DNA from: an uncultured Collinsella sp.
GTDB lineage: Bacteria; Actinomycetota; Coriobacteriia; Coriobacteriales; Coriobacteriaceae
DNA: 64,000 nt
Assembly: GCA_934654795.1 (NCBI GenBank)
Contig: CAKUGT010000005.1
Coordinates: 1-64,000, forward strand
Direction of reading: 5' to 3'
A program made the position numbers and the translations under genes. The notes beneath the pieces were generated by a model. It searched no databases, was not told the DNA's origin, and saw only the letters and a list, made by a program, of their open reading frames with translations. Shown in pieces: positions 1-64,000 of the stretch. Numbering within the stretch: position 1 is the stretch's first letter; every line of letters begins with the position of its first letter.

Positions 1-276
1 CTGATGGTGTCGACGCCAATGGTATATGGATACGCCATCGGCGTCTTCAATTCAGAAGATATCAGTGCGGAATGTTCCGGAGAGAAGCCCCCGTCACGCC
101 CCCGGATTCCCTGCGTTTACGGCCTTGAGGTCGGCGTGGGCGGAGGACTTGGTTGTTGGGAATACGTGTCCCGATCGCTGTTTCGCGCTTTGCGCGAAAA
201 GCGCGCTACTTTGGGATGGGTGGGGAACGTGGTTGTTGCGGCAACTGATCCCCGCCACAAATTACCCTTGGCATAC
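1..276. other. Upstream non-coding stretch, no gene recognised
   Basis: No convincing gene is visible. Open frames on the plus strand run on into the FMN riboswitch and have no recognisable domain. The only structure seen is a perfect 8-bp hairpin at 181-199 (arms TTTCGCGC and GCGCGAAA), possibly the end of a transcript entering from the left. Confidence 0.5.
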
Positions 277-304
277 TTGCGCGAAAGTCTACTGGTGCTA
301 CACT
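277..304 (+). promoter_or_regulatory. Likely promoter of the FMN riboswitch-ribU operon
   Basis: A -35-like TTGCGC (277-282) and a -10-like TACACT (299-304) are separated by 16 bp. The predicted start falls just before the first conserved bases of the FMN riboswitch. This is read by eye. Confidence 0.5.
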
Positions 305-316
305 TGCAATTGCTGT

Positions 317-499
317 TTCAGGGCGGGGCGGAATTCCCCACTGGCGGTAAATCGGGCGGTGTCAAAGGGACGCCGTGGCGCAGGCGAGATACCTGCGACC
401 GAGCCGATGAGTCCGCGACCCGTGCGTGTGTTGGTTCGCACACCGGCTGAACTGGTGAGATCCCAGTACCAACGGTTAGAGTCCGGATGAAAGAGGCAG
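317..499 (+). ncRNA. FMN riboswitch (RFN element)
   Basis: The conserved blocks of the RFN element appear in order: GGGCGGGGCGGAATTCCCCA then CTGGCGGTA (321-349), GATGAGTCCGCGACCCG (about 406-422), CTGGTGAGATCCCAGTACC (near 451-470) and ACGGTTAGAGTCCGGATGAA (472-491). In this RNA class FMN binding reduces expression of riboflavin synthesis or uptake genes. The element ends about 10 nt before the ribU start codon, so FMN probably controls translation initiation by hiding the ribosome binding site; no separate terminator is evident. Confidence 0.95.
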
Positions 500-507
500 G
501 TGATCTT

Positions 508-1098
508 ATGTCTGAACAGTCGCAGCATATCCATTTTGAGAACACGAATAGGTGGAGCACCAAACAGCTCGTTACCATGGCGCTGATGTGCGCTTTGGGC
601 GCCCTGTTTATGTATGTGCAGCTGCCCATCCTTCCTTCGGCGCCGTTTTTGACGTATGACCCGTCGCTGGTGCCGGCGATGGTATGTGGGTTTGCGTATG
701 GCCCCGGTGCCGGCACAGCTGTTGCCGCCATGGCGATCGTTATCCATGCGCTCACCACGGGTGACTGGGTCGGTGCGCTTATGAACCTGGTGGCTACGCT
801 GGGTTATATTCTGCCCGCGGCTATCGTCTACCAGAAGATGCATACCTATAAGGGTGCCGTGATTGGCCTGGTGCTCGGCGTCATTGCCGCTACGGCGTTG
901 TCTATGGTCGCAAACCTTACCATTGGTGTTTGGTTCTGGTATGGCTCGGTCGATGTGATCGCCCCGCTTATGATTCCTGCCGTGCTGCCGTTCAACCTTA
1001 TCAAGACCGTGCTTAACTCGGTGTTGACGCTGGCGGTGTATAAAGCAGTCTCCAACCTCATCACGCCTAAAAAGGACCAGGTCAAAGGCCGCGCATGA
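508..1098 (+). CDS. ribU: Riboflavin ECF transporter S component RibU
   Basis: This 196-residue, very hydrophobic protein has about six predicted membrane segments and the length of an energy-coupling-factor S component. It would bind the vitamin in the membrane and dock onto the EcfA/EcfT module encoded next. The riboflavin assignment rests mainly on the FMN riboswitch directly upstream, plus general RibU/ECF_trnsprt resemblance. I chose the ATG at 508, not the one at 487, because 487 lies inside the riboswitch 3' strand while 508 has an AGAGGCAGG-like ribosome binding site. Its stop codon overlaps the next start (ATGA). Confidence 0.88.
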   Translation: MSEQSQHIHFENTNRWSTKQLVTMALMCALGALFMYVQLPILPSAPFLTYDPSLVPAMVCGFAYGPGAGTAVAAMAIVIHALTTGDWVGALMNLVATLGYILPAAIVYQKMHTYKGAVIGLVLGVIAATALSMVANLTIGVWFWYGSVDVIAPLMIPAVLPFNLIKTVLNSVLTLAVYKAVSNLITPKKDQVKGRA

Positions 1099-2999
1099 TT
1101 GAGTGTCGGGGTGTTTCCTTTAGCTATGACGGTGCCGTGTCGGCACTCGACGGTGTCGATCTGAACATCGAAGACGGGGAGTTTTTCTGCATCCTCGGTG
1201 GCAATGGGTCGGGCAAGTCGACGTTTGCCAAGCATCTGAATGCACTATTGCAGCCCGATGCGGGCACGGTACGCATCAACGGCATGGATGCGTCCGACCC
1301 CGAGCTGGTCTACGACATTCGTTCGACCGCGGGCATGGTATTCCAAAATCCCGATGACCAGCTGGTGGCAACGCTTGTCGAAGATGACGTTGCGTTTGGT
1401 CCCGAAAACCTTGGCGTGCCATCGGCACAAATTGCGCAGCGCGTACGTGAGGCGCTGAAGGGCGTGGGCCTGGTGGGCTTTGAGCGCCACGAGACCCATG
1501 CGCTCTCGGGCGGACAAAAGCAGCGCGTGGCGCTTGCCGGTGTGCTCGCCATGGAACCGCGCGTGCTCATATTGGACGAGGCTTCTTCGATGCTCGATCC
1601 GCGTGGACGCAAGGGCCTCATGAAAGCTTGCCACGCGTTGCACGATCGCGGCATGACCATCGTGATGATTACGCACTTTATGGAGGAGGCCGCCGAGGCC
1701 GATCGTGTCGCGGTATTTCGGGCGGGGCGCGTTGCCATGCTCGGTACGCCCGAGGAGATTCTGACGCGGGCAGATGAGCTCGCGGAGCTCAACCTGGATA
1801 TGCCGGAGTCGTGTCGTCTGGGCAGGTCGCTTCGTGCGAAGGGCGTACCCGTTTGCGCGCAGGTACGTGAGGCGGATATGGTCGCCGAGATTGCGCAGGC
1901 TTATGCCGAGCGAAGTGGGGCAGGCACCGCGGGGCAGTCTTCCGCATCCCAGTTGGAAATCGCTGACGGCACTGTTCCGGTAGACAACGAGGGCAATGCG
2001 TCGGAGCCCGTCATCGAGATTTCGCACCTCTCGCATAGTTACTCGCTGAGTGCCCGCGAGCGCCGTCGATGGCGCAAGCGCTCGGCCACTGCGGGCAAAT
2101 CGAATAAACAGGCTCTCTGGGGAAACGACCCCAGCAGCCCGTGGGCGCTGCGCGATGTATCGCTGACGGTGCGTCGCGGCGAGTTCCTGGGCTTGGCAGG
2201 TCATACCGGTTCGGGTAAGTCGACGCTGGTCCAGCATCTCAACGGCTTGATTCGCCCCCAGGAGGGATTCGTTCGCGCGCTGGGGCTCGACCTGGCAAAC
2301 AAGAAAGATGCCGCCGCGGTTAAGGCAAAGGTCGGCGTGGTGTTTCAATATCCCGAGCGTCAGCTATTTGCCGAGACCGTGGCGCTGGACGTGGCGTTTG
2401 GCCCGCGCAACCTTGGCTTGCCGCAAGATGAAGTCGACCGTCGTGTCGAGTCATCGCTCTCGCGCGTGGGCCTCGACCTTACCACGGTCGGCGACAAGAG
2501 TCCCTTTGAGCTTTCGGGCGGTCAGCAACGGCGTGTGGCATTCGCCGGCGTGCTCGCCATGGAGCCCGAAGTCCTGGTGCTCGATGAACCCATGGCGGGG
2601 CTCGATCCGGCTGCGCGCAGGGATTTCCTTGAGCTTATCGATCGACTTCACCGCGATGGCCTGACCGTTGTCATGGTTTCACACAGCATGGATGACCTGG
2701 CCAATTGCTGCGACCGTATCGTCGTAATGAACGAAGGTGCGGTGTTTGCCGAGGGAACCCCCGCGCAGGTGTTTGCGCATGCCGATGAGCTCAAGTCGAT
2801 CGGCTTGGGCGTACCTGCTGCTCAGCGCATGGCGTTGGCGCTCGCGGAGGCCGGCGTGCCGCTGCGCTGCGCTGGGCTCTATACGGTTGAGTCGCTGGCC
2901 GATGAGTTGGCGGACCTGCTGATCGGTCGCTCGGGTGGCGTTTCGAGCGCCGTGGGCAAGGCCAAATTCGAGACGGTCGCGCAAGAGGAGGGCTGCTAA
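1095..2999 (+). CDS. Fused double ATPase of an ECF transporter (EcfA1-EcfA2)
   Basis: This 634-residue protein contains two complete ABC ATPase domains that most ECF operons encode as two genes. Domain 1 has Walker A GGNGSGKST (35-43), Q-loop Q84, signature LSGGQ (137-141) and Walker B LILDE (158-162); the usual Pro after DE is Ala163. Domain 2 has Walker A GHTGSGKST (369-377), LSGGQ (473-477) and Walker B VLVLDEP (493-499). A linker of roughly 50-70 residues rich in Gly, Ser and charged residues joins the halves. It powers vitamin uptake with RibU and EcfT. It overlaps ribU by 4 nt and ecfT by 1 nt, so the three genes are translationally coupled. Confidence 0.93.
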   Translation: MIECRGVSFSYDGAVSALDGVDLNIEDGEFFCILGGNGSGKSTFAKHLNALLQPDAGTVRINGMDASDPELVYDIRSTAGMVFQNPDDQLVATLVEDDVAFGPENLGVPSAQIAQRVREALKGVGLVGFERHETHALSGGQKQRVALAGVLAMEPRVLILDEASSMLDPRGRKGLMKACHALHDRGMTIVMITHFMEEAAEADRVAVFRAGRVAMLGTPEEILTRADELAELNLDMPESCRLGRSLRAKGVPVCAQVREADMVAEIAQAYAERSGAGTAGQSSASQLEIADGTVPVDNEGNASEPVIEISHLSHSYSLSARERRRWRKRSATAGKSNKQALWGNDPSSPWALRDVSLTVRRGEFLGLAGHTGSGKSTLVQHLNGLIRPQEGFVRALGLDLANKKDAAAVKAKVGVVFQYPERQLFAETVALDVAFGPRNLGLPQDEVDRRVESSLSRVGLDLTTVGDKSPFELSGGQQRRVAFAGVLAMEPEVLVLDEPMAGLDPAARRDFLELIDRLHRDGLTVVMVSHSMDDLANCCDRIVVMNEGAVFAEGTPAQVFAHADELKSIGLGVPAAQRMALALAEAGVPLRCAGLYTVESLADELADLLIGRSGGVSSAVGKAKFETVAQEEGC

Positions 3000-3799
3000 T
3001 GGAGGCGTTTTCGTTTGGCAGCTACTACCCCGGGGATAGCGCAATTCACCGCTTGGATCCGCGCACCAAGTTGCTCTTGGGTTTCGTATTCCTGATCACG
3101 ACGCTTACGGTCAGTAGCTTCCGCGGCTTGCTTCCGGTGGCGGCCTTCGTTGTCCTGATCTATGCCGTATCCCGGGTGCCGTTACGCCGTGTCCTATCGT
3201 CGATGGCACCGCTGCTGGGGATTGTCGTGGTGGTCGCGGTGCTCAGCCTGTTTACCGACCAAAGCGGGCGCACCCTGTGGCAGCTCGGCTTTCTGCAGAT
3301 AAGTGAGGGCTCGCTGCATTCCGCCGCCTTTATGGCCTGCCGCCTGACCTTGATGATGGCCGGCATGAGCGCCATTACGCTCACCACGCCGACGCTCGAC
3401 CTTACCGCGGGCTTTGAGCGCCTGCTTGCACCGTTTGCACGCGTGGGGCTTCCCGCGCACGAACTCGGCATGATTATGGGTATTGCACTGCGCTTTATGC
3501 CGCAGTTCGCCACCGAGATGAAGCAGACGGCGGACGCGCAGGCAAGCCGCGGTGCACGCGTAACGGGTGGCCCGCTCGGCGGCGTGCGTATGCTCGGCAG
3601 TGTGGCGATTCCACTGTTCACGGGCGTGTTCCGTCATGCTGAAACGCTGTCTGCCGCCATGGATGCCCGTTGCTACCACGGCGAGCAGGGCCGCACGCGC
3701 CTGCATACGCTTGCGTTTGGCCGCAGGGATGCGCTGGCTGCGGTGGTGACGGCGTTGCTGCTCGCGTGTGTCATCGTCATCAACCTTCAACTTGTTTAG
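2999..3799 (+). CDS. ecfT: ECF transporter transmembrane component EcfT
   Basis: This 266-residue protein starts with the typical EcfT/CbiQ N-terminus (HRLDPRTKLL, about residues 18-27) and has several hydrophobic segments. The segment after Asp/Gln at about 180-195, with alternating Ala-Arg-Gly residues (ASRGAR), matches the coupling helices that contact the two ATPases. It forms the scaffold of the transporter in the cytoplasmic membrane. Its start codon overlaps the previous stop (TAATG). A complete S-A-A-T set in one FMN-controlled operon suggests a dedicated riboflavin system, though EcfAT modules are often shared with S components elsewhere. Confidence 0.92.
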   Translation: MEAFSFGSYYPGDSAIHRLDPRTKLLLGFVFLITTLTVSSFRGLLPVAAFVVLIYAVSRVPLRRVLSSMAPLLGIVVVVAVLSLFTDQSGRTLWQLGFLQISEGSLHSAAFMACRLTLMMAGMSAITLTTPTLDLTAGFERLLAPFARVGLPAHELGMIMGIALRFMPQFATEMKQTADAQASRGARVTGGPLGGVRMLGSVAIPLFTGVFRHAETLSAAMDARCYHGEQGRTRLHTLAFGRRDALAAVVTALLLACVIVINLQLV

Positions 3800-3829
3800 G
3801 CGCGATTCGAGCGCAGGAAAGGGGTCCCT

Positions 3830-4294
3830 ATGACCGACAACGATCGCACGGCGCAGCTCGAACGCGCCTGTTCGTACCTCAGGCGCATTCCGGCTTGGTA
3901 TCTCGCCACGACCGATGTGGCGGACGAACATCAGCCGCGCGTAAGACCGTTCTCGTTTGCCATGGTCGATGATGGCAAGCTGTGGTTTTGCACTTCGCGC
4001 GATAAGGACGTATGGGCCGAGCTGAGTGCGAACCCCAAGTTTGAGGTCTCGGGCTGGAAACCGGGGGAGTGTTGGATTGTGCTGACCGGCGAGGCTGCGC
4101 TCGAGGACGACGCGGTCGTGAGCGACCGGGTGCGCCAGGCTGGTTTTAAGCACATGGTGGGCATTGGCGAGAATCACGAGAGTGCCAACGACGGCCGCCT
4201 CGCGTTCTTCTCGGTCCGCAACATCGCTGCCCGCTTCTGCGATATCGACGGCAGCGAGGAACAGCTCGAGCTCTTATTCGCACAAATGGACTAG
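3830..4294 (+). CDS. Pyridoxamine 5'-phosphate oxidase-like (FMN-binding split barrel) protein, copy 1
   Basis: This 154-residue protein has the pattern of the PNPOx-like split-barrel family: WYLATTD near residue 23, VRPFSFA near 43 and KLWFCTSRDKDVWAEL near 53-68. Family members bind flavin and reduce diverse small substrates; the substrate cannot be read from sequence. A ribosome binding site (GGAAAGGGG) precedes the ATG. It starts 30 nt after ecfT, so it may be co-transcribed with the riboflavin transporter, which suits a flavin-dependent protein. The next gene is a clear paralogue. Confidence 0.85.
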   Translation: MTDNDRTAQLERACSYLRRIPAWYLATTDVADEHQPRVRPFSFAMVDDGKLWFCTSRDKDVWAELSANPKFEVSGWKPGECWIVLTGEAALEDDAVVSDRVRQAGFKHMVGIGENHESANDGRLAFFSVRNIAARFCDIDGSEEQLELLFAQMD

Positions 4295-4308
4295 TGCCAG
4301 GAGGATGC

Positions 4309-4719
4309 ATGGACGGATTGAATACGGTGCTGGAGTATCTGACGTCGGTGCCGGCATGGTATCTGGCGACGAGCGTGGACGGGCAGCCGCATGTTCGTCC
4401 GTTTTCGTTTGCTCAGATTCAGGACGGCAAGCTGTGGTTTGTGACGGCGCGCACCAAAGACGTGTGGCAGGAGCTGCTGCAAAACCAGCGCTTTGAGGCA
4501 ACGAGTTGGTGGCCGGGCCACGGCTGGCTCATCTTGCGCGGGCGTGCCGGCCTGGATGACCAGGCGGCGGGCGATATGCGTGAGGCCGGATGGAAGCATC
4601 TAGAGCGCCTGGGCGAGCAATATGAGGGGCCGAACGACTCCACGCTCGTCTTCTTTAGCGTGGAGGAACCCGAGGCCTTTATCTGCAACCATGACGAATG
4701 GGTGCCGGTCGAGCTCTAA
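4309..4719 (+). CDS. Pyridoxamine 5'-phosphate oxidase-like (FMN-binding split barrel) protein, copy 2
   Basis: This 136-residue protein is a paralogue of its upstream neighbour: both share PAWYLAT, VRPFSFA, DGKLWF, KDVW and a C-terminal FFSV segment. The duplication is probably old, because many positions differ. I took the ATG at 4309 because CAGGAGG lies 5 nt upstream; an in-frame GTG at 4294 would overlap the previous stop and has no ribosome binding site. It ends the FMN-headed gene group and is followed by a strong terminator. Substrate unknown. Confidence 0.83.
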   Translation: MDGLNTVLEYLTSVPAWYLATSVDGQPHVRPFSFAQIQDGKLWFVTARTKDVWQELLQNQRFEATSWWPGHGWLILRGRAGLDDQAAGDMREAGWKHLERLGEQYEGPNDSTLVFFSVEEPEAFICNHDEWVPVEL

Positions 4720-4763
4720 ACGAGCTCTTCAACCAACCTCGACAATTCAAATTCTCGCATGTA

Positions 4764-4826
4764 GCGGGCCCCACATTGCAACGTCACCGTAAGGCGCACC
4801 GAGCAATGTGGGGCCCGCATTTATTT
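4764..4826 (+). terminator. Rho-independent terminator after the FMN-controlled genes
   Basis: Perfect 15-bp arms (4764-4778 and 4804-4818, core GCGGGCCCCACATTG) enclose a 25-nt loop and are followed by ATTTATTTG. It separates the riboflavin group from the arginine genes. Confidence 0.85.
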
Positions 4827-4864
4827 GTCAATTCCTTCGAGCGAATGTGTCGGGAATGTTTCAA

Positions 4865-4899
4865 TGCATGAATATGCAAAAGATTTGCGTATATATGCA
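4865..4899 (+). promoter_or_regulatory. Pair of ARG-box-like palindromes (candidate ArgR operator)
   Basis: Two imperfect palindromes, TGCATGAATATGCA (4865-4878) and TGCGTATATATGCA (4886-4899), have centres exactly 21 bp apart. This is the spacing of tandem ARG boxes bound by an ArgR hexamer. They sit 86-120 bp upstream of argC and just before an extended -10 sequence. No argR gene lies in this window, so the regulator is inferred. Confidence 0.7.
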
Positions 4900-4907
4900 T
4901 CTTTTGG

Positions 4908-4916
4908 TGCTAAAGT
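4908..4916 (+). promoter_or_regulatory. Candidate extended -10 promoter of argC
   Basis: TGCTAAAGT matches an extended -10 element (TGn followed by TAAAGT). No good -35 is visible at the right distance. The ARG-box pair overlaps the -35 region, a position suited to repression. Confidence 0.45.
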
Positions 4917-4984
4917 TTCAACCCACTTCATAACGACGGCTGCGGGATGCGCATCAGTGCATAACTGCAGACAAGGAGTTTGAT

Positions 4985-6055
4985 ATGTCTTTAAAGGTTG
5001 GAATTGTCGGTGCGGCTGGATATGCCGGCGCCGAGCTTATTCGCCTCGTCCTCGGTCATCCTGAGTTTGAACTTGTTGCCATTACGTCCAACGCCGATGC
5101 CGGCCAGTCGCTGTCTGCGGTCTACCCGAGCTTTGCCGGCGTAAGCGACCTTGTCTTCACGACGCATGATGCTCCCGAGCTCAAGAGCTGCGATGCGGTT
5201 TTTCTTGCCGTGCCGCACACGGCTGCCATGGCACAGGTGCCCGCGCTGCTTGCATCGGGCGTCTCCTGCTTTGATCTTTCGGCCGACTACCGTCTGAGCG
5301 ATCCGGCTGTGTTTGAGGCCTGGTATGCCGCCGAGCACACGAGCCCCGAGCTGCTCAAGACCCGCGCCTTCGGCCTGCCCGAGCTATTCTGCCAGGATTT
5401 GGAGACCGCTGCATTCGACCACGCCGACGGCAAGCCCGTGCTGGTTGCCTGCGCCGGTTGCTATCCCACCGCAACGAGCCTTGCCGCTGCGCCTGCCGTG
5501 TGCGCCGGCTGGGTTGCCCAGAGCGGTCCTGTGATCGTCGACGCCATCAGCGGTGTGACGGGCGCCGGTAAGTCCTGCAACGCCCGTACGCATTTTTGCA
5601 GTGCCGACGAAAACCTAGAGGCCTATGGCGTGGGCAAGCATCGTCATACGCCCGAGATCGAGCAAATCCTGGGCCTGACCGATCGCGTCGTCTTTACCCC
5701 GCATCTGGCGCCGCTCAAGCGCGGCCTGCTTTCCACGGTGACGATGCCGCTTGCGCCGCAGGCTATCGACACCCTGGCTCTTGAGGACGTCGTTGACTAT
5801 TACAAGCAGTTCTACGCCGGTCGCACCTTCGTGCGCGTACTCGATGCCGGCCAGCAGCCCAAGACGGCTTCGGTCGTCGGTACCAACGCCGCCCAGATCG
5901 GCCTTGCGCTCAACAAGCGCGCGGGCGTGCTGGTGGCGACGGGCGCCATCGACAATCTGTGCAAGGGAGCAGCAGGCCAGGCGGTCCAGTGCGCCAACAT
6001 CGTCTTTGGTTTTGACGAGCGACGAGGCTTGCCCACAGTGGCGTGCCCGGTGTAG
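4985..6055 (+). CDS. argC: N-acetyl-gamma-glutamyl-phosphate reductase
   Basis: This 356-residue enzyme reduces N-acetylglutamyl phosphate to the semialdehyde with NADPH, the third step of arginine synthesis. It has the N-terminal nucleotide-binding motif VGAAGYAGAEL (about 8-18), the catalytic cysteine in GCYPT (C159) and the conserved KHRHTPEIEQ segment near 218-228. Length is normal. AAGGAG lies about 8 nt before the ATG. It is first of the argCJBD set and carries the candidate ArgR operator upstream; a terminator-like hairpin follows before argJ. Confidence 0.96.
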   Translation: MSLKVGIVGAAGYAGAELIRLVLGHPEFELVAITSNADAGQSLSAVYPSFAGVSDLVFTTHDAPELKSCDAVFLAVPHTAAMAQVPALLASGVSCFDLSADYRLSDPAVFEAWYAAEHTSPELLKTRAFGLPELFCQDLETAAFDHADGKPVLVACAGCYPTATSLAAAPAVCAGWVAQSGPVIVDAISGVTGAGKSCNARTHFCSADENLEAYGVGKHRHTPEIEQILGLTDRVVFTPHLAPLKRGLLSTVTMPLAPQAIDTLALEDVVDYYKQFYAGRTFVRVLDAGQQPKTASVVGTNAAQIGLALNKRAGVLVATGAIDNLCKGAAGQAVQCANIVFGFDERRGLPTVACPV

Positions 6056-6083
6056 CACATTCGATTGTTAACGATTTGGTAGT

Positions 6084-6163
6084 CGGGCATCGAGTGGGGC
6101 GCCACTTTTAAGCTGGTCTCATGATTGCGACTGGCATGGCGCACCAAGCGATGCCCGTTTTTT
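6084..6163 (+). terminator. Terminator-like hairpin between argC and argJ
   Basis: A 9-bp stem (CGGGCATCG at 6084-6092 with CGATGCCCG at 6149-6157) closes a 56-nt loop and is followed by six T residues (6158-6163). It could reduce read-through from argC into argJBD or act as an attenuator. No leader peptide was found. Confidence 0.55.
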
Positions 6164-6188
6164 GTTTGACATAAGGAGTCATAAGACG

Positions 6189-7457
6189 ATGAATACCGAG
6201 CTGTTTGACATTAAGATTCGCGCCGTAGAGGGCGGCGTTACGGCGGCTGCCGGCTTTAAGGCGGCAGGCATCCACGCTGGGTTCCGCAAGAATCCCGAGC
6301 GCTTGGATTATGCGCTCGTCGTGCCCGATAAACCCTGCCCCGGTGCCGGTGTGTTTACCACCAACCGCTTTTGCGCGGCGCCCGTGCAGGTGAGCCGTGC
6401 CAATCTGGGCGGCGCCGACAAGGGCTACGGTATCATCGCCGGCGTTTCGGTTAACTCTGGCAATGCCAACGCCGCCACGGGTGAGACCGGCCTTGCCTGC
6501 GCGCGTGAGACGTGCGACATCGCCTCGCAGGTTATCGGCTGCGAGCCCCAGCAGATCCTGGTCGCCTCCACGGGCGTGATTGGCCAGATTCTGCCGATCG
6601 ATACGTTCGAGACCGCCATTCCTGCTGCCTACGAGGCGCTCTCTGCCCACGGTGGCGCCGATGCCGCTCGCGCCATCATGACGACCGACACGCACTCCAA
6701 GGAGTACGCCGTATCCTACGTCAGTGAGGCTGCGGGTCGTGCGGGCAATGTCTATACGGTAGGCGGAATGTGCAAGGGCTCGGGCATGATCATGCCCAAC
6801 ATGGCCACCATGATCGCAGTTATCACTACCGATGCCCCCGTCGAGCCTGCGGCACTTCATGCCCTGCTGCTCTCGACCGTCAAGCAGACCTTTAACAAGG
6901 TAACGGTCGATTCCGACACCTCGACCAACGACACCTGCATCATGCTTGCCTCCGGCGCCGCTGCCGCAGATGCCGAGCCTATCGTCGAGGGCTCCGATGC
7001 CTTTGACGAGTTGGCATTTGCCGTGCACGAGGTGTGCGAGAGCCTGGCGCGCAATATCGCCGCCGATGGTGAGGGCGCATCTAAGCTTGTTACGGTCAAC
7101 GTTACCGGCGCCGTGAACGACGAGGAAGCCGATATCGCCGCCCGCGCCGTTGCCAACTCGCCGCTCGTCAAGACCTGCATCGCCGGCCACGACTGCAACT
7201 GGGGCCGCGTTGCCATGGCGCTTGGCAAGTGCGGCGTGAAGTTTAATCAGGAAGACGTTTCCATCGACATGATGGGCATGCCTGTCTGTCGCGACGGTCT
7301 GACTGTTCCGTTTGACGAGGACGAGGCTCTGCGACGTTTTGAGGCGTCCGAGATTGTGATCTCGGCAGACCTGGGCGCGGGCGACGCGGCGACCACCGTG
7401 TGGACTTGCGACCTCACGCACGAGTACATCTCCATTAACGGCGACTACCGTTCCTAG
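6189..7457 (+). CDS. argJ: Bifunctional glutamate N-acetyltransferase / ornithine acetyltransferase
   Basis: This 422-residue protein transfers the acetyl group from N-acetylornithine to glutamate and, in bifunctional members, also uses acetyl-CoA. It is self-cleaved; the motif KGSGMIMPNMATM places the nucleophilic threonine at T207, after the Ala-Thr cleavage bond. TTDAP follows, and the C-terminus carries GNDY-like residues (INGDYRS). I chose the ATG at 6189, with AAGGAG about 9 nt upstream. ArgJ allows the cyclic acetyl pathway, consistent with the absence of argA and argE here. Confidence 0.96.
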   Translation: MNTELFDIKIRAVEGGVTAAAGFKAAGIHAGFRKNPERLDYALVVPDKPCPGAGVFTTNRFCAAPVQVSRANLGGADKGYGIIAGVSVNSGNANAATGETGLACARETCDIASQVIGCEPQQILVASTGVIGQILPIDTFETAIPAAYEALSAHGGADAARAIMTTDTHSKEYAVSYVSEAAGRAGNVYTVGGMCKGSGMIMPNMATMIAVITTDAPVEPAALHALLLSTVKQTFNKVTVDSDTSTNDTCIMLASGAAAADAEPIVEGSDAFDELAFAVHEVCESLARNIAADGEGASKLVTVNVTGAVNDEEADIAARAVANSPLVKTCIAGHDCNWGRVAMALGKCGVKFNQEDVSIDMMGMPVCRDGLTVPFDEDEALRRFEASEIVISADLGAGDAATTVWTCDLTHEYISINGDYRS

Positions 7458-7538
7458 ATTCCAGGCACGCTGCGCATCTTGCCGCGATTGCGGACGGCGG
7501 AGCACGGCGCGATAACGATACGAAAGACGAGGCAGATT

Positions 7539-8519
7539 ATGAAATTCGCACGCGATTGTCGTTCGAGCGAATCCAACGAAGCAACCGCGCAGCTGCTGTT
7601 CGAAGCGCTGCCGTGGATTAAGAACCTGACCGGTAAGACGGTCGTTATCAAGTACGGCGGTGCCGCCATGGTTGATGAGCAGCTGCGCCGCGACGTGATG
7701 AGCGACATCGTGCTGCTCAAGATCATCGGCATGCGCCCTGTTATCGTGCACGGTGGCGGCAAGGCCATCAACGAGGCGCTTAGCCACTACGACATCCCCG
7801 TCGAGTTTAAGAACGGCCAGCGCGTGACCACGCCGGCGACCATGGATATCGTGCGCGAGGTGCTGGGCGGTAAGGTCAACCAGGAGCTGGTCGCGGCGCT
7901 CAACCATCACGGCAACCTGGCCGTGGGCGTTTCAGGCAGCGATGCCGGTACGCTCATCGCCGAGCCGCTCGACCCCGAGCTCGGTCGCGTGGGCAAAGTG
8001 ACGCACGTCAACACCGACTATATCGAGCGCCTGCTCGATAGCGAGTACATCCCCGTCATCGCTACCGTCGCGGCGGGGGAGGACGGCGGTTTCTTCAACA
8101 TCAACGCCGATACTGCCGCCGGCGCCGTTGCGGCGGCGCTGCATGCGCATAAGGCGATCTTTTTGACCGACGTCGACGGCCTGTACAAGGACTTTAGCGA
8201 TAAAGACTCACTCATCTCCAACCTAACGCTCGACGAGGTTAACGAAATGCTCTACGGCGGCGAGGTCGATAAGGGCATGATTCCCAAGCTGCGTGCTGCC
8301 GTCGATGCGCTTGCCGGAGGCGTATTTCGCGCTCACATCATCAACGGTACCACGCCGCATTCGCTGCTGCTGGAGCTGCTGACCGATGCCGGCGTCGGTA
8401 CCGTGATCCATTCCACCGAGATGGCTTACGAGTTCGATACACATCCGCATCCGCTTTCGACGTTTGCTGCGCGTTTGACCGAGAACCTCGACGAGGTCGA
8501 GAAGCTTCAGACGGTCTAG
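7539..8519 (+). CDS. argB: Acetylglutamate kinase
   Basis: This 326-residue enzyme phosphorylates N-acetylglutamate, the usual feedback-controlled step of the cyclic arginine pathway. It shows the amino-acid-kinase motifs VIKYGGAAM (about 33-41) and VHGGGKAIN (about 69-77), with LTDVDGLYKD further on. The length is slightly above the usual 290-300 because of N- and C-terminal extensions. I prefer the ATG at 7539 with a weak GACGAGG ribosome binding site; an in-frame start 60 nt upstream would add an unconserved arginine-rich stretch. Confidence 0.95.
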   Translation: MKFARDCRSSESNEATAQLLFEALPWIKNLTGKTVVIKYGGAAMVDEQLRRDVMSDIVLLKIIGMRPVIVHGGGKAINEALSHYDIPVEFKNGQRVTTPATMDIVREVLGGKVNQELVAALNHHGNLAVGVSGSDAGTLIAEPLDPELGRVGKVTHVNTDYIERLLDSEYIPVIATVAAGEDGGFFNINADTAAGAVAAALHAHKAIFLTDVDGLYKDFSDKDSLISNLTLDEVNEMLYGGEVDKGMIPKLRAAVDALAGGVFRAHIINGTTPHSLLLELLTDAGVGTVIHSTEMAYEFDTHPHPLSTFAARLTENLDEVEKLQTV

Positions 8520-8588
8520 CCGACCCGCAGCCGCCCCATTTCTGCACCCATAGGCCTGCGCCGTCCGGCGCTCAACGAAAGGCATCCC

Positions 8589-9872
8589 ATGTCACTTGCA
8601 GCTCAGCAATCGCTTGAATCCCATTACGTTATGCATACCTTTGGCCGCTCTCCGGTCGAGTTTGTCGAGGGCCACGGCATGAAACTCACCGGCGACGATG
8701 GCCGTGAGTACCTCGACTTTCTTGCTGGCATCGGCGTGTGCAGCCTGGGTCATGGCGACCCGGCTGTGCTCTCGGCGCTCGAGGCACAGACCAAAAAGCT
8801 CATGCATGTCTCCAATTACTTCTACATTGAGCAGCGCGGACAGGTCGCGGCGCTGCTGTCCAAGCTTGCTAACGACGACGTAGATGGTGCGCGCGTGCTT
8901 GCCGATGCCATTGCCGCCGGCGATGAGACCACGGCAGCTGCTCTTGGTGCCCCGGCTGCGGACGAGCAGGTGTGGGAGACCTTCTTTGCCAACTCCGGCG
9001 CCGAGGCCAACGAGGGCTCGATGAAGCTCGCGCGCCTGTACGCCAAGCGTGCCGGTAATGGCGGCAACACCATCGTGTGCATGCGCGGCGGCTTCCACGG
9101 CCGTACGCTCGAGACCATTGCCGCCACCATGCAGGATTGGCTGCAGGACAGCTTCCGCCCGCTGCCGGGTGGCTTTGTGGCCTGCACGCCCAACGATGTC
9201 GATGAATTGCGTGCGATCTTTAAGCAGCTGGGCAGTGAAATTTGCGCCGTGATGCTCGAACCGATCCAGGGTGAGAGCGGTGTGCACCCCATGACCGAGG
9301 AGTTTATGGCGGCAGCGCGCGACCTGGCACACGAAGTGGGCGCCGTGCTTATCGCCGACGAGGTCCAGTGCGGTATCTTCCGCACGGGTAAGCCGTTTGC
9401 GTTCCAGACCTATGGCGTGGAGCCCGACATCATGAGCCTTGCCAAGGGCATTGCTGATGGCGTGCCCATGGGTGCCGTCGTCGCAAAGAAGGAGATTGCC
9501 GACGTGTTTGAGCCGGGCGACCACGGCTCGACCTTTGGCGGTAGCTGCTTGGCCATCGCGGCGTGTGCCGCGACGCTCTCCGCGCTCGTGCGCGGCGATT
9601 ATGCCGACCACGCTGCCAAGGTGGGCGCCTATATGGAGGCAAAACTCGCCAAGTTACCGCATGTTACCGATGTGCGCGGTCGCGGCTTGATGCTCGGCTG
9701 CGACCTGGATGATGCCGCGGGCGACGCGCATGATATTGTTGCCCGCGCGCTGGCCGCCGGTGCCGTGATTAACGCTACGGGTGCCCATACGCTGCGTTTC
9801 CTGCCGCCGCTCGTGTGCGAAGAGGCCGACGTGGACAGCCTAATCGAGATCCTGGCGGGTGTCTTGGGCTAA
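8589..9872 (+). CDS. argD: Acetylornithine aminotransferase
   Basis: This 427-residue PLP enzyme converts N-acetylglutamate semialdehyde to N-acetylornithine. It shows NSGAEANE (substrate and phosphate binding), the aspartate motif IADEVQCG and the PLP lysine K286 in SLAKGIADG. A GAAAGG ribosome binding site precedes the ATG. An insertion of about 25 residues after residue 95 (the VLADAIAAGDETTAAALG region) is longer than in typical family members. It ends the arginine set; argF, argG and argH are not in the window. Confidence 0.94.
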   Translation: MSLAAQQSLESHYVMHTFGRSPVEFVEGHGMKLTGDDGREYLDFLAGIGVCSLGHGDPAVLSALEAQTKKLMHVSNYFYIEQRGQVAALLSKLANDDVDGARVLADAIAAGDETTAAALGAPAADEQVWETFFANSGAEANEGSMKLARLYAKRAGNGGNTIVCMRGGFHGRTLETIAATMQDWLQDSFRPLPGGFVACTPNDVDELRAIFKQLGSEICAVMLEPIQGESGVHPMTEEFMAAARDLAHEVGAVLIADEVQCGIFRTGKPFAFQTYGVEPDIMSLAKGIADGVPMGAVVAKKEIADVFEPGDHGSTFGGSCLAIAACAATLSALVRGDYADHAAKVGAYMEAKLAKLPHVTDVRGRGLMLGCDLDDAAGDAHDIVARALAAGAVINATGAHTLRFLPPLVCEEADVDSLIEILAGVLG

Positions 9873-9897
9873 CGCGGCGCAATAACTCAATTTGGAC

Positions 9898-9957
9898 CGG
9901 GTTCCGGACTGCGGACGTGCCATATGCGGCACGATTCGGCGGTCTGGAGCCCGTTTT
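9898..9957 (+). terminator. Likely terminator after argD
   Basis: CGGGTTCCGGAC (9898-9909) pairs with GTCTGGAGCCCG (9942-9953) with two wobble or mismatch positions and is followed by TTTT. An inner hairpin lies in the loop. Confidence 0.6.
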
Positions 9958-9989
9958 GCCATAAATCTGCAATGGCCAGGAGAGCCTTT

Positions 9990-10205
9990 GGACAAAAAAT
10001 GCCAAATATGAGTACTGTCACCAGTTGAATCTCATATGAAACCGACTACCTAGGATTAGTTAGACCACACATGTTCAGTTATGTTAATGGGAAAACAGCT
10101 AGTAAAGGCTTCAAATCGCTGATTCAGAGCTAGATTTATCCAGCGAAACCCAAAAATCGCTGCTACAAAATTGGTAACAGTACTCATTTTTGCCATTTTT
10201 TGGCC
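9990..10205. repeat. 216-bp element bounded by 37-bp inverted repeats (MITE-like)
   Basis: The ends 9990-10026 and 10169-10205 are inverted copies matching at 32 of 37 positions. Both carry the core GAGTACTGTYACCA next to CAAAAAATG. The 142-bp interior is AT-rich, unlike its surroundings, and has no recognisable protein. Size and ends fit a small non-autonomous mobile element or a species-specific palindromic repeat; no target duplication was identified. Confidence 0.6.
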
Positions 10206-10292
10206 ACGGCCTTTGTGACGGACGTGCTGGCGGGTTCGAATCCCTCTGCGATGGGCCCAAAAAAGAAAGGCCTCCATCACTGGAGGCCTAAC

Positions 10293-10317
10293 AAATCAGT
10301 GGTGGGCGATGAGGGAT
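10293..10317 (-). repeat. Exact 25-bp duplicate of the tRNA-Val 3' end
   Basis: These 25 bases are identical to 10477-10501, which span the 3' end of tRNA-Val including CCA plus its downstream flank. The rest of the tRNA is missing here. Direct repeats of a tRNA 3' end are typical of integrase attachment sites or of partial tRNA duplication. Confidence 0.7.
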
Positions 10318-10449
10318 GTCGCGTGCGGCTGACGCCGCCCGCTCTCGCTTCGGGCCTACGGCCCTCGCGTGCTGCGCTGGAAAACGCTTCGCGTTTCCTC
10401 AGCTCCGCACCCTTGCGGGTTCGAATCCCATGAAATGGGCCCAAACAAA

Positions 10450-10473
10450 AACGGTCCCCTTGCGAGGACCGTT
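10450..10473 (-). terminator. Terminator of tRNA-Val
   Basis: The minus strand reads AACGGTCC, a short GC-rich loop and GGACCGTT, then TTTGTTT, 11 nt after the tRNA CCA end. It is a typical intrinsic terminator. Confidence 0.8.
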
Positions 10474-10483
10474 TCCAAATCAG

Positions 10484-10559
10484 TGGTGGGCGATGAGGGA
10501 TTCGAACCCCCAGCCTTGTGCGTGTAAAGCACCTGCGCTAACCGTTGCGCCAATCGCCC
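10484..10559 (-). tRNA. tRNA-Val (anticodon TAC)
   Basis: Read on the minus strand it has the acceptor stem GGGCGAT/ATCGCCC, a D-arm, an anticodon loop TTTACAC with TAC in the central position, a T-arm around GGGGGTTCGAATCCC, and an encoded CCA. The top pair of the anticodon stem is a G-A mismatch. Confidence 0.93.
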
Positions 10560-10746
10560 GTGCGGAGAGAGTATAGCAAAACAATCGCCTCATTCATCTC
10601 ATATCCATTAAAGGTAACCGGCGCGTGTCACAGCGGAGCTGATTCAGTTGAGATTGCCTGAACATTCCGCCCCTCTTTACGCCCTCGGGTATACTCAAAA
10701 GCTACTGATTCGATTTGATGCCCAGCAACAGCAGAGGGGATAGTAT

Positions 10747-12627
10747 ATGTGCGGTTTTGTCGGTTTTGTCGGTGGGACGGATAACCAATCCGAGGTGCTC
10801 ACCAAGATGATGGACCGCATCGTCCATCGCGGTCCCGACATGGGCGGTCAGTTTATCGACGGCCGCGTTGCCCTGGGCTTCCGCCGCTTGTCGATCCTCG
10901 ACCTGACCGAGGCCGGCGCTCAGCCCATGGCCAATGAGGACGGCAGCGTCGTTATCGTCTTCAACGGCGAGATCTACAACTTCCAAGAACTCCGTTCCGA
11001 GCTCGAGGCCAAGGGCTACCAGTTCCACTGCGGCGCCGACACCGAGAGCCTCCTGCACGGCTACGAGGAGTGGGGCGAGGCAGTACTCGATCGCTTGCGC
11101 GGTATGTACGCCTTCGTCATCTGGGACAAGAAGAAGAACAAGCTTTTTGGCGCCCGCGATATCTTTGGCATCAAGCCGCTCTACTACTATCCCATGGCCG
11201 ATGCGGGCGACGGCGCTCCGGGCGTGCTTTTTGGTTCCGAGATCAAGAGCTTCCTGGACTACCCGCACTTCCACAAGGCGGTCAACAAAAAGGCCCTGCG
11301 TCCGTACATGACGCTGCAGTATTCGGCAACCGAGGAGACCTTCTTCGAGGGTGTCTACAAGCTGCCGCCGGCGCATTACTTTACCGTAGACATCCCGACC
11401 GGCAAGATGAACATCGAGCGCTACTGGGATTGCGATTACTCTGCCGTCGAGAAGCCGTTCGAGGAGTACGTCGATGAGCTGGACGAGGTCGTGCACGAGA
11501 GCGTCGAGGCCCATCGCATCGCCGACGTCAAGGTCGCGTCGTTCCTCTCCGGCGGCGTCGACTCCAGCTACATCGCCGCTTGCCTCATGCCCGACAAGAC
11601 CTTCTCGGTGGGCTTTGACTACAAGAACTTCAACGAGACCAACTACGCCAAGGAGCTTTCCGATAAGCTCGGCGTCGAGAACGTTCGCAAGATGATTACC
11701 GCCGACGAGTTCTTCGGTGCGCTCGAGGACATCCAGTATCACATGGACGAGCCGCAGTCCAACCTGTCTTCCGTGCCGCTGTGGTTCTTGGCCGAGATGG
11801 CCCGTAAGGACGTCACCGTCGTGCTTTCGGGCGAAGGTGCCGACGAGCTCTTTGGCGGCTACGCCTACTACGAGGACACGGTCCCGGTCCGCAAGTACAA
11901 AAAGATGGTGCCGCTGCCCATCCGTCGCGCGCTCGGTAACCTGGCGTTGCATATGCCGTACTTCAAGGGACATAACTTCCTGGTCAAGGGTGCCGAGATC
12001 CCTGAGAAGTCGTTCCTGGGACAGGCTCTGGTATGGCCGGAGCGCGAGGTCGACGGCGTGCTCAAGCCCGAGTACAACACCGGCGATGGCGCCTTCGAGC
12101 TTGCCGCTCCCATCTATGCGCGCGTGAAGGGTCAGCCCGAGCTGGTCAAGAAGCAGTACCTGGACATGAACATGTGGCTCCCGGGCGACATTCTGCTCAA
12201 GGCCGACAAGATGTGCATGGCGCACTCGCTGGAGCTGCGCGTGCCCTTCCTGGACCGCAAAGTCATGGAGTTCGCCGAGCACATTCCCGACCGCTACCGC
12301 ATCAACGAGAACGGCAACAAACAGGTACTCCGCCACGCTGCCAACAAGTCGCTGCCCGATGAGTGGGCCACCCGTCCCAAGGTGGGCTTCCCGGTGCCGA
12401 TTGTCTACTGGCTGCGCGAGCAAAAGTGGTACGACTATGTCAAGGAGTACTTCACCGCGCCGTGGGCAAGTGAGTTCTTCGATACCGACGAGCTCATGCA
12501 CCTGCTCGATCTGCACTTTGCGGGCAAGGGCGATTTCCAGCGCAAGATCTATACGCCGCTTGTGTTCCTGGTGTGGTACAAGCGCTTCTTTATCGACGAG
12601 GACCAGCCCGCTGCTCAGGCTGCCTAG
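10747..12627 (+). CDS. asnB: Asparagine synthase (glutamine-hydrolysing)
   Basis: This 626-residue enzyme makes asparagine from aspartate, ATP and glutamine in the cytoplasm. The N-terminal glutaminase domain begins MCGFVGFVGG, with Cys2 as nucleophile once Met is removed. RIVHRGPD and NGEIYNF are glutamine-site motifs. The C-terminal synthetase domain has the pyrophosphate loop SGGVDSS near residue 267. Length is normal for the AsnB family with both domains. AGAGGGGAT serves as ribosome binding site, and a TATACT box lies at 10690-10695 without a good -35. A terminator follows. Confidence 0.96.
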   Translation: MCGFVGFVGGTDNQSEVLTKMMDRIVHRGPDMGGQFIDGRVALGFRRLSILDLTEAGAQPMANEDGSVVIVFNGEIYNFQELRSELEAKGYQFHCGADTESLLHGYEEWGEAVLDRLRGMYAFVIWDKKKNKLFGARDIFGIKPLYYYPMADAGDGAPGVLFGSEIKSFLDYPHFHKAVNKKALRPYMTLQYSATEETFFEGVYKLPPAHYFTVDIPTGKMNIERYWDCDYSAVEKPFEEYVDELDEVVHESVEAHRIADVKVASFLSGGVDSSYIAACLMPDKTFSVGFDYKNFNETNYAKELSDKLGVENVRKMITADEFFGALEDIQYHMDEPQSNLSSVPLWFLAEMARKDVTVVLSGEGADELFGGYAYYEDTVPVRKYKKMVPLPIRRALGNLALHMPYFKGHNFLVKGAEIPEKSFLGQALVWPEREVDGVLKPEYNTGDGAFELAAPIYARVKGQPELVKKQYLDMNMWLPGDILLKADKMCMAHSLELRVPFLDRKVMEFAEHIPDRYRINENGNKQVLRHAANKSLPDEWATRPKVGFPVPIVYWLREQKWYDYVKEYFTAPWASEFFDTDELMHLLDLHFAGKGDFQRKIYTPLVFLVWYKRFFIDEDQPAAQAA

Positions 12628-12652
12628 CCTCGGCTTACGAACGCCTGCGCGT

Positions 12653-12677
12653 AACGGCTCCTCCGGGAGCCGTTTTT
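12653..12677 (+). terminator. Terminator after asnB
   Basis: AACGGCTCC and GGGAGCCGTT form a tight stem with a short loop, followed by a T tract. Confidence 0.85.
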
Positions 12678-12704
12678 GCGTGGGTGCGTTTCAGTTACTA
12701 TAAA
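12676..12704 (+). promoter_or_regulatory. Promoter of the murE gene
   Basis: TTGCGT (12676-12681) and TATAAA (12699-12704) are 17 bp apart, immediately downstream of the asnB terminator and 35 bp before the murE start. Confidence 0.65.
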
Positions 12705-12738
12705 ACCGTCCCTGCCAAATGGCTGAGAAAGGTGAAAG

Positions 12739-14301
12739 ATGCACCATTCGGATTCCGCGACCGTGACCACGGTCGATACGCTTGCCAAGCTTCTCGACGT
12801 GTGCGGCGAGCTGCGCGCATCAGAGCAGGTTGACGAGCGTACCGTGACCGGCTGCTCGTTTGATTCGCGCGCGGTCTCGGCAGGTGACGTGTTCTTTTGC
12901 AAAGGTGCTGCCTTTAAGCCCGCGTTTTTGAGCATGGCGCTCGATGCGGGTGCCGTCGCATTTGTGTGCGAAGAGTCGCTGGTCGAGTCTCTGGAGCCGC
13001 TGGCGCAGGAGAGCGGTGCTGCGATGCTGGTTGTTGATAGCGTTCGCACGGCCATGGCCCTGTTGCCGCCGGAGGTCTACGACCGTCCCGACCACGACGT
13101 CAAGATCGTGGGCATCACCGGTACCAAGGGAAAGACCACGGCCGCTTTTATGCTTCAGTCCATCATCAAGGCAGCGGGCGAATCCTGCGGCATGATCGGC
13201 TCGGTGAGTACCGACGATGGCATCGAGTGCTACGAGAGCACCAATACTACGCCCGAGGCCCCCGAGGTCTGGCGCCATATCGCCAACTGCCGTGAGTCCG
13301 GTCGCCAGTCCATGGTCATGGAGGTCTCGAGCCAGGCGCTCAAGTACCAACGCGTCGAGAATCTGCCGTTTGACGTGGCGTGCTTCCTCAACATCGGCCG
13401 TGACCACATCTCGCCGATCGAACACCCCACGTTTGAGGATTATTTTGAGAGCAAACTCAGGATCTTTGACCAGGCAAAGACCGCCGTGGTGAATCTGGGC
13501 ACCGAAGAGGTTGACCGTGTGCTGGAGGCAGCGTCGACGGCCGAGCGCTTGGTGACCGTTGGCGTCGAGCATCCCGAGGCAAGCCTGTGGGCGAGCGATG
13601 TGCGCATGGTCGGCTTTAGCATCGAGTTCAACTTGCATGGTCTGTGTGCCGACGAGTCCGAGGCGGGGGAGAAGATCCTGCTGGGTATCGCGGGAGACTT
13701 TAACGTGGAGAACGCGCTGGTCGCTATCGCCGCTGCGCACGAGATCGGCATCGGTATCGATGCCATCAAGAAGGGCCTCTCCAAGCTTCGTGTGCCGGGC
13801 CGCATGGAGGTCGTGGAGTCGAAGGACGGCCGCGTGATCTGCGTCGTTGACTATGCGCACAACCAGCTTTCGTTCCGTTCGCTTTTCTCGTCGGTCAAGC
13901 GCGCGTTTCCCACTAGCCCCGTCATTGCAGTGTTTGGCGCTGCCGGCGGCAAGGCGCAGGAGCGCCGCGAGCAGCTTCCGCGCGAGGCCGCACCATATTC
14001 CGACCTGATGATTTTTGCCAACGAGGACCCGGCTCACGAGGACCCGATGAAGGTCTGTCGCGAGCTTGCCGAACATGTTCCCGACGATACGCCGAACAAG
14101 ATCATCCTCGACCGCGAAGCCGCTGTGCATGCGGCGTTCAAGGCGGCGCGCGAGGAGTACGTCAACCCCGATGCTCCCACCATTGTCTTGCTGCTGGCAA
14201 AGGGTGACGAGGAGCTCATGCACGTGGGCGACGAGTTCGTGCCCATCGAGAGCGACCTTTCGTTGGCCAATCGCCTGATCGATGTTACCCAGTTTGACTA
14301 A
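12739..14301 (+). CDS. murE: UDP-N-acetylmuramoyl-tripeptide synthetase (MurE family)
   Basis: This 520-residue Mur ligase adds the third amino acid of the peptidoglycan stem peptide. It has the ATP motif GITGTKGKTT (125-134), NTTPEAP in the UDP-MurNAc site region, and the family motif VDYAHN. The position that reads DNPR in diaminopimelate-adding enzymes reads EDPA here (E429-A432, in NEDPAHEDP). Loss of that Arg is a mark of lysine- or ornithine-type enzymes, so the added residue is probably not meso-diaminopimelate. A clear promoter lies upstream. Confidence 0.9.
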   Translation: MHHSDSATVTTVDTLAKLLDVCGELRASEQVDERTVTGCSFDSRAVSAGDVFFCKGAAFKPAFLSMALDAGAVAFVCEESLVESLEPLAQESGAAMLVVDSVRTAMALLPPEVYDRPDHDVKIVGITGTKGKTTAAFMLQSIIKAAGESCGMIGSVSTDDGIECYESTNTTPEAPEVWRHIANCRESGRQSMVMEVSSQALKYQRVENLPFDVACFLNIGRDHISPIEHPTFEDYFESKLRIFDQAKTAVVNLGTEEVDRVLEAASTAERLVTVGVEHPEASLWASDVRMVGFSIEFNLHGLCADESEAGEKILLGIAGDFNVENALVAIAAAHEIGIGIDAIKKGLSKLRVPGRMEVVESKDGRVICVVDYAHNQLSFRSLFSSVKRAFPTSPVIAVFGAAGGKAQERREQLPREAAPYSDLMIFANEDPAHEDPMKVCRELAEHVPDDTPNKIILDREAAVHAAFKAAREEYVNPDAPTIVLLLAKGDEELMHVGDEFVPIESDLSLANRLIDVTQFD

Positions 14302-14408
14302 TGAACCATGACGGCGGCGGCGCCCTGAGTGCGCTGTCGCCATAAGCGTGTTCCCTCAAGCAAGGCATGCCGTCCAAGTCCAAACCCTTCTACGTAAACG
14401 GAGTAACC

Positions 14409-15320
14409 ATGTCCCACAACACCCTGCCGACCGTTGCCGAGCTTTCGGGCGAGATGCGCGAGCGCTTGGCCAAGGTCAAGTACGTCTTTACCGACCTGGA
14501 TGCCACGATGCTCGCACCCGGCTCGTGCGTGCTGCGCGACAACGACGGCAACCCCTCGACCAAACTCGTCGAGGCCGTCGTGGCACTTGCCCGCGCTGGT
14601 ATTCAGGTGGTTCCCACCTCGGGCCGCAACCGCACCATGATCCACGAGGACGCGCGCGTGCTCGGCCTCAACTCCTACATTGGTGAGATGGGCGGCCTGG
14701 TCATGTACGACCTCAAAGCCAACGATTGGGGGTATCTGACCGGCGACATGCCCTACGACCCCTCTTGCGGTCTCACGCCGCACCAGGTGATCGAGCAGAC
14801 CGGTGTGTGCGAGAGGATCCTCGCCCGCTGGCCGCACAAGATCGAGTATCACAACGACATGTCGACCGGCTACAAGTACCGCGAGGTCACCGTCGGCATG
14901 CGCGGCGACATCCCCGATGACGAGGCGCAGGCCATCCTCGACGAGGCCGGCTGCGGCCTGGTGTGGGCCTGTAACGGTCACCTGACGCATCTGTCCAAGC
15001 CGACGACGCTCGAGCTTAATCGCGTCGAGGACGGCCGCGCCTTCAACATCAATCCGGCGGGCCTCAACAAAGGCGTCGCCATTGCGCGCTTCTGCGAGCA
15101 CCTAGGGATCGAGCGCGAGGAGACGTTGGCGCTTGGTGACTCCGAGTCCGACTTCTACATGGCCGATCACGTGGGCACGTTCTGCCTGGTCGAGAATGGC
15201 CTGACGAGCGCCGGCGCGCCCGAGTTCCTGGCTGCTTGCGAGAACGCTTTCGTTACGCGCGGCAAAATTGTCGATGGTTGGGCGGCGACGGCAGAGCTGC
15301 TGGTCGCGGCGCGTTCGTAG
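14409..15320 (+). CDS. HAD-superfamily hydrolase (Cof-like, type IIB)
   Basis: This 303-residue protein has HAD motif I FTDLDATML, in which Asp-Leu-Asp provides the nucleophile and acid (about 26-34), motif II TSGRNR (near 75), a conserved NKG lysine (about 223) and motif IV LGDSESDFYMADHVG (near 243-257). Such enzymes remove phosphate from sugar phosphates or other small molecules; the substrate is not evident. The start at 14409 has GGAGT 4 nt upstream. It sits between murE and murI, so a role near cell-wall metabolism is possible but only inferred. Confidence 0.83.
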   Translation: MSHNTLPTVAELSGEMRERLAKVKYVFTDLDATMLAPGSCVLRDNDGNPSTKLVEAVVALARAGIQVVPTSGRNRTMIHEDARVLGLNSYIGEMGGLVMYDLKANDWGYLTGDMPYDPSCGLTPHQVIEQTGVCERILARWPHKIEYHNDMSTGYKYREVTVGMRGDIPDDEAQAILDEAGCGLVWACNGHLTHLSKPTTLELNRVEDGRAFNINPAGLNKGVAIARFCEHLGIEREETLALGDSESDFYMADHVGTFCLVENGLTSAGAPEFLAACENAFVTRGKIVDGWAATAELLVAARS

Positions 15321-15371
15321 CGCGGCGTCGCCGCACTTGGACATGTCTTTTCGAGAGAGACTGGTGAGGTA

Positions 15372-16256
15372 ATGTCTGATATCGAGAATCCGGCAGGCGA
15401 CACGCGCCCGATTGGCGTGTTCGATTCTGGTTTGGGCGGTCTGACGGTTGCGCGCGCGATTGCGACGGCGTTGCCGCACGAGTCCGTCTACTACTTTGGC
15501 GACACCAAGCGCTGCCCCTACGGCACCCGTACCGAGGATGAGGTGCGCTCGTTTGCGTTGCAGGCGGGTCGTTGGCTTTCGAAGCACGACGTCAAGATTA
15601 TGGTCATCGCCTGCAACACGGCGACCGCTGCGGCCTTGCGTCTGGCCCAGCAGGTGCTCGACGTTCCCGTGATCGGCGTGATCGCGCCGGGTGCCCGTGC
15701 GGCAATCAACAGCACCCGCACGCGTCGCGTGGGCGTGCTCGCCACCAACCTCACCATTCGCTCGGGCGCCTACACGCGCGCCATTCAGGATCTAGATGCC
15801 GGCGTCGATGTATACGGCTGTCCTGCCTCGAGCTTTGTCGAGGTTGTCGAACACGAGCTCGCCTCGGGTGCACATCTGCAGGAACAATGGCTTGAGAACG
15901 AGGACATCTTCGATACGCCTGCCGTGCGTGCGCTGGTGGGTGCCACGGTTGAGCCGCTGCGCGACCACGGTATCGATACCGTGGTGCTCGGCTGTACGCA
16001 TTTTCCGCTGTTGGTGGGACCTATCCGCCATGCGCTGGGGCCTGGGGTGCGCGTCGTGAGTTCCGCCGAGGAGACCACGCGCGAGCTGACCGATATCCTC
16101 ACGCGCCGCGAGCAGCTGGCGGGCGACGCCGCCGAGCCGCAGCATCGTTTTGCCACGACGGCCGATAACATTGCCGAGTTTGCGGTGGCGGGCAGCTTTA
16201 TCTTTGGTCAGCCGCTCAAGAGCATCGAACATATCGATATCGATGAGCTGAAGTAG
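15372..16256 (+). CDS. murI: Glutamate racemase
   Basis: This 294-residue enzyme makes D-glutamate for peptidoglycan. It has FDSGLGGLT near residue 17, GDTKRCPYGT, the first catalytic cysteine in ACNTATAA (C81) and the second in GCTHFPLL (C208). It is slightly longer than average (about 265-285) owing to a short charged N-terminus. GAGGTA directly before the ATG serves as ribosome binding site. Together with murE upstream it forms a small cell-wall precursor group. Confidence 0.95.
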   Translation: MSDIENPAGDTRPIGVFDSGLGGLTVARAIATALPHESVYYFGDTKRCPYGTRTEDEVRSFALQAGRWLSKHDVKIMVIACNTATAAALRLAQQVLDVPVIGVIAPGARAAINSTRTRRVGVLATNLTIRSGAYTRAIQDLDAGVDVYGCPASSFVEVVEHELASGAHLQEQWLENEDIFDTPAVRALVGATVEPLRDHGIDTVVLGCTHFPLLVGPIRHALGPGVRVVSSAEETTRELTDILTRREQLAGDAAEPQHRFATTADNIAEFAVAGSFIFGQPLKSIEHIDIDELK

Positions 16257-16310
16257 ATGTAAGGCAGCCGCCAAAGCTTTCGCCACACCTTTTGCCGAAA
16301 GGATTTTTCT

Positions 16311-17036
16311 ATGGAGTACATGCAGGTCAACCGCGCCAACGGTCGCGCCGCCAACGAGTTACGCCCCGTTAAGCTCACCCGTGGCGTCATGAAGCACGCC
16401 CACGGCTCGTGCCTGGCCGAGTTTGGCGACACGCGCGTGCTGTGCGCCGCCACTATCGAGGAGGGCGTGCCGGGCTGGCGAAAGGGAGCTAAGGCCGGCT
16501 GGGTGACCGCGGAATACGCCATGCTGCCGGCGTCGACCGGTAAGCGCTGCAAGCGCGAGCACGCTAACCGCAAGGGTCGCTCCATGGAGATCGAACGCCT
16601 CATTGGCCGCAGCCTGCGTACTGTCGTCAACATGAAGGCGCTCGGCGAGTACACCGTTACCATCGACTGCGATGTGATCCAGGCCGATGGCGGCACGCGT
16701 ACAGCGAGCATCACCGGCGCCTGGGTGGCGCTGCACGACGCCCTCGCCATGTGGGTCGAGGCAGGCAAGATCGAGCGCATCCCGCTTACCGGCCAGGTGG
16801 CTGCCATCTCCATGGGCGTTGTCGACGGCAATACGCTGCTTGACCTCGATTATTCCGAGGACAGCCACGCCGAGGTCGACATGAACCTCGTCGTTACCGA
16901 CACCGGCGAGATGATCGAGCTCCAGGGTACCGGCGAGCAGGCGCCCTTCGACCGTAAGCGCCTCAACGCCTTGCTCGACCTGGGCGACAAAGGCATCGCC
17001 GAGCTCATCGAGCTCCAGCGCCAAGCCCTCGCCTAA
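16311..17036 (+). CDS. rph: Ribonuclease PH
   Basis: This 241-residue phosphorolytic exoribonuclease trims the 3' ends of tRNA precursors. It has the RNase PH fold motifs: [13 protein letters not shown] near the N-terminus, [11 protein letters not shown], the Arg-rich GRSLR segment and [18 protein letters not shown], with its metal- and phosphate-site residues. Length is normal. GAAAGGA precedes the ATG. The downstream order rph-rdgB is common in Gram-positive bacteria and links RNA processing with nucleotide-pool cleaning. Confidence 0.96.
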
Positions 17037-17073
17037 CCTGCCAAAAAGGGACAGGTTTATTTTGGCAGGTTTT
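17035..17073 (+). repeat. GGGACAGG-core hairpin at the rph stop codon (family member A)
   Basis: AACCTGCCAAAA and TTTTGGCAGGTT flank a loop containing GGGACAGGTTTA. The hairpin starts inside the rph stop codon and ends in a T run, so it may also terminate transcription. It shares its sense-strand loop core with hairpins at 24675, 51783, 54500 and 57487. Confidence 0.75.
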
Positions 17074-17179
17074 ATCTGCGGAGACGTCTAGACACAAGAC
17101 TGCCGTTGATTGAGAGGGGAGAGGCGGAGGCCCTCGTCGCCCTCGGCGCGGCATTGCTATAGAGACAAGGAGACCACTC

Positions 17180-17821
17180 ATGGCACTTGAGAAGATCGAC
17201 ATCGACACCCTCGACCCGGCGGCGACCATTGTCGTGGCAACGGGCAACGCCCATAAGCTCACCGAGATCGAGGCCATTTTGGGCAAGGTCATGCCCGAGG
17301 TTCGCTTTGTGGCGCTCGGTCAGCTGGGCGATTTTGAGGACCCCGAGGAAAACGGCACGACGTTTTTGGAGAACGCCATCATCAAGGCGCAGGCTGCCGT
17401 CGAAGAGACGGGGCTCATGGCCATTGCCGACGATTCGGGCCTGGTCGTCGACGCACTGGACGGTGAGCCCGGTGTGTATAGCGCGCGCTACGCGGGCGTT
17501 CACGGCGACGATGCCGCCAACAACGCCAAGCTGCTCGTGAATCTGGAGGGCGTGGCCGACGAGGACCGCACTGCGCGCTTTATGAGCGTCGTCGCGCTCA
17601 TCGATACGGACGGCCTGGTCACCTATGGCGAGGGCGCCTGCGAGGGCGTTATCGCGCACGAGGGTCGCGGCGATCACGGCTTTGGCTACGACCCGCTGTT
17701 CCTGCCGGTCGATACGCCGGGCAAGACTATGGCCGAGCTCACGGCGGACGAGAAGAACGCCATCAGCCATCGATTCCATGCGCTCGAGCACCTATCCGCC
17801 AAACTGACGGGCGAGGAGTAA
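17180..17821 (+). CDS. rdgB: XTP/dITP (non-canonical purine NTP) pyrophosphatase
   Basis: This 213-residue Ham1-family enzyme hydrolyses dITP, ITP and XTP to monophosphates and keeps deaminated purines out of nucleic acids. It shows VATGNAHKLTEI (about 14-25), ENGTTFLENA, ADDSGLVVDAL and GRGDHGFGYDPLF. ACAAGGAG lies about 8 nt before the ATG. It is followed after 3 nt by dtd, so the two proofreading enzymes are co-transcribed. Confidence 0.95.
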   Translation: MALEKIDIDTLDPAATIVVATGNAHKLTEIEAILGKVMPEVRFVALGQLGDFEDPEENGTTFLENAIIKAQAAVEETGLMAIADDSGLVVDALDGEPGVYSARYAGVHGDDAANNAKLLVNLEGVADEDRTARFMSVVALIDTDGLVTYGEGACEGVIAHEGRGDHGFGYDPLFLPVDTPGKTMAELTADEKNAISHRFHALEHLSAKLTGEE

Positions 17822-17824
17822 GCC

Positions 17825-18271
17825 GTGCGTGCGGTGGTGCAGCGCGTACTCAATGCCGGCGTGACAGTCGACGGCGAGTGCGTGGGCAAAATTGGGCGCG
17901 GCTATCTGGTGCTGTTGGGCGTGGGCCACGGCGACACGCGCGCCGAGGCTGATAAGCTGTGGGGCAAGCTCCGCGGTTTGCGTATTAACGAGGACGAGAA
18001 CGGCAAGACCAACCTGGCACTTGCCGATGTCGACGGCGAGGTTCTCGTGGTGTCACAGTTCACGCTGTTCGCCGACTGCCGCCACGGCCGCCGTCCGTCG
18101 TTTACCGATGCAGGCGCCCCCGATGTTGCCAACGAGCTCTACGAGTACTTCCTGACGCTCGTTCGCCAAGATGTCGAACACGTGGCGCACGGCATCTTTG
18201 GCGCCGATATGAAAGTCGACTTGGTCAACGACGGCCCATTCACCATCGTCCTCGATACCGACAATCTGTAA
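17825..18271 (+). CDS. dtd: D-aminoacyl-tRNA deacylase
   Basis: This 148-residue enzyme releases D-amino acids and glycine wrongly attached to tRNA. It has the standard start MRAVVQRV, the catalytic segment SQFTLFAD (near residue 78) and the C-terminal NDGPFTI segment, the Gly-Pro substrate-selecting motif. The start codon is GTG at 17825, three bases after the rdgB stop, with GAGGAG within the end of rdgB as ribosome binding site. Confidence 0.95.
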
Positions 18272-18288
18272 GTAGCCAAATTAGCTAC

Positions 18289-18318
18289 TTGCGCGTGTTT
18301 GTAACAGGGTGCTATAGT
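18289..18318 (+). promoter_or_regulatory. Promoter of veg-ispE
   Basis: TTGCGC (18289-18294) and TATAGT (18313-18318) are 18 bp apart, and TGC before the -10 makes it an extended -10. A small GGGG/CCCC hairpin with a T run follows at about 18338-18358, in the leader. Confidence 0.65.
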
Positions 18319-18385
18319 ATTAGAGTTTTGTCTATCTTAGGGGTATTATCCCCTTTTTGAATTGCACCTTCTGGAGGCCCTGTTC

Positions 18386-18682
18386 ATGGAAGAGATGGAA
18401 GTCAATCACGTCGACGACATCCACGAGAAGCTGACCGATATGGTGGGCGATCGCGTCAAGGTGAAGGCCAACATGGGCCGCACCCGCGTCGTCGAGCGCA
18501 TGGGCACCATCAAGAGCGTCCACCCCGCCGTCTTTATCGTCGAGGTCGACGAGCGCCGCGGCCGCAAGTCGCGTCAGTCCTACCAGTATATCGATGTCCT
18601 CACCGGGCAGGTCGAACTGTTTGACCCCGAGAGCGGCGAGCACATTTTTACCCCGCTCGGCAACCAGCTTGAGGAGCACTAG
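18386..18682 (+). CDS. veg: Veg family protein
   Basis: This 98-residue protein matches the small Veg family of Gram-positive bacteria: a KAN-GRTR-VERMGTI segment, then HPAVFIVEVDE and SYQYIDVLTGQVEL. In Bacillus, Veg influences biofilm formation and is strongly expressed; the biochemical role is not settled. I chose ATG 18386 with GGAGG 9 nt upstream. The gene lies just before ispE, a neighbourhood shared with Bacillus, which supports the call. Confidence 0.85.
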   Translation: MEEMEVNHVDDIHEKLTDMVGDRVKVKANMGRTRVVERMGTIKSVHPAVFIVEVDERRGRKSRQSYQYIDVLTGQVELFDPESGEHIFTPLGNQLEEH

Positions 18683-18684
18683 CG

Positions 18685-19581
18685 GTGACCGATCGGTCCC
18701 TCACCCTTACCGCGCCGGCAAAGATTAACCTCTACCTGGGGGTTCATACCGAGCGCGATGACCGCGGCTACCACAGGGTCGATTCCCTGATGGCAGCCGT
18801 CGGTCTTTCCGATACCGTGACGGTTACGCCGGCGCAGGCGTTGACCGTCCAGACGGTTCCGGCATCAGATTTTCCCATGCAAAAGAATACGGCGTATCGG
18901 GCTGCGGTTGCTATGGCCGAGCATTATGGTCGCGAGGCAAACATCTGCGTGACGATTGAGAAGCGCATTCCTTTGTGCGCCGGCTTGGGCGGTCCCTCGA
19001 CGGATGCTGCCGCGGTCATTGTCGCCTTGGCGGAGCTCTGGGGAATTGATCGCACCGATCCCGCGCTGGACAACATCGCGCGCGGTATTGGCGCCGACGT
19101 TCCCTTCTTTTTGCACGCGAGCCCTGCGTTCTACGTAGGTGGGGGAGACGTGCTGGCAACTGAGTACCCTGCGCTGCCCGCAACGCCCGTCGTGTTGGTC
19201 AAGCCGCGCGAGGCAAGTGTTTCGACAATTGAAGCCTATCGACGTTTTGACGAGGCCCCGGTGCCTGCAGACAAGCCCGGCGCGATAGCTTCTGCCTTGC
19301 GTGCTGGTGATGCCGAGACGGCATATGCGCTCATCCATAACAACCTGGGTGTCATTTCCGCACAGATGGAGCCGCAGATTCAAACGGTTCTCGATTGGCT
19401 GCGTAAACAGGACGGCACCGTTGCTGTAGATGTGTGCGGATCGGGCGCCTGCTCGTTTGCCATTTGCGACACGGCCGTCACGGCCGAAAGGCTTGCCGAC
19501 ACTGCCCTGCAAAACGGCTGGTGGTCCTGCGCGACGGAGCTCATTCCCAACACGGTTCGCATCGAAGTGCCAAAGAAGTAA
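18685..19581 (+). CDS. ispE: 4-diphosphocytidyl-2-C-methyl-D-erythritol kinase
   Basis: This 298-residue GHMP kinase performs the fourth step of the MEP isoprenoid pathway. It has PAKINLYLGV near the N-terminus, the ATP loop PLCAGLGGPSTDAAA (about 92-106) and the C-terminal motif VCGSGACSFAI. The start is GTG 2 nt after veg. The MEP pathway is also represented by ispD and ispF at 41.8-43 kb. Confidence 0.94.
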   Translation: MTDRSLTLTAPAKINLYLGVHTERDDRGYHRVDSLMAAVGLSDTVTVTPAQALTVQTVPASDFPMQKNTAYRAAVAMAEHYGREANICVTIEKRIPLCAGLGGPSTDAAAVIVALAELWGIDRTDPALDNIARGIGADVPFFLHASPAFYVGGGDVLATEYPALPATPVVLVKPREASVSTIEAYRRFDEAPVPADKPGAIASALRAGDAETAYALIHNNLGVISAQMEPQIQTVLDWLRKQDGTVAVDVCGSGACSFAICDTAVTAERLADTALQNGWWSCATELIPNTVRIEVPKK

Positions 19582-19630
19582 AAATTTCTCTAGCACACGA
19601 CGGAAATCTTTGTTACTATAGTCGAGCTAA

Positions 19631-19707
19631 CGGGTTGTGGCTCAGTTTGGTAGAGCACTGCGTTCGGGACGCAGGGGTCGCTGGTTCAAATCCAGTCAAC
19701 CCGACCA
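19631..19707 (+). tRNA. tRNA-Pro (anticodon CGG)
   Basis: The acceptor stem CGGGTTG pairs with CAACCCG, the anticodon loop TTCGGGA lies between CTGCG and CGCAG, and the T-arm is CTGGTTCAAATCCAG. CCA is encoded. Confidence 0.95.
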
Positions 19708-19717
19708 GAGCATGAGG

Positions 19718-19746
19718 AGGGACCGCTTCTTGCGGTCCCTTTTTTT
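19718..19746 (+). terminator. Terminator of tRNA-Pro
   Basis: AGGGACCGC and GCGGTCCCT form a perfect stem with a TTCTT loop, followed by seven T residues. Confidence 0.92.
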
Positions 19747-19754
19747 AGCTATTG

Positions 19755-19783
19755 TTGTGATACCGCGATACCCGCGGTATACT
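19755..19783 (+). promoter_or_regulatory. Promoter of tatA
   Basis: TTGTGA (19755-19760) and TATACT (19778-19783) are 17 bp apart. The spacer and -10 lie in a palindrome with arms ATACCGCG and CGCGGTAT, a possible operator or a hairpin. Confidence 0.7.
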
Positions 19784-19819
19784 CATTCGAGCTTGTCTCG
19801 CTGTATTGTGGAGGTCTAC

Positions 19820-20095
19820 ATGTTTGGACTGAGGGCTCCTGAGCTCATCATTATTCTCGTCGTTGTCCTGATTATCTTCGGGCCCAAGAACCTGCCGAAG
19901 CTCGGCAAGTCCCTCGGCTCTACCGTCAAGAATATCCGTGAGGGTATGGAGGGCGACGATAAGGCCGAGACCAAGCAGGCCGAGGAGGTCGTGGTCGAGC
20001 AGTCCGAGGAGGACAAGGAGATCGCAGAGCTCGAGGCCAAGCTCGCTGCTGCCAAGAAGAAGCAGGCAGAGGACAGCGACGCGGACGCAGAGTAG
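19820..20095 (+). CDS. tatA: Twin-arginine translocase subunit TatA
   Basis: This 91-residue protein has the TatA/E layout: a short N-terminal membrane helix (LIIILVVVLIIF), the hinge FGPKNLPKLGKSLG, an amphipathic helix, and a charged, mostly acidic tail with many Glu and Lys. It would form the pore for folded proteins in the membrane. The ATG at 19820 has GGAGG 6 nt upstream. It stands alone here with its own promoter and terminator; TatC is not in the window. Possible Tat-type signals nearby include the RR motif of the substrate-binding protein at 59451. Confidence 0.9.
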   Translation: MFGLRAPELIIILVVVLIIFGPKNLPKLGKSLGSTVKNIREGMEGDDKAETKQAEEVVVEQSEEDKEIAELEAKLAAAKKKQAEDSDADAE

Positions 20096-20120
20096 TCCCA
20101 TCCCTTTGGGGTGAGCACCT

Positions 20121-20159
20121 GACCGGCTTGCCCGCAGGCTAGCCGGTCTTTTTCGTTTT
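20121..20159 (+). terminator. Terminator of tatA
   Basis: GACCGGCT and AGCCGGTC form the stem; TTTTTCGTTTT follows. Confidence 0.88.
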
Positions 20160-20201
20160 GTTGACAGTTGATTGTTTGATCAGAGTTGGAGAGATATCCG
20201 T

Positions 20202-20672
20202 ATGGACGCAAGCCAGATCGTACTGACCGCTGAGGGCCGCCAGAAGCTCGTCGAGGAGCTCGCTTGGCGTGAGGGCGATTACGCCAAGGAGATCGTCGAG
20301 GACATCAAGGAAGCCCGCGCGTTCGGCGACCTTTCGGAGAACTCCGAGTACGATGCCGCTAAGGACAAGCAGGCCCAGAACGCCGCTCGTATTGCCGAGA
20401 TCCAGGCCATCCTTGCCAACGCTCAGGTTGCTGCCACCACGGGCGATCTGACCGTCTCCATCGGTTCCACCGTTTCTCTGATTGATCCCAACGGTGAGGT
20501 CATGGAAGTCACGCTCGTCGGTACCACCGAGACCAACTCGCTCGAGCACAAGATTTCCAACGAGTCTCCGGTCGGTCACGCCATCATCGGTCACGGCGAG
20601 GGCGACTCCGTCGAGGTCGTTACGCCTTCTGGCAAGACTCGCGTCTACACCATCGCCAAGATTGCACGCTAG
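20202..20672 (+). CDS. greA: Transcription elongation factor GreA
   Basis: This 156-residue protein has the N-terminal coiled-coil with the catalytic acidic tip (ARAFGDLSENSEYD, near 42-55) and the C-terminal FKBP-like domain ending in SGKTRVYTI. It rescues backtracked RNA polymerase by stimulating transcript cleavage. ATG 20202 with GGAGAG upstream gives the family's standard length. It precedes lysS, an association seen in many Gram-positive genomes. Confidence 0.95.
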   Translation: MDASQIVLTAEGRQKLVEELAWREGDYAKEIVEDIKEARAFGDLSENSEYDAAKDKQAQNAARIAEIQAILANAQVAATTGDLTVSIGSTVSLIDPNGEVMEVTLVGTTETNSLEHKISNESPVGHAIIGHGEGDSVEVVTPSGKTRVYTIAKIAR

Positions 20673-20700
20673 ACCACGGTCCCGCGTAAAGGTATGTTTT

Positions 20701-20733
20701 CGCTCCCTGGGACCGAATCCTGGGGAGCGTTTT
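20701..20733 (+). terminator. Hairpin between greA and lysS
   Basis: CGCTCCC pairs with GGGAGCG and TTTTA follows. It would act as a moderate terminator or attenuator in the greA-lysS spacer. Confidence 0.65.
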
Positions 20734-20751
20734 AGTTTGAGGAGCTAACTT

Positions 20752-22716
20752 ATGGCAGAGAACCAGAACGCCGCAGATCAGGCATCGACGCTCAACGACG
20801 AGCGCGCCACCCGCCTGGCCAAGCGCGCCGCCCTGTTCGAGGCGGGCCAGAACCCCTATCCCGAGCACTCTGAGCTTGAGGACTACGTTGCCGATATCGA
20901 GGCTAAGTACGCCGAGCTTGCCGATGGCGAGGACACCGAGGACGTCGTGAAGATCGCCGGCCGTGTGGTCGCCAAGCGCGGTCAGGGCAAGATCATGTTC
21001 ATCGTCGTGCGCGATGCGACTGCCGAGATTCAGCTGTTCTGCCGCATCAACGACATGGACGAGGCTGCCTGGAATACGCTCAAGGCCCTCGACCTGGGCG
21101 ACATCCTGGGCGTGACCGGCGTGGTCGTGCGTACCAAGCGCGGCCAGCTCTCCGTAGCCCCCAAGAGCGCGACCCTGCTTTCCAAGGCCGTTCGCCCGCT
21201 GCCCGAGAAGTTCCACGGCCTTTCCGACAAGGAGACTCGTTATCGTCAGCGCTATGTCGACCTGATCGCCAACGACGACGTTCGTGAGACCTTCCGTAAG
21301 CGTTCGCAGATTCTCTCCACCTTCCGTCGCTTTATGGAGTCCGACGGCTACATGGAGGTCGAGACCCCCATCCTGCAGACCATCCAGGGTGGTGCCACGG
21401 CCAAGCCGTTCATTACCCACTTCAACGCGCTCGATCAGGAGTGCTACCTGCGCATTGCTACCGAGCTGCACCTCAAGCGCTGCATCGTCGGCGGTTTTGA
21501 GCGCGTCTTCGAGATCGGCCGTATCTTCCGTAACGAGGGCATGGACCTTACCCACAATCCCGAGTTCACCACGATGGAGGCCTACCGTGCCTTCTCCGAC
21601 CTCGAGGGTATGAAGGCGCTCGCCCAGGGTGTCATTAAGGCGGCTAACAAGGCCATCGGCAACCCCGAGGTCATCGAGTACCAGGGCCAGACCATCGACC
21701 TTTCTGGTGAGTGGGCCAGCCGTCCCATGACCGACATCGTCTCCGACGTGCTCGGCAAGCAGGTCACCATCGACACGCCGGTCGAGGAGCTTGCTGCTGC
21801 CGCGCGTGAGAAGGGCCTGGAGATTAAGCCCGAGTGGACCGCCGGCAAGATTATCGCCGAGATCTACGATGAGCTGGGCGAGGACACCATCGTCAACCCG
21901 ACCTTCGTGTGCGATTACCCCATCGAGGTCAGCCCGCTTGCCAAGCGCTTTGAGGACGACCCGCGCCTGACGCACCGCTTTGAGCTGGTTATTGCCGGTC
22001 ACGAGTACGCCAATGCGTTCTCCGAGCTCAACGACCCGGTCGACCAGGCCGAGCGCTTCGCTGCCCAGATGGCCGAGAAGGCCGGCGGCGACGACGAGGC
22101 CATGGAGTACGACGAGGATTACGTGCGCGCCCTCGAGTACGGTATGCCTCCCGCGGGCGGCATCGGCATTGGTATCGACCGCGTGGTCATGCTGCTCACC
22201 AACCAGGCTTCTATCCGCGATGTACTGCTGTTCCCGCACATGAAGCCCGAGAAGGGTTTCCAGTCCGGAGCCGCTGCCGCCAAGGCTGCCGAGGCCGGCA
22301 ACGCCGCAAGCCCGTTCGTCAAGCCGCTCAAGCCCACGGTTGATTACTCCAAGATCGCCGTCGAGCCGCTGTTTGAGGAGTTCGTCGACTTTGATACCTT
22401 CTCCAAGAGCGATTTCCGCGCCGTGAAGGTCAAGGCATGCGAGGCCGTCAAGAAGTCCAAGAAGCTGCTGAACTTTACGCTCGACGACGGCACCGGCACC
22501 GATCGTACCATCCTCTCCGGCATTCACGGTTATTATGAGCCCGAGGACCTGGTCGGCAAGACCTTGCTCGCCATCACCAACCTGCCTCCGCGCAAGATGA
22601 TGGGCATTCCCAGCTGCGGCATGCTCATCAGCGCTATCCACGAGGAGGATGGTGAGGAGCGTCTCAACCTGATCCAGCTCGACGCCTCCATCCCCGCCGG
22701 CGCAAAGATGTACTAA
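20752..22716 (+). CDS. lysS: Lysyl-tRNA synthetase (class II) with C-terminal tRNA-binding OB domain
   Basis: This 654-residue enzyme charges tRNA-Lys. It has an N-terminal OB-fold (about 60-170), then the class II core with motif 2 (FRNEGMDLTHNPEFTTMEAY) and motif 3 (GGIGIGIDRVVMLL). Bacterial LysS proteins end near 500 residues. Here about 115 further residues (about 540-654, from FDTFSKSDFRAVKV to the end) match the Trbp111/EMAPII-type tRNA-binding domain usually found at the end of MetRS, with SGIHGYYEPEDLVGK and PRKMMGIPSCGM. The fusion should raise tRNA affinity. Confidence 0.94.
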   Translation: MAENQNAADQASTLNDERATRLAKRAALFEAGQNPYPEHSELEDYVADIEAKYAELADGEDTEDVVKIAGRVVAKRGQGKIMFIVVRDATAEIQLFCRINDMDEAAWNTLKALDLGDILGVTGVVVRTKRGQLSVAPKSATLLSKAVRPLPEKFHGLSDKETRYRQRYVDLIANDDVRETFRKRSQILSTFRRFMESDGYMEVETPILQTIQGGATAKPFITHFNALDQECYLRIATELHLKRCIVGGFERVFEIGRIFRNEGMDLTHNPEFTTMEAYRAFSDLEGMKALAQGVIKAANKAIGNPEVIEYQGQTIDLSGEWASRPMTDIVSDVLGKQVTIDTPVEELAAAAREKGLEIKPEWTAGKIIAEIYDELGEDTIVNPTFVCDYPIEVSPLAKRFEDDPRLTHRFELVIAGHEYANAFSELNDPVDQAERFAAQMAEKAGGDDEAMEYDEDYVRALEYGMPPAGGIGIGIDRVVMLLTNQASIRDVLLFPHMKPEKGFQSGAAAAKAAEAGNAASPFVKPLKPTVDYSKIAVEPLFEEFVDFDTFSKSDFRAVKVKACEAVKKSKKLLNFTLDDGTGTDRTILSGIHGYYEPEDLVGKTLLAITNLPPRKMMGIPSCGMLISAIHEEDGEERLNLIQLDASIPAGAKMY

Positions 22717-22795
22717 TTTGTTGCGCGGTTCTACGAACCGCGCAACGGCTCGACGCTTCCGCGTGCCGCATTTGGACAATCTGACGTTCAACTTC

Positions 22796-22831
22796 AAGGG
22801 CGCGACCAGAAGGTCAGCGCCCTTTCGTTTC
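22796..22831 (+). terminator. Terminator after lysS
   Basis: AAGGGCGC-GACC pairs with GGTC-A-GCGCCCTT, followed by TCGTTT. A second GC-rich hairpin with arms TTGCGCGGTTC and GAACCGCGCAA lies just after the lysS stop, at about 22722-22746. Confidence 0.75.
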
Positions 22832-23105
22832 ACGTCACCTTGTCTCAAATGCGGCCCGCTCGCTGACTTATGCTCAACCTATGGTGTCATCTCGCCCCAA
22901 AAGGACCTTGCTCGCTCTGGCGGGCTTTCGCTGTCGTTGCCAAAACATCGGCGTTGCCTTGGCCGTCAATAGTCATTGGGGACGGTCTTAAACGACTACC
23001 CAACGGCTATTGTGCACATGGTTCGCATGACAGCCGTCTCTTTTATGTTTCCTTTAGCCGTCGCTGCCTAGGATGGGGGTTAGTCGGCAGGAAGGGAGCG
23101 TCTAT
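22832..23105. other. Non-coding spacer before the ThrE-type exporter
   Basis: No gene or RNA family was recognised. Frames here are short, lack ribosome binding sites and have no domain pattern. A TAGGAT box (near 23070) preceded by TGC could be an extended -10 for the next gene. Confidence 0.4.
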
Positions 23106-24674
23106 ATGGACGACGCGAGCGATCGTGCAATCGAAGAGGACATGCTCGATCAGTTCAACTATTTTGATGATGAGGACGAGGAATTGATCGATCGTCGCGA
23201 GCCGGCGGCGCTCGATGCTTTCGACCTTGTTGATGAAGGGCCCGACGAGGACGAGGTCGAATCGACGGAACCCCCACAGCCTTCGCACCATGATTCGTTG
23301 CTCTCAAGAGTCCCCATGCACCACGGTGTCCGTGCCGGCGCACTCCATATGAAAACTGACTGGCACCAGATCGTGACGGCAGGCGATGAGCTTGCCGTCG
23401 ATGCGCCGCTCACCGATAAGTCATCCATCATCTGCCGCACCGGTATGCTTATGCTCGCGAGCGGAACGGGTGCCTGGCGTGTACGCGATACCATGAATCG
23501 CGTCGCCGCCGTACTCGGTGTCACCGTCCACGTTGACTTAAGTCTTCTGTCGTTTGAGTGCACCTGCATCGAAGATGGCCACTGCTTTAACGAGGTTGTC
23601 AGCCTGCCCACAACGGGAGTCAATACCCATCGCATTTGGATGATGGAGAGCTTCCTAAAGGAAATCGAGACGTATGGGCGCCGGTTTACCGTGCACGAAT
23701 ACCACGAGATGCTCAAGACCGTTGAGAGTTCAAAACCCGATTACTCTCCCTGGCAACAGGGCCTTGCGGCAGCTTGTGCTTGCGGCGCCTTCGTCTTTTT
23801 GCTCGGCGGCGGCCCTATCGAGATGGCCTGCGCATTCGTAGGCGCTGGTGTTGGCAACTTTGCTCGCTCTCATATTCTCAAGCAGGGTCTTGGCCAGTTT
23901 AGCGCGCTGACGATTGGCGTTGCGCTCGCTTGCGTTTCGTATCTGCTGGCATTGCTCGGCCTTGGCCAGGTCGTACCGGGGGCAATGTCGCACCAAGAAG
24001 GCTATATCGGCGCCATGCTCTTTGTGATTCCCGGCTTTCCCCTCATTACGGCAGGCCTCGACATCGCTAAGCTCGATATGCGAAGCGGCATTGAGCGTCT
24101 TTCGTATGCCGTGTCGATTATTGTGATGGCGACCCTTGTGGGCTGGATGGTTGCCGAGTGTGTGGGGCTGGCGCCGGACGACTTTGCTCCGCTCGGGCTC
24201 TCACCGTTGGCTCTTACACTCTTGCGTGTGGTGATGAGCTTTGTCGGAGTATTTGGCTTCTCGGTTATGTTCAACAGTCCGATAAAGATGGCCGCGGCGG
24301 CAGGGCTCATCGGCGCCGTGTCTAATACCTTGCGCCTTACGCTCGTCGATGCGCCGACGCTGTTTCCCTTCTTGGGCCTGAGTGCAGGCATGCCTCCCGA
24401 GGCGGCTGCGTTTACCGGCGCGCTGGTATCGGGGCTGCTCGCGAGCTTGGCCGAAATCAAGCTCACCTACCCACGTATCGCCCTCACGGTGCCATCGATT
24501 GTCATTATGGTGCCGGGCTTGTATCTGTATCGCTCGATGTATTACATGTGCACCTTCGACACGGTCAATATGCTCGGCTGGTTTGTGCGCGCGGTGCTCA
24601 TCGTGGCGTTTTTGCCCGTTGGCCTGGGCGTGGCGCGTACGCTCACTGACCCTCGCTGGCGCCACACCAGCTAA
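23106..24674 (+). CDS. Threonine/serine exporter, ThrE family (fused two-domain form)
   Basis: This 522-residue protein begins with about 75 acidic residues, continues with the soluble ThrE domain (CRTGMLMLASGTGAWRVRDTMNR, about 108-130; ECTCIEDGHC) and ends with some ten hydrophobic segments. Both halves of the ThrE family (the YjjP-like and YjjB-like parts) are in one chain, as in Corynebacterium ThrE. The predicted role is export of threonine and serine. I took ATG 23106 with GGAAGGGAG about 7 nt upstream. A GGGACAGG-core hairpin begins one base after the stop codon. Confidence 0.85.
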   Translation: MDDASDRAIEEDMLDQFNYFDDEDEELIDRREPAALDAFDLVDEGPDEDEVESTEPPQPSHHDSLLSRVPMHHGVRAGALHMKTDWHQIVTAGDELAVDAPLTDKSSIICRTGMLMLASGTGAWRVRDTMNRVAAVLGVTVHVDLSLLSFECTCIEDGHCFNEVVSLPTTGVNTHRIWMMESFLKEIETYGRRFTVHEYHEMLKTVESSKPDYSPWQQGLAAACACGAFVFLLGGGPIEMACAFVGAGVGNFARSHILKQGLGQFSALTIGVALACVSYLLALLGLGQVVPGAMSHQEGYIGAMLFVIPGFPLITAGLDIAKLDMRSGIERLSYAVSIIVMATLVGWMVAECVGLAPDDFAPLGLSPLALTLLRVVMSFVGVFGFSVMFNSPIKMAAAAGLIGAVSNTLRLTLVDAPTLFPFLGLSAGMPPEAAAFTGALVSGLLASLAEIKLTYPRIALTVPSIVIMVPGLYLYRSMYYMCTFDTVNMLGWFVRAVLIVAFLPVGLGVARTLTDPRWRHTS

Positions 24675-24707
24675 TTGGTGCAAGGGGGACAGGTTACTTT
24701 GCACCAA
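24675..24707 (+). repeat. GGGGACAGG-core hairpin at the thrE stop codon (family member B)
   Basis: TTGGTGCAA pairs with TTGCACCAA around a loop containing GGGGGACAGGTTAC. The stem sequence differs completely from member A, while the loop core is the same. Confidence 0.75.
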
Positions 24708-24710
24708 ATG

Positions 24711-24777
24711 AGTTGCGGTGAAATAGGGACTGAATTGCTGCTTAAAGGGTCAAAACAGTCCGTATTCCACCGCAACT
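24711..24777. repeat. Large inverted repeat (22-bp arms) after the thrE hairpin
   Basis: Arms 24711-24732 and 24756-24777 pair at 20 of 22 positions around a 23-nt loop. There is no T tract and no gene. It follows hairpin B directly, so the two make a composite palindromic unit. The 5' end AATGAGTTGCGG also occurs at 46277-46288, near another palindrome. Confidence 0.6.
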
Positions 24778-24892
24778 TATGGGGTCGGGGGATTATTGGT
24801 GCCCTGCATCTCCATAAACTCAACGCTTACGAAGCGCGGGGTTTTCGTGCTAGGCTGGTTCCACCACATAAGTAGTCGCAGACGCGCGTACA

Positions 24893-24946
24893 ACGGGCGG
24901 GCGAGATGAAGTCCCAACAGCTCCATCTTGCCCGCCCGTTTTTGTT
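24893..24946 (+). terminator. Terminator-like hairpin upstream of the DUF2798 gene
   Basis: ACGGGCGGGCGAGATG pairs with CATCTTGCCCGCCCGT across a 15-nt loop and ends in TTTTTG. It lies about 40 nt before the next start codon, so it could be an attenuator or the end of upstream transcription. Confidence 0.65.
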
Positions 24947-24987
24947 GCGTGGTGCCGCGGCGTAACACAGAAAGGATTTTGCCCTTT

Positions 24988-25581
24988 ATGCCTATCAACA
25001 AACGAGAGAGCCTGCTGTTCACCTTTATCATGTGCTTTTGCATGGTGCTTTGGATGAGCATCTACAACGTTGCCCTGCAGCATGGGGCCATCAACGGCGA
25101 GGTTGTTGCCGCCGCGTGGCTCGGCTTCCCCGTTGCCTACGTTTTTGCCATGTGCTGCGACTGGTTTGTTGCCAGCCCCCTTGCCAAGGGTTTCGCCTTT
25201 AAATTCCTGGTCACGCCGGGCAAGAGCTCGCCGCTTGCCATGACGCTCGCCGTCAGCTCCTGCATGGTCGTTCCTATGGTCATCATCATGTCGCTCTACG
25301 GTGCGTGCGAGGGCCTATTCCACATGCCCGGCGGCCCGCTCGCCAACCTGCAGCTGCTGCCGATGATGTGGCTCGTTAACATTCCGCGCAACTTTATCAT
25401 GGCCCTGCCCTGGAACCTGCTGGTGGCCGGTCCGGTTGCTCGCTTTGTCTTCCGCCGCGCCTTCCCCATGGGCACAGTCTTTGCCGAGCCGCACATGGAG
25501 CTCGTGCGCATGCCGGGCGCTCCCGTTGCCGATGCCGTCAATGACGTTGCCGAGAGCATGGACACCGAGCCCGCCTGCTAG
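24988..25581 (+). CDS. DUF2798-type membrane protein
   Basis: This 197-residue protein starts with charged residues (NKRESLLF) and has four likely membrane segments (about 8-28, 42-62, 80-105 and 130-155). The first reads LLFTFIMCFCMVLWMSIYN, typical of DUF2798 proteins, which often occur in pairs within one chain. Function is unknown. ATG 24988 has GAAAGGA about 12 nt upstream. It stands alone, with hairpins on both sides. Confidence 0.65.
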   Translation: MPINKRESLLFTFIMCFCMVLWMSIYNVALQHGAINGEVVAAAWLGFPVAYVFAMCCDWFVASPLAKGFAFKFLVTPGKSSPLAMTLAVSSCMVVPMVIIMSLYGACEGLFHMPGGPLANLQLLPMMWLVNIPRNFIMALPWNLLVAGPVARFVFRRAFPMGTVFAEPHMELVRMPGAPVADAVNDVAESMDTEPAC

Positions 25582-25769
25582 ACAGCAGCTCAAAACCAAA
25601 CCGCCAAACGGACCCGAGCAATTCCTTTTTTGTAGACGTTGTCGCGCGGCTACGGGCGGGAAAGGTCCCAACGGTTAACATATACTCCATATGGGTAAAG
25701 AGACCAAAGCGCTGCCGCGGGGCGGCGCTTTGCGTTTGAAAAAAACTAGCTCGTCTAAGAGGAACTAGC

Positions 25770-28412
25770 ATGTTAGACCGTTTTACCGATCGCGCGCGCA
25801 AGGTCATGTCCATGGCCAAGCAAGAAGCGCTCGATCTTCACTCAAATAAGGTGGGTACCGAGCACCTGCTGCTCGCACTCGCCAAGGAGGACGAGGGCAT
25901 TGCCGCCGAGGCGCTGCGTTCGCTCGACATCTCCTACGATGACATCATGGATACTCTTAAAGAGGTCCAGACCACGGTTCCCGAGCCCAGTGAGGAGACC
26001 GAGGCGGCCAAGCTCGCCTTTACGCCGCTCGTCATTAGCGTGATGGAGCGTTCATTCCGCGTGGCGCGTGAGAACAACCAGACCTACGTGTCGACCGAGC
26101 ACTTGCTGATCGGCATCGTCGAAGAGGGCAACGGCATGGCCATGGACATCCTCATGCGCTTGGGTGTGTCGTCCGCCTCCATCAAAAAGGCTATCGAGAA
26201 ACTCACCGCCAAGGACCAGGATAAGAAGCGTCCGCTCGCTGGCGCCGGTGCTGGTCGTCCCGGTACGGGCCTGCCGTTCTTTAGCGGCTCGGATGCCTCC
26301 CAGCAAAAGGGGGGCGGTACCGATACACTTAAGCAGTTCGCGACCAACCTTACGCAGAAGGCGCGCGACGGCGAACTCGATCCGGTGATCGGCCGCGAAA
26401 AGGAAGTCCAGCGTATGATGGAAATTCTTTCGCGTCGCACCAAGAACAACCCGCTCATCCTGGGCGACCCTGGCGTGGGTAAGACGGCCATTGTCGAGGG
26501 TCTGGCCCAGCAGATCGCTGCCGGCAACGTGCCCGAGAACCTCATGAACCAGAATATCTGGACGCTCGACCTGCCGGGTCTCGTTGCGGGCGCCAAGTAT
26601 CGCGGTGAGTTCGAGGAGCGCCTCAAGAACGTGATCCAGGAGGCAACCGAGGCCGACGACGTCATCCTGTTTATCGATGAGATGCACACCATCATCGGTG
26701 CCGGTTCCGCCGAGGGCTCCATCGACGCGAGCTCCATGCTCAAGCCGGTGCTCGCGCGCGGCGCCTTCCAGATTATCGGTGCTACCACGGCCGAGGAGTT
26801 CCGCAAGTACCTCACCAAGGACCCGGCCTTCGAGCGTCGCTTCCAGACCATCGATGTCGAGGAGCCGAGTGTCGAGGACACCGTCAAGATCCTGACCGCG
26901 CTCAAGCCGCGTTACGAGGAGCATCACCATGTGCGTTACACACAGGGTGCCATCGAGGCCGCCGCGAACCTCTCCAACCGCTACATCCAGGATCGCTTCC
27001 TGCCCGATAAGGCAATCGACCTCATCGACGAGGCCGGTGCCCGCGCTCGCATCGCCGCGAATCGCGCGCCCGAGCCGGTGCGTGAGGCCGAGCATCGCAT
27101 CGAGGAACTCAAGGCCGCCGCGCAGGAGGCCACCGAGAGCGACGACATGAACAAGGCCGCCGAGATCACCGAGCAGCAGAAGGCCGCCGAGATTGAGCTC
27201 GCCGAGGCCAAGGCCGCCTGGACCGCCGAGCTCGACGCCAGCCCGCTCACCATCGATGTGAGTCAGATCGCCGACATCGTGTCCGTGACTTCGGGCGTGC
27301 CGGTGTCCTCGCTTACCGAGAGCGAGAGCCGTCGCCTGCTGCAGGCCGAAAGCGTGCTCAAGACGCGCATCATCGGTCAGGATGAGGCTGTCGAGGCCGT
27401 TGCCAAGGCCGTGCGCCGCAGCCGCTCGCCGCTCAAGGATCCGCGTCGCCCCGGCGGCAGCTTTATCTTCCTGGGTCCCACCGGCACGGGCAAGACCGAG
27501 CTCGCCAAGACGCTCGCCGAGTACCTCTTTGGCAGCAAGGACGCACTCATCAGCTTCGACATGTCCGAGTTCGGTAGCGAGTTCGAGGTCTCCAAGCTCA
27601 TCGGCAGCCCTCCGGGTTACGTCGGTCACGATGAGGGCGGCCAGCTCACCAAGGCCGTTCGTCGCCACCCGTACTCGGTCGTGCTGTTCGACGAGATCGA
27701 GAAGGCGCACCCCGACATCTTCAACATCTTGCTGCAGGTGCTGGAGGAGGGCCGCCTGACCGATAGCCAGGGCAAGACGGTCGACTTCCGCAACACCGTG
27801 ATTATCATGACATCCAACGTGGGCGCCCGCGAGATCGCGCAGGATGCGAGCGTGGGCTTTGGCACCACCGGCGAGCAGGGCCTCACGTCGAGTGAGATTA
27901 AGGGCCGTGCGATGGGCGAGCTCAAGCGCCTGTTCCGCCCCGAGCTGCTCAACCGTATCGACGACATCGTGGTGTTCCAGAAGCTTTCGGGCGAAAACTT
28001 GACCAAGATCGCGCACCTGCTGGTGGACGACCTGCGTCAGCGCCTGATCGCCAACGGCATGAACATTAAGCTCACCGATGCGGCCTATGACAAGATCGTG
28101 GCCGAGGGTACCGACCTCACCAACGGCGCACGCCCGCTGCGCCGCGCCATCCAAAAGCTCATTGAGGATCCGCTGTCCGAGGAGCTTCTGGCCGGCGAGT
28201 GGGGCGAGGGCGACACCGTCCTGTGCGACGTGGCCGACGGCAAGTTTGTCTTTAGCCACGGCACGGGCGAGATTCCGGCACCGCGTCCGGCGGGTGCGCT
28301 CGGCGGCGATACCGCTCCGGCGGCACCGCACACCGGCAGCGCCGCGCCCGTGAGCGGCGGCGTTACCTCGGGCCCCGGTGGCATGATGCAAGCCGGTTCC
28401 GGCGCGCTGTAG
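25770..28412 (+). CDS. clpC: ATP-dependent Clp protease ATP-binding subunit ClpC
   Basis: This 880-residue AAA+ unfoldase feeds proteins to ClpP. It has two N-terminal Clp_N repeats (about 1-150), the first ATPase domain with Walker A GDPGVGKT (232-239), a middle domain rich in Ala/Glu with a UvrB-like segment, and the second ATPase domain with Walker A GPTGTGKT (569-576) and Walker [13 protein letters not shown] Gly/Pro/Ala-rich tail of about 45 residues is low in complexity. A TATACT box lies at 25681-25686. No ctsR or mcsAB genes are adjacent, unlike in Firmicutes. Confidence 0.96.
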
Positions 28413-28437
28413 GGATTGAGCATAACCTTGCAAGATG

Positions 28438-28468
28438 GGGGCGTTTCCGATGAGGAAGCGCCCCTTTT
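28438..28468 (+). terminator. Terminator of clpC
   Basis: GGGGCGTTTCC pairs with GGAAGCGCCCC, followed by TTTTCTTG. Confidence 0.88.
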
Positions 28469-28539
28469 CTTGTAGAGAAGAGTTTCCGGTAACGATAAAA
28501 TAATTGAAAAAGTTCTGCTGGATGGCAAAAGGAGTTACT

Positions 28540-29109
28540 ATGGCGAATAGCGCTCAAAGAATTGAGATGTCGTTCGATAACATGAGAAAAATCGGAATGG
28601 TTCTTTGTGCCGTGCTGGTACTTATAGCCATCGCTACCATCGCCGTCTTTGGTTCGGCATTTGTTGTTGCATACCAAAGTATTTTGAACGGCGCAGTGGT
28701 AATCGAGGGGGTCGTTGAGCTTGGTAAGGGCGGCAGCATCGCGCTCCCAAACTTGGCGCTATGGGCGGTTTTGCTCCTTGCAGGGGAGTTCACATTGTTA
28801 AGCATCAGCTTCGATGTCGCCCGTCGTCAATCGCCTTTTACTATTCGACATGCACGGATGATCACCGTCATTGCTTGCCTATTTGCAATCAATGCCGTGA
28901 TGGGCTCTCTACAGATTGGTAGCGATTTAAAAATAATGATGGGCAATTGTATGTTGAGCTGTCGTATGAATTCCGCTCTCCTTCAGATTGGTGACTCAGG
29001 CATCACTTTGGATGTGGGATCCATCATTGCAATGATGGTCGCTTTCGCTTTGTCAATCTTCTGGCGCTATGGGGCGCTTTTGCAGTCCCAGTCTGATGAT
29101 TTGGTCTAG
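28540..29109 (+). CDS. DUF2975 membrane protein
   Basis: This 189-residue protein has about four membrane segments arranged like DUF2975 proteins, including a conserved ARRQSPFT-like loop (VARRQSPFTIRHARM, about 92-106) between segments two and three. Function is unknown. Such proteins are nearly always encoded next to a small Cro/CI-type regulator, as here. AAAGGAG lies about 6 nt before ATG 28540. Base composition becomes clearly more AT-rich from this gene on, which suggests acquisition by transfer. Confidence 0.75.
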   Translation: MANSAQRIEMSFDNMRKIGMVLCAVLVLIAIATIAVFGSAFVVAYQSILNGAVVIEGVVELGKGGSIALPNLALWAVLLLAGEFTLLSISFDVARRQSPFTIRHARMITVIACLFAINAVMGSLQIGSDLKIMMGNCMLSCRMNSALLQIGDSGITLDVGSIIAMMVAFALSIFWRYGALLQSQSDDLV

Positions 29110-29119
29110 GTGATTGACC

Positions 29120-29446
29120 ATGGATTATCTCATTATTGAGGTTGAGACGCTTTTGCTTAAGACTGGGAAAACAAATGCCGATCTAATTAGGGCGACTGGG
29201 CATACGCCAGCTAACATTTCTAAAATCCGAAATGCAAAAATCAAGGCCATACGTTTGAAGACATTGCTCGATATCTGTGTTGAGTTGGATTGTCAGCCGG
29301 GAGATTTGATCCGTCGCGTGAGTGAAAAAGAACTTGAGGAACTTACCATCGCGCGCGCGCGGAACAAGATTTTGCAAAGACACAATCCCGACCCCTCCGA
29401 GACATTGCCCACAGAGGTTTACGTAGTAGATCTTTCTAAGGAATAG
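29120..29446 (+). CDS. Small Cro/CI-type HTH regulator (YozG-like)
   Basis: This 108-residue protein has a helix-turn-helix of the XRE type in its first 70 residues: ADLIRATGHTPANISKIRNA for the DNA-binding helices, then LDICVELDCQPGDLI, a typical end of the HTH_26 subfamily. About 40 polar residues follow. I prefer ATG 29120; an in-frame TTG two codons earlier is less likely. It follows the DUF2975 gene by 10 nt and lies just upstream of the peptide cluster, so it is a candidate repressor of the palindrome at 29557-29575; that link is inferred. Confidence 0.8.
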   Translation: MDYLIIEVETLLLKTGKTNADLIRATGHTPANISKIRNAKIKAIRLKTLLDICVELDCQPGDLIRRVSEKELEELTIARARNKILQRHNPDPSETLPTEVYVVDLSKE

Positions 29447-29487
29447 GAATAACAAAACAGAATAAGAAGACAAACACGTATATATGC

Positions 29488-29521
29488 AAGGCTCCTACCG
29501 CAAGCGATCGGTAGGAGCCTT
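29488..29521. terminator. Terminator between the HTH gene and the peptide cluster
   Basis: Perfect 13-bp arms AAGGCTCCTACCG and CGGTAGGAGCCTT enclose an 8-nt loop; AAATT follows, so the T tract is poor. Confidence 0.65.
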
Positions 29522-29543
29522 AAATTATTTGGAAAAAAAGTTC

Positions 29544-29575
29544 TTGAAATCATAAGGTTATCGATATACGATAAC
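29544..29575 (+). promoter_or_regulatory. Promoter with overlapping operator of the peptide precursor gene
   Basis: TTGAAA (29544-29549) and TACGAT (29567-29572) are 17 bp apart. A perfect palindrome with arms GTTATCG and CGATAAC (29557-29575, 5-bp centre) covers the -10 and part of the spacer, as expected for a repressor site. The start codon of the precursor is about 40 nt downstream. Confidence 0.6.
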
Positions 29576-29614
29576 GGAGTATTAAAACAGACGATAAATC
29601 GAAAGGGGGTAATT

Positions 29615-29725
29615 ATGAACTGGGTAATCGATCCGTGTAGCAACGTGCAGGGTGGCGGTAGTGGCTGCCGCAATTACCATCCATGTTCGCGCTGTAGCTG
29701 TTTTGGCGTATATGTCCATTTCTAG
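29615..29725 (+). CDS. Cys-rich RiPP precursor peptide (36 residues)
   Basis: This small gene encodes 36 residues with five cysteines (positions 8, 18, 24, 27, 29), a Gly-rich run (13-17, GGGSG) and an aromatic, hydrophobic end (FGVYVHF, 30-36). The start MNWVIDP is separated from the first Cys by no leader of usual length. A very strong ribosome binding site (GGGGG at 29605-29609) lies 5 nt before the ATG, and promoter and terminator bracket the gene. It heads a set of transporter genes and a radical SAM/SPASM enzyme. The N-terminus recalls, from memory, Clo7bot-type Cys-rich peptides. Product structure and activity are unknown. Confidence 0.72.
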   Translation: MNWVIDPCSNVQGGGSGCRNYHPCSRCSCFGVYVHF

Positions 29726-29765
29726 CAAGACGAACGTTAATGCTGGCTAAGACAGCAGAGGGCAA

Positions 29766-29810
29766 GCAGCGTGGTCGATAACTGCCATCCATCGGCCGCG
29801 CTGCCTTTTA
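29766..29810 (+). terminator. Hairpin terminator between the precursor and the transporter genes
   Basis: GCAGCGTGGTCGA pairs with TCGGCCGCGCTGC (two wobble pairs) around a 13-nt loop, and CTTTTA follows. Partial termination here would give much more precursor mRNA than transporter and maturase mRNA, a usual layout in RiPP operons. Confidence 0.65.
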
Positions 29811-29826
29811 ATGAGGTTCATGAAAC

Positions 29827-30555
29827 ATGGGTAATGTGATTTCAGTCAAGGATCTATCAAAACGCTACGGCAAAAGTTGGGCGTTGTCTGATGTTTCATT
29901 TGATATAGATGAGGGCGAAGTTTGCGCTCTCGTTGGGGAGAACGGCGCGGGGAAGAGTACGTTGATTGATATTCTCCTCGGTTTGCTTAAGGCAACGAAA
30001 GGCTCAATCAGTATTTTCGGTGAGTCTGGGGGAACAAGTCTGACAAGAGCACGCAGAAATATCGGATTCGTCCCCGACGGCTGTGGGGCATTCTTGAACT
30101 TAACCGGTCGAGAAAACTTGATCTCACGCTGTATCGAGTGGGGGCTGCCGAAAAGTGAAGTTAATCGAGTGCTCGCTGCTGTTGGCCTAGAAAATGCGGC
30201 GGATGCATCGGTAAAACAATACTCGCTCGGCATGAAGCGTCGTCTGGATATCGGAACGGCGCTTCTGGGCAACCCGCAACTACTCATCATGGATGAACCC
30301 ATAAACGGGCTCGATCCAGTGGGTGTGATTGAGGTGCGTGATCTCCTGCTGTCGTTGAAGGACAAACGGGATAAAACGGTGCTCATTTCAAGCCATAACC
30401 TAGATGAATTGGAGAAAGTTGCGACATCTTTTGCTTTTCTCCATCAAGGCAGACTTCTCGTTAAGGAAGAAAACTCCTACAAAGACAGAAGTCTGGAAAA
30501 GCGGTTTTTGGATTTGATCGGGGAGGCAGATAATGCAACTTCTGCGACTGATTAG
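29827..30555 (+). CDS. ABC transporter ATP-binding protein (peptide cluster)
   Basis: This 242-residue ATPase has Walker A GENGAGKST (37-45), a degenerate signature YSLGMKRRLD (instead of LSGGQ) and Walker B LLIMDEPINGLDP, the pattern of the ABC-2 and antibiotic-resistance subgroup. With the two permeases that follow it would form an exporter or an immunity pump for the peptide. The ribosome binding site is weak (GAGG about 10 nt upstream). Its 3' end overlaps the next gene by 23 nt, so translation is coupled. Confidence 0.9.
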   Translation: MGNVISVKDLSKRYGKSWALSDVSFDIDEGEVCALVGENGAGKSTLIDILLGLLKATKGSISIFGESGGTSLTRARRNIGFVPDGCGAFLNLTGRENLISRCIEWGLPKSEVNRVLAAVGLENAADASVKQYSLGMKRRLDIGTALLGNPQLLIMDEPINGLDPVGVIEVRDLLLSLKDKRDKTVLISSHNLDELEKVATSFAFLHQGRLLVKEENSYKDRSLEKRFLDLIGEADNATSATD

Positions 30556-31336
30556 ATGCGAAGCCCGTCGGTTGCTCAGAAATCCAGCCTTTTTCGTGTT
30601 GTTGATCTGGGGAGCTTGGATTGTTAAAGATGTCTGTAATCCAAATATGTATGGGACTTATGGAACATCTGATTTAGGGGGAGTCGGCAAACAGATTGGT
30701 TTCTTTGCAAACATCCTCGACAAGACTGACCCGGCTGGTTCGGCGGTTCGGACGGCACTATTCATGACCTACGAGTGGTTTTTCGTTCTAGTCGGATGCG
30801 TTGTTCTTTCCTGCGCCATGGATTATCAAAGCAGGTCTTCTGAAGTGACGTATGCAAAAGGGACGGGTGTAGCAAAGGCCGTTGTCGCAAAGTGGCTTGT
30901 TCTGGCGATTGCAACTTCAACAGCGTTCAACCTGTTTTCGGGATTCGCTCTCTTCAAATCTCCGCTTGGCTGCTATGTGGATGGGCGGGTGTTTCTTGAT
31001 AGATACCTACCCGTGTTGCTTTTGATTGATGCTATTTTGGCTGCATTAGTAGCTCAGTCGATGGCAGTTTTCTATTTACTTAGAAATGCACCGCTTAGCA
31101 TTATGTTGGTGTTGGTCGGGACGCTGCTCGCCTCCGATGAATATACGCTGGTGGTCTTTTCCAATCACGCGTCGACGCAAATTCCCTGGTGGCTCTCAGT
31201 CGGACCATACTTACGCCATCTTGGAAATCTGTGCTTTCAAGGCCTAGCCATTAATCAGATCATTCTTTTCTCTGTTATTTGCACCGTTGTTTCGTTGCGG
31301 CTCGGGGTCATGGGAATCAAAGCGAGGAGGGGGTAG
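30533..31336 (+). CDS. ABC-2 type permease 1 (peptide cluster)
   Basis: This 267-residue protein has an N-terminal amphipathic start (MQLLRLIRCEARRLLRNPAF), as in ABC-2 permeases, followed by about six membrane segments. A long extracytoplasmic stretch (about 40-75) lies between the first two. It overlaps the ATPase gene by 23 nt and precedes the second permease by 2 nt. No known subfamily signature is visible, so the assignment rests on topology and context. Confidence 0.72.
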   Translation: MQLLRLIRCEARRLLRNPAFFVLLIWGAWIVKDVCNPNMYGTYGTSDLGGVGKQIGFFANILDKTDPAGSAVRTALFMTYEWFFVLVGCVVLSCAMDYQSRSSEVTYAKGTGVAKAVVAKWLVLAIATSTAFNLFSGFALFKSPLGCYVDGRVFLDRYLPVLLLIDAILAALVAQSMAVFYLLRNAPLSIMLVLVGTLLASDEYTLVVFSNHASTQIPWWLSVGPYLRHLGNLCFQGLAINQIILFSVICTVVSLRLGVMGIKARRG

Positions 31337-31338
31337 AA

Positions 31339-32148
31339 ATGCGCTACGAAGATATGATGAAGGCTGAAGCCTATCGAGTTATGAAGAGCAAAGCGCCTCT
31401 TCTGCTGATTGCGGCAGGTTTCGTGCTCGCATTGCTTTATTCTGTGTCTTATGAACCATGGAGAGCCTACGGAACGAGCGATTGGCTTGGCGACGGTGTT
31501 ATGGGCTTCTTTCCAAACCCACAATATGGTTTCGGGGGAATTCCGGGAGACCTCGTTAAAGATGGAGCTCGCTACCTTTCCGCTGTGGCACCGCTTGCCC
31601 ATTCTCTGTTCTTTCCTATTGTTGCTGTTCTCGTCATCGGCTATGCGTTTCGAGCTCCGATAACGGGATCTCAATGGCTTGTTTCCTATGCAAGGGGAAT
31701 GAAAACAGTACAGTTGTTGGTTGCAAGGACTCTTGTCTCGATTGTCACGCTTGTCGGTGGTTTTGTTCTCTTTTCGATACTCGTTGGTGCGGTCCAAAGC
31801 GCGAGTGGCACAGGAATGACGATGGATATGATCGGAGAGTTTCTTCATCGGCTGTTTCTTGCTGCCTTGATTTGCGCAACGTTATGCCTGCTGCTCGTCC
31901 TGGCCATCTCGCTCTTTGGAAATGGCGCGTTTGTTCTATCGTTCATCATCCTGCTGCTTTATTTGGGGTACGGGAATGCAAATATGCCACTGCACTTGAC
32001 ATGGCTGGCGACCATTGCGTCCCCGCGGCCAATTCAATTCATCGTGCCGGGGACGTTGCTATTTGTAGCGCTGGCAACAGTCGTTCCCATTGTCATCCTC
32101 GGGCTTTGTTGGGCTATCAAGGGTGCTATCAGAAAACGGAGCATATAA
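31339..32148 (+). CDS. ABC-2 type permease 2 (peptide cluster)
   Basis: This 269-residue protein has the same layout as the previous permease: a charged start (MRYEDMMKAEAYRVMKSKA), one membrane segment, a long external loop with Tyr-Gly-Thr-Ser-Asp (YGTSD, also in permease 1), then five more segments. The shared YGTSD in the first loop suggests the two arose by duplication. GAGGAGGGGG lies about 5 nt before ATG 31339. The stop codon is followed directly by the maturase start. Confidence 0.74.
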   Translation: MRYEDMMKAEAYRVMKSKAPLLLIAAGFVLALLYSVSYEPWRAYGTSDWLGDGVMGFFPNPQYGFGGIPGDLVKDGARYLSAVAPLAHSLFFPIVAVLVIGYAFRAPITGSQWLVSYARGMKTVQLLVARTLVSIVTLVGGFVLFSILVGAVQSASGTGMTMDMIGEFLHRLFLAALICATLCLLLVLAISLFGNGAFVLSFIILLLYLGYGNANMPLHLTWLATIASPRPIQFIVPGTLLFVALATVVPIVILGLCWAIKGAIRKRSI

Positions 32149-33435
32149 ATGAAAGAGTCTGAATTTAACGTTATTGAAGAGAATGATGTGAACGGTATCA
32201 CTATCTACAATACCCAGTCTGGTGGCGTTCTCGACCTTGACGCTGCGCACACGAATGAGCTGAATTTATATCGCAAGGGTGCCGCCGCCTTGGATGGTGA
32301 TTTCGAAGAGGCCCTTAAGATAGGCGGCATGTTGGTAGATGACGATGTTGACGAGCGGCGACTGTTGATGCTCGAGAGCCTGTCAGCAAGGTTTGCAAAT
32401 GACTATTTAGGACTGACGATTGCTCCAACGCTGGCGTGCAACTTTAGGTGCCCCTACTGCTATGAAAAGGGCTGCTCGCACCCCACTATGTCAGAGGAAA
32501 CAATGACGGATGTCGCAACGTTTGTGCGTTCCGGCTATTCCGGGATCAACGATCTTCACGTTGACTGGTATGGAGGCGAGCCCTTACTTTGCGTGGATAT
32601 GATTGAGCGGCTGACAAAAGAACTGAGAGGAGCGATTAGGCCAGGCGCCACTTATTCTGCCGGAATGGTAACGAACGGATATCTCTTGACGCGAGAAATT
32701 GCTCAAAAGCTTGCTGATTGTCAGGTCGGTTCGGTTCAAATCACTATCGATGGCTCAAAGAGGGATCATGATTCGCGGAGGGTCCCAGCTGACGGTCGCC
32801 CGACATATGACGCCATTATCGACAATATCATCTCATGTGCCGACGTTCTTCAGATTACCATTCGCGTGAATGTTGATGAATCCAATAGCAAAGAGGTTGA
32901 TGCGTTGATCGATGAGCTTGAAGCTAGGGGGCTTCGCGGTAAAGTCGCGATTTATCTTGCGGCGGTCGACAATGTTAACGATACCTGCTCAAATGACATT
33001 CATTGTTTCTCGCAGCGTGGGTTCTCTCAAGTTGAAACATTCTTTATGGATAAAGCTAGCGAGCGCGGATTCAACGTTATTCCGTTTACGCCGTATGAAC
33101 CAGGTGTCTGCTGTGCGGTTTCCCTTAATTCGTTTGTCATCGATCCGCTTGGTAGACTTTTTAAATGTTGGGATGAGGTTGGCAAGGGCGAGTGCGCCGT
33201 TGGAAATGTTCGAGAAGGTGTGAAAGCTAATTCGAACTATTTGAAATGGATGGAGTATTTACCAAACGACCCAGTATGTGGCGAGTGTGTAATGTTTCCG
33301 GCTTGTATGGGCGGATGTCCCCACGCCGCGATGGAGGGTCAGAGAAAATGCGCGAGCGTTAAATTCAATGCCAGGCAGAGAATGCGATTGGCTTGTAATT
33401 ATCAGTATTCGCATGAGGCAAATCACGATGTTTAG
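32149..33435 (+). CDS. Radical SAM/SPASM peptide maturase
   Basis: This 428-residue enzyme should install cross-links on the Cys-rich precursor. It has an N-terminal 90-residue part with NTQSGGVLDLD, similar to precursor-binding domains; the radical SAM cluster motif CNFRCPYCYE (C97, C101, C104); the WYGGEPLL motif; and a C-terminal SPASM domain. The last shows GX4C ending at C340, then C377, C380, C386, C390 and a final C401, with C321 or C322 before, matching the seven-cysteine pattern for two extra Fe-S clusters. Family members form sactionine, thioether or other carbon links; which one is unknown. The start codon directly follows the previous stop. Confidence 0.9.
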   Translation: MKESEFNVIEENDVNGITIYNTQSGGVLDLDAAHTNELNLYRKGAAALDGDFEEALKIGGMLVDDDVDERRLLMLESLSARFANDYLGLTIAPTLACNFRCPYCYEKGCSHPTMSEETMTDVATFVRSGYSGINDLHVDWYGGEPLLCVDMIERLTKELRGAIRPGATYSAGMVTNGYLLTREIAQKLADCQVGSVQITIDGSKRDHDSRRVPADGRPTYDAIIDNIISCADVLQITIRVNVDESNSKEVDALIDELEARGLRGKVAIYLAAVDNVNDTCSNDIHCFSQRGFSQVETFFMDKASERGFNVIPFTPYEPGVCCAVSLNSFVIDPLGRLFKCWDEVGKGECAVGNVREGVKANSNYLKWMEYLPNDPVCGECVMFPACMGGCPHAAMEGQRKCASVKFNARQRMRLACNYQYSHEANHDV

Positions 33436-35059
33436 ATTTTGGAAGATATATCTCCTCCATAAGCCAAGGCTTTATGTCTATCTGCTTCTCGATGTTTTGT
33501 CTCAGCTGTGCAGCCTTGCTGAACCATATCTGTTGGGACTGACTGTAAATATGCTGGCGGCAAAAAATGTCCTCGGTATTAGTTCGCGGACACTAGTCTT
33601 ATGTATTATGGCGATTGGCGTGGTCGCCATTGTGAGGTCGGTGTTGACCTATTGGACTTCCCTAATCTATGTCGACCTTCAAGCGCATGCAGGATATCAA
33701 CTTAACGCTGACACACTTGAACATGTCAAGCGCTTGCCCCGGAAGTTTTTCATCGGATTTGATGCTGGCTATTATAATCAACAAATCAATCACGATTCAA
33801 ACGATCTCATAGTATTCGGAATAACATCGGCGTCAAATATTATTGGCGGTGTTGCAACGATAATATGTTCCTTGATTATGTTGATGAATATAAACACTGC
33901 GATGGCGATTGCCTGTTTAGCCTGCATCGTTGCGGGGGCAGTAGTTTATCGATTGTTTAGCGGGCTGCTGTTCAATCGAGGCTTTGAGTTTCAAGAAAAG
34001 ACCGCTACTTTCTTTGGGACTCTTCAGAGTCAACTGGAGAGCGTCTCCTTTCTACGTCGCCATTCGTTATTTGATTTCTATTCTTTGAGGCTGCAGAAGG
34101 CTTTCGATGGTCTTTATCCAGCTATATTGGCTAACCAAAAAGCCGGATCAAGGTTCGAACTTGCGAATCAGTTGATTTTTTCCTTTGCGCAGTTCTGTTT
34201 GCTCGCGATTGGAGGCTGTGAGATTGTCGCAGGCAAAATGCCGGTTGGTTTTCTGCTGACGGCATTGAGCTATTATTCGAGCGCCAATTCTGCTCTGGTG
34301 AACTTGCTTTCTTGGGGCAAAAGCTACCAGGCGAGCAAGGTGAGCGCCCAACGCCTTAAGCGCCTTTGGGCAATGGATGAAGAGGCGAACGGCTCTGTCC
34401 GCATTGGTTCTCCTGTTTCACTTGTGTGCAAGGGCCTGTCGATTTGTCGTCCTGATACCGATCGAATCATAGATTATCCAGAGCTCATCTCGCTTAATCG
34501 AGGAGTCTTATACGGCGTGTCGGGCGCAAACGGAAGCGGGAAAAGCACGCTTCTCGATGGCATAGCTGGTCTATATCCCGATGATTGCGTTGGGACTATT
34601 GCTTATGACGAGGTTGATTTGAGCCAGATTGATTCTATAAATCTACGCTCGCATGTCGTTGGTATTGCCGAGCAAGAACCCGATGTCGTTAACGGAACAC
34701 TCAGAGAGAATCTGACGCTACTCGCGGGCGATAATTGTCCAATTCTTGAAGTCGGGCGACTTGTAGACCAGTTTGGTCTGACCAAACTGGTCTCAACACT
34801 TCCCAATGGTCTTGATGGGGTGCTGGACGAGCAAAACCATAATATATCGGGTGGTGAGAAGCAGAAGATTGCGATTATTCGTGTATTGCTCAAGGACTCG
34901 CCCGTCATGTTATTCGATGAACCGACGTCGGCTCTTGACGGAGCGAGTAGGTCAGCGTTCATTGATATTCTGCAACAGAAGAAAGAAGATCATATAGTGG
35001 TTGTTGTCTCGCATGATCCCGAGTTGCTTGAGGCTTGCGACGAAGTGATTGAACTGTAA
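33428..35059 (+). CDS. ABC exporter with fused membrane and ATPase domains (peptide cluster)
   Basis: This 543-residue half-transporter has six membrane segments (about 10-285) and an ATPase domain with Walker A SGANGSGKST (365-374), signature ISGGEKQK and Walker B VMLFDEPTSALD, followed by the H-loop segment VVSHDPE. There is no N-terminal C39 peptidase domain, so it would export but not cut a leader. ATG 33428 overlaps the maturase end by 8 nt. It is the last gene of the cluster; the spacer after it has no clear terminator. Confidence 0.88.
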   Translation: MFRFWKIYLLHKPRLYVYLLLDVLSQLCSLAEPYLLGLTVNMLAAKNVLGISSRTLVLCIMAIGVVAIVRSVLTYWTSLIYVDLQAHAGYQLNADTLEHVKRLPRKFFIGFDAGYYNQQINHDSNDLIVFGITSASNIIGGVATIICSLIMLMNINTAMAIACLACIVAGAVVYRLFSGLLFNRGFEFQEKTATFFGTLQSQLESVSFLRRHSLFDFYSLRLQKAFDGLYPAILANQKAGSRFELANQLIFSFAQFCLLAIGGCEIVAGKMPVGFLLTALSYYSSANSALVNLLSWGKSYQASKVSAQRLKRLWAMDEEANGSVRIGSPVSLVCKGLSICRPDTDRIIDYPELISLNRGVLYGVSGANGSGKSTLLDGIAGLYPDDCVGTIAYDEVDLSQIDSINLRSHVVGIAEQEPDVVNGTLRENLTLLAGDNCPILEVGRLVDQFGLTKLVSTLPNGLDGVLDEQNHNISGGEKQKIAIIRVLLKDSPVMLFDEPTSALDGASRSAFIDILQQKKEDHIVVVVSHDPELLEACDEVIEL

Positions 35060-35274
35060 AAGCTTGTGCATGGCGCTTCGTTGCGGGACTCATTGCCTGT
35101 GGATAGCGAATTGCAGCTGATGTGGGCATTTATCTCAAACATGTATCAGCTTCTTTTATTGACTAATCCCACAACGGCAAACCCGGTCAAACGAACGCTT
35201 CAGTACTGAGGCGTCTGTCTGTCTGACAAATTGCTATACTTAATAAAGGAAAGCGTGTAGCAAAAGGAGCCAAC
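35060..35274. other. Spacer after the peptide cluster
   Basis: No gene is supported. An extended -10 (TGCTATACT, 35232-35240) lies 35 bp before the RelB-like gene and is its likely promoter; CTGACA at 35223 is too close to serve as its -35. Confidence 0.45.
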
Positions 35275-35634
35275 ATGTCTATGTCGATACTAGACTCACG
35301 GCCGGTTCAGATGAACGTGCGTATAGATCGTCAGCTCAAAGAGGCGGGAGACGCCGTCCTGACTCATATTGGCATGACGCCGTCGCAAGCCGTTCGGGCG
35401 CTTTGGGAGTATCTGGTCGTTAACGGACGAATGCCCTCGAAGGGGGACACAGCGGCTCCGGTTTCTGACGGAGTGGAGCCCCGGCGCATGGAGTCAAGGG
35501 CCGCGCAAGGCAGTCATATCGTTCGCGATTCGTGCCTCAAATACGGCATCCCCATCCCTGACTTCTCGGGAGACTATGACGACCTCTATGCGGAGGCCAT
35601 GGCGGAGCGCTATCCCGAGTGGGTGGAACTATGA
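35275..35634 (+). CDS. RelB/DinJ-like antitoxin
   Basis: This 119-residue protein has the RelB/DinJ ribbon-helix-helix start (QMNVRIDRQLKEAGDAVL, then GMTPSQAVRALWEYLV, about residues 11-50), followed by a polar middle and an acidic end that would bind the toxin. AAAGGAG precedes the ATG. It overlaps the PIN toxin gene by 4 nt (ATGA), as in antitoxin-first operons. RelB-type proteins usually pair with RelE/YafQ, so its PIN partner is less common. The complex probably represses its own promoter. Confidence 0.8.
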   Translation: MSMSILDSRPVQMNVRIDRQLKEAGDAVLTHIGMTPSQAVRALWEYLVVNGRMPSKGDTAAPVSDGVEPRRMESRAAQGSHIVRDSCLKYGIPIPDFSGDYDDLYAEAMAERYPEWVEL

Positions 35635-36152
35635 GTGCGGGCGGAATCCTCAAGTTGCTCATCGATACCAATGTATGGATGGATTATTTTTCTGGCAGGT
35701 CTGACCGTACGGCAAACGTCGTCCATCTGATCGAGATTGCCGACGCCTCGGAGCGGATTGCCCTGTTTGCCTCGTCGCTTTCGGTCAAAGACGTTTCATA
35801 TCTTGTCTCGGCGGCAATCAAGCAGGAGTGTCGAAGAAAGACTGGCTCACTGAGCGATAACGCCATTGCGGCGGCAGACGAAACGGCCTGGGCATGCGTT
35901 CGACAGATGCGCGAGCTGGCCCTCATTGCCCCGGTCGGTGCAGACGAGGTCTTCGACTCCTTTGTGTTCAAGTATCATCACAACGACTTTGAGGACGACC
36001 TGATGCTGGGCGTCGCCAATCGCATTGATGCCGATTACGTCGTGACGGAGGACAAGAACCTCATTAAACATACCAATGGCGTATGCATAGACGTTGATCA
36101 AGCGTTGAGGTTGGTTGGAGAGGTCAACAGCTCATCCGCCCTGCCCATCTAG
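35631..36152 (+). CDS. PIN-domain toxin
   Basis: This 173-residue protein is a PIN ribonuclease: LLIDTNVWMDYF gives the first catalytic aspartate (D12), and the acidic set EDDLMLGVANRIDADYVVTEDKN near 121-143 supplies the others. PIN toxins cut RNA, often tRNA or rRNA. It is longer than most VapC toxins (130-140 residues). I chose ATG 35631, overlapping the antitoxin stop; a GTG 12 nt upstream is possible but unnecessary. GC content is intermediate between the peptide cluster and the housekeeping genes. Confidence 0.82.
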   Translation: MSAGGILKLLIDTNVWMDYFSGRSDRTANVVHLIEIADASERIALFASSLSVKDVSYLVSAAIKQECRRKTGSLSDNAIAAADETAWACVRQMRELALIAPVGADEVFDSFVFKYHHNDFEDDLMLGVANRIDADYVVTEDKNLIKHTNGVCIDVDQALRLVGEVNSSSALPI

Positions 36153-36299
36153 CCTGCTCCATCTTGATAAAGTGACGTTTCCTCGCCGTTAGCCGATGAT
36201 GCGAGGGCGCTCGGCGTTTTCGACTGGTTTATGCACGCAAAGTCTGGGAATATACAAGTCGCATGTCTTACTGTCTAACCGTTGCGCCAAGGAGGCACC

Positions 36300-37757
36300 A
36301 TGGACTACAAGATTACCGGCTACGAGCCCGCCCAGCTGTTCCATTTCTTTGAGGATATCAGCGCGATTCCCCGCGAGTCCGGCAACGAGAAGGGCATCAG
36401 CGATTTCCTGGTCGCGTTTGCCAAGGAGCGCGGCCTCGACGTGTATCAGGACGAGGTCTACAACGTCATCATTCGCAAGCCCGCTTCTGCCGGCGCCGAG
36501 AATGCCCCGGCCGTCATGCTACAGGGCCACATCGACATGGTGTGCGACAAGCTGGGCTCCGTTGAGCACGACTTTACGACCGACGGTATCGACCTGGTCG
36601 TAAAGGACGGCGTCCTCACCGCTAACGGCACTACCCTGGGTGCCGACAACGGTATCGCCGTCGCTCTGATGCTCACTGTTCTCGATGACGATTCGATCGT
36701 TCACCCCGCCCTCGAGTGCGTATTCACCACCGACGAGGAGACTGGCCTGGTCGGCGCCGAGACGCTCGACAAGTCCCAGATTAGCGCCCGCACCATGATC
36801 AACCTCGATTCCGAGGAGGAGGGCGTGGCCACCGTCAGCTGCGCCGGCGGCGTCGTCGTTACCTACACCTGCCCCATCGTGCGCGAGCACAAGACCGGTA
36901 GCACCCTCACGCTCGACATCTCCGGCCTGCTGGGCGGTCACTCCGGCAGCGATATCCATCTGGAGCGCGGCAACGGCAACCTCATCATGGCTCGCATCAT
37001 CGACCGTCTGATGGTCGCCGGCGAGCCTGCCATCGTCAGCTTTAACGGTGGCACCAAGGACAACGCCATCAACCGCGAGTGCAAAGCCGAGCTGATTTAC
37101 GCCGACCATGCTGCCGCCGAGGCGGCGGCCGAGATCGCCCGTGGCATCATCGCCGACGTCGCCGCCGAGCTCGAGGTCTTCGACCCCGGCTTTACCTGCA
37201 CCGTCGAGATTGCCGACAATGCAGAGGTCGAGGCCATGGACGAGAAGTCCGCGCTCGCCCTCATCCGCGCCCTGCGCCTTGCCCCCAACGGCGTGATTCG
37301 CCGCAACGTCGCCATCGACGGCTCCGTCGAGGTTTCCTCCAACATCGGTGTGGTTGCCACCTCTGACGATGAGGTCAAGATCATGCTGTCCCCGCGCTCC
37401 TCGATCACCTCGCTGCAGAACGAGTTCAAGGATCGCCTCCAGACGCTGGCCGATGTCTTGGGCTTCGACGCCAAGTTCGAGTTCGAGTATCCCGGCTGGA
37501 GCTATGCCGAGCATTCGCCGGTCCGCGACGTCTTTGTCGAGAGCTATCGCGAGCTCTTTGGCTCCGAGCTGCGCATCGAGTCCATTCACGCCGGCCTTGA
37601 GTGCGGCCTGTTTGCCGAGGCCCTGCACGGCCTGGACGCCATCGCCGTGGGCCCGACGCTCTCCGATGTCCACACCCCGGACGAGAGCATGGAGCTCGCT
37701 TCTGCTGAGCGCTTCTACGAGCTGCTCATCGACGTGCTCAAGCGCCTCGCTGCGTAA
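36300..37757 (+). CDS. pepD: Aminoacyl-histidine dipeptidase (Xaa-His, M20 family)
   Basis: This 485-residue metallopeptidase splits Xaa-His and related dipeptides in the cytoplasm. It has the zinc motifs QGHIDMVCD and GADNGIAVA, the general-base pair DEETG and DSEEEG, and a C-terminal HAGLECGLF. Length and domain order match PepD. AAGGAGG lies 5 nt before the ATG. Its GC-rich codon use matches the core genome, unlike the accessory genes on both sides. A strong terminator follows. Confidence 0.95.
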   Translation: MDYKITGYEPAQLFHFFEDISAIPRESGNEKGISDFLVAFAKERGLDVYQDEVYNVIIRKPASAGAENAPAVMLQGHIDMVCDKLGSVEHDFTTDGIDLVVKDGVLTANGTTLGADNGIAVALMLTVLDDDSIVHPALECVFTTDEETGLVGAETLDKSQISARTMINLDSEEEGVATVSCAGGVVVTYTCPIVREHKTGSTLTLDISGLLGGHSGSDIHLERGNGNLIMARIIDRLMVAGEPAIVSFNGGTKDNAINRECKAELIYADHAAAEAAAEIARGIIADVAAELEVFDPGFTCTVEIADNAEVEAMDEKSALALIRALRLAPNGVIRRNVAIDGSVEVSSNIGVVATSDDEVKIMLSPRSSITSLQNEFKDRLQTLADVLGFDAKFEFEYPGWSYAEHSPVRDVFVESYRELFGSELRIESIHAGLECGLFAEALHGLDAIAVGPTLSDVHTPDESMELASAERFYELLIDVLKRLAA

Positions 37758-37812
37758 AGGTTGCGCTGACGGCAGTCCGAGCAACGTGCTAGCGGATTGC
37801 AAATGACATTAC

Positions 37813-37857
37813 GAGAGGGGGCACCCAGTCTTTTGCGACGGGTGCCCCCTCTCTTTT
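37813..37857 (+). terminator. Terminator of pepD
   Basis: Perfect 14-bp arms (GAGAGGGGGCACCC and its complement) are followed by TTTTG. On the minus strand, where hipA ends, no T tract follows. Confidence 0.88.
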
Positions 37858-37884
37858 GTTTGTTAATTGCGAAATTGCGGGCGT

Positions 37885-39189
37885 CTAGTCCATATCTGCC
37901 CTGATGAGGTCGAGGGTGCGCTGGCAGTTTTCGCGGACGGGGCCGAGCATATGCTCGCGCAGGTCCGCCATGCCGGGCAGGTCGGCGTATTCGTCCATGA
38001 CCTCTTCCATGCAAATGGGTACCTCGTAGGCGAGGTCCATCATGGTCGCAAAGCAAAACTTCTCGGTCAGCCCGGCATCGGTGAGCGCCGCCTCTAGGGC
38101 GGGGTCGCCCATACCGTGGTATCGGCGGATAGCACCTGGACCGATGCGCCCAACGCGGTTCTCGCCGCCAACGCTCATGGCAAGGCGCGCTTTTCGCCGC
38201 ATGCGTTCGTATGCCAAACCCGACGCGACATCGTACATTCGAGCCATCATGGCTGCGCCGTCGTTTCCAAGGAGCAGGGAATAGTTTTTCGCATGCGCAT
38301 CTGGTGCGCCGATAATGGCGTTGAAGAACAGTATCTGCGTAAACAGATACAGGTTAAGTTGATGGTGACTCGTGTTTACGAGGAGCTCTTGAATGTCGCG
38401 TGTGGTCGGGCCGCCGTCTGCCGTGTACTTTTGGGCGGGCATCACCCCAAGTGCCTGACAGAGGTCTTCTTGATGTAGGCGCCTGATCGTTCCGTCTTCG
38501 ACTTTCACGCGGTCATAGCGCTCAACAATGAGGGCAGGTTCGTCCTCAAACATACGATATTCGACGTTTGCCGTTGCGATACCGGCGCGCTGGGCGCTTT
38601 TCATGCAGACAAACTCATTGAGAGCCTCAAGTTTAAATCCGATAACGCCATTTTTGAAAATGTGCGTCGTGGGCGAGGAGCCCATGCATTCGCACCAGCG
38701 GCCGTTTATGAACGCGAGCGCGAACTTGCCCTGGTTGCCTCCAAGTGACCAACTTTCATCTAGACCCATCCATGATGCATCGCGGTCATCTCTGATCGAC
38801 TTGAGGCGTAGGGCAATCTCGTGGTCGTCTATAGGACGGTATTCGCCGGTGCGATGCAGGACGGAAGCGATATCTTCTTCGGCGCAAAATTGCACTCCGC
38901 CCGGACAGTCGAGTCCAATATGGCTGAGCAGCGCAACAGGATTGTTGGGTCTAACGTCGAATTCGGCGGCAATCGCTTTTCGTTGGTCCTCGCTGTCGGG
39001 TAGAAGGCCAAACAGGTACGGATTCATGACCTGTTGTCCGTATGTACGATTCGATACGGGTATGTTGGTCGATAGGGCTGGCCCGTCATAGTCATGATCG
39101 TAGGTAAAGCTGATAAGACCGTTCTCATCTTGCATGAGCGTTCCCGCAGGTACGTCGCAAATAATGGTCCGAAGTGATGTTCTGGCCAT
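37885..39189 (-). CDS. hipA: HipA-type serine/threonine kinase toxin
   Basis: This 434-residue protein has the HipA fold: an N-terminal domain with the PYLFGLLPDSEDQR-like motif (57-70), the ATP loop SLGGNQGKF (148-156), the catalytic segment GAPDAHAKNYSLL with D297 and N302, and YDVASG with D320. HipA kinases phosphorylate aminoacyl-tRNA synthetases (GltX in E. coli) and cause growth arrest. It follows hipB by only 3 nt on the minus strand. All catalytic residues seen are intact, so it is probably functional. Confidence 0.9.
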   Translation of the reverse strand: MARTSLRTIICDVPAGTLMQDENGLISFTYDHDYDGPALSTNIPVSNRTYGQQVMNPYLFGLLPDSEDQRKAIAAEFDVRPNNPVALLSHIGLDCPGGVQFCAEEDIASVLHRTGEYRPIDDHEIALRLKSIRDDRDASWMGLDESWSLGGNQGKFALAFINGRWCECMGSSPTTHIFKNGVIGFKLEALNEFVCMKSAQRAGIATANVEYRMFEDEPALIVERYDRVKVEDGTIRRLHQEDLCQALGVMPAQKYTADGGPTTRDIQELLVNTSHHQLNLYLFTQILFFNAIIGAPDAHAKNYSLLLGNDGAAMMARMYDVASGLAYERMRRKARLAMSVGGENRVGRIGPGAIRRYHGMGDPALEAALTDAGLTEKFCFATMMDLAYEVPICMEEVMDEYADLPGMADLREHMLGPVRENCQRTLDLIRADMD

Positions 39190-39192
39190 TGG

Positions 39193-39663
39193 CTATTTCC
39201 CTTCGGGCTTGGTTTGGTTAGATGCGTTTGCGGCAATCGAGACTCCGAGATTAGACTTGGCGAAATCTGCGAAGACCTCATCGTAGAGTGTGGATGTAAA
39301 GGGGGCATCTGCAAGAGCCGGAATGGCGGTACTACGACGGTTGCGATGATGAGGACGTTGAGTGTGATGGCGCCTGGGGATGCTGCGAGACAGCGGATTG
39401 GCATGCGGGGCGTCGACTGGTCGCTCGTTTTTCGCTTCGCCGATATCCCCTTGAGCGGCGAGCGCCAGTCCAAGAGCATTGAAAATCGTCAACAGCTTGT
39501 CGAGTCGAATACCTGTGGCATCTCCTAGCTCGAGCGATGCGAGCAGACGCTCCGAAACGCCGGCTTTTTTAGCAAGGACGGCACGGGTGATTCCTTGCGC
39601 CTCGCGCGCCTGGCGCACGTAGACGCCAGCTTGGCGCGGTGTGGTGATGGGAAGGGTATCCAT
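39193..39663 (-). CDS. hipB: HipB-type antitoxin (HTH) with long C-terminal tail
   Basis: This 156-residue protein has an XRE helix-turn-helix in residues 8-70 (YVRQAREAQGITRAVLAKKA, then GVSERLLASLELG), as in HipB. The tail beyond residue 85 is Arg/His-rich, and the whole is longer than the usual 70-110 residues. I chose the ATG at 39663 with GGAG about 7 nt upstream; earlier in-frame starts would run into the operator palindromes. It neutralises HipA and would bind the three TGCA-N6-TGCA sites directly upstream. Confidence 0.82.
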   Translation of the reverse strand: MDTLPITTPRQAGVYVRQAREAQGITRAVLAKKAGVSERLLASLELGDATGIRLDKLLTIFNALGLALAAQGDIGEAKNERPVDAPHANPLSRSIPRRHHTQRPHHRNRRSTAIPALADAPFTSTLYDEVFADFAKSNLGVSIAANASNQTKPEGK

Positions 39664-39678
39664 GACGATCTCCAAACA

Positions 39679-39746
39679 TGCAGACTTCTGCATATTAGTA
39701 TGACATGCAAAAGTCTGCACGAAAAGGTCTCATGCAAAACTCTGCA
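39679..39746 (-). promoter_or_regulatory. Triple phased operator upstream of hipBA
   Basis: Three TGCA-N6-TGCA palindromes start at 39679, 39706 and 39733, exactly 27 bp apart. Minus-strand forms are TGCAGAGTTTTGCA, TGCAGACTTTTGCA and TGCAGAAGTCTGCA. They lie 16-83 bp upstream of the hipB start. The regular spacing fits cooperative binding of three HipB dimers or HipAB complexes. Confidence 0.75.
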
Positions 39747-39793
39747 TGAGGCCTTTCTATTGGCATTGAGTTTTGAGCGATTGAGTTTGGGCG

Positions 39794-40378
39794 CTACAGC
39801 ATCAAAATCCCCAGGTGCTCCAGCAGGATCTTGAGGCCGATGAGGATGAGCACGACGCCGCCCACGATGGTGGCGGGTTTTTCGTAACGTGCGCCAAAGG
39901 TGCGGCCGATCGCTACGCCGGCGACGGAGAAGATAAACGTTGTGACGCCGATGAGCGACACGGCAGGCACGATGTCGACCGAGAGCGCGGCAAACGAGAT
40001 GCCCACGGCCAGGGCGTCGATTGAGGTAGCAATGGCCAGAATCAAGTATTCACCCAGGTCAATCTTCTCGGCATCCTTGCCGTCGCCTTCATCCTCGTTC
40101 TCGTTCTCGGTAAAGGCCTCCCACAGCATTTTGCCGCCGATAAAGGCGAGCAGGATAAAGGCGATCCAGTGGTCGATGGGACCGATAATTCCTAGGAATT
40201 GGCTACCGAGCGCCCAACCGATCACGGGCATGCCGGCCTGGAAGCCGCCAAAGAACAGGCCGAGCACTACGGCGACCTTCAGGTTGATCTTCTTCATGCC
40301 AAGGCCTTTACAGATGGATACGGCAAAGGCGTCCATCGAAAGGCCGATGGCGAGCAATGCGAGCTCGGCGAGTCCCAT
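39794..40378 (-). CDS. mntP: Manganese efflux pump MntP
   Basis: This 194-residue membrane protein has six hydrophobic segments in two repeats: GLSMDAFAVSICKGL near residue 14 and AIATSIDALAVGISFA near 122, each with the conserved Asp-Ala motif of MntP. An acidic loop (ENENEDEGDGKDAE) separates them. It exports Mn2+. I chose the ATG at 40378 with GAGGGAG about 10 nt upstream; a longer frame would read through the riboswitch. The Mn2+ riboswitch upstream supports the function. Confidence 0.92.
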   Translation of the reverse strand: MGLAELALLAIGLSMDAFAVSICKGLGMKKINLKVAVVLGLFFGGFQAGMPVIGWALGSQFLGIIGPIDHWIAFILLAFIGGKMLWEAFTENENEDEGDGKDAEKIDLGEYLILAIATSIDALAVGISFAALSVDIVPAVSLIGVTTFIFSVAGVAIGRTFGARYEKPATIVGGVVLILIGLKILLEHLGILML

Positions 40379-40431
40379 AGTCTGGCTCCCTCTCTGCGGG
40401 CGAACCCGCGTGTACCTCTTGGAGGAGCAAC

Positions 40432-40570
40432 AAAAAAGACCCGTGGCGTACGCGTTGCGCGCACAGCCACGAGTCTCGTTCATTAAGGCAAGCCAGGCCG
40501 CATCGGCCAGTGTGTTGACTTGCCGCGCCACCGGAGGCGAACCCGATCACGCGACTACTCCCTCATTTAT
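40432..40570 (-). ncRNA. yybP-ykoY manganese riboswitch with terminator
   Basis: On the minus strand the conserved parts appear in order: AGGGAGTAG near 40566, AAGTCAACA near 40520, paired GGCC/GGCC around the second helix, and AACGAGACT near 40478. An expression platform follows: GACTCGTGGC pairs with GCCACGGGTC and ends in TTTTTTG at 40432-40438. In this class Mn2+ binding opens the terminator so that mntP is expressed. The call rests on motif match and on the downstream gene. Confidence 0.85.
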
Positions 40571-40725
40571 GCGAATCCCGATGCTACCACATAAGCAGCT
40601 CATTTGGATTGGGGCTCTCAGCTGTGTTCGCTCATTCTGTAAGCATCGGATTTTGCGGGCGTCACAGGGGCAAACCGTGAGAAACTTATTGACGTTTATG
40701 GAGCGTATACGATGGGAGCGATGCC

Positions 40726-41793
40726 TTGGATAAGAACGAGCTGCAAAAGCGTATGGAACAGGCTATTCGCCTGACTGCCCCCGGTCAGCCGATTCGCACC
40801 GCCCTCGACATGATCATTGCCGGTCACCTGGGCGCCCTTATCTGCGTCGGCGACACCGAAAACGTGCTTGCTGCCGGTAACGACGGCTTCCCGCTCAACA
40901 TTTCGTTCACCTCGAACCGCCTGTTCGAGCTTTCCAAGATGGACGGCGCTATCGTCATCGATGGCGACCTTACCCAGATTCTGCGCGCCAACTTCCACCT
41001 CAACCCCGATCCCTCGCTCGCTACGAGCGAGACGGGTATGCGTCACCGCACCGCCGCTCGCATGTCGGTGCTCACCGACGCCATCGTGATCTCGGTCTCG
41101 GCCCGCCGTGCCGTCGTCAACGTGTACGTCCACGGCAAGAGCTACGAGATTCAGCCCGTCACCACCATCATGAGCTCGGTCAACCAGCTCGTCGCTACGC
41201 TTCAGACCACCCGCCAGTCGCTCGATCGCTCCCTGTTGCGCCTGACGGCCCTCGAGCTCGACGACTATGTCACCCTTGCCGACATCACCGGCATCTTCTC
41301 GAGCTTCGAGATCATGCAGCAGGCAAAGACCGAGCTTAAGGATTGCATCGTCAAGCTGGGTAACCAGGGCAAGCTCGTGCAGATGCAGCTCGAGCAGCTC
41401 GCAGGCTCCAGCATGGATACCGAATACGACCTGATGATTCGCGACTATGCGAGCGACTCCTCCGAGACCAACGCCGAGAAGATCCGCGCCGAGCTCAGCC
41501 GCATGACACCCAAGGACCTGTCCGACCCGCAGCACGTGGCGGCGGTTCTGGGCTACGACGATCTGGACGAGGATTCCGTCATGACGCCGCTGGGCCTGCG
41601 CACACTTTCGCGCGTGTCTGTCGTTCGCGACGGCGTGGCCGAGAAGATCGTCGACGAGTACGGCTCGCTCCAGGAGCTCATGGACGACATCAGCGAGGAC
41701 CCGGAGCGCCTAGGCGACTTTGGCGTCAACAACCCTGCCATTCTTGCGGACTCGCTGTACCGCATGAAGGGCACCAAACAGGGGAACGCATAA
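40726..41793 (+). CDS. disA: DNA integrity scanning diadenylate cyclase DisA
   Basis: This 355-residue protein makes cyclic di-AMP while scanning DNA. The N-terminal DAC domain has DGA (73-75) in KMDGAIVIDG and RHR (106-108) in GMRHRTAA. A helical linker and a C-terminal helix-hairpin-helix domain follow. The start is TTG 40726 with GGGAG about 9 nt upstream; no ATG in frame is nearer. It opens the ispD-ispF-cysS gene block, as in many Gram-positive genomes. radA is not adjacent. Confidence 0.94.
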   Translation: MDKNELQKRMEQAIRLTAPGQPIRTALDMIIAGHLGALICVGDTENVLAAGNDGFPLNISFTSNRLFELSKMDGAIVIDGDLTQILRANFHLNPDPSLATSETGMRHRTAARMSVLTDAIVISVSARRAVVNVYVHGKSYEIQPVTTIMSSVNQLVATLQTTRQSLDRSLLRLTALELDDYVTLADITGIFSSFEIMQQAKTELKDCIVKLGNQGKLVQMQLEQLAGSSMDTEYDLMIRDYASDSSETNAEKIRAELSRMTPKDLSDPQHVAAVLGYDDLDEDSVMTPLGLRTLSRVSVVRDGVAEKIVDEYGSLQELMDDISEDPERLGDFGVNNPAILADSLYRMKGTKQGNA

Positions 41794-42521
41794 TGGCGCC
41801 CGTATGCGCCGTGGTCGTTGCCGGCGGCAGCGGCCAGCGCTTTGGAAATCCCGGCGGCAAGCAGCTCGTTAACGTGGCGGGCCGTCCGCTCATGAGCTGG
41901 TCCATCCGCGCGTTCGACCGTAGCGACAAAGTCGGCCACATTGTGGTGGTGTGTCCTGCCGAGCGCCGTGCCGAGATGCGCCGCCTGGCCATCGACCCGT
42001 TTGACTACGACACGCCCATCAGCTTTGCCGATGCCGGCGATACCCGTCAGGATTCCACCCGTGCCGGCGTGCACGCGGTGCCGGCGGGCTTTGAATATGT
42101 CGCCATCCACGACGGCGCCCGTCCTCTCATTACCACCGAGGCCATCGATCATGCCATCGACGTGCTTGTGGGCGATCGCTCACTCGACGGTGTCGTGTGC
42201 GGTCAGCCCGCGATCGACACGCTCAAGATCGTCGACGGCGATAACATCGTCGAGACGCCGCCGCGCGAGCTCTACTGGGCTGCGCAGACGCCGCAGATCT
42301 TTAGCGTCGACGCCATGAAGCGCGCCCATGCCGAGGCAATTGCCGAGGGCTTTATCGGCACTGATGATTCGTCGCTGGTCGAGCGCATGGGCGGACGCGT
42401 CCGCTGCGTCCAGAGCCCGCGCGACAACCTTAAGGTGACGGTGCCCGAGGACCTGCGTCCCGTAACCGCGATTCTGCTTGGCCGTATGGCCGAGGGAGAG
42501 GACCTTCCCCATGTTCAGTAA
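41793..42521 (+). CDS. ispD: 2-C-methyl-D-erythritol 4-phosphate cytidylyltransferase
   Basis: This 242-residue enzyme performs the third step of the MEP pathway. It has the nucleotide loop VVAGGSGQRFG (about 7-17), the conserved HDGARPL, and AQTPQIF. Its ATG shares a base with the disA stop. The end overlaps ispF by 11 nt, indicating coupling of the two enzymes, which are often fused in other bacteria. Confidence 0.95.
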   Translation: MAPVCAVVVAGGSGQRFGNPGGKQLVNVAGRPLMSWSIRAFDRSDKVGHIVVVCPAERRAEMRRLAIDPFDYDTPISFADAGDTRQDSTRAGVHAVPAGFEYVAIHDGARPLITTEAIDHAIDVLVGDRSLDGVVCGQPAIDTLKIVDGDNIVETPPRELYWAAQTPQIFSVDAMKRAHAEAIAEGFIGTDDSSLVERMGGRVRCVQSPRDNLKVTVPEDLRPVTAILLGRMAEGEDLPHVQ

Positions 42522-43005
42522 CCTGCGCATTGGCCACGGCTACGACGTCCACCGTTTGGTGGAGGGGCGTCGATGTATCATCGGCGGAGTCGACATCCCC
42601 TACGAGCGCGGCCTGCTGGGCCACTCGGATGCCGATGTGCTCGCGCACGCGTTGGCCGACGCCATTTTGGGCGCCTGCCGCGGGGGAGATATCGGCAAGC
42701 TATTCCCCGACACCGATCCTGCCTACGAGGGTGCCGACTCGATGGTGCTGCTCGCCCGCGTAATGGACTACGCGCGCGAGCTGGGTTTTGAGTTTGTCGA
42801 TGCCGACTGCACCATTGCCTGCCAGCAGCCCAAGATCACCCCGCACCGCGATGCCATGCGCGCCAACCTGGCTCATGCCCTGGGCGTTGACGTCGAAAAC
42901 GTTGGTGTCGCCGCCACCACGACCGAAAAGCTCGGTTGGGAAGGCCAGGGCGAGGGAATTGGCGCCTGGGCCGTCTGCCTGCTACAGAAAACCGTTAAGG
43001 AGTAA
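42511..43005 (+). CDS. ispF: 2-C-methyl-D-erythritol 2,4-cyclodiphosphate synthase
   Basis: This 164-residue trimeric zinc enzyme makes the cyclodiphosphate of the MEP pathway. It has GHGYDVHRL with the metal Asp and His (about 8-16), LGHSDADVLAHALADAILGA and the C-terminal ATTTEKLGWEGQGEG. I chose ATG 42511 with GAGGGAGAGG upstream, inside ispD, giving the usual length. cysS follows after 3 nt. Confidence 0.96.
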   Translation: MFSNLRIGHGYDVHRLVEGRRCIIGGVDIPYERGLLGHSDADVLAHALADAILGACRGGDIGKLFPDTDPAYEGADSMVLLARVMDYARELGFEFVDADCTIACQQPKITPHRDAMRANLAHALGVDVENVGVAATTTEKLGWEGQGEGIGAWAVCLLQKTVKE

Positions 43006-43008
43006 CGA

Positions 43009-44475
43009 ATGCGTATCTACAACAGCGCTACCCATAAAAAGGAAGAGTTCCAGCCCATCGAGTCCGGCAAGGTCCGCATGTACGTGTGCGGCCCCACGGT
43101 CTACGACAACATCCACATCGGCAACGCCCGCACGTTCATCAGCTTCGATGTGATCCGCCGCTGGCTCATCGCGAGTGGCTACGAGGTCACGTTTGCCCAG
43201 AACCTCACCGATGTCGACGACAAGATCATCAAGCGCGCCAACGAGCAGGGCCGCACGGCTGCCGAGGTCGCCACGGAGTTTTCCGACAAGTTCATCGGCG
43301 TCATGCGCGCCGCCAACGTGCTCGATCCCGATGTGCGCCCCCGCGCCACCAAGGAGATCGGCCCCATGATCGCCATGATCAAGACGCTTATCGAGCAGGG
43401 CCATGCCTATGCTGCCGATAACGGCGACGTGTACTTTGCCGTGCGCAGCGATCCCAACTACGGTCAGGTCTCGGGCCGCAACATCGACGACCTGATGGTG
43501 GGTGCGCGCATCGAGGAGAACGAGGACAAGAACGACCCGCTCGACTTTGCCCTGTGGAAGGCCGCCAAGCCCGGCGAGCCCAGCTGGCCGAGCCCCTGGG
43601 GCGAGGGCCGTCCCGGTTGGCACACCGAGTGTGCCGCCATGGTGCATCGCTACCTGGGCACTCCGATCGACATTCACGGCGGCGGCTCCGACCTTGCCTT
43701 CCCGCATCACGAGAACGAGTGCGCCCAGGCCACCTGCGCCTGGCACCAGGGCTTCTCCAACACCTGGATGCACACGGGCATGCTGCTGGTAGACGGCGAG
43801 AAGATGTCCAAGTCGCTCGGCAACTTCTTTACGCTGGCCGAGGTGCTCGAACAGCACTCCGCTGCCGCCCTGCGCCTGCTGATGCTGCAGACGAGCTATC
43901 GCTCGCCGCTCGACTTTTCTTGGGAGCGCCTGGAGGGTGCCGAGAACTCGCTCACGCGTATCGTCGGTACGGTCGAGAACCTTCGCTGGGCCGCGAACCA
44001 TGCGACGGCCGATGCCGATGAGGCAGCATCCGAGGCGTTTGCCGCCAAGGCCGCCGAGACCCGTGCCACCTTTAAGGAGTGCATGGACGACGACTTTAAC
44101 ACCGCTGGTGCCATGGGTGCCGTCTTTGGCTTTGTGACCGAGTGCAACCAGTACCTGGAGCAGGCGGGCGACGCTGCCGACAAGGCCGCCGCGCTTGCCG
44201 CCGCCGACACGCTGGCCGAGCTGCTCGATACGTTTGGTGTTGAGCTTCCCGAGCCCAAGGTCGAGCTGCCGCTGGGTCTGCTGGGTGTTGCCGCCGGCCT
44301 GGTCGCCTATACGGGCGACGACGTGGACGAGGCTGCTGCCAAGATTCTCGAGGCCCGCGCCGAGGCCCGCGCCGCCAAGAACTGGGATCTGGCCGACGCC
44401 ATCCGCGACCAGCTCAAGGACCTCGGGCTGACGATTGAAGATACAGCCGCTGGCACTCGCATCAAGACTCTCTAG
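43009..44475 (+). CDS. cysS: Cysteinyl-tRNA synthetase
   Basis: This 488-residue class I synthetase has MYVCGPTVYDNIHIGNART (the HIGH-like motif), the zinc ligands including the Cys in CGPT and HHENECAQ, and the KMSKS motif in GEKMSKSLGNFF. The C-terminal DALR-like part is Ala-rich. AAGGAG lies at the end of ispF. It is normal in length and sits in the conserved disA-ispDF-cysS-rlmB order. Confidence 0.96.
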   Translation: MRIYNSATHKKEEFQPIESGKVRMYVCGPTVYDNIHIGNARTFISFDVIRRWLIASGYEVTFAQNLTDVDDKIIKRANEQGRTAAEVATEFSDKFIGVMRAANVLDPDVRPRATKEIGPMIAMIKTLIEQGHAYAADNGDVYFAVRSDPNYGQVSGRNIDDLMVGARIEENEDKNDPLDFALWKAAKPGEPSWPSPWGEGRPGWHTECAAMVHRYLGTPIDIHGGGSDLAFPHHENECAQATCAWHQGFSNTWMHTGMLLVDGEKMSKSLGNFFTLAEVLEQHSAAALRLLMLQTSYRSPLDFSWERLEGAENSLTRIVGTVENLRWAANHATADADEAASEAFAAKAAETRATFKECMDDDFNTAGAMGAVFGFVTECNQYLEQAGDAADKAAALAAADTLAELLDTFGVELPEPKVELPLGLLGVAAGLVAYTGDDVDEAAAKILEARAEARAAKNWDLADAIRDQLKDLGLTIEDTAAGTRIKTL

Positions 44476-44481
44476 TATTTG

Positions 44482-44584
44482 TCGACCGTTCGAGGTGCGG
44501 CAGATTGCCTTGAAAGAGGAGGGCATAGACCTGGTGGTCATGCCCGACGATTGAAAGGCAAGGTGCCGTGGCTCGGACGGTCGA
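44482..44584 (+). repeat. Structured spacer (29-nt inverted arms) between cysS and rlmB
   Basis: Arms 44482-44510 and 44556-44584 pair at 23 of 29 positions, and a further stem GGGCAT/ATGCCC (44521-44545) lies inside. There is no T tract. The spacer is where Bacillus carries mrnC. It could be an mRNA processing or regulatory structure; no known RNA family was recognised. Confidence 0.55.
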
Positions 44585-44618
44585 TTCTTGTTCGTTATCT
44601 ATTTAAGGAGGCCGTTTT

Positions 44619-45539
44619 ATGGCCGACAACCGCAAGCGTGCACCGCGTGGAGGCAAGCAGGCTGCTTCTGGCTCGCGTCCGATTCGCCGCAACGACCGCG
44701 CTGCCACTCCCAAGGGCCAGCGCGAGCGCTCCCAAGCCCAGGCTGCGCGTCCGCAGCGCGATCGCAACCGCGACAACGTTCAGGTCCCCAAGGGCGAGTT
44801 TATCGAAGGTCGCCGTGCTGCCGCCGAGGCCCTGCGCACCGGCTTTCCCGTCAAGTGCGCGCTCATCGCCGAGGGCGGGGAGCGCGATGCCGCCTTGTCG
44901 CGCCTGGTCGACGACCTCAACGCCGCGGGTGTCCGCATTAAGTATGTGCCGCGCGCGCAGCTTGATGCGCTGTCGAGCCATGGCGCTCACCAGGGCATTG
45001 CGCTCGAGGTGGGTAATTTCCCCTATGCTGATGTCGCCGATATCCTCGATCGTGCGGGTGACGGACCGGCGCTCGTCGTCGTGCTCGACCATGTGACCGA
45101 CGATGGCAACTTTGGTGCGATCGTGCGCTCCGCCGAGGTCGTGGGCGCGGCGGGCGTCATCATCGCCAACAAGCGCGCCGCCGGTGTGACCGTGGGCAGC
45201 TACAAAACCTCTGCCGGTGCCGTCATGCACCTGCCCATCGCGCAGGTTCCCAACATCGCTCGAGCGCTCGACGACCTCAAGGCCGCTGGCTTTTGGGTGG
45301 GCGGTGCTTCCGAGCATGCCGAGGGCAGCTGCTGGGATGCTCCCTTCGAGGGCCGCGTGGCGCTCGTTATGGGCTCCGAGGGCGACGGCATCTCGCGCCT
45401 GGTGCTCGAGAAATGCGACTTTTTGACCAAGCTTCCCCAGCGCGGCATGACCGAGAGTCTCAACGTGGCCCAGGCGACCACCGCGCTGTGCTTTGAGTGG
45501 CTGCGCCGCAATGCCGGCGAGCTCATGGGGGAGGAGTAG
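44619..45539 (+). CDS. rlmB: 23S rRNA 2'-O-methyltransferase RlmB (TrmH/SpoU family)
   Basis: This 306-residue SPOUT methyltransferase starts with about 50 basic, low-complexity residues, followed by an L30e-like substrate domain and the catalytic domain with LDHVTDDGNFGAIVRSAE, GADG-like motif MGSEGDGIS, and the C-terminal motif SLNVAQATTALCFEW. By homology and position after cysS it would methylate G2251 of 23S rRNA. The basic N-terminus is longer than in E. coli. AAGGAGG lies about 9 nt before the ATG. Confidence 0.9.
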   Translation: MADNRKRAPRGGKQAASGSRPIRRNDRAATPKGQRERSQAQAARPQRDRNRDNVQVPKGEFIEGRRAAAEALRTGFPVKCALIAEGGERDAALSRLVDDLNAAGVRIKYVPRAQLDALSSHGAHQGIALEVGNFPYADVADILDRAGDGPALVVVLDHVTDDGNFGAIVRSAEVVGAAGVIIANKRAAGVTVGSYKTSAGAVMHLPIAQVPNIARALDDLKAAGFWVGGASEHAEGSCWDAPFEGRVALVMGSEGDGISRLVLEKCDFLTKLPQRGMTESLNVAQATTALCFEWLRRNAGELMGEE

Positions 45540-45542
45540 CGC

Positions 45543-46220
45543 ATGTCCAAGAAGAACCGCGCCAAGTCCAAGGCCAAGCGCTTTGGCGAAGGCTCGGCCA
45601 AGCCGATTGTTTCGGCCGCGACCTACGGCGTGGGCAGCAATGCGTTTGCGCAGGCTATCGCCGATCCAGTCTCGACAGTGCATTCCAACAAACCCGAGCT
45701 GTTGGTGGTCGACGGCTACAACGTGATCCACTGCACGCCGCGCTACGAAAAGCTCGTGTACGACCATTCCGACGATCCGTATTCCAGCGACGTTCACGAT
45801 ATGGCGCGCACCGCCCTCATTAACGACGTGGCGGCGTTTGCCCAGGGTCGCTACGAGGCCGTGATCGTGTTCGACGGCGCGGGCAATATCTCCAACGAGC
45901 GCCCCAACCTGCCGGCCCGCGGTGTGCGCATCGAGTTTTCGCCGACGGGCGTCTCTGCCGATACCGTGGTGCAGAAGCTCTGCATCGAGGCACGCGAGGA
46001 AGGCCGCGCGTGCTCCGTGGTATCGAGTGACGGCACGATCCAGGCCGTTGTCATGGGGAAGGGCGTTACGCGCATCTCGAGCCGTATGCTGGTGGACGAG
46101 ATCAAACAGATCGATAACGACGTTCACGAGGCCGAGGAGGCCCCGCAGATCAAGATGACCCTGGGCAGCCGCTTGAGCCCCGATGCCCTGGCCAAGCTCA
46201 AGGCCCTGCGCGGGAGGTAG
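45543..46220 (+). CDS. YacP/Rae1-like NYN-domain ribonuclease
   Basis: This 225-residue protein has a basic N-terminus (about 1-50) and then the NYN domain: VVDGYNVIHC (near 52-61), VIVFDGAGN (near 106) and SSDGTIQ (near 160), supplying the conserved aspartates. In Bacillus the homologue Rae1 cuts mRNA on the ribosome. It starts 3 nt after rlmB, the same order as in Bacillus (cysS-mrnC-rlmB-yacP), but without mrnC and sigH. Confidence 0.85.
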   Translation: MSKKNRAKSKAKRFGEGSAKPIVSAATYGVGSNAFAQAIADPVSTVHSNKPELLVVDGYNVIHCTPRYEKLVYDHSDDPYSSDVHDMARTALINDVAAFAQGRYEAVIVFDGAGNISNERPNLPARGVRIEFSPTGVSADTVVQKLCIEAREEGRACSVVSSDGTIQAVVMGKGVTRISSRMLVDEIKQIDNDVHEAEEAPQIKMTLGSRLSPDALAKLKALRGR

Positions 46221-46260
46221 GAAACCTTCTATGGGGAGCTGCTTTCTCGATTGACCAACC

Positions 46261-46292
46261 AACTAGTTTGTAATCAATGAGTTGCGGCTTGG
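46261..46292 (+). pseudogene. Possible tRNA-Thr anticodon-arm remnant
   Basis: This 32-nt stretch matches the anticodon arm and following bases of tRNA-Thr(TGT) at 46469-46500 at about 26 of 32 positions, including TTTGTAATCA. No acceptor or D-arm is present. Part of the match (AATGAGTTGCGG) also occurs at 24707-24718, so chance or a shared repeat cannot be ruled out. Confidence 0.35.
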
Positions 46293-46295
46293 CAT

Positions 46296-46351
46296 CGTCA
46301 AAACGAATAGTTTTTGGTTTTGGCGAACGGATAAAACTATTCGTTCTGACG
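46296..46351. repeat. Inverted repeat with 19-bp arms
   Basis: Arms 46296-46314 and 46333-46351 pair at 18 of 19 positions; the loop is 18 nt. It lies between yacP and tRNA-Thr and may double as the yacP terminator, though no T tract follows. Confidence 0.6.
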
Positions 46352-46444
46352 AAGGGTTTTGAGATGTGGTCGGTCAAAGGGTCTGTTGCACCCCGTCCGC
46401 AATTCCTTTATTCTTAACTGGCTTCGCGCGAAAGCGCCAAGTGT

Positions 46445-46519
46445 GCCAGTGTGGCGCAACGGTAGCGCAACTGATTTGTAATCAGTGGGTTGCAGGTTCG
46501 ATTCCTGTCACTGGCTCCA
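46445..46519 (+). tRNA. tRNA-Thr (anticodon TGT)
   Basis: Acceptor GCCAGTG pairs with CACTGGC, the anticodon arm is ACTGA-TTTGTAA-TCAGT, the T-arm is GCAGGTTCGATTCCTGT, and CCA is encoded. Confidence 0.95.
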
Positions 46520-46528
46520 TGAGAGTTT

Positions 46529-46567
46529 CGGGTTCTGTTCCCTTGTGGGACAGGGCCCGTTTCTTTT
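46529..46567 (+). terminator. Terminator of tRNA-Thr(TGT)
   Basis: CGGGTTCTGTTCCC pairs with GGGACAGGGCCCG (one mismatch or bulge), followed by TTTCTTTT. Confidence 0.75.
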
Positions 46568-46612
46568 ATGTCGATAAGTCAGCGTGTTTAGCGCCAACCA
46601 AGCTTCAGGTTT

Positions 46613-46669
46613 GTCTCGATCCGTAACACGAGTGGGCTGAAGACCCTCCTTATAGTTACAGATCGAGAC
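46613..46669. repeat. 57-nt palindrome, copy 1 of 3
   Basis: Arms GTCTCGATCCGTAAC and GTTACAGATCGAGAC (14 of 15 paired) enclose a 27-nt loop (ACGAGTGGGCTGAAG at its start). Copies 2 and 3 have the same arms and total length. Confidence 0.85.
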
Positions 46670-46692
46670 ATTGCCAAGGGACGGCCGATAAC

Positions 46693-46749
46693 ATCTCGAT
46701 TTGTAACACGAAGAGGCTGAAAACCGTTCTAGCTGTTACGGATTGAGAC
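46693..46749. repeat. 57-nt palindrome, copy 2 of 3
   Basis: Arms TCTCGATTTGTAAC and GTTACGGATTGAGA pair with wobble-type differences. The loop resembles copy 1 (ACGAAGAGGCTGAAA). It begins 80 bp after copy 1. Confidence 0.85.
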
Positions 46750-46773
46750 GTTAAGACGGGTTGAGCGGGAAAC

Positions 46774-46830
46774 ATCTCGATCTGTAACAGATAGGGGAGG
46801 AATAACCCTCTTACTGATACAGATCGAGAC
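46774..46830. repeat. 57-nt palindrome, copy 3 of 3
   Basis: Arms TCTCGATCTGTAACAG and TGATACAGATCGAGA pair almost fully; the loop sequence differs from copies 1 and 2 but keeps an inner AGGG/CCCT stem. It begins 81 bp after copy 2. Confidence 0.85.
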
Positions 46831-46861
46831 GGAAGCCGGGGTGGGGCTGATCGCCCTCATC

Positions 46862-47003
46862 GGGCGTGGATTTTCGGACGTACGAGCGTGGAAAAACTCC
46901 CGCTTAGTGAATGAGCGTGGATAATCTGCCACTTTGGATTCGATGGCACGGCAAAGTGGGAGATTATCCACGCTCGATTTCAAACGGAAGAAAATCCACG
47001 CTC
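46862..47003. repeat. Nested palindromes with five GRGCGTGG motifs
   Basis: GGGCGTGG at 46862 and GAGCGTGG at 46884 and 46913 (plus strand) face CCACGCTC at 46968 and 46996. The innermost pair forms 24-bp arms (46913-46936 and 46952-46975) with one mismatch and a 15-nt loop. The outer pair matches over GCGTGGATTTTC. Confidence 0.8.
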
Positions 47004-47218
47004 GAATCTGCCGCGGAAGCCCGATCTCGACCTATATATAGGTGCAAATAAGCCGTTATCGAAGTTCGATCCTGAAGGTGTACTCCACTAAACCAAAGTG
47101 TTATCTCGGGAAACGTCACCTCAGTATCCAAAGCTATCGACCTTCATATCCAAACTCAACAAAACCGCAGGTCAAAAGCATATAGATACGCCCGGAACCG
47201 TGTATCTAGAGGTTTTCG

Positions 47219-47248
47219 TTGACAGCCCCCAAGGTTGCATCGTATTAT
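47219..47248 (+). promoter_or_regulatory. Promoter of the tRNA-Tyr/Thr/Met-tuf unit
   Basis: A consensus TTGACA (47219-47224) and TATTAT (47243-47248) are 18 bp apart, 63 bp before tRNA-Tyr. Confidence 0.8.
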
Positions 47249-47310
47249 CTTCTTCGTTCGCGGGGGCGGCGGTCCAAAAGACCAAAGAACCTGCGGATAC
47301 TTGAACGATT

Positions 47311-47392
47311 GGGAGTTTGCCCGAGTGGTTAATGGGGACGGGCTGTAAACCCGTTGGCTCTGCCTACATAGGTTCGAATCCTATAGCTCCCA
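47311..47392 (+). tRNA. tRNA-Tyr (anticodon GTA)
   Basis: Acceptor GGGAGTT pairs with AGCTCCC (one G-T). The anticodon arm is ACGGG-CTGTAAA-CCCGT, and a long variable arm makes it class II. CCA is not encoded (CCC follows the discriminator). Confidence 0.95.
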
Positions 47393-47402
47393 CCCGTCAA
47401 GT

Positions 47403-47478
47403 GCCTGTATAGCTCAGTCGGTAGAGCACTTCGTTGGTAACGAAGAGGTCACCAGTTCAAGTCTGGTTGCAGGCTCCA
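47403..47478 (+). tRNA. tRNA-Thr (anticodon GGT)
   Basis: Acceptor GCCTGTA pairs with TGCAGGC, the anticodon arm is CTTCG-TTGGTAA-CGAAG, and CCA is encoded. Confidence 0.95.
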
Positions 47479-47481
47479 TCC

Positions 47482-47558
47482 GGCGGTGTAGCTCAGTTGG
47501 TTAGAGCACACGGTTCATACCCGTGGCGTCACTGGTTCGAATCCAGTCACCGCTACCA
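47482..47558 (+). tRNA. tRNA-Met (anticodon CAT), probably elongator
   Basis: Acceptor GGCGGTG pairs with CACCGCT (first pair G-T), the anticodon arm is CACGG-TTCATAC-CCGTG, and CCA is encoded. The anticodon stem lacks the three G-C pairs of initiator tRNA, so it is likely the elongator. Confidence 0.93.
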
Positions 47559-47654
47559 TAGGTAACACGGTGGCTTCTCAATAGTATGTTGAGAGGCCAC
47601 TATGGTATAAAGGCAAAGTCCCGTCCGGGGACGACCTGTTTAGAGGAGGGCTTT

Positions 47655-48845
47655 ATGGCCAAAGAGAAGTTTGAGCGCACTAAGCCGCATGTTAACATCG
47701 GCACCATTGGTCACGTCGACCACGGCAAGACCACGCTGACCGCTGCCATCACCAAGGTTCTCTCCGAGACCGAGGGCTGCAAGGCTGACTTCACTGCGTT
47801 CGAGAACATCGACAAGGCTCCCGAGGAGCGCGAGCGCGGCATTACGATTTCCGTCTCCCACGTCGAGTACGAGACTGCTGCCCGTCACTACGCTCACGTT
47901 GACTGCCCGGGCCACGCTGACTACGTCAAGAACATGATCTCCGGTGCTGCTCAGATGGACGGCGCTATCCTGGTCATCGCCGCTACCGACGGCCCCATGG
48001 CTCAGACCCGCGAGCACATCCTGCTCGCCCGTCAGGTCGGCGTTCCCTACATCGTCGTCTTCCTGAACAAGTGCGACATGGTCGACGATGACGAGCTCAT
48101 CGACCTCGTCGAGATGGAGACCCGTGAGCTCCTCTCCGAGTACGATTTCCCCGGCGACGACATCCCCGTCATCCGTGGTTCCGCTCTGGGCGCTCTCGAG
48201 GGCGACGCCAAGTGGATGGACGCCATTCGCGAGCTCATGAACGCTGTCGACGAGTACATCCCTACGCCTGCTCGTAACAACGACCTCCCGTTCCTGATGG
48301 CCGTTGAGGACGTTATGACCATCTCCGGCCGTGGTACCGTTGCTACCGGCCGTGTCGAGCGCGGTGAGCTCAAGCTCAACGAGCCCGTCGAGATCGTCGG
48401 CATCAAGGATACCCAGAACACCGTCTGCACCGGTATCGAGATGTTCCGTAAGTCCATGGACTTCTGCGAGGCTGGCGACAACGTCGGTCTGCTGCTCCGC
48501 GGCATCAAGCGCGAGGACATCGAGCGCGGCCAGGTTCTCTGCAAGCCCGGTTCGGTTACCCCGCACACCAAGTTCACCGGCGAGATCTACGTTCTGACCA
48601 AGGAGGAGGGCGGCCGTCACACCCCGTTCTTCGATGGTTATCGTCCTCAGTTCTACTTCCGTACCACCGACGTTACCGGTACGGTCAAGCTCCCCGAGGG
48701 CACCGAGATGGCTATGCCTGGTGACCACATCACCATCGAGGGCGACCTCATCCACCCGATCGCCATGGAGGAGGGCCTGCGCTTCGCTATCCGCGAGGGT
48801 GGCCACACCGTCGGTTCGGGCATCGTCTCCACGATCATTGAGTAA
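47655..48845 (+). CDS. tuf: Elongation factor Tu
   Basis: This 396-residue GTPase brings aminoacyl-tRNA to the ribosome. It has GHVDHGKT (about 19-26), [12 protein letters not shown] and NKCDMVDD (NKxD). Length is typical. I chose ATG 47655 with GAGGAGGG about 6 nt upstream; the extra upstream reading frame is not conserved. The tRNA-Tyr-Thr-Met-tuf order is shared by several bacterial phyla, and the gene probably belongs to the transcript starting at 47255. Codon use is strongly biased, as expected for a highly expressed gene. Confidence 0.97.
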
Positions 48846-48872
48846 ATTAGCTCTTTGATATAGCTGACTTAG

Positions 48873-48907
48873 AGAACCCGGCACTTATATGGGTGCCGGG
48901 TTCTTTT
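48873..48907 (+). terminator. Terminator of tuf
   Basis: AGAACCCGGCAC pairs with GTGCCGGGTTCT, followed by TTTTCTG. Confidence 0.92.
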
Positions 48908-49049
48908 CTGCAATGGATATTGAGCCGTTGCTGGTGTCGAGAGGATCGATAATGGTCCTGGATGCACCGTCGATTAGCTCTCGATGGCTTCATTGATGTG
49001 TTCCAAATATGAATGGATCCACCGAGAACCAATTGACTCGAGGTTTTCA

Positions 49050-49079
49050 TTGACAGCACTTACGTGGAGCTGATAAAGT
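49050..49079 (+). promoter_or_regulatory. Promoter of the rpmG-secE-nusG unit
   Basis: TTGACA (49050-49055) and TAAAGT (49074-49079) are 18 bp apart, about 45 bp before the rpmG start. Confidence 0.7.
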
Positions 49080-49124
49080 AACAACTCGTGCCCGTACGGG
49101 GCGGAAATGAAAGGTTCAGGATAC

Positions 49125-49274
49125 ATGCGTACTCTAGTTACTCTTGCGTGCACTGAGTGCAAGCGCCGCAACTATACGACCACCAAGAACAAGTCGACCA
49201 TGCCTGATCGTATGGAGATCAAGAAGTATTGCCCCTGGTGCCGTCACCACACGCTGCACAAAGAGACTCGCTAG
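49125..49274 (+). CDS. rpmG: 50S ribosomal protein L33 (zinc-binding type)
   Basis: This 49-residue protein starts [17 protein letters not shown] and ends in HTLHKETR, as L33 does. Two CxxC pairs (C9/C12 and C36/C39, in CPWC) mark the zinc-binding form. The ribosome binding site is modest (AAAGG about 10 nt upstream). Its place before tRNA-Trp, secE and nusG is the classical one. Confidence 0.95.
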
Positions 49275-49287
49275 TCTCTAGTCACAT

Positions 49288-49363
49288 ACGCCAGTAGTTC
49301 AATTGGTAGAGCATCGGTCTCCAAAACCGAGTGTTGAGGGTTCGAGTCCTTCCTGGCGTGCCA
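49288..49363 (+). tRNA. tRNA-Trp (anticodon CCA)
   Basis: Acceptor ACGCCAG pairs with CTGGCGT, the anticodon arm is TCGGT-CTCCAAA-ACCGA, discriminator G, and CCA is encoded. Confidence 0.96.
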
Positions 49364-49372
49364 GTCATTATT

Positions 49373-49404
49373 CCGTAAGCTCCCATTTGGGGGCTTACGG
49401 TTTA
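49373..49404 (+). terminator. Hairpin after tRNA-Trp
   Basis: CCGTAAGCTCCC pairs with GGGGCTTACGG, followed by TTTA. The short T tract suggests partial termination before secE. Confidence 0.7.
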
Positions 49405-49439
49405 CTCATGTATAAGCGCATTGCGCGGAGGTAACCCAA

Positions 49440-49778
49440 ATGGCCAACAAGAAGAACAAGAAGAAGGCTCAGCAGCAGGCGCCTGCCAACAACGCTGCCG
49501 CCAACTCCAAGGTTGAGGCCAAGAAGGCCGTTGCCAAGAAGAACGAGAAGGCTGCGAAGTCCAAGAAGAACGAGAAGCCTGGTTTCTTCGCCCGCACCAA
49601 GAAGTATTTCGCTTCGGTCAAGTCCGAGATGAAGCGTGTCACGTGGCCCGACAAGAAGGAGCTCGTGAACTACTCGGTTGTCGTTTGCGCTTCTCTGATC
49701 GTCGTCGGCGTCGTCATCGCTCTGCTCGATGCTGGCTTTGGCGAGGCTCTTGCTCTGTTCTCTGGATTGAGGGGCTAA
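49440..49778 (+). CDS. secE: Protein translocase subunit SecE
   Basis: This 112-residue protein has a long Lys/Ala-rich N-terminal half (about 1-45), then the conserved amphipathic helix YFASVKSEMKRVTWPDKKEL and a single membrane helix (VVVCASLIVVGVVIALL). The single-helix form is usual for Gram-positive bacteria; the basic N-terminal extension is longer than average. GGAGG lies about 8 nt before the ATG. nusG follows after 3 nt. Confidence 0.95.
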   Translation: MANKKNKKKAQQQAPANNAAANSKVEAKKAVAKKNEKAAKSKKNEKPGFFARTKKYFASVKSEMKRVTWPDKKELVNYSVVVCASLIVVGVVIALLDAGFGEALALFSGLRG

Positions 49779-49781
49779 ACC

Positions 49782-50318
49782 ATGTCTAAGCGTTGGTACG
49801 TCGTTCACACTTACTCCGGATACGAGAACCGCGTAAAGTCCGATCTCGAGCATCGTATCGAGACCATGGGCATGCAGGACCGTATCTTTGATATCGAGAT
49901 TCCTATGGAGCGCGTCACTGAGATCAAAGAGGGTGGCAAGCGCGAGACCAAGGATTCCAAAATCTTCCCGGGTTATGTCCTGGTCCGCATGGAGATGGAT
50001 GACGATGCTTGGACGTGTGTTCGCAACACGCCCGGCGTCACCGGTTTCCTGGGCGGCAACGGTAAGCCCGCACCGCTTTCCCGCGATGAGTACAATAAGA
50101 TGACTCGTCGTCCCGGTAAGGGCGATTCGCCCAAGCGCACCTCGGTTGATATTCAGGTCGGCACGTCCGTCCGCGTCACCGATGGCCCGCTTACCGACTT
50201 TGATGGCAAGGTCTCCGAGGTTAACACCGAGGCTGGCAAGCTCAAGGTCACGCTGATGATCTTTGGCCGCGAGACGCCGGTCGAGCTCGACTTTAACCAG
50301 GTCGCTGTCATCGCTTAA
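49782..50318 (+). CDS. nusG: Transcription termination/antitermination protein NusG
   Basis: This 178-residue factor has the N-terminal NGN domain (MSKRWYVVHTYSGYENRVK, then KIFPGYVLVRMEMDD and the NTPGVTGFLG motif) and a C-terminal KOW domain (VGTSVRVTDGPLTDFDGKV). It links RNA polymerase with ribosomes and Rho. Length is normal. Order secE-nusG-rplK-rplA is the universal bacterial one. Confidence 0.96.
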   Translation: MSKRWYVVHTYSGYENRVKSDLEHRIETMGMQDRIFDIEIPMERVTEIKEGGKRETKDSKIFPGYVLVRMEMDDDAWTCVRNTPGVTGFLGGNGKPAPLSRDEYNKMTRRPGKGDSPKRTSVDIQVGTSVRVTDGPLTDFDGKVSEVNTEAGKLKVTLMIFGRETPVELDFNQVAVIA

Positions 50319-50438
50319 GTTTTCGTCCGTTCGCGCGAGCGTGCTTCTTCTGTGACTGCTCATCTCAGGAGTGCTTCTAACACGTGCGTGCTTACGATAT
50401 AGCAAGTACTTCACACTCGTGATTCGAAAGGAATGACC

Positions 50439-50867
50439 ATGGCTGAGAAGAAGGTTGCCAACGTCATTAAGCTCCAGATTCCCGCTGGTGCCGCTAACCC
50501 CGCTCCTCCCGTCGGCCCCGCCCTGGGCGCTGCTGGCGTGAACATCATGCAGTTCTGCCAGGCCTTTAACGCCGAGACGCAGGACAAGAAGGGCGACATC
50601 ATCCCCGTTGAGATTTCTGTCTACGAGGATAAGTCCTTCTCCTTCATCACCAAGACCCCGCCGGCGGCTCACCTCATCAAGAAGGAGCTGAACCTCAAGT
50701 CTGGTTCCGCTAAGCCCCAGGCCGACAAGGTCGGTCAGCTCTCCCAGGAGCAGCTCACCAAGATCGCCGAGATCAAGATGCCGGACCTCAATGCCAACGA
50801 CATTGACGCCGCCAAGAAGATCATCGCCGGTACCGCCCGTTCCATGGGCGTCACCATCGCTGAGTAG
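50439..50867 (+). CDS. rplK: 50S ribosomal protein L11
   Basis: This 142-residue protein starts [19 protein letters not shown] with the expected PPVGPALG and [12 protein letters not shown] segments, and ends in the rRNA-binding domain ([14 protein letters not shown]). I chose ATG 50439 over 50433 because GAAAGGA lies 6 nt before it. L11 forms the GTPase-associated centre of the ribosome. Confidence 0.97.
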
Positions 50868-50885
50868 CGATTTCTTTAGGTAATG

Positions 50886-50911
50886 ACGGGTGCTCCGACC
50901 GGGGCGCCCGT
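50886..50911 (+). promoter_or_regulatory. Hairpin between rplK and rplA
   Basis: ACGGGTGC-TCC pairs with GGGGCGCCCGT. A T tract is lacking (TTATATG), so it is more likely an attenuator, processing site or L1-binding structure than a terminator. Confidence 0.5.
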
Positions 50912-50984
50912 TATATGTGTGCAATAGGGCACACGATACGATGTGGGAGGGCATAAGCCCGTTTAACCACAGGAGGTAATGCAC

Positions 50985-51692
50985 ATGGCTAAGCATGGTA
51001 AGAGCTATAAGGCCGCTGCCGAGAAGATCGACCGCGCCACGCTCTACACCCCCCTTCAGGCTGCCAAGCTCATCAAGGAGCTCGACACCGCCAAGTTCGA
51101 CGAGACCGTCGAGGCCCACTTCCGTCTGGGTATCGATACTCGTAAGGCTGACCAGAACATCCGTGGTTCCATCTCCCTGCCCCACGGCACCGGCAAGACC
51201 GTTCGTGTTGCCGTCTTCGCCGAGGGCGAGAAGGCCCGCGAGGCCGAGGCTGCCGGCGCCGACATCATCGGCTCCGACGAGCTCGTCGCCCAGATCCAGA
51301 AGGGCGAGATCAACTTCGACGCCGCTATCGCTACGCCGAACATGATGGCCAAGGTTGGCCGCATCGGTAAGATCCTTGGTCCCCGTGGCCTCATGCCGAA
51401 CCCCAAGCTCGGCACCGTGACCATGGACGTCGCCAAGATGGTCTCCGAGCTCAAGGCTGGCCGCGTTGAGTACCGCGCCGACCGTTACGGCATCTGCCAC
51501 GTGCCCCTGGGCAAGAAGTCCTTCTCCGAGCAGCAGCTCGTTGAGAACTACGCTGCCCTGTACACCGAGATCCTGCGCGTCAAGCCCTCTTCTGCTAAGG
51601 GCAAGTACGTCAAGTCCATCTCTGTGTCTTCCACCATGGGCCCTGGCGTCAAGGTCGATCCCGCTGTCCAGCGTGACTTCCTGGCTGAGTAA
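50985..51692 (+). CDS. rplA: 50S ribosomal protein L1
   Basis: This 235-residue protein has the L1 core ([18 protein letters not shown], then [17 protein letters not shown] and GTVTMDV). I chose ATG 50985 because AGGAGG at 50971-50976 is 8 nt upstream; ATG 50979 is too close. L1 binds 23S rRNA and usually represses its own operon. A terminator follows. Confidence 0.96.
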
Positions 51693-51732
51693 CTGTTAGT
51701 TACTGCCTGAGCAAAGCAAGCATTGCTAAAGG

Positions 51733-51768
51733 AACCCGGTTCTGCCTCGCGCAGGACCGGGTTTCTTG
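51733..51768 (+). terminator. Terminator of rplA
   Basis: AACCCGGTTCTGC pairs with GCAGGACCGGGTT, followed by TCTTG. Confidence 0.82.
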
Positions 51769-51782
51769 CTAGCTCGGGGTAA

Positions 51783-51821
51783 AACCACCTCAAAGGGGAC
51801 AGTGTCCCCTTTGAGGTGGTT
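51783..51821 (-). repeat. GGGGACA-core hairpin at a stop codon (family member C)
   Basis: A perfect palindrome with 18-bp arms (AACCACCTCAAAGGGGAC) and a 3-nt centre. It begins inside the stop codon of the minus-strand phosphoesterase gene and lies between that convergent gene and rplA. Confidence 0.8.
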
Positions 51822-52530
51822 ACCAGGGTGTTCTGGCGGTAGAGGACTCGATGGCCTCGTGGCGCTTGAGCTCGCGGCGCATGGTTTGCGAGTTGAGCCA
51901 GGCTGCCTGCCATCCGCGGATGGGGTAGCGCGTCTGGTCGAGCTCAAACTGCGTATAGCCGCAGGCGTTGATGATCGTCGTTCCACACACATGCTGCCGC
52001 TCGCGCTGAAAATCGTAACCGTAGCTTTGGTGTACATGCCCATGCACCATATAGTCGGCCCCCCAGGACTCAAGTGCTGTGTTAAAGCACTCAAACCCTC
52101 GATGCGGCAGATCATCCAGATCACCCATACCGGCGGCGGGTGCATGGGTAAGCAGAATGTCGCACCCGCCGACCATCCTAACCTTACGCGACAGCTTACG
52201 CATGCGCTTGGACATCTCGCGTTCGGTGTACATGTTGGCGCCGTCGCGATAACGCATAGACCCGCCAAGGCCCGCAATGCGAATCCCTCGGTACGTGTAC
52301 ACGCTGTCTTCCACGCAGATACATCCGCCCGGTGCATGACGTGCGTAGCGGTCGTCGTGGTTGCCGCGAACGTAGATGAGCGGTTTGTTGATGACGGTGA
52401 CCAAAAACTCAAGATAGTCCGGGTCCAGATCGCCGGCAGACAGAATCAGGTCGACACCCTCAAAGCGCTCCTTGTGAAAGCACTCCCAAAGGCATCGTTC
52501 TTCGGTATCTGCTATGGCAAGGATCTTCAT
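51820..52530 (-). CDS. Calcineurin-like metallophosphoesterase
   Basis: This 236-residue protein has most metallophosphoesterase motifs: SAGDLD (near 31), RGNHD (near 55), the LLTHAP segment and GHVH (near 164). The first motif, normally D-x-H, reads ADTEE here (D8, E10), so one metal ligand is Glu or absent. Substrate unknown. It starts inside the end of the preceding gene (ATGA overlap on the minus strand), so the two are co-translated. Its stop codon lies in a palindromic repeat. Confidence 0.8.
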   Translation of the reverse strand: MKILAIADTEERCLWECFHKERFEGVDLILSAGDLDPDYLEFLVTVINKPLIYVRGNHDDRYARHAPGGCICVEDSVYTYRGIRIAGLGGSMRYRDGANMYTEREMSKRMRKLSRKVRMVGGCDILLTHAPAAGMGDLDDLPHRGFECFNTALESWGADYMVHGHVHQSYGYDFQRERQHVCGTTIINACGYTQFELDQTRYPIRGWQAAWLNSQTMRRELKRHEAIESSTARTPW

Positions 52531-54443
52531 AGGGCGGTAACTCCCGGCTCATCGTCGAGCTGCGGAATGGTGCCTACCACGTTGTCCGCCAGCCAATTCA
52601 TCTCGACAATCTGCGCGCTCGGCAGTGGGGGAAAGCCCTCGATCTGCACCACGCCGTCTTGGCTATGAAGCTCGCCGCCAAATGGATTGATGGAGCCCTC
52701 GACGATGCCATTGCGGAGCAGCTGCACCAGTTTGCGCGTCTGATAGGGCAGGCCCGGAGCGTAGCGAATGTCGATGACGCCCGAGCTCATGCCATACCAG
52801 TAGTTGACGGCGCGAACCTGGCTGTCGTCACTGGTCTCATCCCAGGTGCCATGCAGCAGGCTTCGCACGATAAGCTCGTAGTATCGGCCCCAGTTCCAGA
52901 CCGGCATGGCGATGCCGACGACCTTGCCATCGACCAGGCGGTGGAGTCCGTAGGCCGTAGGGTCTACGAGCGACTTTGACATGTCAGCGCCGGTCATGAC
53001 GCTCACGCCTTCGCGGCACATGGCCTCGGCAAGACCGCCGGCGGGCACATCGCCCCAGGTGAGGATAATTTGCGCGCGGGGGTCGAGCAGCGAGGCACCG
53101 ATGGCAAAGGCATTGATCTCGCTGAGCGCGCCGGATGCGAAGACCGACGCGTGGTAGCCGATGCGATGGTTGTCCGCCATGCTGGCGGCAAGGGCGCCCA
53201 GGAGGAACTTGGCCTCGTACATCTTGCCAAAGTACGAACGGACGCTTTGGTGGGGAAGGCCGATAGAGCAGTTAAGGAACCGAACCTGGGGATACTCAAC
53301 GGCAGCTCTGAGCGTGTATTCCATCAGGCGGTGCGAGGTCGAGAAGATGACGTTGTCTCCATGTTTGACAGCCGTTTCCACGGCGGCGTAGAACACGTCC
53401 GGATCGTGACAGTCCTCGAACGCCTCGGTGCGCACGATACCGTCAAAGTGCTCATCGAGATACTGACGTCCTTGGTCGTGCAGACTGTCCCAGCTCGATG
53501 TCGCACAGGGGAACTCATGGATAAAGGCGATACGCAGGGGGTTGGCCGCCGAATAGACGGTCTTGCCCATAAAGAAGTTGAGCACGCCGGAGGTGGACTT
53601 GGCGGGCGCCTCTTCCTCATCGACACTCGGTGCCTCGACAAGATCGACCTTGTCCTCGTCATTTTTGCCGGCAATGACCAGCTCGCGCCAGATCTTGCAC
53701 AGGCGGTTTACGACGATATCCGTCGGCGTATCCAGCAGGCGGTCCTGGTTGTACACATTGAGGTAGACGAGCATGGCGTCGGCGGGCGTAATGTCCAGGT
53801 GGTCGCCGCCCGCGCGCAGGTAGGCGCGCTTAAAGAGTAGGAAGGTGTGGCGCAGGTAGTCGACCTTTTTCTGTGGCCACTTTTCGCCAAGGTCCTGGCC
53901 GAGCATCTTGGCGAGCGTTTCGTAGCTTCCCTCACGCGAGAACTCGATCTCGTATAGGGGGCAGACGCGCCAAAACGCGCAGAACTCGCCATAGAGGCGG
54001 CTTTCGACGGAATCCCATTTTCCAGGATAGAGGCGGGTGACCTTGGCCGAAACCGTCGGGGCGTCCAGGAATTTGAGGACACTGACGCGCTTGTTGCCCT
54101 CTTGGACGTAAAACCGATGCATAAACTCGGTGACGATGATGGGGTCGCGATAGCCCTCGGTCACCTGGATGTCGTAGAGGTTGGACCACTTGCGGGCGAA
54201 CTCGGTGTTAAACGGCAGCAGGGGCATAAAGTTGCACGAAAAGGCAGACTGACGGCCCTTAGTAACCGTGCCGACGACCATTTCGAGCGGAATATCCCGC
54301 AGGCCGACATTCTCTCGCTGACCTAAGGGGAGCTGGGCAACCAAGCTGTCGAGGTCCGTGAGGTACGGGTGCTCGCTTTGGCTGATGGCGCGACGGCGTC
54401 CCTGCTCGCCGCGCTTGCGTGCTTGACGATAGGCCTCTTCCAT
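52527..54443 (-). CDS. Cytoplasmic BMP-domain protein with ParB-like N-terminus
   Basis: This 638-residue protein lacks a signal peptide. Residues about 50-140 (VTKGRQSAFSCNFMPLLPFN, then YDIQVTEGYRDPIIV and YVQEGNKRVSVLKFL) recall the ParB/Srx fold. Residues about 305-600 form a domain like the BMP/PnrA nucleoside-binding lipoproteins (IGYHASVFASGALSEINAFAIGA, here as a description of 23 positions from about 430). A sensor or regulator binding a nucleoside-like ligand is possible but unproven. It is co-translated with the phosphoesterase that follows. Confidence 0.65.
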   Translation of the reverse strand: MEEAYRQARKRGEQGRRRAISQSEHPYLTDLDSLVAQLPLGQRENVGLRDIPLEMVVGTVTKGRQSAFSCNFMPLLPFNTEFARKWSNLYDIQVTEGYRDPIIVTEFMHRFYVQEGNKRVSVLKFLDAPTVSAKVTRLYPGKWDSVESRLYGEFCAFWRVCPLYEIEFSREGSYETLAKMLGQDLGEKWPQKKVDYLRHTFLLFKRAYLRAGGDHLDITPADAMLVYLNVYNQDRLLDTPTDIVVNRLCKIWRELVIAGKNDEDKVDLVEAPSVDEEEAPAKSTSGVLNFFMGKTVYSAANPLRIAFIHEFPCATSSWDSLHDQGRQYLDEHFDGIVRTEAFEDCHDPDVFYAAVETAVKHGDNVIFSTSHRLMEYTLRAAVEYPQVRFLNCSIGLPHQSVRSYFGKMYEAKFLLGALAASMADNHRIGYHASVFASGALSEINAFAIGASLLDPRAQIILTWGDVPAGGLAEAMCREGVSVMTGADMSKSLVDPTAYGLHRLVDGKVVGIAMPVWNWGRYYELIVRSLLHGTWDETSDDSQVRAVNYWYGMSSGVIDIRYAPGLPYQTRKLVQLLRNGIVEGSINPFGGELHSQDGVVQIEGFPPLPSAQIVEMNWLADNVVGTIPQLDDEPGVTAL

Positions 54444-54499
54444 GGTGTCTACTCCCTTAGTCGTTTAAACAACGATATGAACCATGGTACCACGATGCG

Positions 54500-54538
54500 A
54501 AACCACCACAAAGGTGCCTGTCCCCTTTGTTGTGGTTT
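54500..54538 (-). repeat. GGGGACAGG-core hairpin at the mscS stop codon (family member D)
   Basis: In the sense of mscS, AAACCACAACAAAG pairs with CTTTGTGGTGGTTT around a loop with GGGACAGGCAC. It begins within the mscS stop codon and lies 57 nt upstream of the next minus-strand gene. Confidence 0.8.
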
Positions 54539-55304
54539 AGGCGATGATGGGGGCGATGGCACGAATGCAGGCGTCGGCTGCCGTAAAAGTGGTGCTATCG
54601 TCGCTGACGATAAAGATGATTTTTCCCTTGATGCCAAAGTCGCCGATCTCGCTAAAGAGCACGTACGGCTCCTTGTCAAAGCCAGAGATGGGCGAGACGG
54701 CCGTTTTGGTTGCGCTCGTGAGCTCGTCTGCCAGCGCGTCAAGGGAAGCCCACTTAGACGTGTCCTTTACGGCAACGGGCACGGCCACGCGCCCAAAGGG
54801 CATCAGATGCACGAGCGTGTTCTTGGAGATGTTGGAGTTGGGCACAATGATGGTCTGCCCGCAGGCGTCCTCGATGGTCGTGTGACGCCAGGTGATATCT
54901 TGGACCACGCCTGACACGCCGCCGACCTCGATATTGTCGCCGGGTTTGATAATGCCCATAAAGGTCACCTGCATACCGCCGATAAGGTTCGACAGCGTGT
55001 CCTGAAAGCCGAGCGAGATGGCGATGCCGCCGACGCCAAGAGCGGCGACGAGGGCGTTTGCGTTGATGCCAAAACAGTTGTCGAGGATAAAGCTGCCGCC
55101 GATCATCCAGATGACGGCGCGCGCGATGTTGATGAAGATGCTCGATGCTGGGAGCGGGTTATCGTCGCGGTTAAGCAGGTGGTGCAGGGTCTTGGACGCG
55201 ACTTTGGCGGCAACGGCGGTGCCGATGGCCAAGATACCGGCCCAGATGATGTTGTGGACCCATCGTTGTGCAAAGAAATGAAGAATTGGCTCAAACAATT
55301 CCAT
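54537..55304 (-). CDS. MscS-family mechanosensitive channel
   Basis: This 255-residue protein has three membrane segments near the N-terminus (about 15-35, 60-80, 85-110). The third carries the pore pattern ALVAALGVGGIAISLGFQ, followed by NLIGGMQVTFMGIIKPGD and the beta domain with GVSGVVQDITWRHTTI. It would open under osmotic downshock. I chose the ATG at 55304 because GAGGAGG is 10 nt before it; two upstream ATGs precede the ribosome binding site. Its stop codon lies in a palindromic repeat. Confidence 0.9.
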   Translation of the reverse strand: MELFEPILHFFAQRWVHNIIWAGILAIGTAVAAKVASKTLHHLLNRDDNPLPASSIFINIARAVIWMIGGSFILDNCFGINANALVAALGVGGIAISLGFQDTLSNLIGGMQVTFMGIIKPGDNIEVGGVSGVVQDITWRHTTIEDACGQTIIVPNSNISKNTLVHLMPFGRVAVPVAVKDTSKWASLDALADELTSATKTAVSPISGFDKEPYVLFSEIGDFGIKGKIIFIVSDDSTTFTAADACIRAIAPIIA

Positions 55305-55348
55305 GTAGGTAAACCTCCTCATGATCATCCAACCATGATACCCACCAA

Positions 55349-55382
55349 GAAGCCCGTCCGATCAAATTCGGACGGGCTTCTG
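55349..55382 (-). terminator. Hairpin between the nucleotidase and mscS genes
   Basis: AGAAGCCCGTCCGA pairs with TCGGACGGGCTTCT around a 6-nt loop. The T tract is weak on both strands, but the stem is long and perfect. Confidence 0.7.
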
Positions 55383-55432
55383 TGCTCGATATAAGGTTTG
55401 CGAGGCGGGGCTGCAAGGCCCGGCGGTGTAGC

Positions 55433-57463
55433 TTAGCGTCGACGTTTCCAGATGATGCCGAGGATGATGATGACGATGCCGCCGATGAGGCATGCGCCGA
55501 TCACGGCTAGCGTGCGGTCTCCCGTTGCGGCGAGCTTGCCGGCCGTCTTCTTGGTGATGACCTTCGTGGTCGTCGCGTCCGTCTTAGGCGAGGGCTCAGG
55601 CGTCGGGGCCGGTGTGGGCGTGGGGTCCACGGCAGCGGAGCCAAAGCTGATGGTGCCCGCGAGCGAGGCCATCTTGCTCTCCCAGTCGCTCTTCCCGATC
55701 AATGCTCTGATCGCCGCCTCGCAGGTACCCCACTCGGTGTGCTTGGTGGCGTTTGCGAAGGTGGGGAAGTCAGTCGTGTTGGTGATGATGTAGTTGTTAG
55801 TGGCGACGGTATAGTCCTTGGCGGGATCAAGTGCCGTGCCGTCCTTGGTGAGCGTGGCGCTCACGATGCGCTTGCCCTCGGTCTGTGTCCAGTCGATGGT
55901 CACGTTGATGCCGCCAAAGGAAAGGACGCTGCCGGAGTCGTTGGGCATCGTGTACTTGTCTTGCGCCTCCTGCTCGGTGTGACCGGCCGCCACATAAGCC
56001 TGCTGAAGCTCGTAGCTGTCGTTGCAATCATCGCTGATCTGCAGCGAGTGCTCGAGCGCTGCCAGGAAGTCCGCACCGGTCATGGTCCAGGTCTCCACGG
56101 TGTTGCCGTAGGGCGAGATAGCGATGACGTTGCCGGCGGTCACATCGCCCGCAGCGATGCCGCCGCGGATGCCGCCCGCGTTCTCGATGGCAAGGTCCGC
56201 GCCCGTCAGGTCAAGATAGGAGCCGCAGATCACATGTCCGATGGTCTGGGCCTTGGTGGTGTCGCCCTCCTTGCTGGGGCGGAAATCGGTGGTGCGCACC
56301 ATCTCCCAGCCGTGCGTGCCAGATGCGTTCTCGCCGTAGAAATAATTGGTAGAGCTCGTGCCGAGCACCTCGCTCGATGCGGAGCTAAAGGCATCGTCGA
56401 GCGGCTTGATCTTGTTGCCGTGGACCTCATCAAGGATGCTCTGATAGGTGGAGCCCTTGTTGGGATCGGTCAAAAGAACGTTTACATCCTTGGCGGTATA
56501 GAGCTTCTCGTCGCTTTTGTCTTCGTATACCGCCGCCGTGTCATCGTCGGTGCTTTCGGTGCCCTTGGTGTCGTACTGGTACGGAATGGAGAGCAGCCCC
56601 ACCTCGGCAAAGGCGCTGCCCGCCTCGACAACGTGGATTGTCTTGTCGTCGGCCCCCGTCACCTTCTCGTTAAGGTTGATGTGCTCATGGCCTGCGATAA
56701 GGGCATCGACGCCACGGAGCCGCGTGGCAAAGGTCTTGGCGTCGAGCGTGTGCGCGATACACACAACAACATCGCAGCCCTCCTTGCGCAGCTGCTCTGC
56801 CTCGGCATTGATGGCGTTCGCGGCACTCGAGAAGCTGGTGCCCGCGACCAGGTCCGCGCGCAGCGAGGAGCCTAGCGACTCATCCATGGCTCCGACGACG
56901 CCGACCTTGATCTGGTAGGCGAACGTTGAGTGACCTTCACTGTCCCTCCAGGTGCGGTTGAGCGTCTTCGTGATGCTCGAGCTCCATACGCCGTTCGAGG
57001 ACGTTGCATTCGCGCAAAGCATAGCGAAGGGTGTGCTGGTGGTGCTGGAGCCGGTCATGGTGCGAAGCTTGTCCGCGCCATAGCTCCAGTCGTGGTTGCC
57101 TGGCGTGGTCGCGTCGTAGCCATCGGCGTAGAAGGTGTCCATGAGCTCGGCGATGCTCTTGCCCTCGCTCATGGTGGCGAAGGACTGTCCGTGGAAGGTA
57201 TCACCCGCATCGAGCAAAAGATCGGGGGCGTTGCCCTGGGCGCTATAGAGAACCGCCAGTCCGTCAAAGCCGACGGTGCCGGTGCCCTTGCTTTCGTTGT
57301 AGCTGTACTTGTAGCTGCCGTGGATGTCGTTGGTGTGCATGACGGTCACGGTGCCGTCAATAGCGGCGGGCAGGTTCCCCGCGAAAGCGAGGCTTGGGAT
57401 GCCTGCGAGCGCGCCGGCAAACAACGAGACGGTTAACGCAAGGCGGGGGACGAGTCTTTTCAT
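55433..57463 (-). CDS. Cell-wall-anchored 5'-nucleotidase/phosphoesterase (UshA-like)
   Basis: This 676-residue surface enzyme has a signal peptide (about 1-28, ending SLAFA), metal motifs MHTNDIHGS, DAGDTFHG, PGNHDW and AGHEHIN, and a C-terminal nucleotide-binding domain with ENAGGIRGG and SPYGN. A Pro/Thr-rich spacer follows and then the sorting signal LAATG (644-648), a membrane segment and KRRR. LAxTG rather than LPxTG suggests a class E-like sortase. It would free nucleosides or phosphate outside the cell. ATG 57463 has AAGGAG 7 nt upstream. Confidence 0.9.
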   Translation of the reverse strand: MKRLVPRLALTVSLFAGALAGIPSLAFAGNLPAAIDGTVTVMHTNDIHGSYKYSYNESKGTGTVGFDGLAVLYSAQGNAPDLLLDAGDTFHGQSFATMSEGKSIAELMDTFYADGYDATTPGNHDWSYGADKLRTMTGSSTTSTPFAMLCANATSSNGVWSSSITKTLNRTWRDSEGHSTFAYQIKVGVVGAMDESLGSSLRADLVAGTSFSSAANAINAEAEQLRKEGCDVVVCIAHTLDAKTFATRLRGVDALIAGHEHINLNEKVTGADDKTIHVVEAGSAFAEVGLLSIPYQYDTKGTESTDDDTAAVYEDKSDEKLYTAKDVNVLLTDPNKGSTYQSILDEVHGNKIKPLDDAFSSASSEVLGTSSTNYFYGENASGTHGWEMVRTTDFRPSKEGDTTKAQTIGHVICGSYLDLTGADLAIENAGGIRGGIAAGDVTAGNVIAISPYGNTVETWTMTGADFLAALEHSLQISDDCNDSYELQQAYVAAGHTEQEAQDKYTMPNDSGSVLSFGGINVTIDWTQTEGKRIVSATLTKDGTALDPAKDYTVATNNYIITNTTDFPTFANATKHTEWGTCEAAIRALIGKSDWESKMASLAGTISFGSAAVDPTPTPAPTPEPSPKTDATTTKVITKKTAGKLAATGDRTLAVIGACLIGGIVIIILGIIWKRRR

Positions 57464-57486
57464 GGCAGTCTCCTTAGTCCTTAACA

Positions 57487-57527
57487 AAAACCACCACAAA
57501 GGTGCCTTTCCCCTTTGTGGTGGTTTT
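57487..57527 (-). repeat. GGGGAAAGG-core hairpin (family member E)
   Basis: In minus-strand sense AAAACCACCACAAAG pairs with CTTTGTGGTGGTTTT around a loop with GGGAAAGGCAC. It lies 8 nt after the stop codon of the ABC ATPase gene and 24 nt before the nucleotidase start. Confidence 0.8.
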
Positions 57528-57535
57528 CTAAGTCG

Positions 57536-58330
57536 TTAGCTTAGTAGCATGCGGTCGTTGGCGAGCTCGCCGCCCGAGACCTCCTCAAACTTCTGAAGCA
57601 GGTCGGCCACGGTGAGCGACTTCTTCTCGTCGCCGGCCACGTCGTAGATCACATGGCCCTCGTGCATCATGATCAGGCGATTACCCAGACGGATGGCGTC
57701 GTTCATGTTGTGCGTGACCATGAGCGTGGTCAGGCGGTTCTCGTCGACGATCTCCTCGGTCAGGTTGAGCACCTTAGAGGCCGTCTTGGGGTCGAGGGCC
57801 GCCGTGTGCTCGTCGAGCAGCAGCAGGCGCGGCTTGGTGAGCGTGGCCATCAGCAGGGTGAGTGCCTGGCGCTGGCCGCCCGAGAGCAGGCCGACCTTGG
57901 CGTTGAGACGCGTGTCCAGACCGAGGTCCAGGCGCTTGAGCAGTTCAACGTACTCGTCCTTCTCGGCCTTGGTGACGCCCCATGAAAGGCCGCGACGCTG
58001 GCCGCGGCGCTTGGCGAGGGCCAGGTTCTCGGCAATTTGCATGTCGGCTGCGGTGCCGCGCATGGGATCCTGGAACACACGGCCCAGGTACTTGGCGCGT
58101 TGCGACTCGCTCAGACGCGAGATGTCGGTGCCGTCGAGCTCAATAACACCCGAATCGAGCGGATACACGCCGGCGATCATATTGAGCAGCGTGGACTTGC
58201 CGGCGCCGTTGCCGCCAATCACGGTTACAAAGTCGCCATCGTTGAGGGTGAGGTCGACGCCGGTGAGCGCGCGCTTCTCGGTGACGGTGCCCTTGTTAAA
58301 GGTCTTCTTGACGTGCGAGAGCTTAAGCAT
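57536..58330 (-). CDS. ABC transporter ATP-binding protein (TrpZ-type)
   Basis: This 264-residue ATPase has Walker A GGNGAGKST (near 42), signature LLSGGQRQA and Walker B LLLLDEHTAALDPK, where His replaces the usual Pro. It belongs with the permease and lipoprotein encoded just upstream on the minus strand, a COG4120/COG2984-type import system known to carry tryptophan, tyrosine or related ligands. I took the ATG at 58330 with GAAGGGAG 9-10 nt upstream; an ATG at 58339 touches the ribosome binding site. It overlaps the permease by 8 nt. Confidence 0.88.
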   Translation of the reverse strand: MLKLSHVKKTFNKGTVTEKRALTGVDLTLNDGDFVTVIGGNGAGKSTLLNMIAGVYPLDSGVIELDGTDISRLSESQRAKYLGRVFQDPMRGTAADMQIAENLALAKRRGQRRGLSWGVTKAEKDEYVELLKRLDLGLDTRLNAKVGLLSGGQRQALTLLMATLTKPRLLLLDEHTAALDPKTASKVLNLTEEIVDENRLTTLMVTHNMNDAIRLGNRLIMMHEGHVIYDVAGDEKKSLTVADLLQKFEEVSGGELANDRMLLS

Positions 58331-59246
58331 CTGCCTCATCTCCCTTCGTGTAGGAGCTGCGGAGCTTATAGCGCTCCCAAACCACGGGCACGCACAGGGC
58401 CACGGCGACGATCACGGCGGAGAGCAGCTTCATGTCGTTGGCGTCCATGCCCAGCTGCAGCACGATGGCGCGGATAAGGAAGTACACCACGGAGCCAAAG
58501 ACGGCGGAGGCAAGACGGACGCTAAACTGCGTGAGGCCGCCGGGCAGCAGGCGACCGAGCACCTCGCCGATGACGATGGCGGCAAGACCGATAACGATGG
58601 CGCCGGTGCCCATGCCAATGTCGGCATACTTCTGGCTCTGGCAGATGAGCGCACCCGAAAGGCCAATGAGGGCGTTGGAGAGCACGAGGGCGATCATTTT
58701 GGTGGTGTTGGTGTTAACGCCTAGGGCGCGGATCATGTACTCGTTGTTGCCGGTGGCACGCAGCGCCGAGCCGATCTCGGTGCCAAAGAACCAGTACAGG
58801 ATGGCAACGATCGCGACGGCCAAAATGATGCCCAGGATAATGGCAACGGTGGACTGCGGCAGGCCCGTCATGTTGCTGACGGACGAGAAGATGGTGCCCT
58901 TGGCGAGGATGGGCGTGTTGGACTTGCCCATGATGCGCAGGTTGATGGACCACAGACTGATCTGCGTAAGAATTCCGGCGAGGATCGCGGGGATCTCGAA
59001 GACCGTAGTCAGAATACCCGTGACGGCGCCGGCGATGGCACCGGCGCACATGCCGGCCAGCACGGCGAGCAGCGGGTCGACATTGTTATTGACGATGAGC
59101 ACGGCGCAGACGCAGCCGCCGAGGGCAAAGCTGCCGTCGCAGGTCATATCGGGGATGTCGAGCAGGCGGAACGTGATAAACACGCCAAGCACCATAATGC
59201 CCCAGAGGACGCCCTGCGAAACGGCGCCCTGCAATGCAATGAGCAT
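58323..59246 (-). CDS. ABC transporter permease (TrpY-type)
   Basis: This 307-residue protein has eight to nine membrane segments arranged like branched-chain/ribose-type ABC permeases of the COG4120 family (FRLLDIPDMTCDGSFALGG near 28-46 is a family hallmark). It would form the membrane channel for the ligand captured by the lipoprotein encoded upstream. A good AGGAGG precedes the start. It overlaps the ATPase gene by 8 nt. Confidence 0.9.
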   Translation of the reverse strand: MLIALQGAVSQGVLWGIMVLGVFITFRLLDIPDMTCDGSFALGGCVCAVLIVNNNVDPLLAVLAGMCAGAIAGAVTGILTTVFEIPAILAGILTQISLWSINLRIMGKSNTPILAKGTIFSSVSNMTGLPQSTVAIILGIILAVAIVAILYWFFGTEIGSALRATGNNEYMIRALGVNTNTTKMIALVLSNALIGLSGALICQSQKYADIGMGTGAIVIGLAAIVIGEVLGRLLPGGLTQFSVRLASAVFGSVVYFLIRAIVLQLGMDANDMKLLSAVIVAVALCVPVVWERYKLRSSYTKGDEADA

Positions 59247-59350
59247 GCTTCATACCTCCTAGGATAGGGTGGACACGTGAGTCACCATGATAGCGGTAAC
59301 AATGCATAAAAGAGTTGCGGACGGATGTTTTGTCTCATCCGAAACAAGCA

Positions 59351-59379
59351 GGGCGAACGCCGGTCTTTGGCGTTCGCCC
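59351..59379 (-). terminator. Hairpin between the lipoprotein and permease genes
   Basis: Perfect 11-bp arms GGGCGAACGCC and GGCGTTCGCCC with a 7-nt loop; no T tract on the minus strand. Likely a stabilising or attenuating element that gives more substrate-binding protein than permease. Confidence 0.6.
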
Positions 59380-59450
59380 CAAGGACTCAGATATTGAATA
59401 ACGCGGCTGTGGCGCGCGTGCGGGCCCTAGACGCGTTACCGCGCATGGCG

Positions 59451-60431
59451 CTACTCGTCCAGAGCGGAAAGGTCGATGCCTAGGGCCTCGGCCATCTCGT
59501 CGTTCTTGACGACGACCAGGTCCTTGCTCGAGAGGTGCTTGATCGGCATATCCTCGGGCTTGGCCTCGCCCTTCAGGATCTTAACGGCCATCTCGCCCGC
59601 GGCGTAGCCCAGGTCCTTATAGTTGATGGAGAGGGTGAACAGGCCGCCGGCCATGCACATACCCTCCTCGCCGGTCACGAAGGGGAGCTTATTCTCCTTG
59701 CAGATCTGGCCGACCTGCGAAGCGCCCGCGGCGATGGTGTTGTCAGTGGGGGAGTACAGCGCGTCGACCTTGCCCACGGCAGACTCGACGACGGACTGAA
59801 TCTCGTTGGAGCTCGAGACGGTGAAGTCAGTGTACTCGAGGCCTAGCTTGTCGAGCTCCTTCTTGGCGGCCTTGATCTGGACGTCGGAGTTGGACTCGGC
59901 GGTGCAGTAGAGCAGGCCGACCTTCTTTACGTCGGGCAGGACCTTCTGCATCATCTCGAGCTGCTCGGCGACCGGGGTGAGGTCGGAGGCGCCGGTGACG
60001 TTGGTGCCGGGCTTGTCGTTGTCCTGGACCAGGCCGGAGGCGGCGTAATCGGTGATGGCGCAGCCCACGATGGGGATATCGGCGGTGGCGCCGGCGGCAG
60101 CCTGCGCGGCGGGCGTGGCGATGGCATAGATCAGGTCGACGCCGTCGCCCACGAACTTGTCGGCAATGGACTTACACGTGGACTGGTCGTTCTGGGCGTT
60201 CTTCTGGTCGATCTTGACCTTAAGGCCGCTCCTCTTGATGGCCTTGACAAAGCCATCGTTGGCGGCATCGAGTGCGGAGTGCTCGGTGAGCTGCAGAACG
60301 CCGATGGTGTAGTCGGAACCGGCGGCAGCGGAGCCGGAACCAGAGTTGCCGCCGCATCCGGCGAGCGGAGCGAGCGCGAGCAGGCCAGCGGAGACCAGAA
60401 GGCTCCTGCGGCTGATGGTGATGTCCTTCAT
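59451..60431 (-). CDS. ABC transporter substrate-binding lipoprotein (TrpX-type)
   Basis: This 326-residue protein starts with a lipoprotein signal, including SRRSLLVSAG and the lipobox LAGC with Cys26, followed by a Ser/Gly linker. The rest is the COG2984 periplasmic-binding fold (YTIGVLQLTEHSALDAANDG then AIATPAAQAAAGATADIPIVG, the latter spanning about 102-122). Homologues bind tryptophan or tyrosine in streptococci, so an aromatic amino acid is the best guess. GGGGG precedes ATG 60431. The RR pair is compatible with Tat export but not proof. Confidence 0.9.
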   Translation of the reverse strand: MKDITISRRSLLVSAGLLALAPLAGCGGNSGSGSAAAGSDYTIGVLQLTEHSALDAANDGFVKAIKRSGLKVKIDQKNAQNDQSTCKSIADKFVGDGVDLIYAIATPAAQAAAGATADIPIVGCAITDYAASGLVQDNDKPGTNVTGASDLTPVAEQLEMMQKVLPDVKKVGLLYCTAESNSDVQIKAAKKELDKLGLEYTDFTVSSSNEIQSVVESAVGKVDALYSPTDNTIAAGASQVGQICKENKLPFVTGEEGMCMAGGLFTLSINYKDLGYAAGEMAVKILKGEAKPEDMPIKHLSSKDLVVVKNDEMAEALGIDLSALDE

Positions 60432-60591
60432 ATCATTACCCCCAGTATAAAAATGGCTGGAAACACTGCACTGGGACAAAGTGCAAGTGGAACTATAGTA
60501 GCGCTGATGTCCATTTTTACAACAGCCTGGCGGGTTTTTTAATACAGAATCGGATGGGCGGTACGGGTAGTCGAATGGGCGGCGGAGGGTC

Positions 60592-61377
60592 TTATGCGGC
60601 GGAGGAGGCGTCGTCCTCGTCCAGGGCGGCGAAGAGCTTCTTGCCGTCGAGGAGACGTGTGGTGACGTTTCTCATGCGGCCGATCTCAACGGTGCGCAGC
60701 GTGTCGTCGGCGCCTCGCGCGTCATAGACCGTTCCCAGCAAATACGAGATGCCGTCTCGTTGCTTGATGGCAAAGGGCCGGAGTGTCATCCGTGCCACTT
60801 CGACCTCTCCGCGTGCCGTGACACTCGAAATATCAAAACTCACTGTGGTTCCGTGGTCGATGGCCTGCTCGATGAGCTCGCAGGCATCGATGCGCTTGAC
60901 GGGCGTGCGTGTGGCCTTGGTGGATTTGCCGCCTGCGCTTGGAGCAGGCTCGGGTGCATCGAGGTAGCCGCGAACGTCGGCACTCGCCATGGCGACCAGG
61001 TGCTGCGCCATGCTTTTTCGAATGGCGATGGGCGTAGAGCGGTTGCGCATGACCATGCCGTGGAGTCGGATGATCTCTTCGTCGGTGAGCGGACGGGTCA
61101 AGAGCCGATACCCCACGCCGCGCTTGTACTCAATTTCGTATCCGGCATGGCGAAGTGCGGAGATGGCGGTGTAGATGCTGCGCCGCGCCGCCGAGATGGG
61201 CATGCGGGCGGGGTCGTCGGGATGGGCGAGGCGCCGGATCAACTCATCGGAAAGCATGGCCTTGTCCTCACCGGTGTTTTCGCTTAATAGTTGCAGGATG
61301 CGAACGGCGCGATAGGCTGCCATCGAGGCGGCGCCCCTCGTCGTGGTCTCGTAAGTTTCAACAGCGGTTTCGGTCAT
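60592..61377 (-). CDS. WYL-type transcriptional regulator
   Basis: This 261-residue protein has an N-terminal winged-helix part (RAVRILQLLSENTGEDKAML, then RRSIYTAISALRHAGYEIEY, about 60-85) and a C-terminal WYL-like domain (RPFAIKQRDGISYLLGTVYD, then VEIGRMRNVT). The exact Trp-Tyr-Leu residues read SYL here. Such regulators respond to small ligands or nucleic acids. The start is ATG 61377. It lies 160 bp upstream of the trp-type importer in the same orientation and may control it, though the ligand is unknown. Confidence 0.75.
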   Translation of the reverse strand: MTETAVETYETTTRGAASMAAYRAVRILQLLSENTGEDKAMLSDELIRRLAHPDDPARMPISAARRSIYTAISALRHAGYEIEYKRGVGYRLLTRPLTDEEIIRLHGMVMRNRSTPIAIRKSMAQHLVAMASADVRGYLDAPEPAPSAGGKSTKATRTPVKRIDACELIEQAIDHGTTVSFDISSVTARGEVEVARMTLRPFAIKQRDGISYLLGTVYDARGADDTLRTVEIGRMRNVTTRLLDGKKLFAALDEDDASSAA

Positions 61378-61386
61378 GGCGCCCAC

Positions 61387-61552
61387 GTCCTTTCCGTTTT
61401 GGGTGGCGACGGTATGGAGCCTAGGACGCGGGGCTTTCCCGGGGGTGCAGGACGCCCTGGGCGGTCGGTAGCCGTCGGCAAGCGGCGGGTCGAGTTTTCA
61501 ACAGCTCTGCCCAACTGACCAAAAACTTGCCAAAAGCTTGACGGATGCTGTT
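61387..61552. other. Short spacer upstream of the WYL-type gene
   Basis: No gene is seen. The minus strand here would hold the promoter for the WYL-type regulator, but no convincing -35/-10 pair was found. Confidence 0.35.
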
Positions 61553-61586
61553 GAAAAAAGCGCCCCTCGGCTTGCCGAGAGGCGCT
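61553..61586 (-). terminator. Terminator of asnS
   Basis: AGCGCCTCTCGGC pairs with GCCGAGGGGCGCT on the minus strand and six T residues follow. Confidence 0.92.
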
Positions 61587-61626
61587 GGCGTGATGCGCTG
61601 GAACGCGTTTGGTGGCGCTGTGGCGA

Positions 61627-63030
61627 TTAGAAGTCGGCGTTGCCCACGGTGCGCGGGTGCGGCAGGACGTCGCGGATGTTGCCCACGCCGGTCAGATACA
61701 TGACCAAGCGCTCGAAGCCCAGACCGTAGCCGGCGTGCTTGCAGGAACCGTAGCGGCGCAGGTCAAGGTAGTACTTGTACTGCTCGGGATTCATGCCCAG
61801 GTCCTTGATGCGGGCCTCGAGCAGATCCAGGCGCTCCTCGCGCTGGGAGCCGCCGATAATCTCGCCGATACCGGGAACCAGGCAGTCGGCGGCGGCGACG
61901 GTCTTGCCGTCCTCGTTCATGCGCATGTAGAACGCCTTGATCTCGGCCGGGTAGTCGGTTACGAAGGTCGGGCGCTTAAAGTGCTCCTCGGTCAGGAAGC
62001 GCTCGTGCTCGGTCTGCAGGTCGATGCCCCAGCTGACGGGGTAATCAAACTGGTGGCCAGCAGCGACTGCCTGCTCCAGGATCTCGACGGCCTCGGTGTA
62101 GGTGACGCGGGCAAAGTCGGAGTTTGCCACGTGGTCCAGGCGCTCGATCAGACCCTTGTCCACAAACTTGTTGAGCATGTTGAGCTCGTCGGGGCAGGTG
62201 GCCATAACGTCCTTAAGGACGTACTTGAGCATGGCCTCGGCGTTATCCATGTAGTCGTTAAGGTCGGCAAAGGCCATCTCGGGCTCGATCATCCAAAACT
62301 CGGCGGCGTGGCGCGTGGTGTTGGAGTTTTCGGCGCGGAAGGTGGGGCCAAAGGTGTACACGTCGCCAAAGGCCATGGCGAAGTTCTCGGCATTGAGCTG
62401 GCCGGACACGGTAAGGCTCGCGTGCTTGCCAAAGAAGTCCTGGCTCCAGTCGACCTCGCCGGACTCGGTGAGGGGCGGATTTTTGGGGTCGAGCGTGGTT
62501 ACGCGGAACATTTCGCCGGCGCCCTCGCAGTCACTCGTGGTGATGATGGGGGTGTTGACGTAGACAAAGCCCTGCTCCTGGAAGAAGCGGTGGATGGCGG
62601 CAGCCGCGACAGAACGGATGCGGAACACGGCGCGGAACAGGTTGGTGCGCGGGCGCAGGTGCTGTTGGGTGCGCAGGAACTCGACGGTTGCGCGCTTCTT
62701 CTGCAGCGGGTAATCCGGGGCGCTGACGCCCTCGACCTCGATGGAAGTGGCAGAAAGCTCGAAAGGCTGGGGCGCATCGGGGGTCAGCTTGACGGTGCCG
62801 GTGCAAATGAGTGCGGCCGAGACGTTTTGATGGGCGATCTCGTCGTAGTTGTCGAGTGCCTCGCGGTTCATGACGACCTGCAAGTCTCGGAAGCAGCTGC
62901 CGTCGTTGAGCGTGACAAAGCCAAAGTTCTTCATGTCGCGGACGGACTTGACCCAGCCGGCGACGGTGACGGTCTGGCCGCCGAGCGACTCGGCATCGGC
63001 ATAGAGCTGCGCGATTTTGGTGCGGTTCAC
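61627..63030 (-). CDS. asnS: Asparaginyl-tRNA synthetase
   Basis: This 467-residue class IIb synthetase has the N-terminal OB-fold ([19 protein letters not shown]), motif 2 ([20 protein letters not shown]) and motif 3 ([15 protein letters not shown]). Length matches the family (E. coli has 466) when the GTG at 63030 is used, which has GGGAGG 5-6 nt upstream; in-frame ATGs at 63042 and 63066 would put that site inside the gene. With asnB at 10.7 kb the cell makes free asparagine and charges it directly. Confidence 0.95.
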
Positions 63031-63140
63031 GTATCCTCCCATAACGGTTGAATGATAGTTATCCATACAGTTCGATATTCTAGCAGCTCGGCTCATTTGG
63101 GCTATACAGATAAGGCATTGGCGGGATGGTTTTTCAAACG

Positions 63141-63174
63141 AAAAGCGCCCGCGGCCAAATGGTCGCGAGCGCTT
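63141..63174 (-). terminator. Terminator of the EIIA gene
   Basis: On the minus strand AAGCGCTCGCGACC pairs with GGCCGCGGGCGCTT, followed by TTCGTTTG. Confidence 0.85.
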
Positions 63175-63211
63175 GACGAGGTGCCTTTTGGCTGTGTGGC
63201 GCGGGGCCTGG

Positions 63212-63775
63212 CTACTTGGTCTTGGCAACCAGCAGCGGGTCGCCCAGCTTGACGAGCGGGTTGCCGCCGATAAGCGTTCCGGACTCGCCGACATGGTCGA
63301 TGCTCTTAAGACGATCGAGCTCGGAGACGATGACGGTCACGATGTCCTCGTGGCCGGCGGCCTTGATGGCCTCGCGATCGAAGCTGATGAGCGGCTGGCC
63401 TGCCTTGACCGTGTCACCCATCTCGACAAAGCGGGCAAAACCCTTGCCGTTCATTTCCACGGTGCCCAGGCCGACATGGATGAACACGCGAAGACCGTCC
63501 TCGGTAATCATGCCGATGGAGTGGTTGGTGACGGTGGTGGCACCGATGCGGCCGTTGGCGGGCGCATAGATGGTGCCGGTAATGGGCTCGATGCCATAGC
63601 CCTGGCCAAGCATGCCCGAGGCGATCGTCTCGTCAGGAACCTCGTCCAGGTTGACGAGCACGCCGTTGACGGGGGCATAGATGACGCCTTCGCGGGTGGC
63701 GAAGCTTGCTGCGGGCGGAACGGACGCCTCGCCGGTCGAGGTGAAGGTGGACTTAAGCGAATCGAGCAGACCCAT
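63212..63775 (-). CDS. PTS glucose-type EIIA protein
   Basis: This 187-residue protein is the Crr-like EIIA domain on its own: [15 protein letters not shown], then TIYAPANG, the phosphorylated histidine H100 in [16 protein letters not shown], and its partner H85 in NHSIGM. It would take phosphate from HPr and pass it to a glucose-family EIIBC. A standalone form can also regulate other transporters. I chose ATG 63775 with GGAGG 6 nt upstream. A LacI-type palindrome lies about 50 bp upstream. Confidence 0.92.
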
Positions 63776-63822
63776 AGTTGCCTCCAACTTAAATAGGCGC
63801 ATATCGCGCGTTTGGTTTGCCG

Positions 63823-63832
63823 GAAACGTTTC
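63823..63832 (-). promoter_or_regulatory. LacI-family-type palindrome upstream of the EIIA gene
   Basis: GAAACGTTTC is a perfect 10-bp palindrome with the central CG typical of LacI/CcpA-type operators (TGAAACGTTTCC on the minus strand). It lies 48-57 bp upstream of the start codon. Actual binding is inferred. Confidence 0.45.
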
Positions 63833-64000
63833 ATATCTGTTTCGCGGCTTGGTCAACACCCCCTATTCTACGCTGCTCAGCGATACCTCTGAGCTGGGAT
63901 TATGTGATATATCAGTTGAAGGGAAACTTATTGCTGGCGTGTTTCTGCGTCACGGGTTCAAGTGGGGTACGCTTGAAGGCGAAAAACAAGGGCGCCTAAT
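63833..64000. other. End of window, non-coding
   Basis: No gene is recognised between the EIIA promoter region and the window end. TTGACC at about 63849-63854 on the minus strand could be a -35 for the EIIA gene. Confidence 0.35.

Follow-up and report, generated by a model that had tools for sequence, protein, structure and literature searches.

What does this locus produce, and what are the ABC-2 transporter genes within it for? We addressed both questions in the window, a 64,000-nucleotide stretch of DNA from an uncultured Collinsella sp. The original prediction had described a radical SAM peptide (RiPP) cluster with a short five-cysteine precursor, probably making an antimicrobial or signalling peptide. 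We now consider it probable that the locus is a mobile, self-contained bacteriocin cassette, with control, maturation, export, and immunity as proposed below.

The unit proved to be larger than previously described. It is a genomic island of ~6.8 kb (about 28466-35231) that holds eight genes and is delimited by empty sites in related Collinsella. The place of the island was empty in all nine relatives that were fetched. In G001, G010, G015, and G043, about 25 to 55 bp separate the clpC side from the RelB/PIN side, the latter beginning at 35232, or at 35255 in G043. In G025, G032, G003, G012, and G037, the right flank picks up again only at 36186. The clpC terminator precedes the left border, and a single 10-mer is the only word of at least 9 bases that the borders have in common. 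As originally predicted, ORFs and family matches placed the precursor, the ATPase, two permeases, the SPASM enzyme, and the fused exporter in that order, in one direction throughout. The region is also AT-richer than its flanks, with a GC content of 0.45 to 0.50 across the six 1-kb steps from 29 to 35 kb versus 0.52 to 0.65 in the remaining 58 steps of the window (at least 0.57 in 49 of the 58). The genes originally named all stand, and the start of the cluster moves to near 28466, which brings in two more genes, one for a small membrane protein and one for an HTH regulator. The features are as follows.

28466..35231, no strand: genomic island; left flank ClpC, right flank RelB/PIN
28540..29109, + strand: u28, a multi-pass membrane protein of 189 residues and putative HTH-regulator partner; homologs pair with an HTH gene
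29120..29446, + strand: Cro/C1-type HTH regulator (PF13443, E=2.6e-15)
29488..29521, + strand: terminator-like hairpin in the regulator-precursor interval, 13-pair stem
29544..29572, + strand: promoter-like site TTGAAA-17-TACGAT, a consensus match only
29557..29575, no strand: palindromic putative operator GTTATCGATATACGATAAC, overlapping the -10
29602..29610, + strand: precursor ribosome binding site, 8-base anti-SD run with wobble allowed
29615..29725, + strand: precursor peptide, 36 residues, five Cys, N-terminal MNWVIDP (ORF, ribosome binding site, motif, recurrence)
29827..30555, + strand: ABC-2 ATPase, proposed immunity (best NCBIfam match TIGR03740)
30533..31336, + strand: ABC-2 permease 1, proposed immunity (weak PF12698; homolog in non-producers)
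31339..32148, + strand: ABC-2 permease 2, proposed immunity (homolog in non-producers)
32149..33435, + strand: radical SAM/SPASM maturase with an RRE at its N terminus, to about residue 83 (family matches, alignment, modelling)
33428..35059, + strand: fused TMD-NBD ABC exporter, start codon inferred (PF00664 and PF00005 above cut-off)

The small gene was confirmed as an ORF with a strong ribosome binding site (GAAAGGGGGT; a run of 8 base pairs with wobble), and its cysteines fall at positions 8, 18, 24, 27, and 29. No NCBIfam or Pfam family model recognises the peptide. The comparison with RiPP precursor models that had been suggested gave no match to TIGR04333 (Clo7bot) at E≤1. The precursor region matches one of 43 genus genomes, G040, whose copy carries one amino-acid change and three silent codon changes.

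A wider pattern emerged among related loci. The motif M-x-[WYF]-[IVLM]-x-x-P opens small Cys-rich ORFs adjoining 27 of 80 related maturases, these 80 being the best of at least 492 confirmed among at least 590 pattern matches, and all 80 were used in the count. On the maturase strand, 64 of 314 candidate starts bore the motif; the opposite strand offered 153 candidate starts, one of which bore it. The count is of start codons, so that nested starts of one ORF may count repeatedly; the 64 strict-motif starts end at 64 different stops. The sole opposite-strand match, in L051, itself resembles a precursor. The initial survey covered 11 hand-picked loci, and the cassette ORF surveys covered 9 and 8 loci. 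Short Cys-rich ORFs thus often adjoin homologous maturases, which was the conservation test set beforehand, and the RiPP reading of the cluster is supported. The precursor had also been called almost leaderless and unusual. It is indeed short, but what stands in place of a longer leader is a seven-residue motif that is conserved, and the Clo7bot precursor model is itself only 34 residues long. Cys spacing varies widely from cassette to cassette, and 26 aligned precursors showed no constant spacing of acceptors around the cysteines. Nine of 67 precursors share a C-terminal ending (hydrophobic, basic/polar, aromatic/Leu), too weak a pattern to build on.

The maturase, which has a precursor gene nearby as in RRE-dependent radical SAM RiPP systems, contains all of the cluster cysteines originally expected of it. 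The CxxxCxxC motif (C97, C101, C104), within a PF04055 match, is invariant in 18 aligned sequences (the window's and 17 homologs), as are the SPASM cysteines C321, C340, C377, C380, C386, C390, and C401 in the same alignment. The SPASM domain scored 49.2 bits with TIGR04085 (cut-off 27). Comparison with SPASM subfamilies, also suggested earlier, established homology and not membership: the best NCBIfam match, TIGR04463, is nearly full length but scores 281.9 bits where 525 would be needed, and TIGR04334 gave 260.9 bits against 600. The best models include the Cys-rich-peptide maturases TIGR04463, TIGR04334, and PapB, and cyclophane maturases are among the low-scoring matches. By modelling, the N-terminal domain is predicted to fold as a RiPP recognition element (RRE). 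Modelled alone, it reached a pLDDT of 94.9, and its first 12 VIA rows were RiPP enzymes. A profile of this domain searched against solved sequences returned TigE first (E 0.009) and then unrelated chains at E >0.5. For the full-length protein, the closest solved fold by Foldseek was 5why/5wgg (about 20% identity), the ranthipeptide maturase CteB; by VIA, CteB came next, behind the anSMEcpe entries. Precursor residue 3 was more strongly associated with maturase columns of the RRE than with those of the core (p=0.0039, 30 loci, relatedness not removed). Some of the top columns fall in the core, and we treat the association as a hint only.

Upstream, u28 matched neither a Pfam model (E≤1) nor an NCBIfam one. 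A crude scan gave five hydrophobic stretches, and u28 homologs (28 to 36% identity) are paired with an HTH gene in sister cassettes. Homologs of the HTH regulator (E≤1e-20; 43 Collinsella genomes) adjoin cassette genes or remnants in 16 of 16 places. Hairpins of the kind listed numbered 10 in the region versus 7.8 expected in shuffles, and promoter-like matches numbered 12 versus 9.1. A like hairpin is present in L094. The operator core TATCG-N5-CGATA occurs once in the window versus 0.06 expected, and only 5 of 100 shuffles contained it at all. The L098 precursor is preceded at the same place by 17 of the 19 palindrome bases, and variants of the palindrome precede the transporter in non-producers.

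Among the transporter genes, the ABC-2 ATPase scored 191.8 bits with TIGR03740 (lantibiotic protection ATPase), below the cut-off of 309.75. Permease 1 matched PF12698 below cut-off (E=0.012), and permease 2 had no Pfam or NCBIfam family match. The exporter probably starts at 33428, not at the listed 33368, because its L097, L098, and L099 homologs align from residue 21 of the 33368 ORF; in other homologs, the alignment begins between residues 8 and 16. No C39 leader peptidase appeared among the exporter's Pfam matches at E≤1. An Rce1-like membrane protein, a candidate leader peptidase, occurs in the sister clusters L097, L021, and L100, and Pfam found none in the island.

The distribution of the cassette is patchy. 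Of the 43 genus genomes, 8 carry the maturase at E≤1e-40; among 396 genomes sampled from the class, 11 do so at E≤1e-60. Among the 600 pattern stretches listed from viral contigs, 24 encode a relative, 2 of those at E <1e-40, and viral carriage was set aside.

Sister cassettes divide the genes along functional lines. At one site, L098, seven Collinsella genomes (G001, G004, G005, G019, G020, G037, and G040:C46) are without precursor, maturase, and exporter but keep the regulator, the operator, and the ABC-2 transporter. The production genes appear to have been removed by precise deletion, the exporter along with the maturase. In six of the seven, the ATPase opens with the precursor's own ribosome binding site and first two codons. 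The retained ATPase is 52 to 54% identical to the window's, and the kept transporter is under purifying selection (dN/dS among the seven, 0.12 for the ATPase and 0.28 and 0.27 for the permeases). The site also holds two full cassettes (G003, and G010 over two contigs), one intermediate (G028), and one cut by a contig end (G043). An eighth genome, G027, seems to have lost its production genes independently: what is left of them is the start of a maturase (32 residues), a stop codon, and the final 22 residues of an exporter, and the transporter and regulator genes are open. Loss of production with retention of regulator, operator, and ABC-2 set suggests that the peptide is antibacterial and that the ABC-2 set confers immunity. 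The presence of this set beside the maturase had been predicted correctly, but self-immunity is a better reading of its role than production. These immunity-only cassettes likewise lend strong support to the antimicrobial half of the "antimicrobial or signalling" proposal. The genomic case that a putative dedicated immunity is separable from production is strong for the sister cassettes, rather than for the window's own cassette; a permease 2 protein search for immunity-only relatives of the latter gave three matches and was uninformative.

The regulator kept by non-producers could sense the signals of others if the product were a quorum-sensing peptide, with the ABC-2 set and the HTH/membrane pair as response machinery. 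However, non-producers hold the whole ABC-2 transporter under purifying selection, lantibiotic-protection ATPases are the nearest to the cassette ATPase, and Cys spacing differs widely among cassettes, all of which make signalling unlikely. The ratio of seven immunity-only to two full cassettes at L098 would also fit a general antimicrobial-resistance transporter that production genes joined later, the immunity-only form being ancestral. The precursor's ribosome binding site and codons on six of seven non-producer ATPases argue against this, and the maturase and exporter remnants disfavour it for G027. Loss is thus the better reading, and an ancestral immunity-only state is very improbable.

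Two further alternatives concern the peptide itself. The enzyme might install another radical linkage (e.g., carbon-carbon, cyclophane) while the cysteines form disulfides or bind metal, as the unfixed acceptor spacing and the low-scoring cyclophane maturases would allow. Given the Cys-rich-peptide maturases among the best models and CteB as the closest full-length fold, we think this rather unlikely. The lack of a family model for the small ORF would fit a frame that is open by chance, with the real substrate encoded at another place, but the conserved motif, its strand bias, the ribosome binding site, and conservation in G040 all speak against this. The strand control and the removal of the counterpart in sister non-producers rule this reading out for practical purposes.

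For the bacteriocin cassette that we favour, we propose the following sequence of events. The HTH protein and its membrane partner would control the precursor promoter through the overlapping palindrome. The modelled RRE of the maturase would bind precursor residues 1-7 (MNWVIDP), and the radical SAM/SPASM enzyme would cross-link some of the five cysteines; homology favours thioethers of the ranthipeptide or sactipeptide type. The fused ABC exporter would secrete the product. Since no peptidase was detected in the island, the short leader would be either retained or cut off by a protease encoded elsewhere. The ABC-2 ATPase and its two permeases would protect the producer, as the natural deletions suggest, and the main targets may be close relatives.

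Because the deletions separate production from immunity, the antimicrobial question becomes directly testable in gut commensals, with maker, resistant, and sensitive strains predicted. The seven-residue motif offers a minimal substrate for the study of RRE-peptide recognition. More tentatively, and with more doubt than belief, we suggest a broad, largely unnamed group of radical SAM peptides with seven-residue-motif precursors, of which the Collinsella bacteriocin may be exported with the motif attached, its rise and loss marking an arms race in one gut genus. If so, recognition sequence and active peptide would be one molecule, and producers, intermediate, and immunity-only strains would be stages of that race.

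The island lies above no named family's cut-off, and curated cut-offs for Clo7bot and TIGR04463 were not reached; neither name returned a match among the papers searched. Clo7bot (TIGR04333/TIGR04334) shares a very short precursor, a Cys-rich remainder, a homologous SPASM maturase, and an M-x-[YFW]-[IV]-x-x-P start, a feature derived here and not by the model's authors. L047 precursors carry the motif, and one scores 47.9 bits as Clo7bot (cut-off 31). In contrast, the window's precursor matches no Clo7bot model, its maturase is far below the Clo7bot cut-off, and its first Cys sits at position 8, right after the motif, versus 9-31 in the 64 strict-motif precursors. The TIGR04463 maturase family is alike over nearly the full length but differs in score, as given above. 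Lantibiotic immunity ABC transporters of the LanFEG type also combine one ATPase with two small permeases, and TIGR03740 is nearest to the ATPase; here, however, the ATPase falls short of the TIGR03740 cut-off, no curated cut-off is reached by the permeases, and the linkage is to a radical SAM cassette. In a 2026 survey, ranthipeptides were the commonest class among the peptides predicted for a rumen culture collection, and the survey describes the class as without well-characterised antimicrobial activity (PMC13289728). One review counts the wide spread of SCIFFs among Clostridia against an antimicrobial role (PMC8326336). The SCIFF/CteA-CteB ranthipeptides share with the island the combination of RRE, radical SAM, and SPASM domains, and CteB is the closest full-length structural match at about 20% identity. 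Unlike the SCIFF systems, the island cassette is patchy and comes with a transporter that behaves like immunity.

The original prediction described a small precursor ORF with five Cys residues, same-strand neighbors, and low GC content, all of which were borne out. The gene set it listed was incomplete, as a membrane protein and an HTH regulator, both inside the island, had been omitted. The features are as follows.

28540-29109: small membrane protein, within the island
29120-29446: HTH regulator, within the island
29615-29725, plus strand: precursor ORF encoding MNWVIDPCSNVQGGGSGCRNYHPCSRCSCFGVYVHF, with Cys at positions 8, 18, 24, 27, and 29
Downstream of the precursor ORF, same strand, in this order: ABC ATPase, two small permeases, 428-residue radical SAM/SPASM enzyme (the maturase), and fused ABC exporter

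GC content was 0.45 to 0.50 in the six 1-kb steps from 29 to 35 kb, compared to 0.52 to 0.65 in the remaining 58 steps of the window. When the corresponding site was compared in nine related genomes, the island was missing from its place in all nine. The clpC and RelB/PIN flanks nearly adjoin in G001, G010, G015, and G043 (with a gap of about 25 bp in G001), and the right flank restarts only at 36186 in G025, G032, G003, G012, and G037. From these empty sites, we place the island at about 28466-35231. No long terminal repeat was visible at its borders. The window belongs to Collinsella, its clpC being up to 95% identical to clpC of genus relatives, and genome G040 carries the same island in the same place (per-gene DNA identity of 93 to 98%). 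The RelB-like/PIN toxin-antitoxin pair adjoining the island (35275-36152) is absent from the five of nine relatives whose flank restarts at 36186.

At E ≤ 1e-40, 8 of the 43 genomes of the genus carry the maturase; across the class, 11 of the 396 genomes sampled do so at E ≤ 1e-60. This patchiness, together with the empty sites, is more consistent with a mobile bacteriocin than with a core signaling system. In two genera of one order, exporters (L150:8075-9709 in G235 and L151:5401-7035 in G287) are equal in length, share their first 45 residues, and are equally identical to the window exporter, which suggests recent transfer.

A full sister cassette in G003 (locus L098) matches the window cassette in its eight genes and their order, and the two maturases are 45% identical. 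At the chromosomal place of the L098 cassette, two segments are gone in seven genomes, termed “non-producers” (G001, G004, G005, G019, G020, G037, and contig C46 of G040). The first is the precursor gene, whose promoter, palindrome, ribosome binding site, and start codon are retained and now serve the ATPase; the junction uses the precursor's first two codons in six of the seven, with a different junction in G040. The second comprises the maturase and exporter and has an identical junction in all seven. The 72%-complete assembly G028 has the second gap with the precursor retained and is an intermediate. G043 has the first gap, its contig stopping within the ATPase, and G010 retains the precursor and the beginning of the maturase, where its contig ends; most of the maturase lies on a different contig. 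Apart from the G037 ATPase, whose alignment stops at residue 215 of 241, the regulator, membrane protein, ATPase, and permeases of the non-producers have no internal stop. Mean pairwise dN/dS among the seven, which includes time before the losses, was 0.04 for the HTH regulator, 0.12 for the ATPase, 0.26 for the membrane protein, and 0.28 and 0.27 for the permeases.

In G027, the arrangement is different: the first 32 residues of the maturase, followed by a stop codon, and the last 22 residues of an exporter are left beside open transporter and regulator genes. This is an independent loss of production genes. The copy in G002 is decayed: it has maturase fragments, and one permease is frameshifted. 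Each of the 16 HTH gene locations across the 43 genus genomes adjoins a cassette or remnant of these kinds. A sister cassette with two precursors has two ATPase ORFs with identical starts (L095:10295-11937), apparently a partial tandem duplication.

The palindrome, GTTATCGATATACGATAAC, overlaps the -10 element of the precursor promoter. Ahead of the L098 precursor, 17 of the palindrome's 19 bases are found in the equivalent position, and variants precede the transporter in non-producers. By contrast, a plus-strand scan of the two-precursor cassette L096 found no copy with up to 5 mismatches. In some family members, the palindrome is likely the operator of the HTH regulator.

Since natural deletions in sister cassettes separate the gene sets, the simplest reading is that the precursor, maturase, and exporter would make the product, the ABC-2 set (ATPase and two permeases) would protect against it, and the HTH/membrane pair would control both; the immunity evidence comes from sister cassettes rather than from relatives of the window's own cassette. 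Rce1-like (CPBP) membrane proteins have been associated with bacteriocin immunity. They occur in or beside sister clusters with no ABC-2 set seen (L097:37-402, L021:5796-6461, and L100:4820-5434), the L097 cluster being truncated by the end of its contig. As a lead, immunity modules may therefore be swapped, with Rce1-like proteins possibly serving in alternative immunity or processing.

Conservation of the small ORF beside homologous maturases, a check proposed with the original prediction, was examined around the best 80 of 492 confirmed maturase loci among the matches listed. Candidates were start codons, on both strands, of ORFs of 25 to 90 residues with a ribosome binding site and at least three later Cys residues. 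An M-x-[WYF]-[IVLM] sequence occurred at 81 of 314 candidate starts on the maturase strand versus 3 of 153 on the opposite strand; with Pro at position 7 as well (the strict motif), the counts were 64 and 1. Each of these 64 starts has its own stop, and they are spread over 27 of the 80 loci and several phyla, so the small ORF does recur; 53 loci lack a strict-motif precursor. When the loci are ranked by score and taken in groups of 20, from nearest to farthest from the window maturase, 12, 7, 5, and 3 loci have one. Precursor residue 3 and the N-terminal maturase domain (RiPP recognition element) show a hint of covariation, uncorrected for relatedness. Strict-motif arrays beside a single maturase include nine precursors in a Clostridia MAG (L047:4993-6551), six in a Wallbacteria MAG (L048:3997-4932), and seven in another Clostridia genome (L059:2189-3594).

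Taken together, these data support a cassette that would work like a thioether-peptide bacteriocin. The likeness is one of working rather than of named-family membership, as the window cassette fell below the curated cut-offs of both Clo7bot and TIGR04463. Clo7bot precursors have the same N-terminal motif, and an L047 peptide scored 47.9 bits with TIGR04333, the Clo7bot precursor model. The window precursor is almost leaderless, as first described, but it has this in common with a known family; its short N terminus is conserved. It differs from the 64 strict-motif precursors in that its first Cys directly follows the motif, earlier than in all of them (positions 9 to 31).
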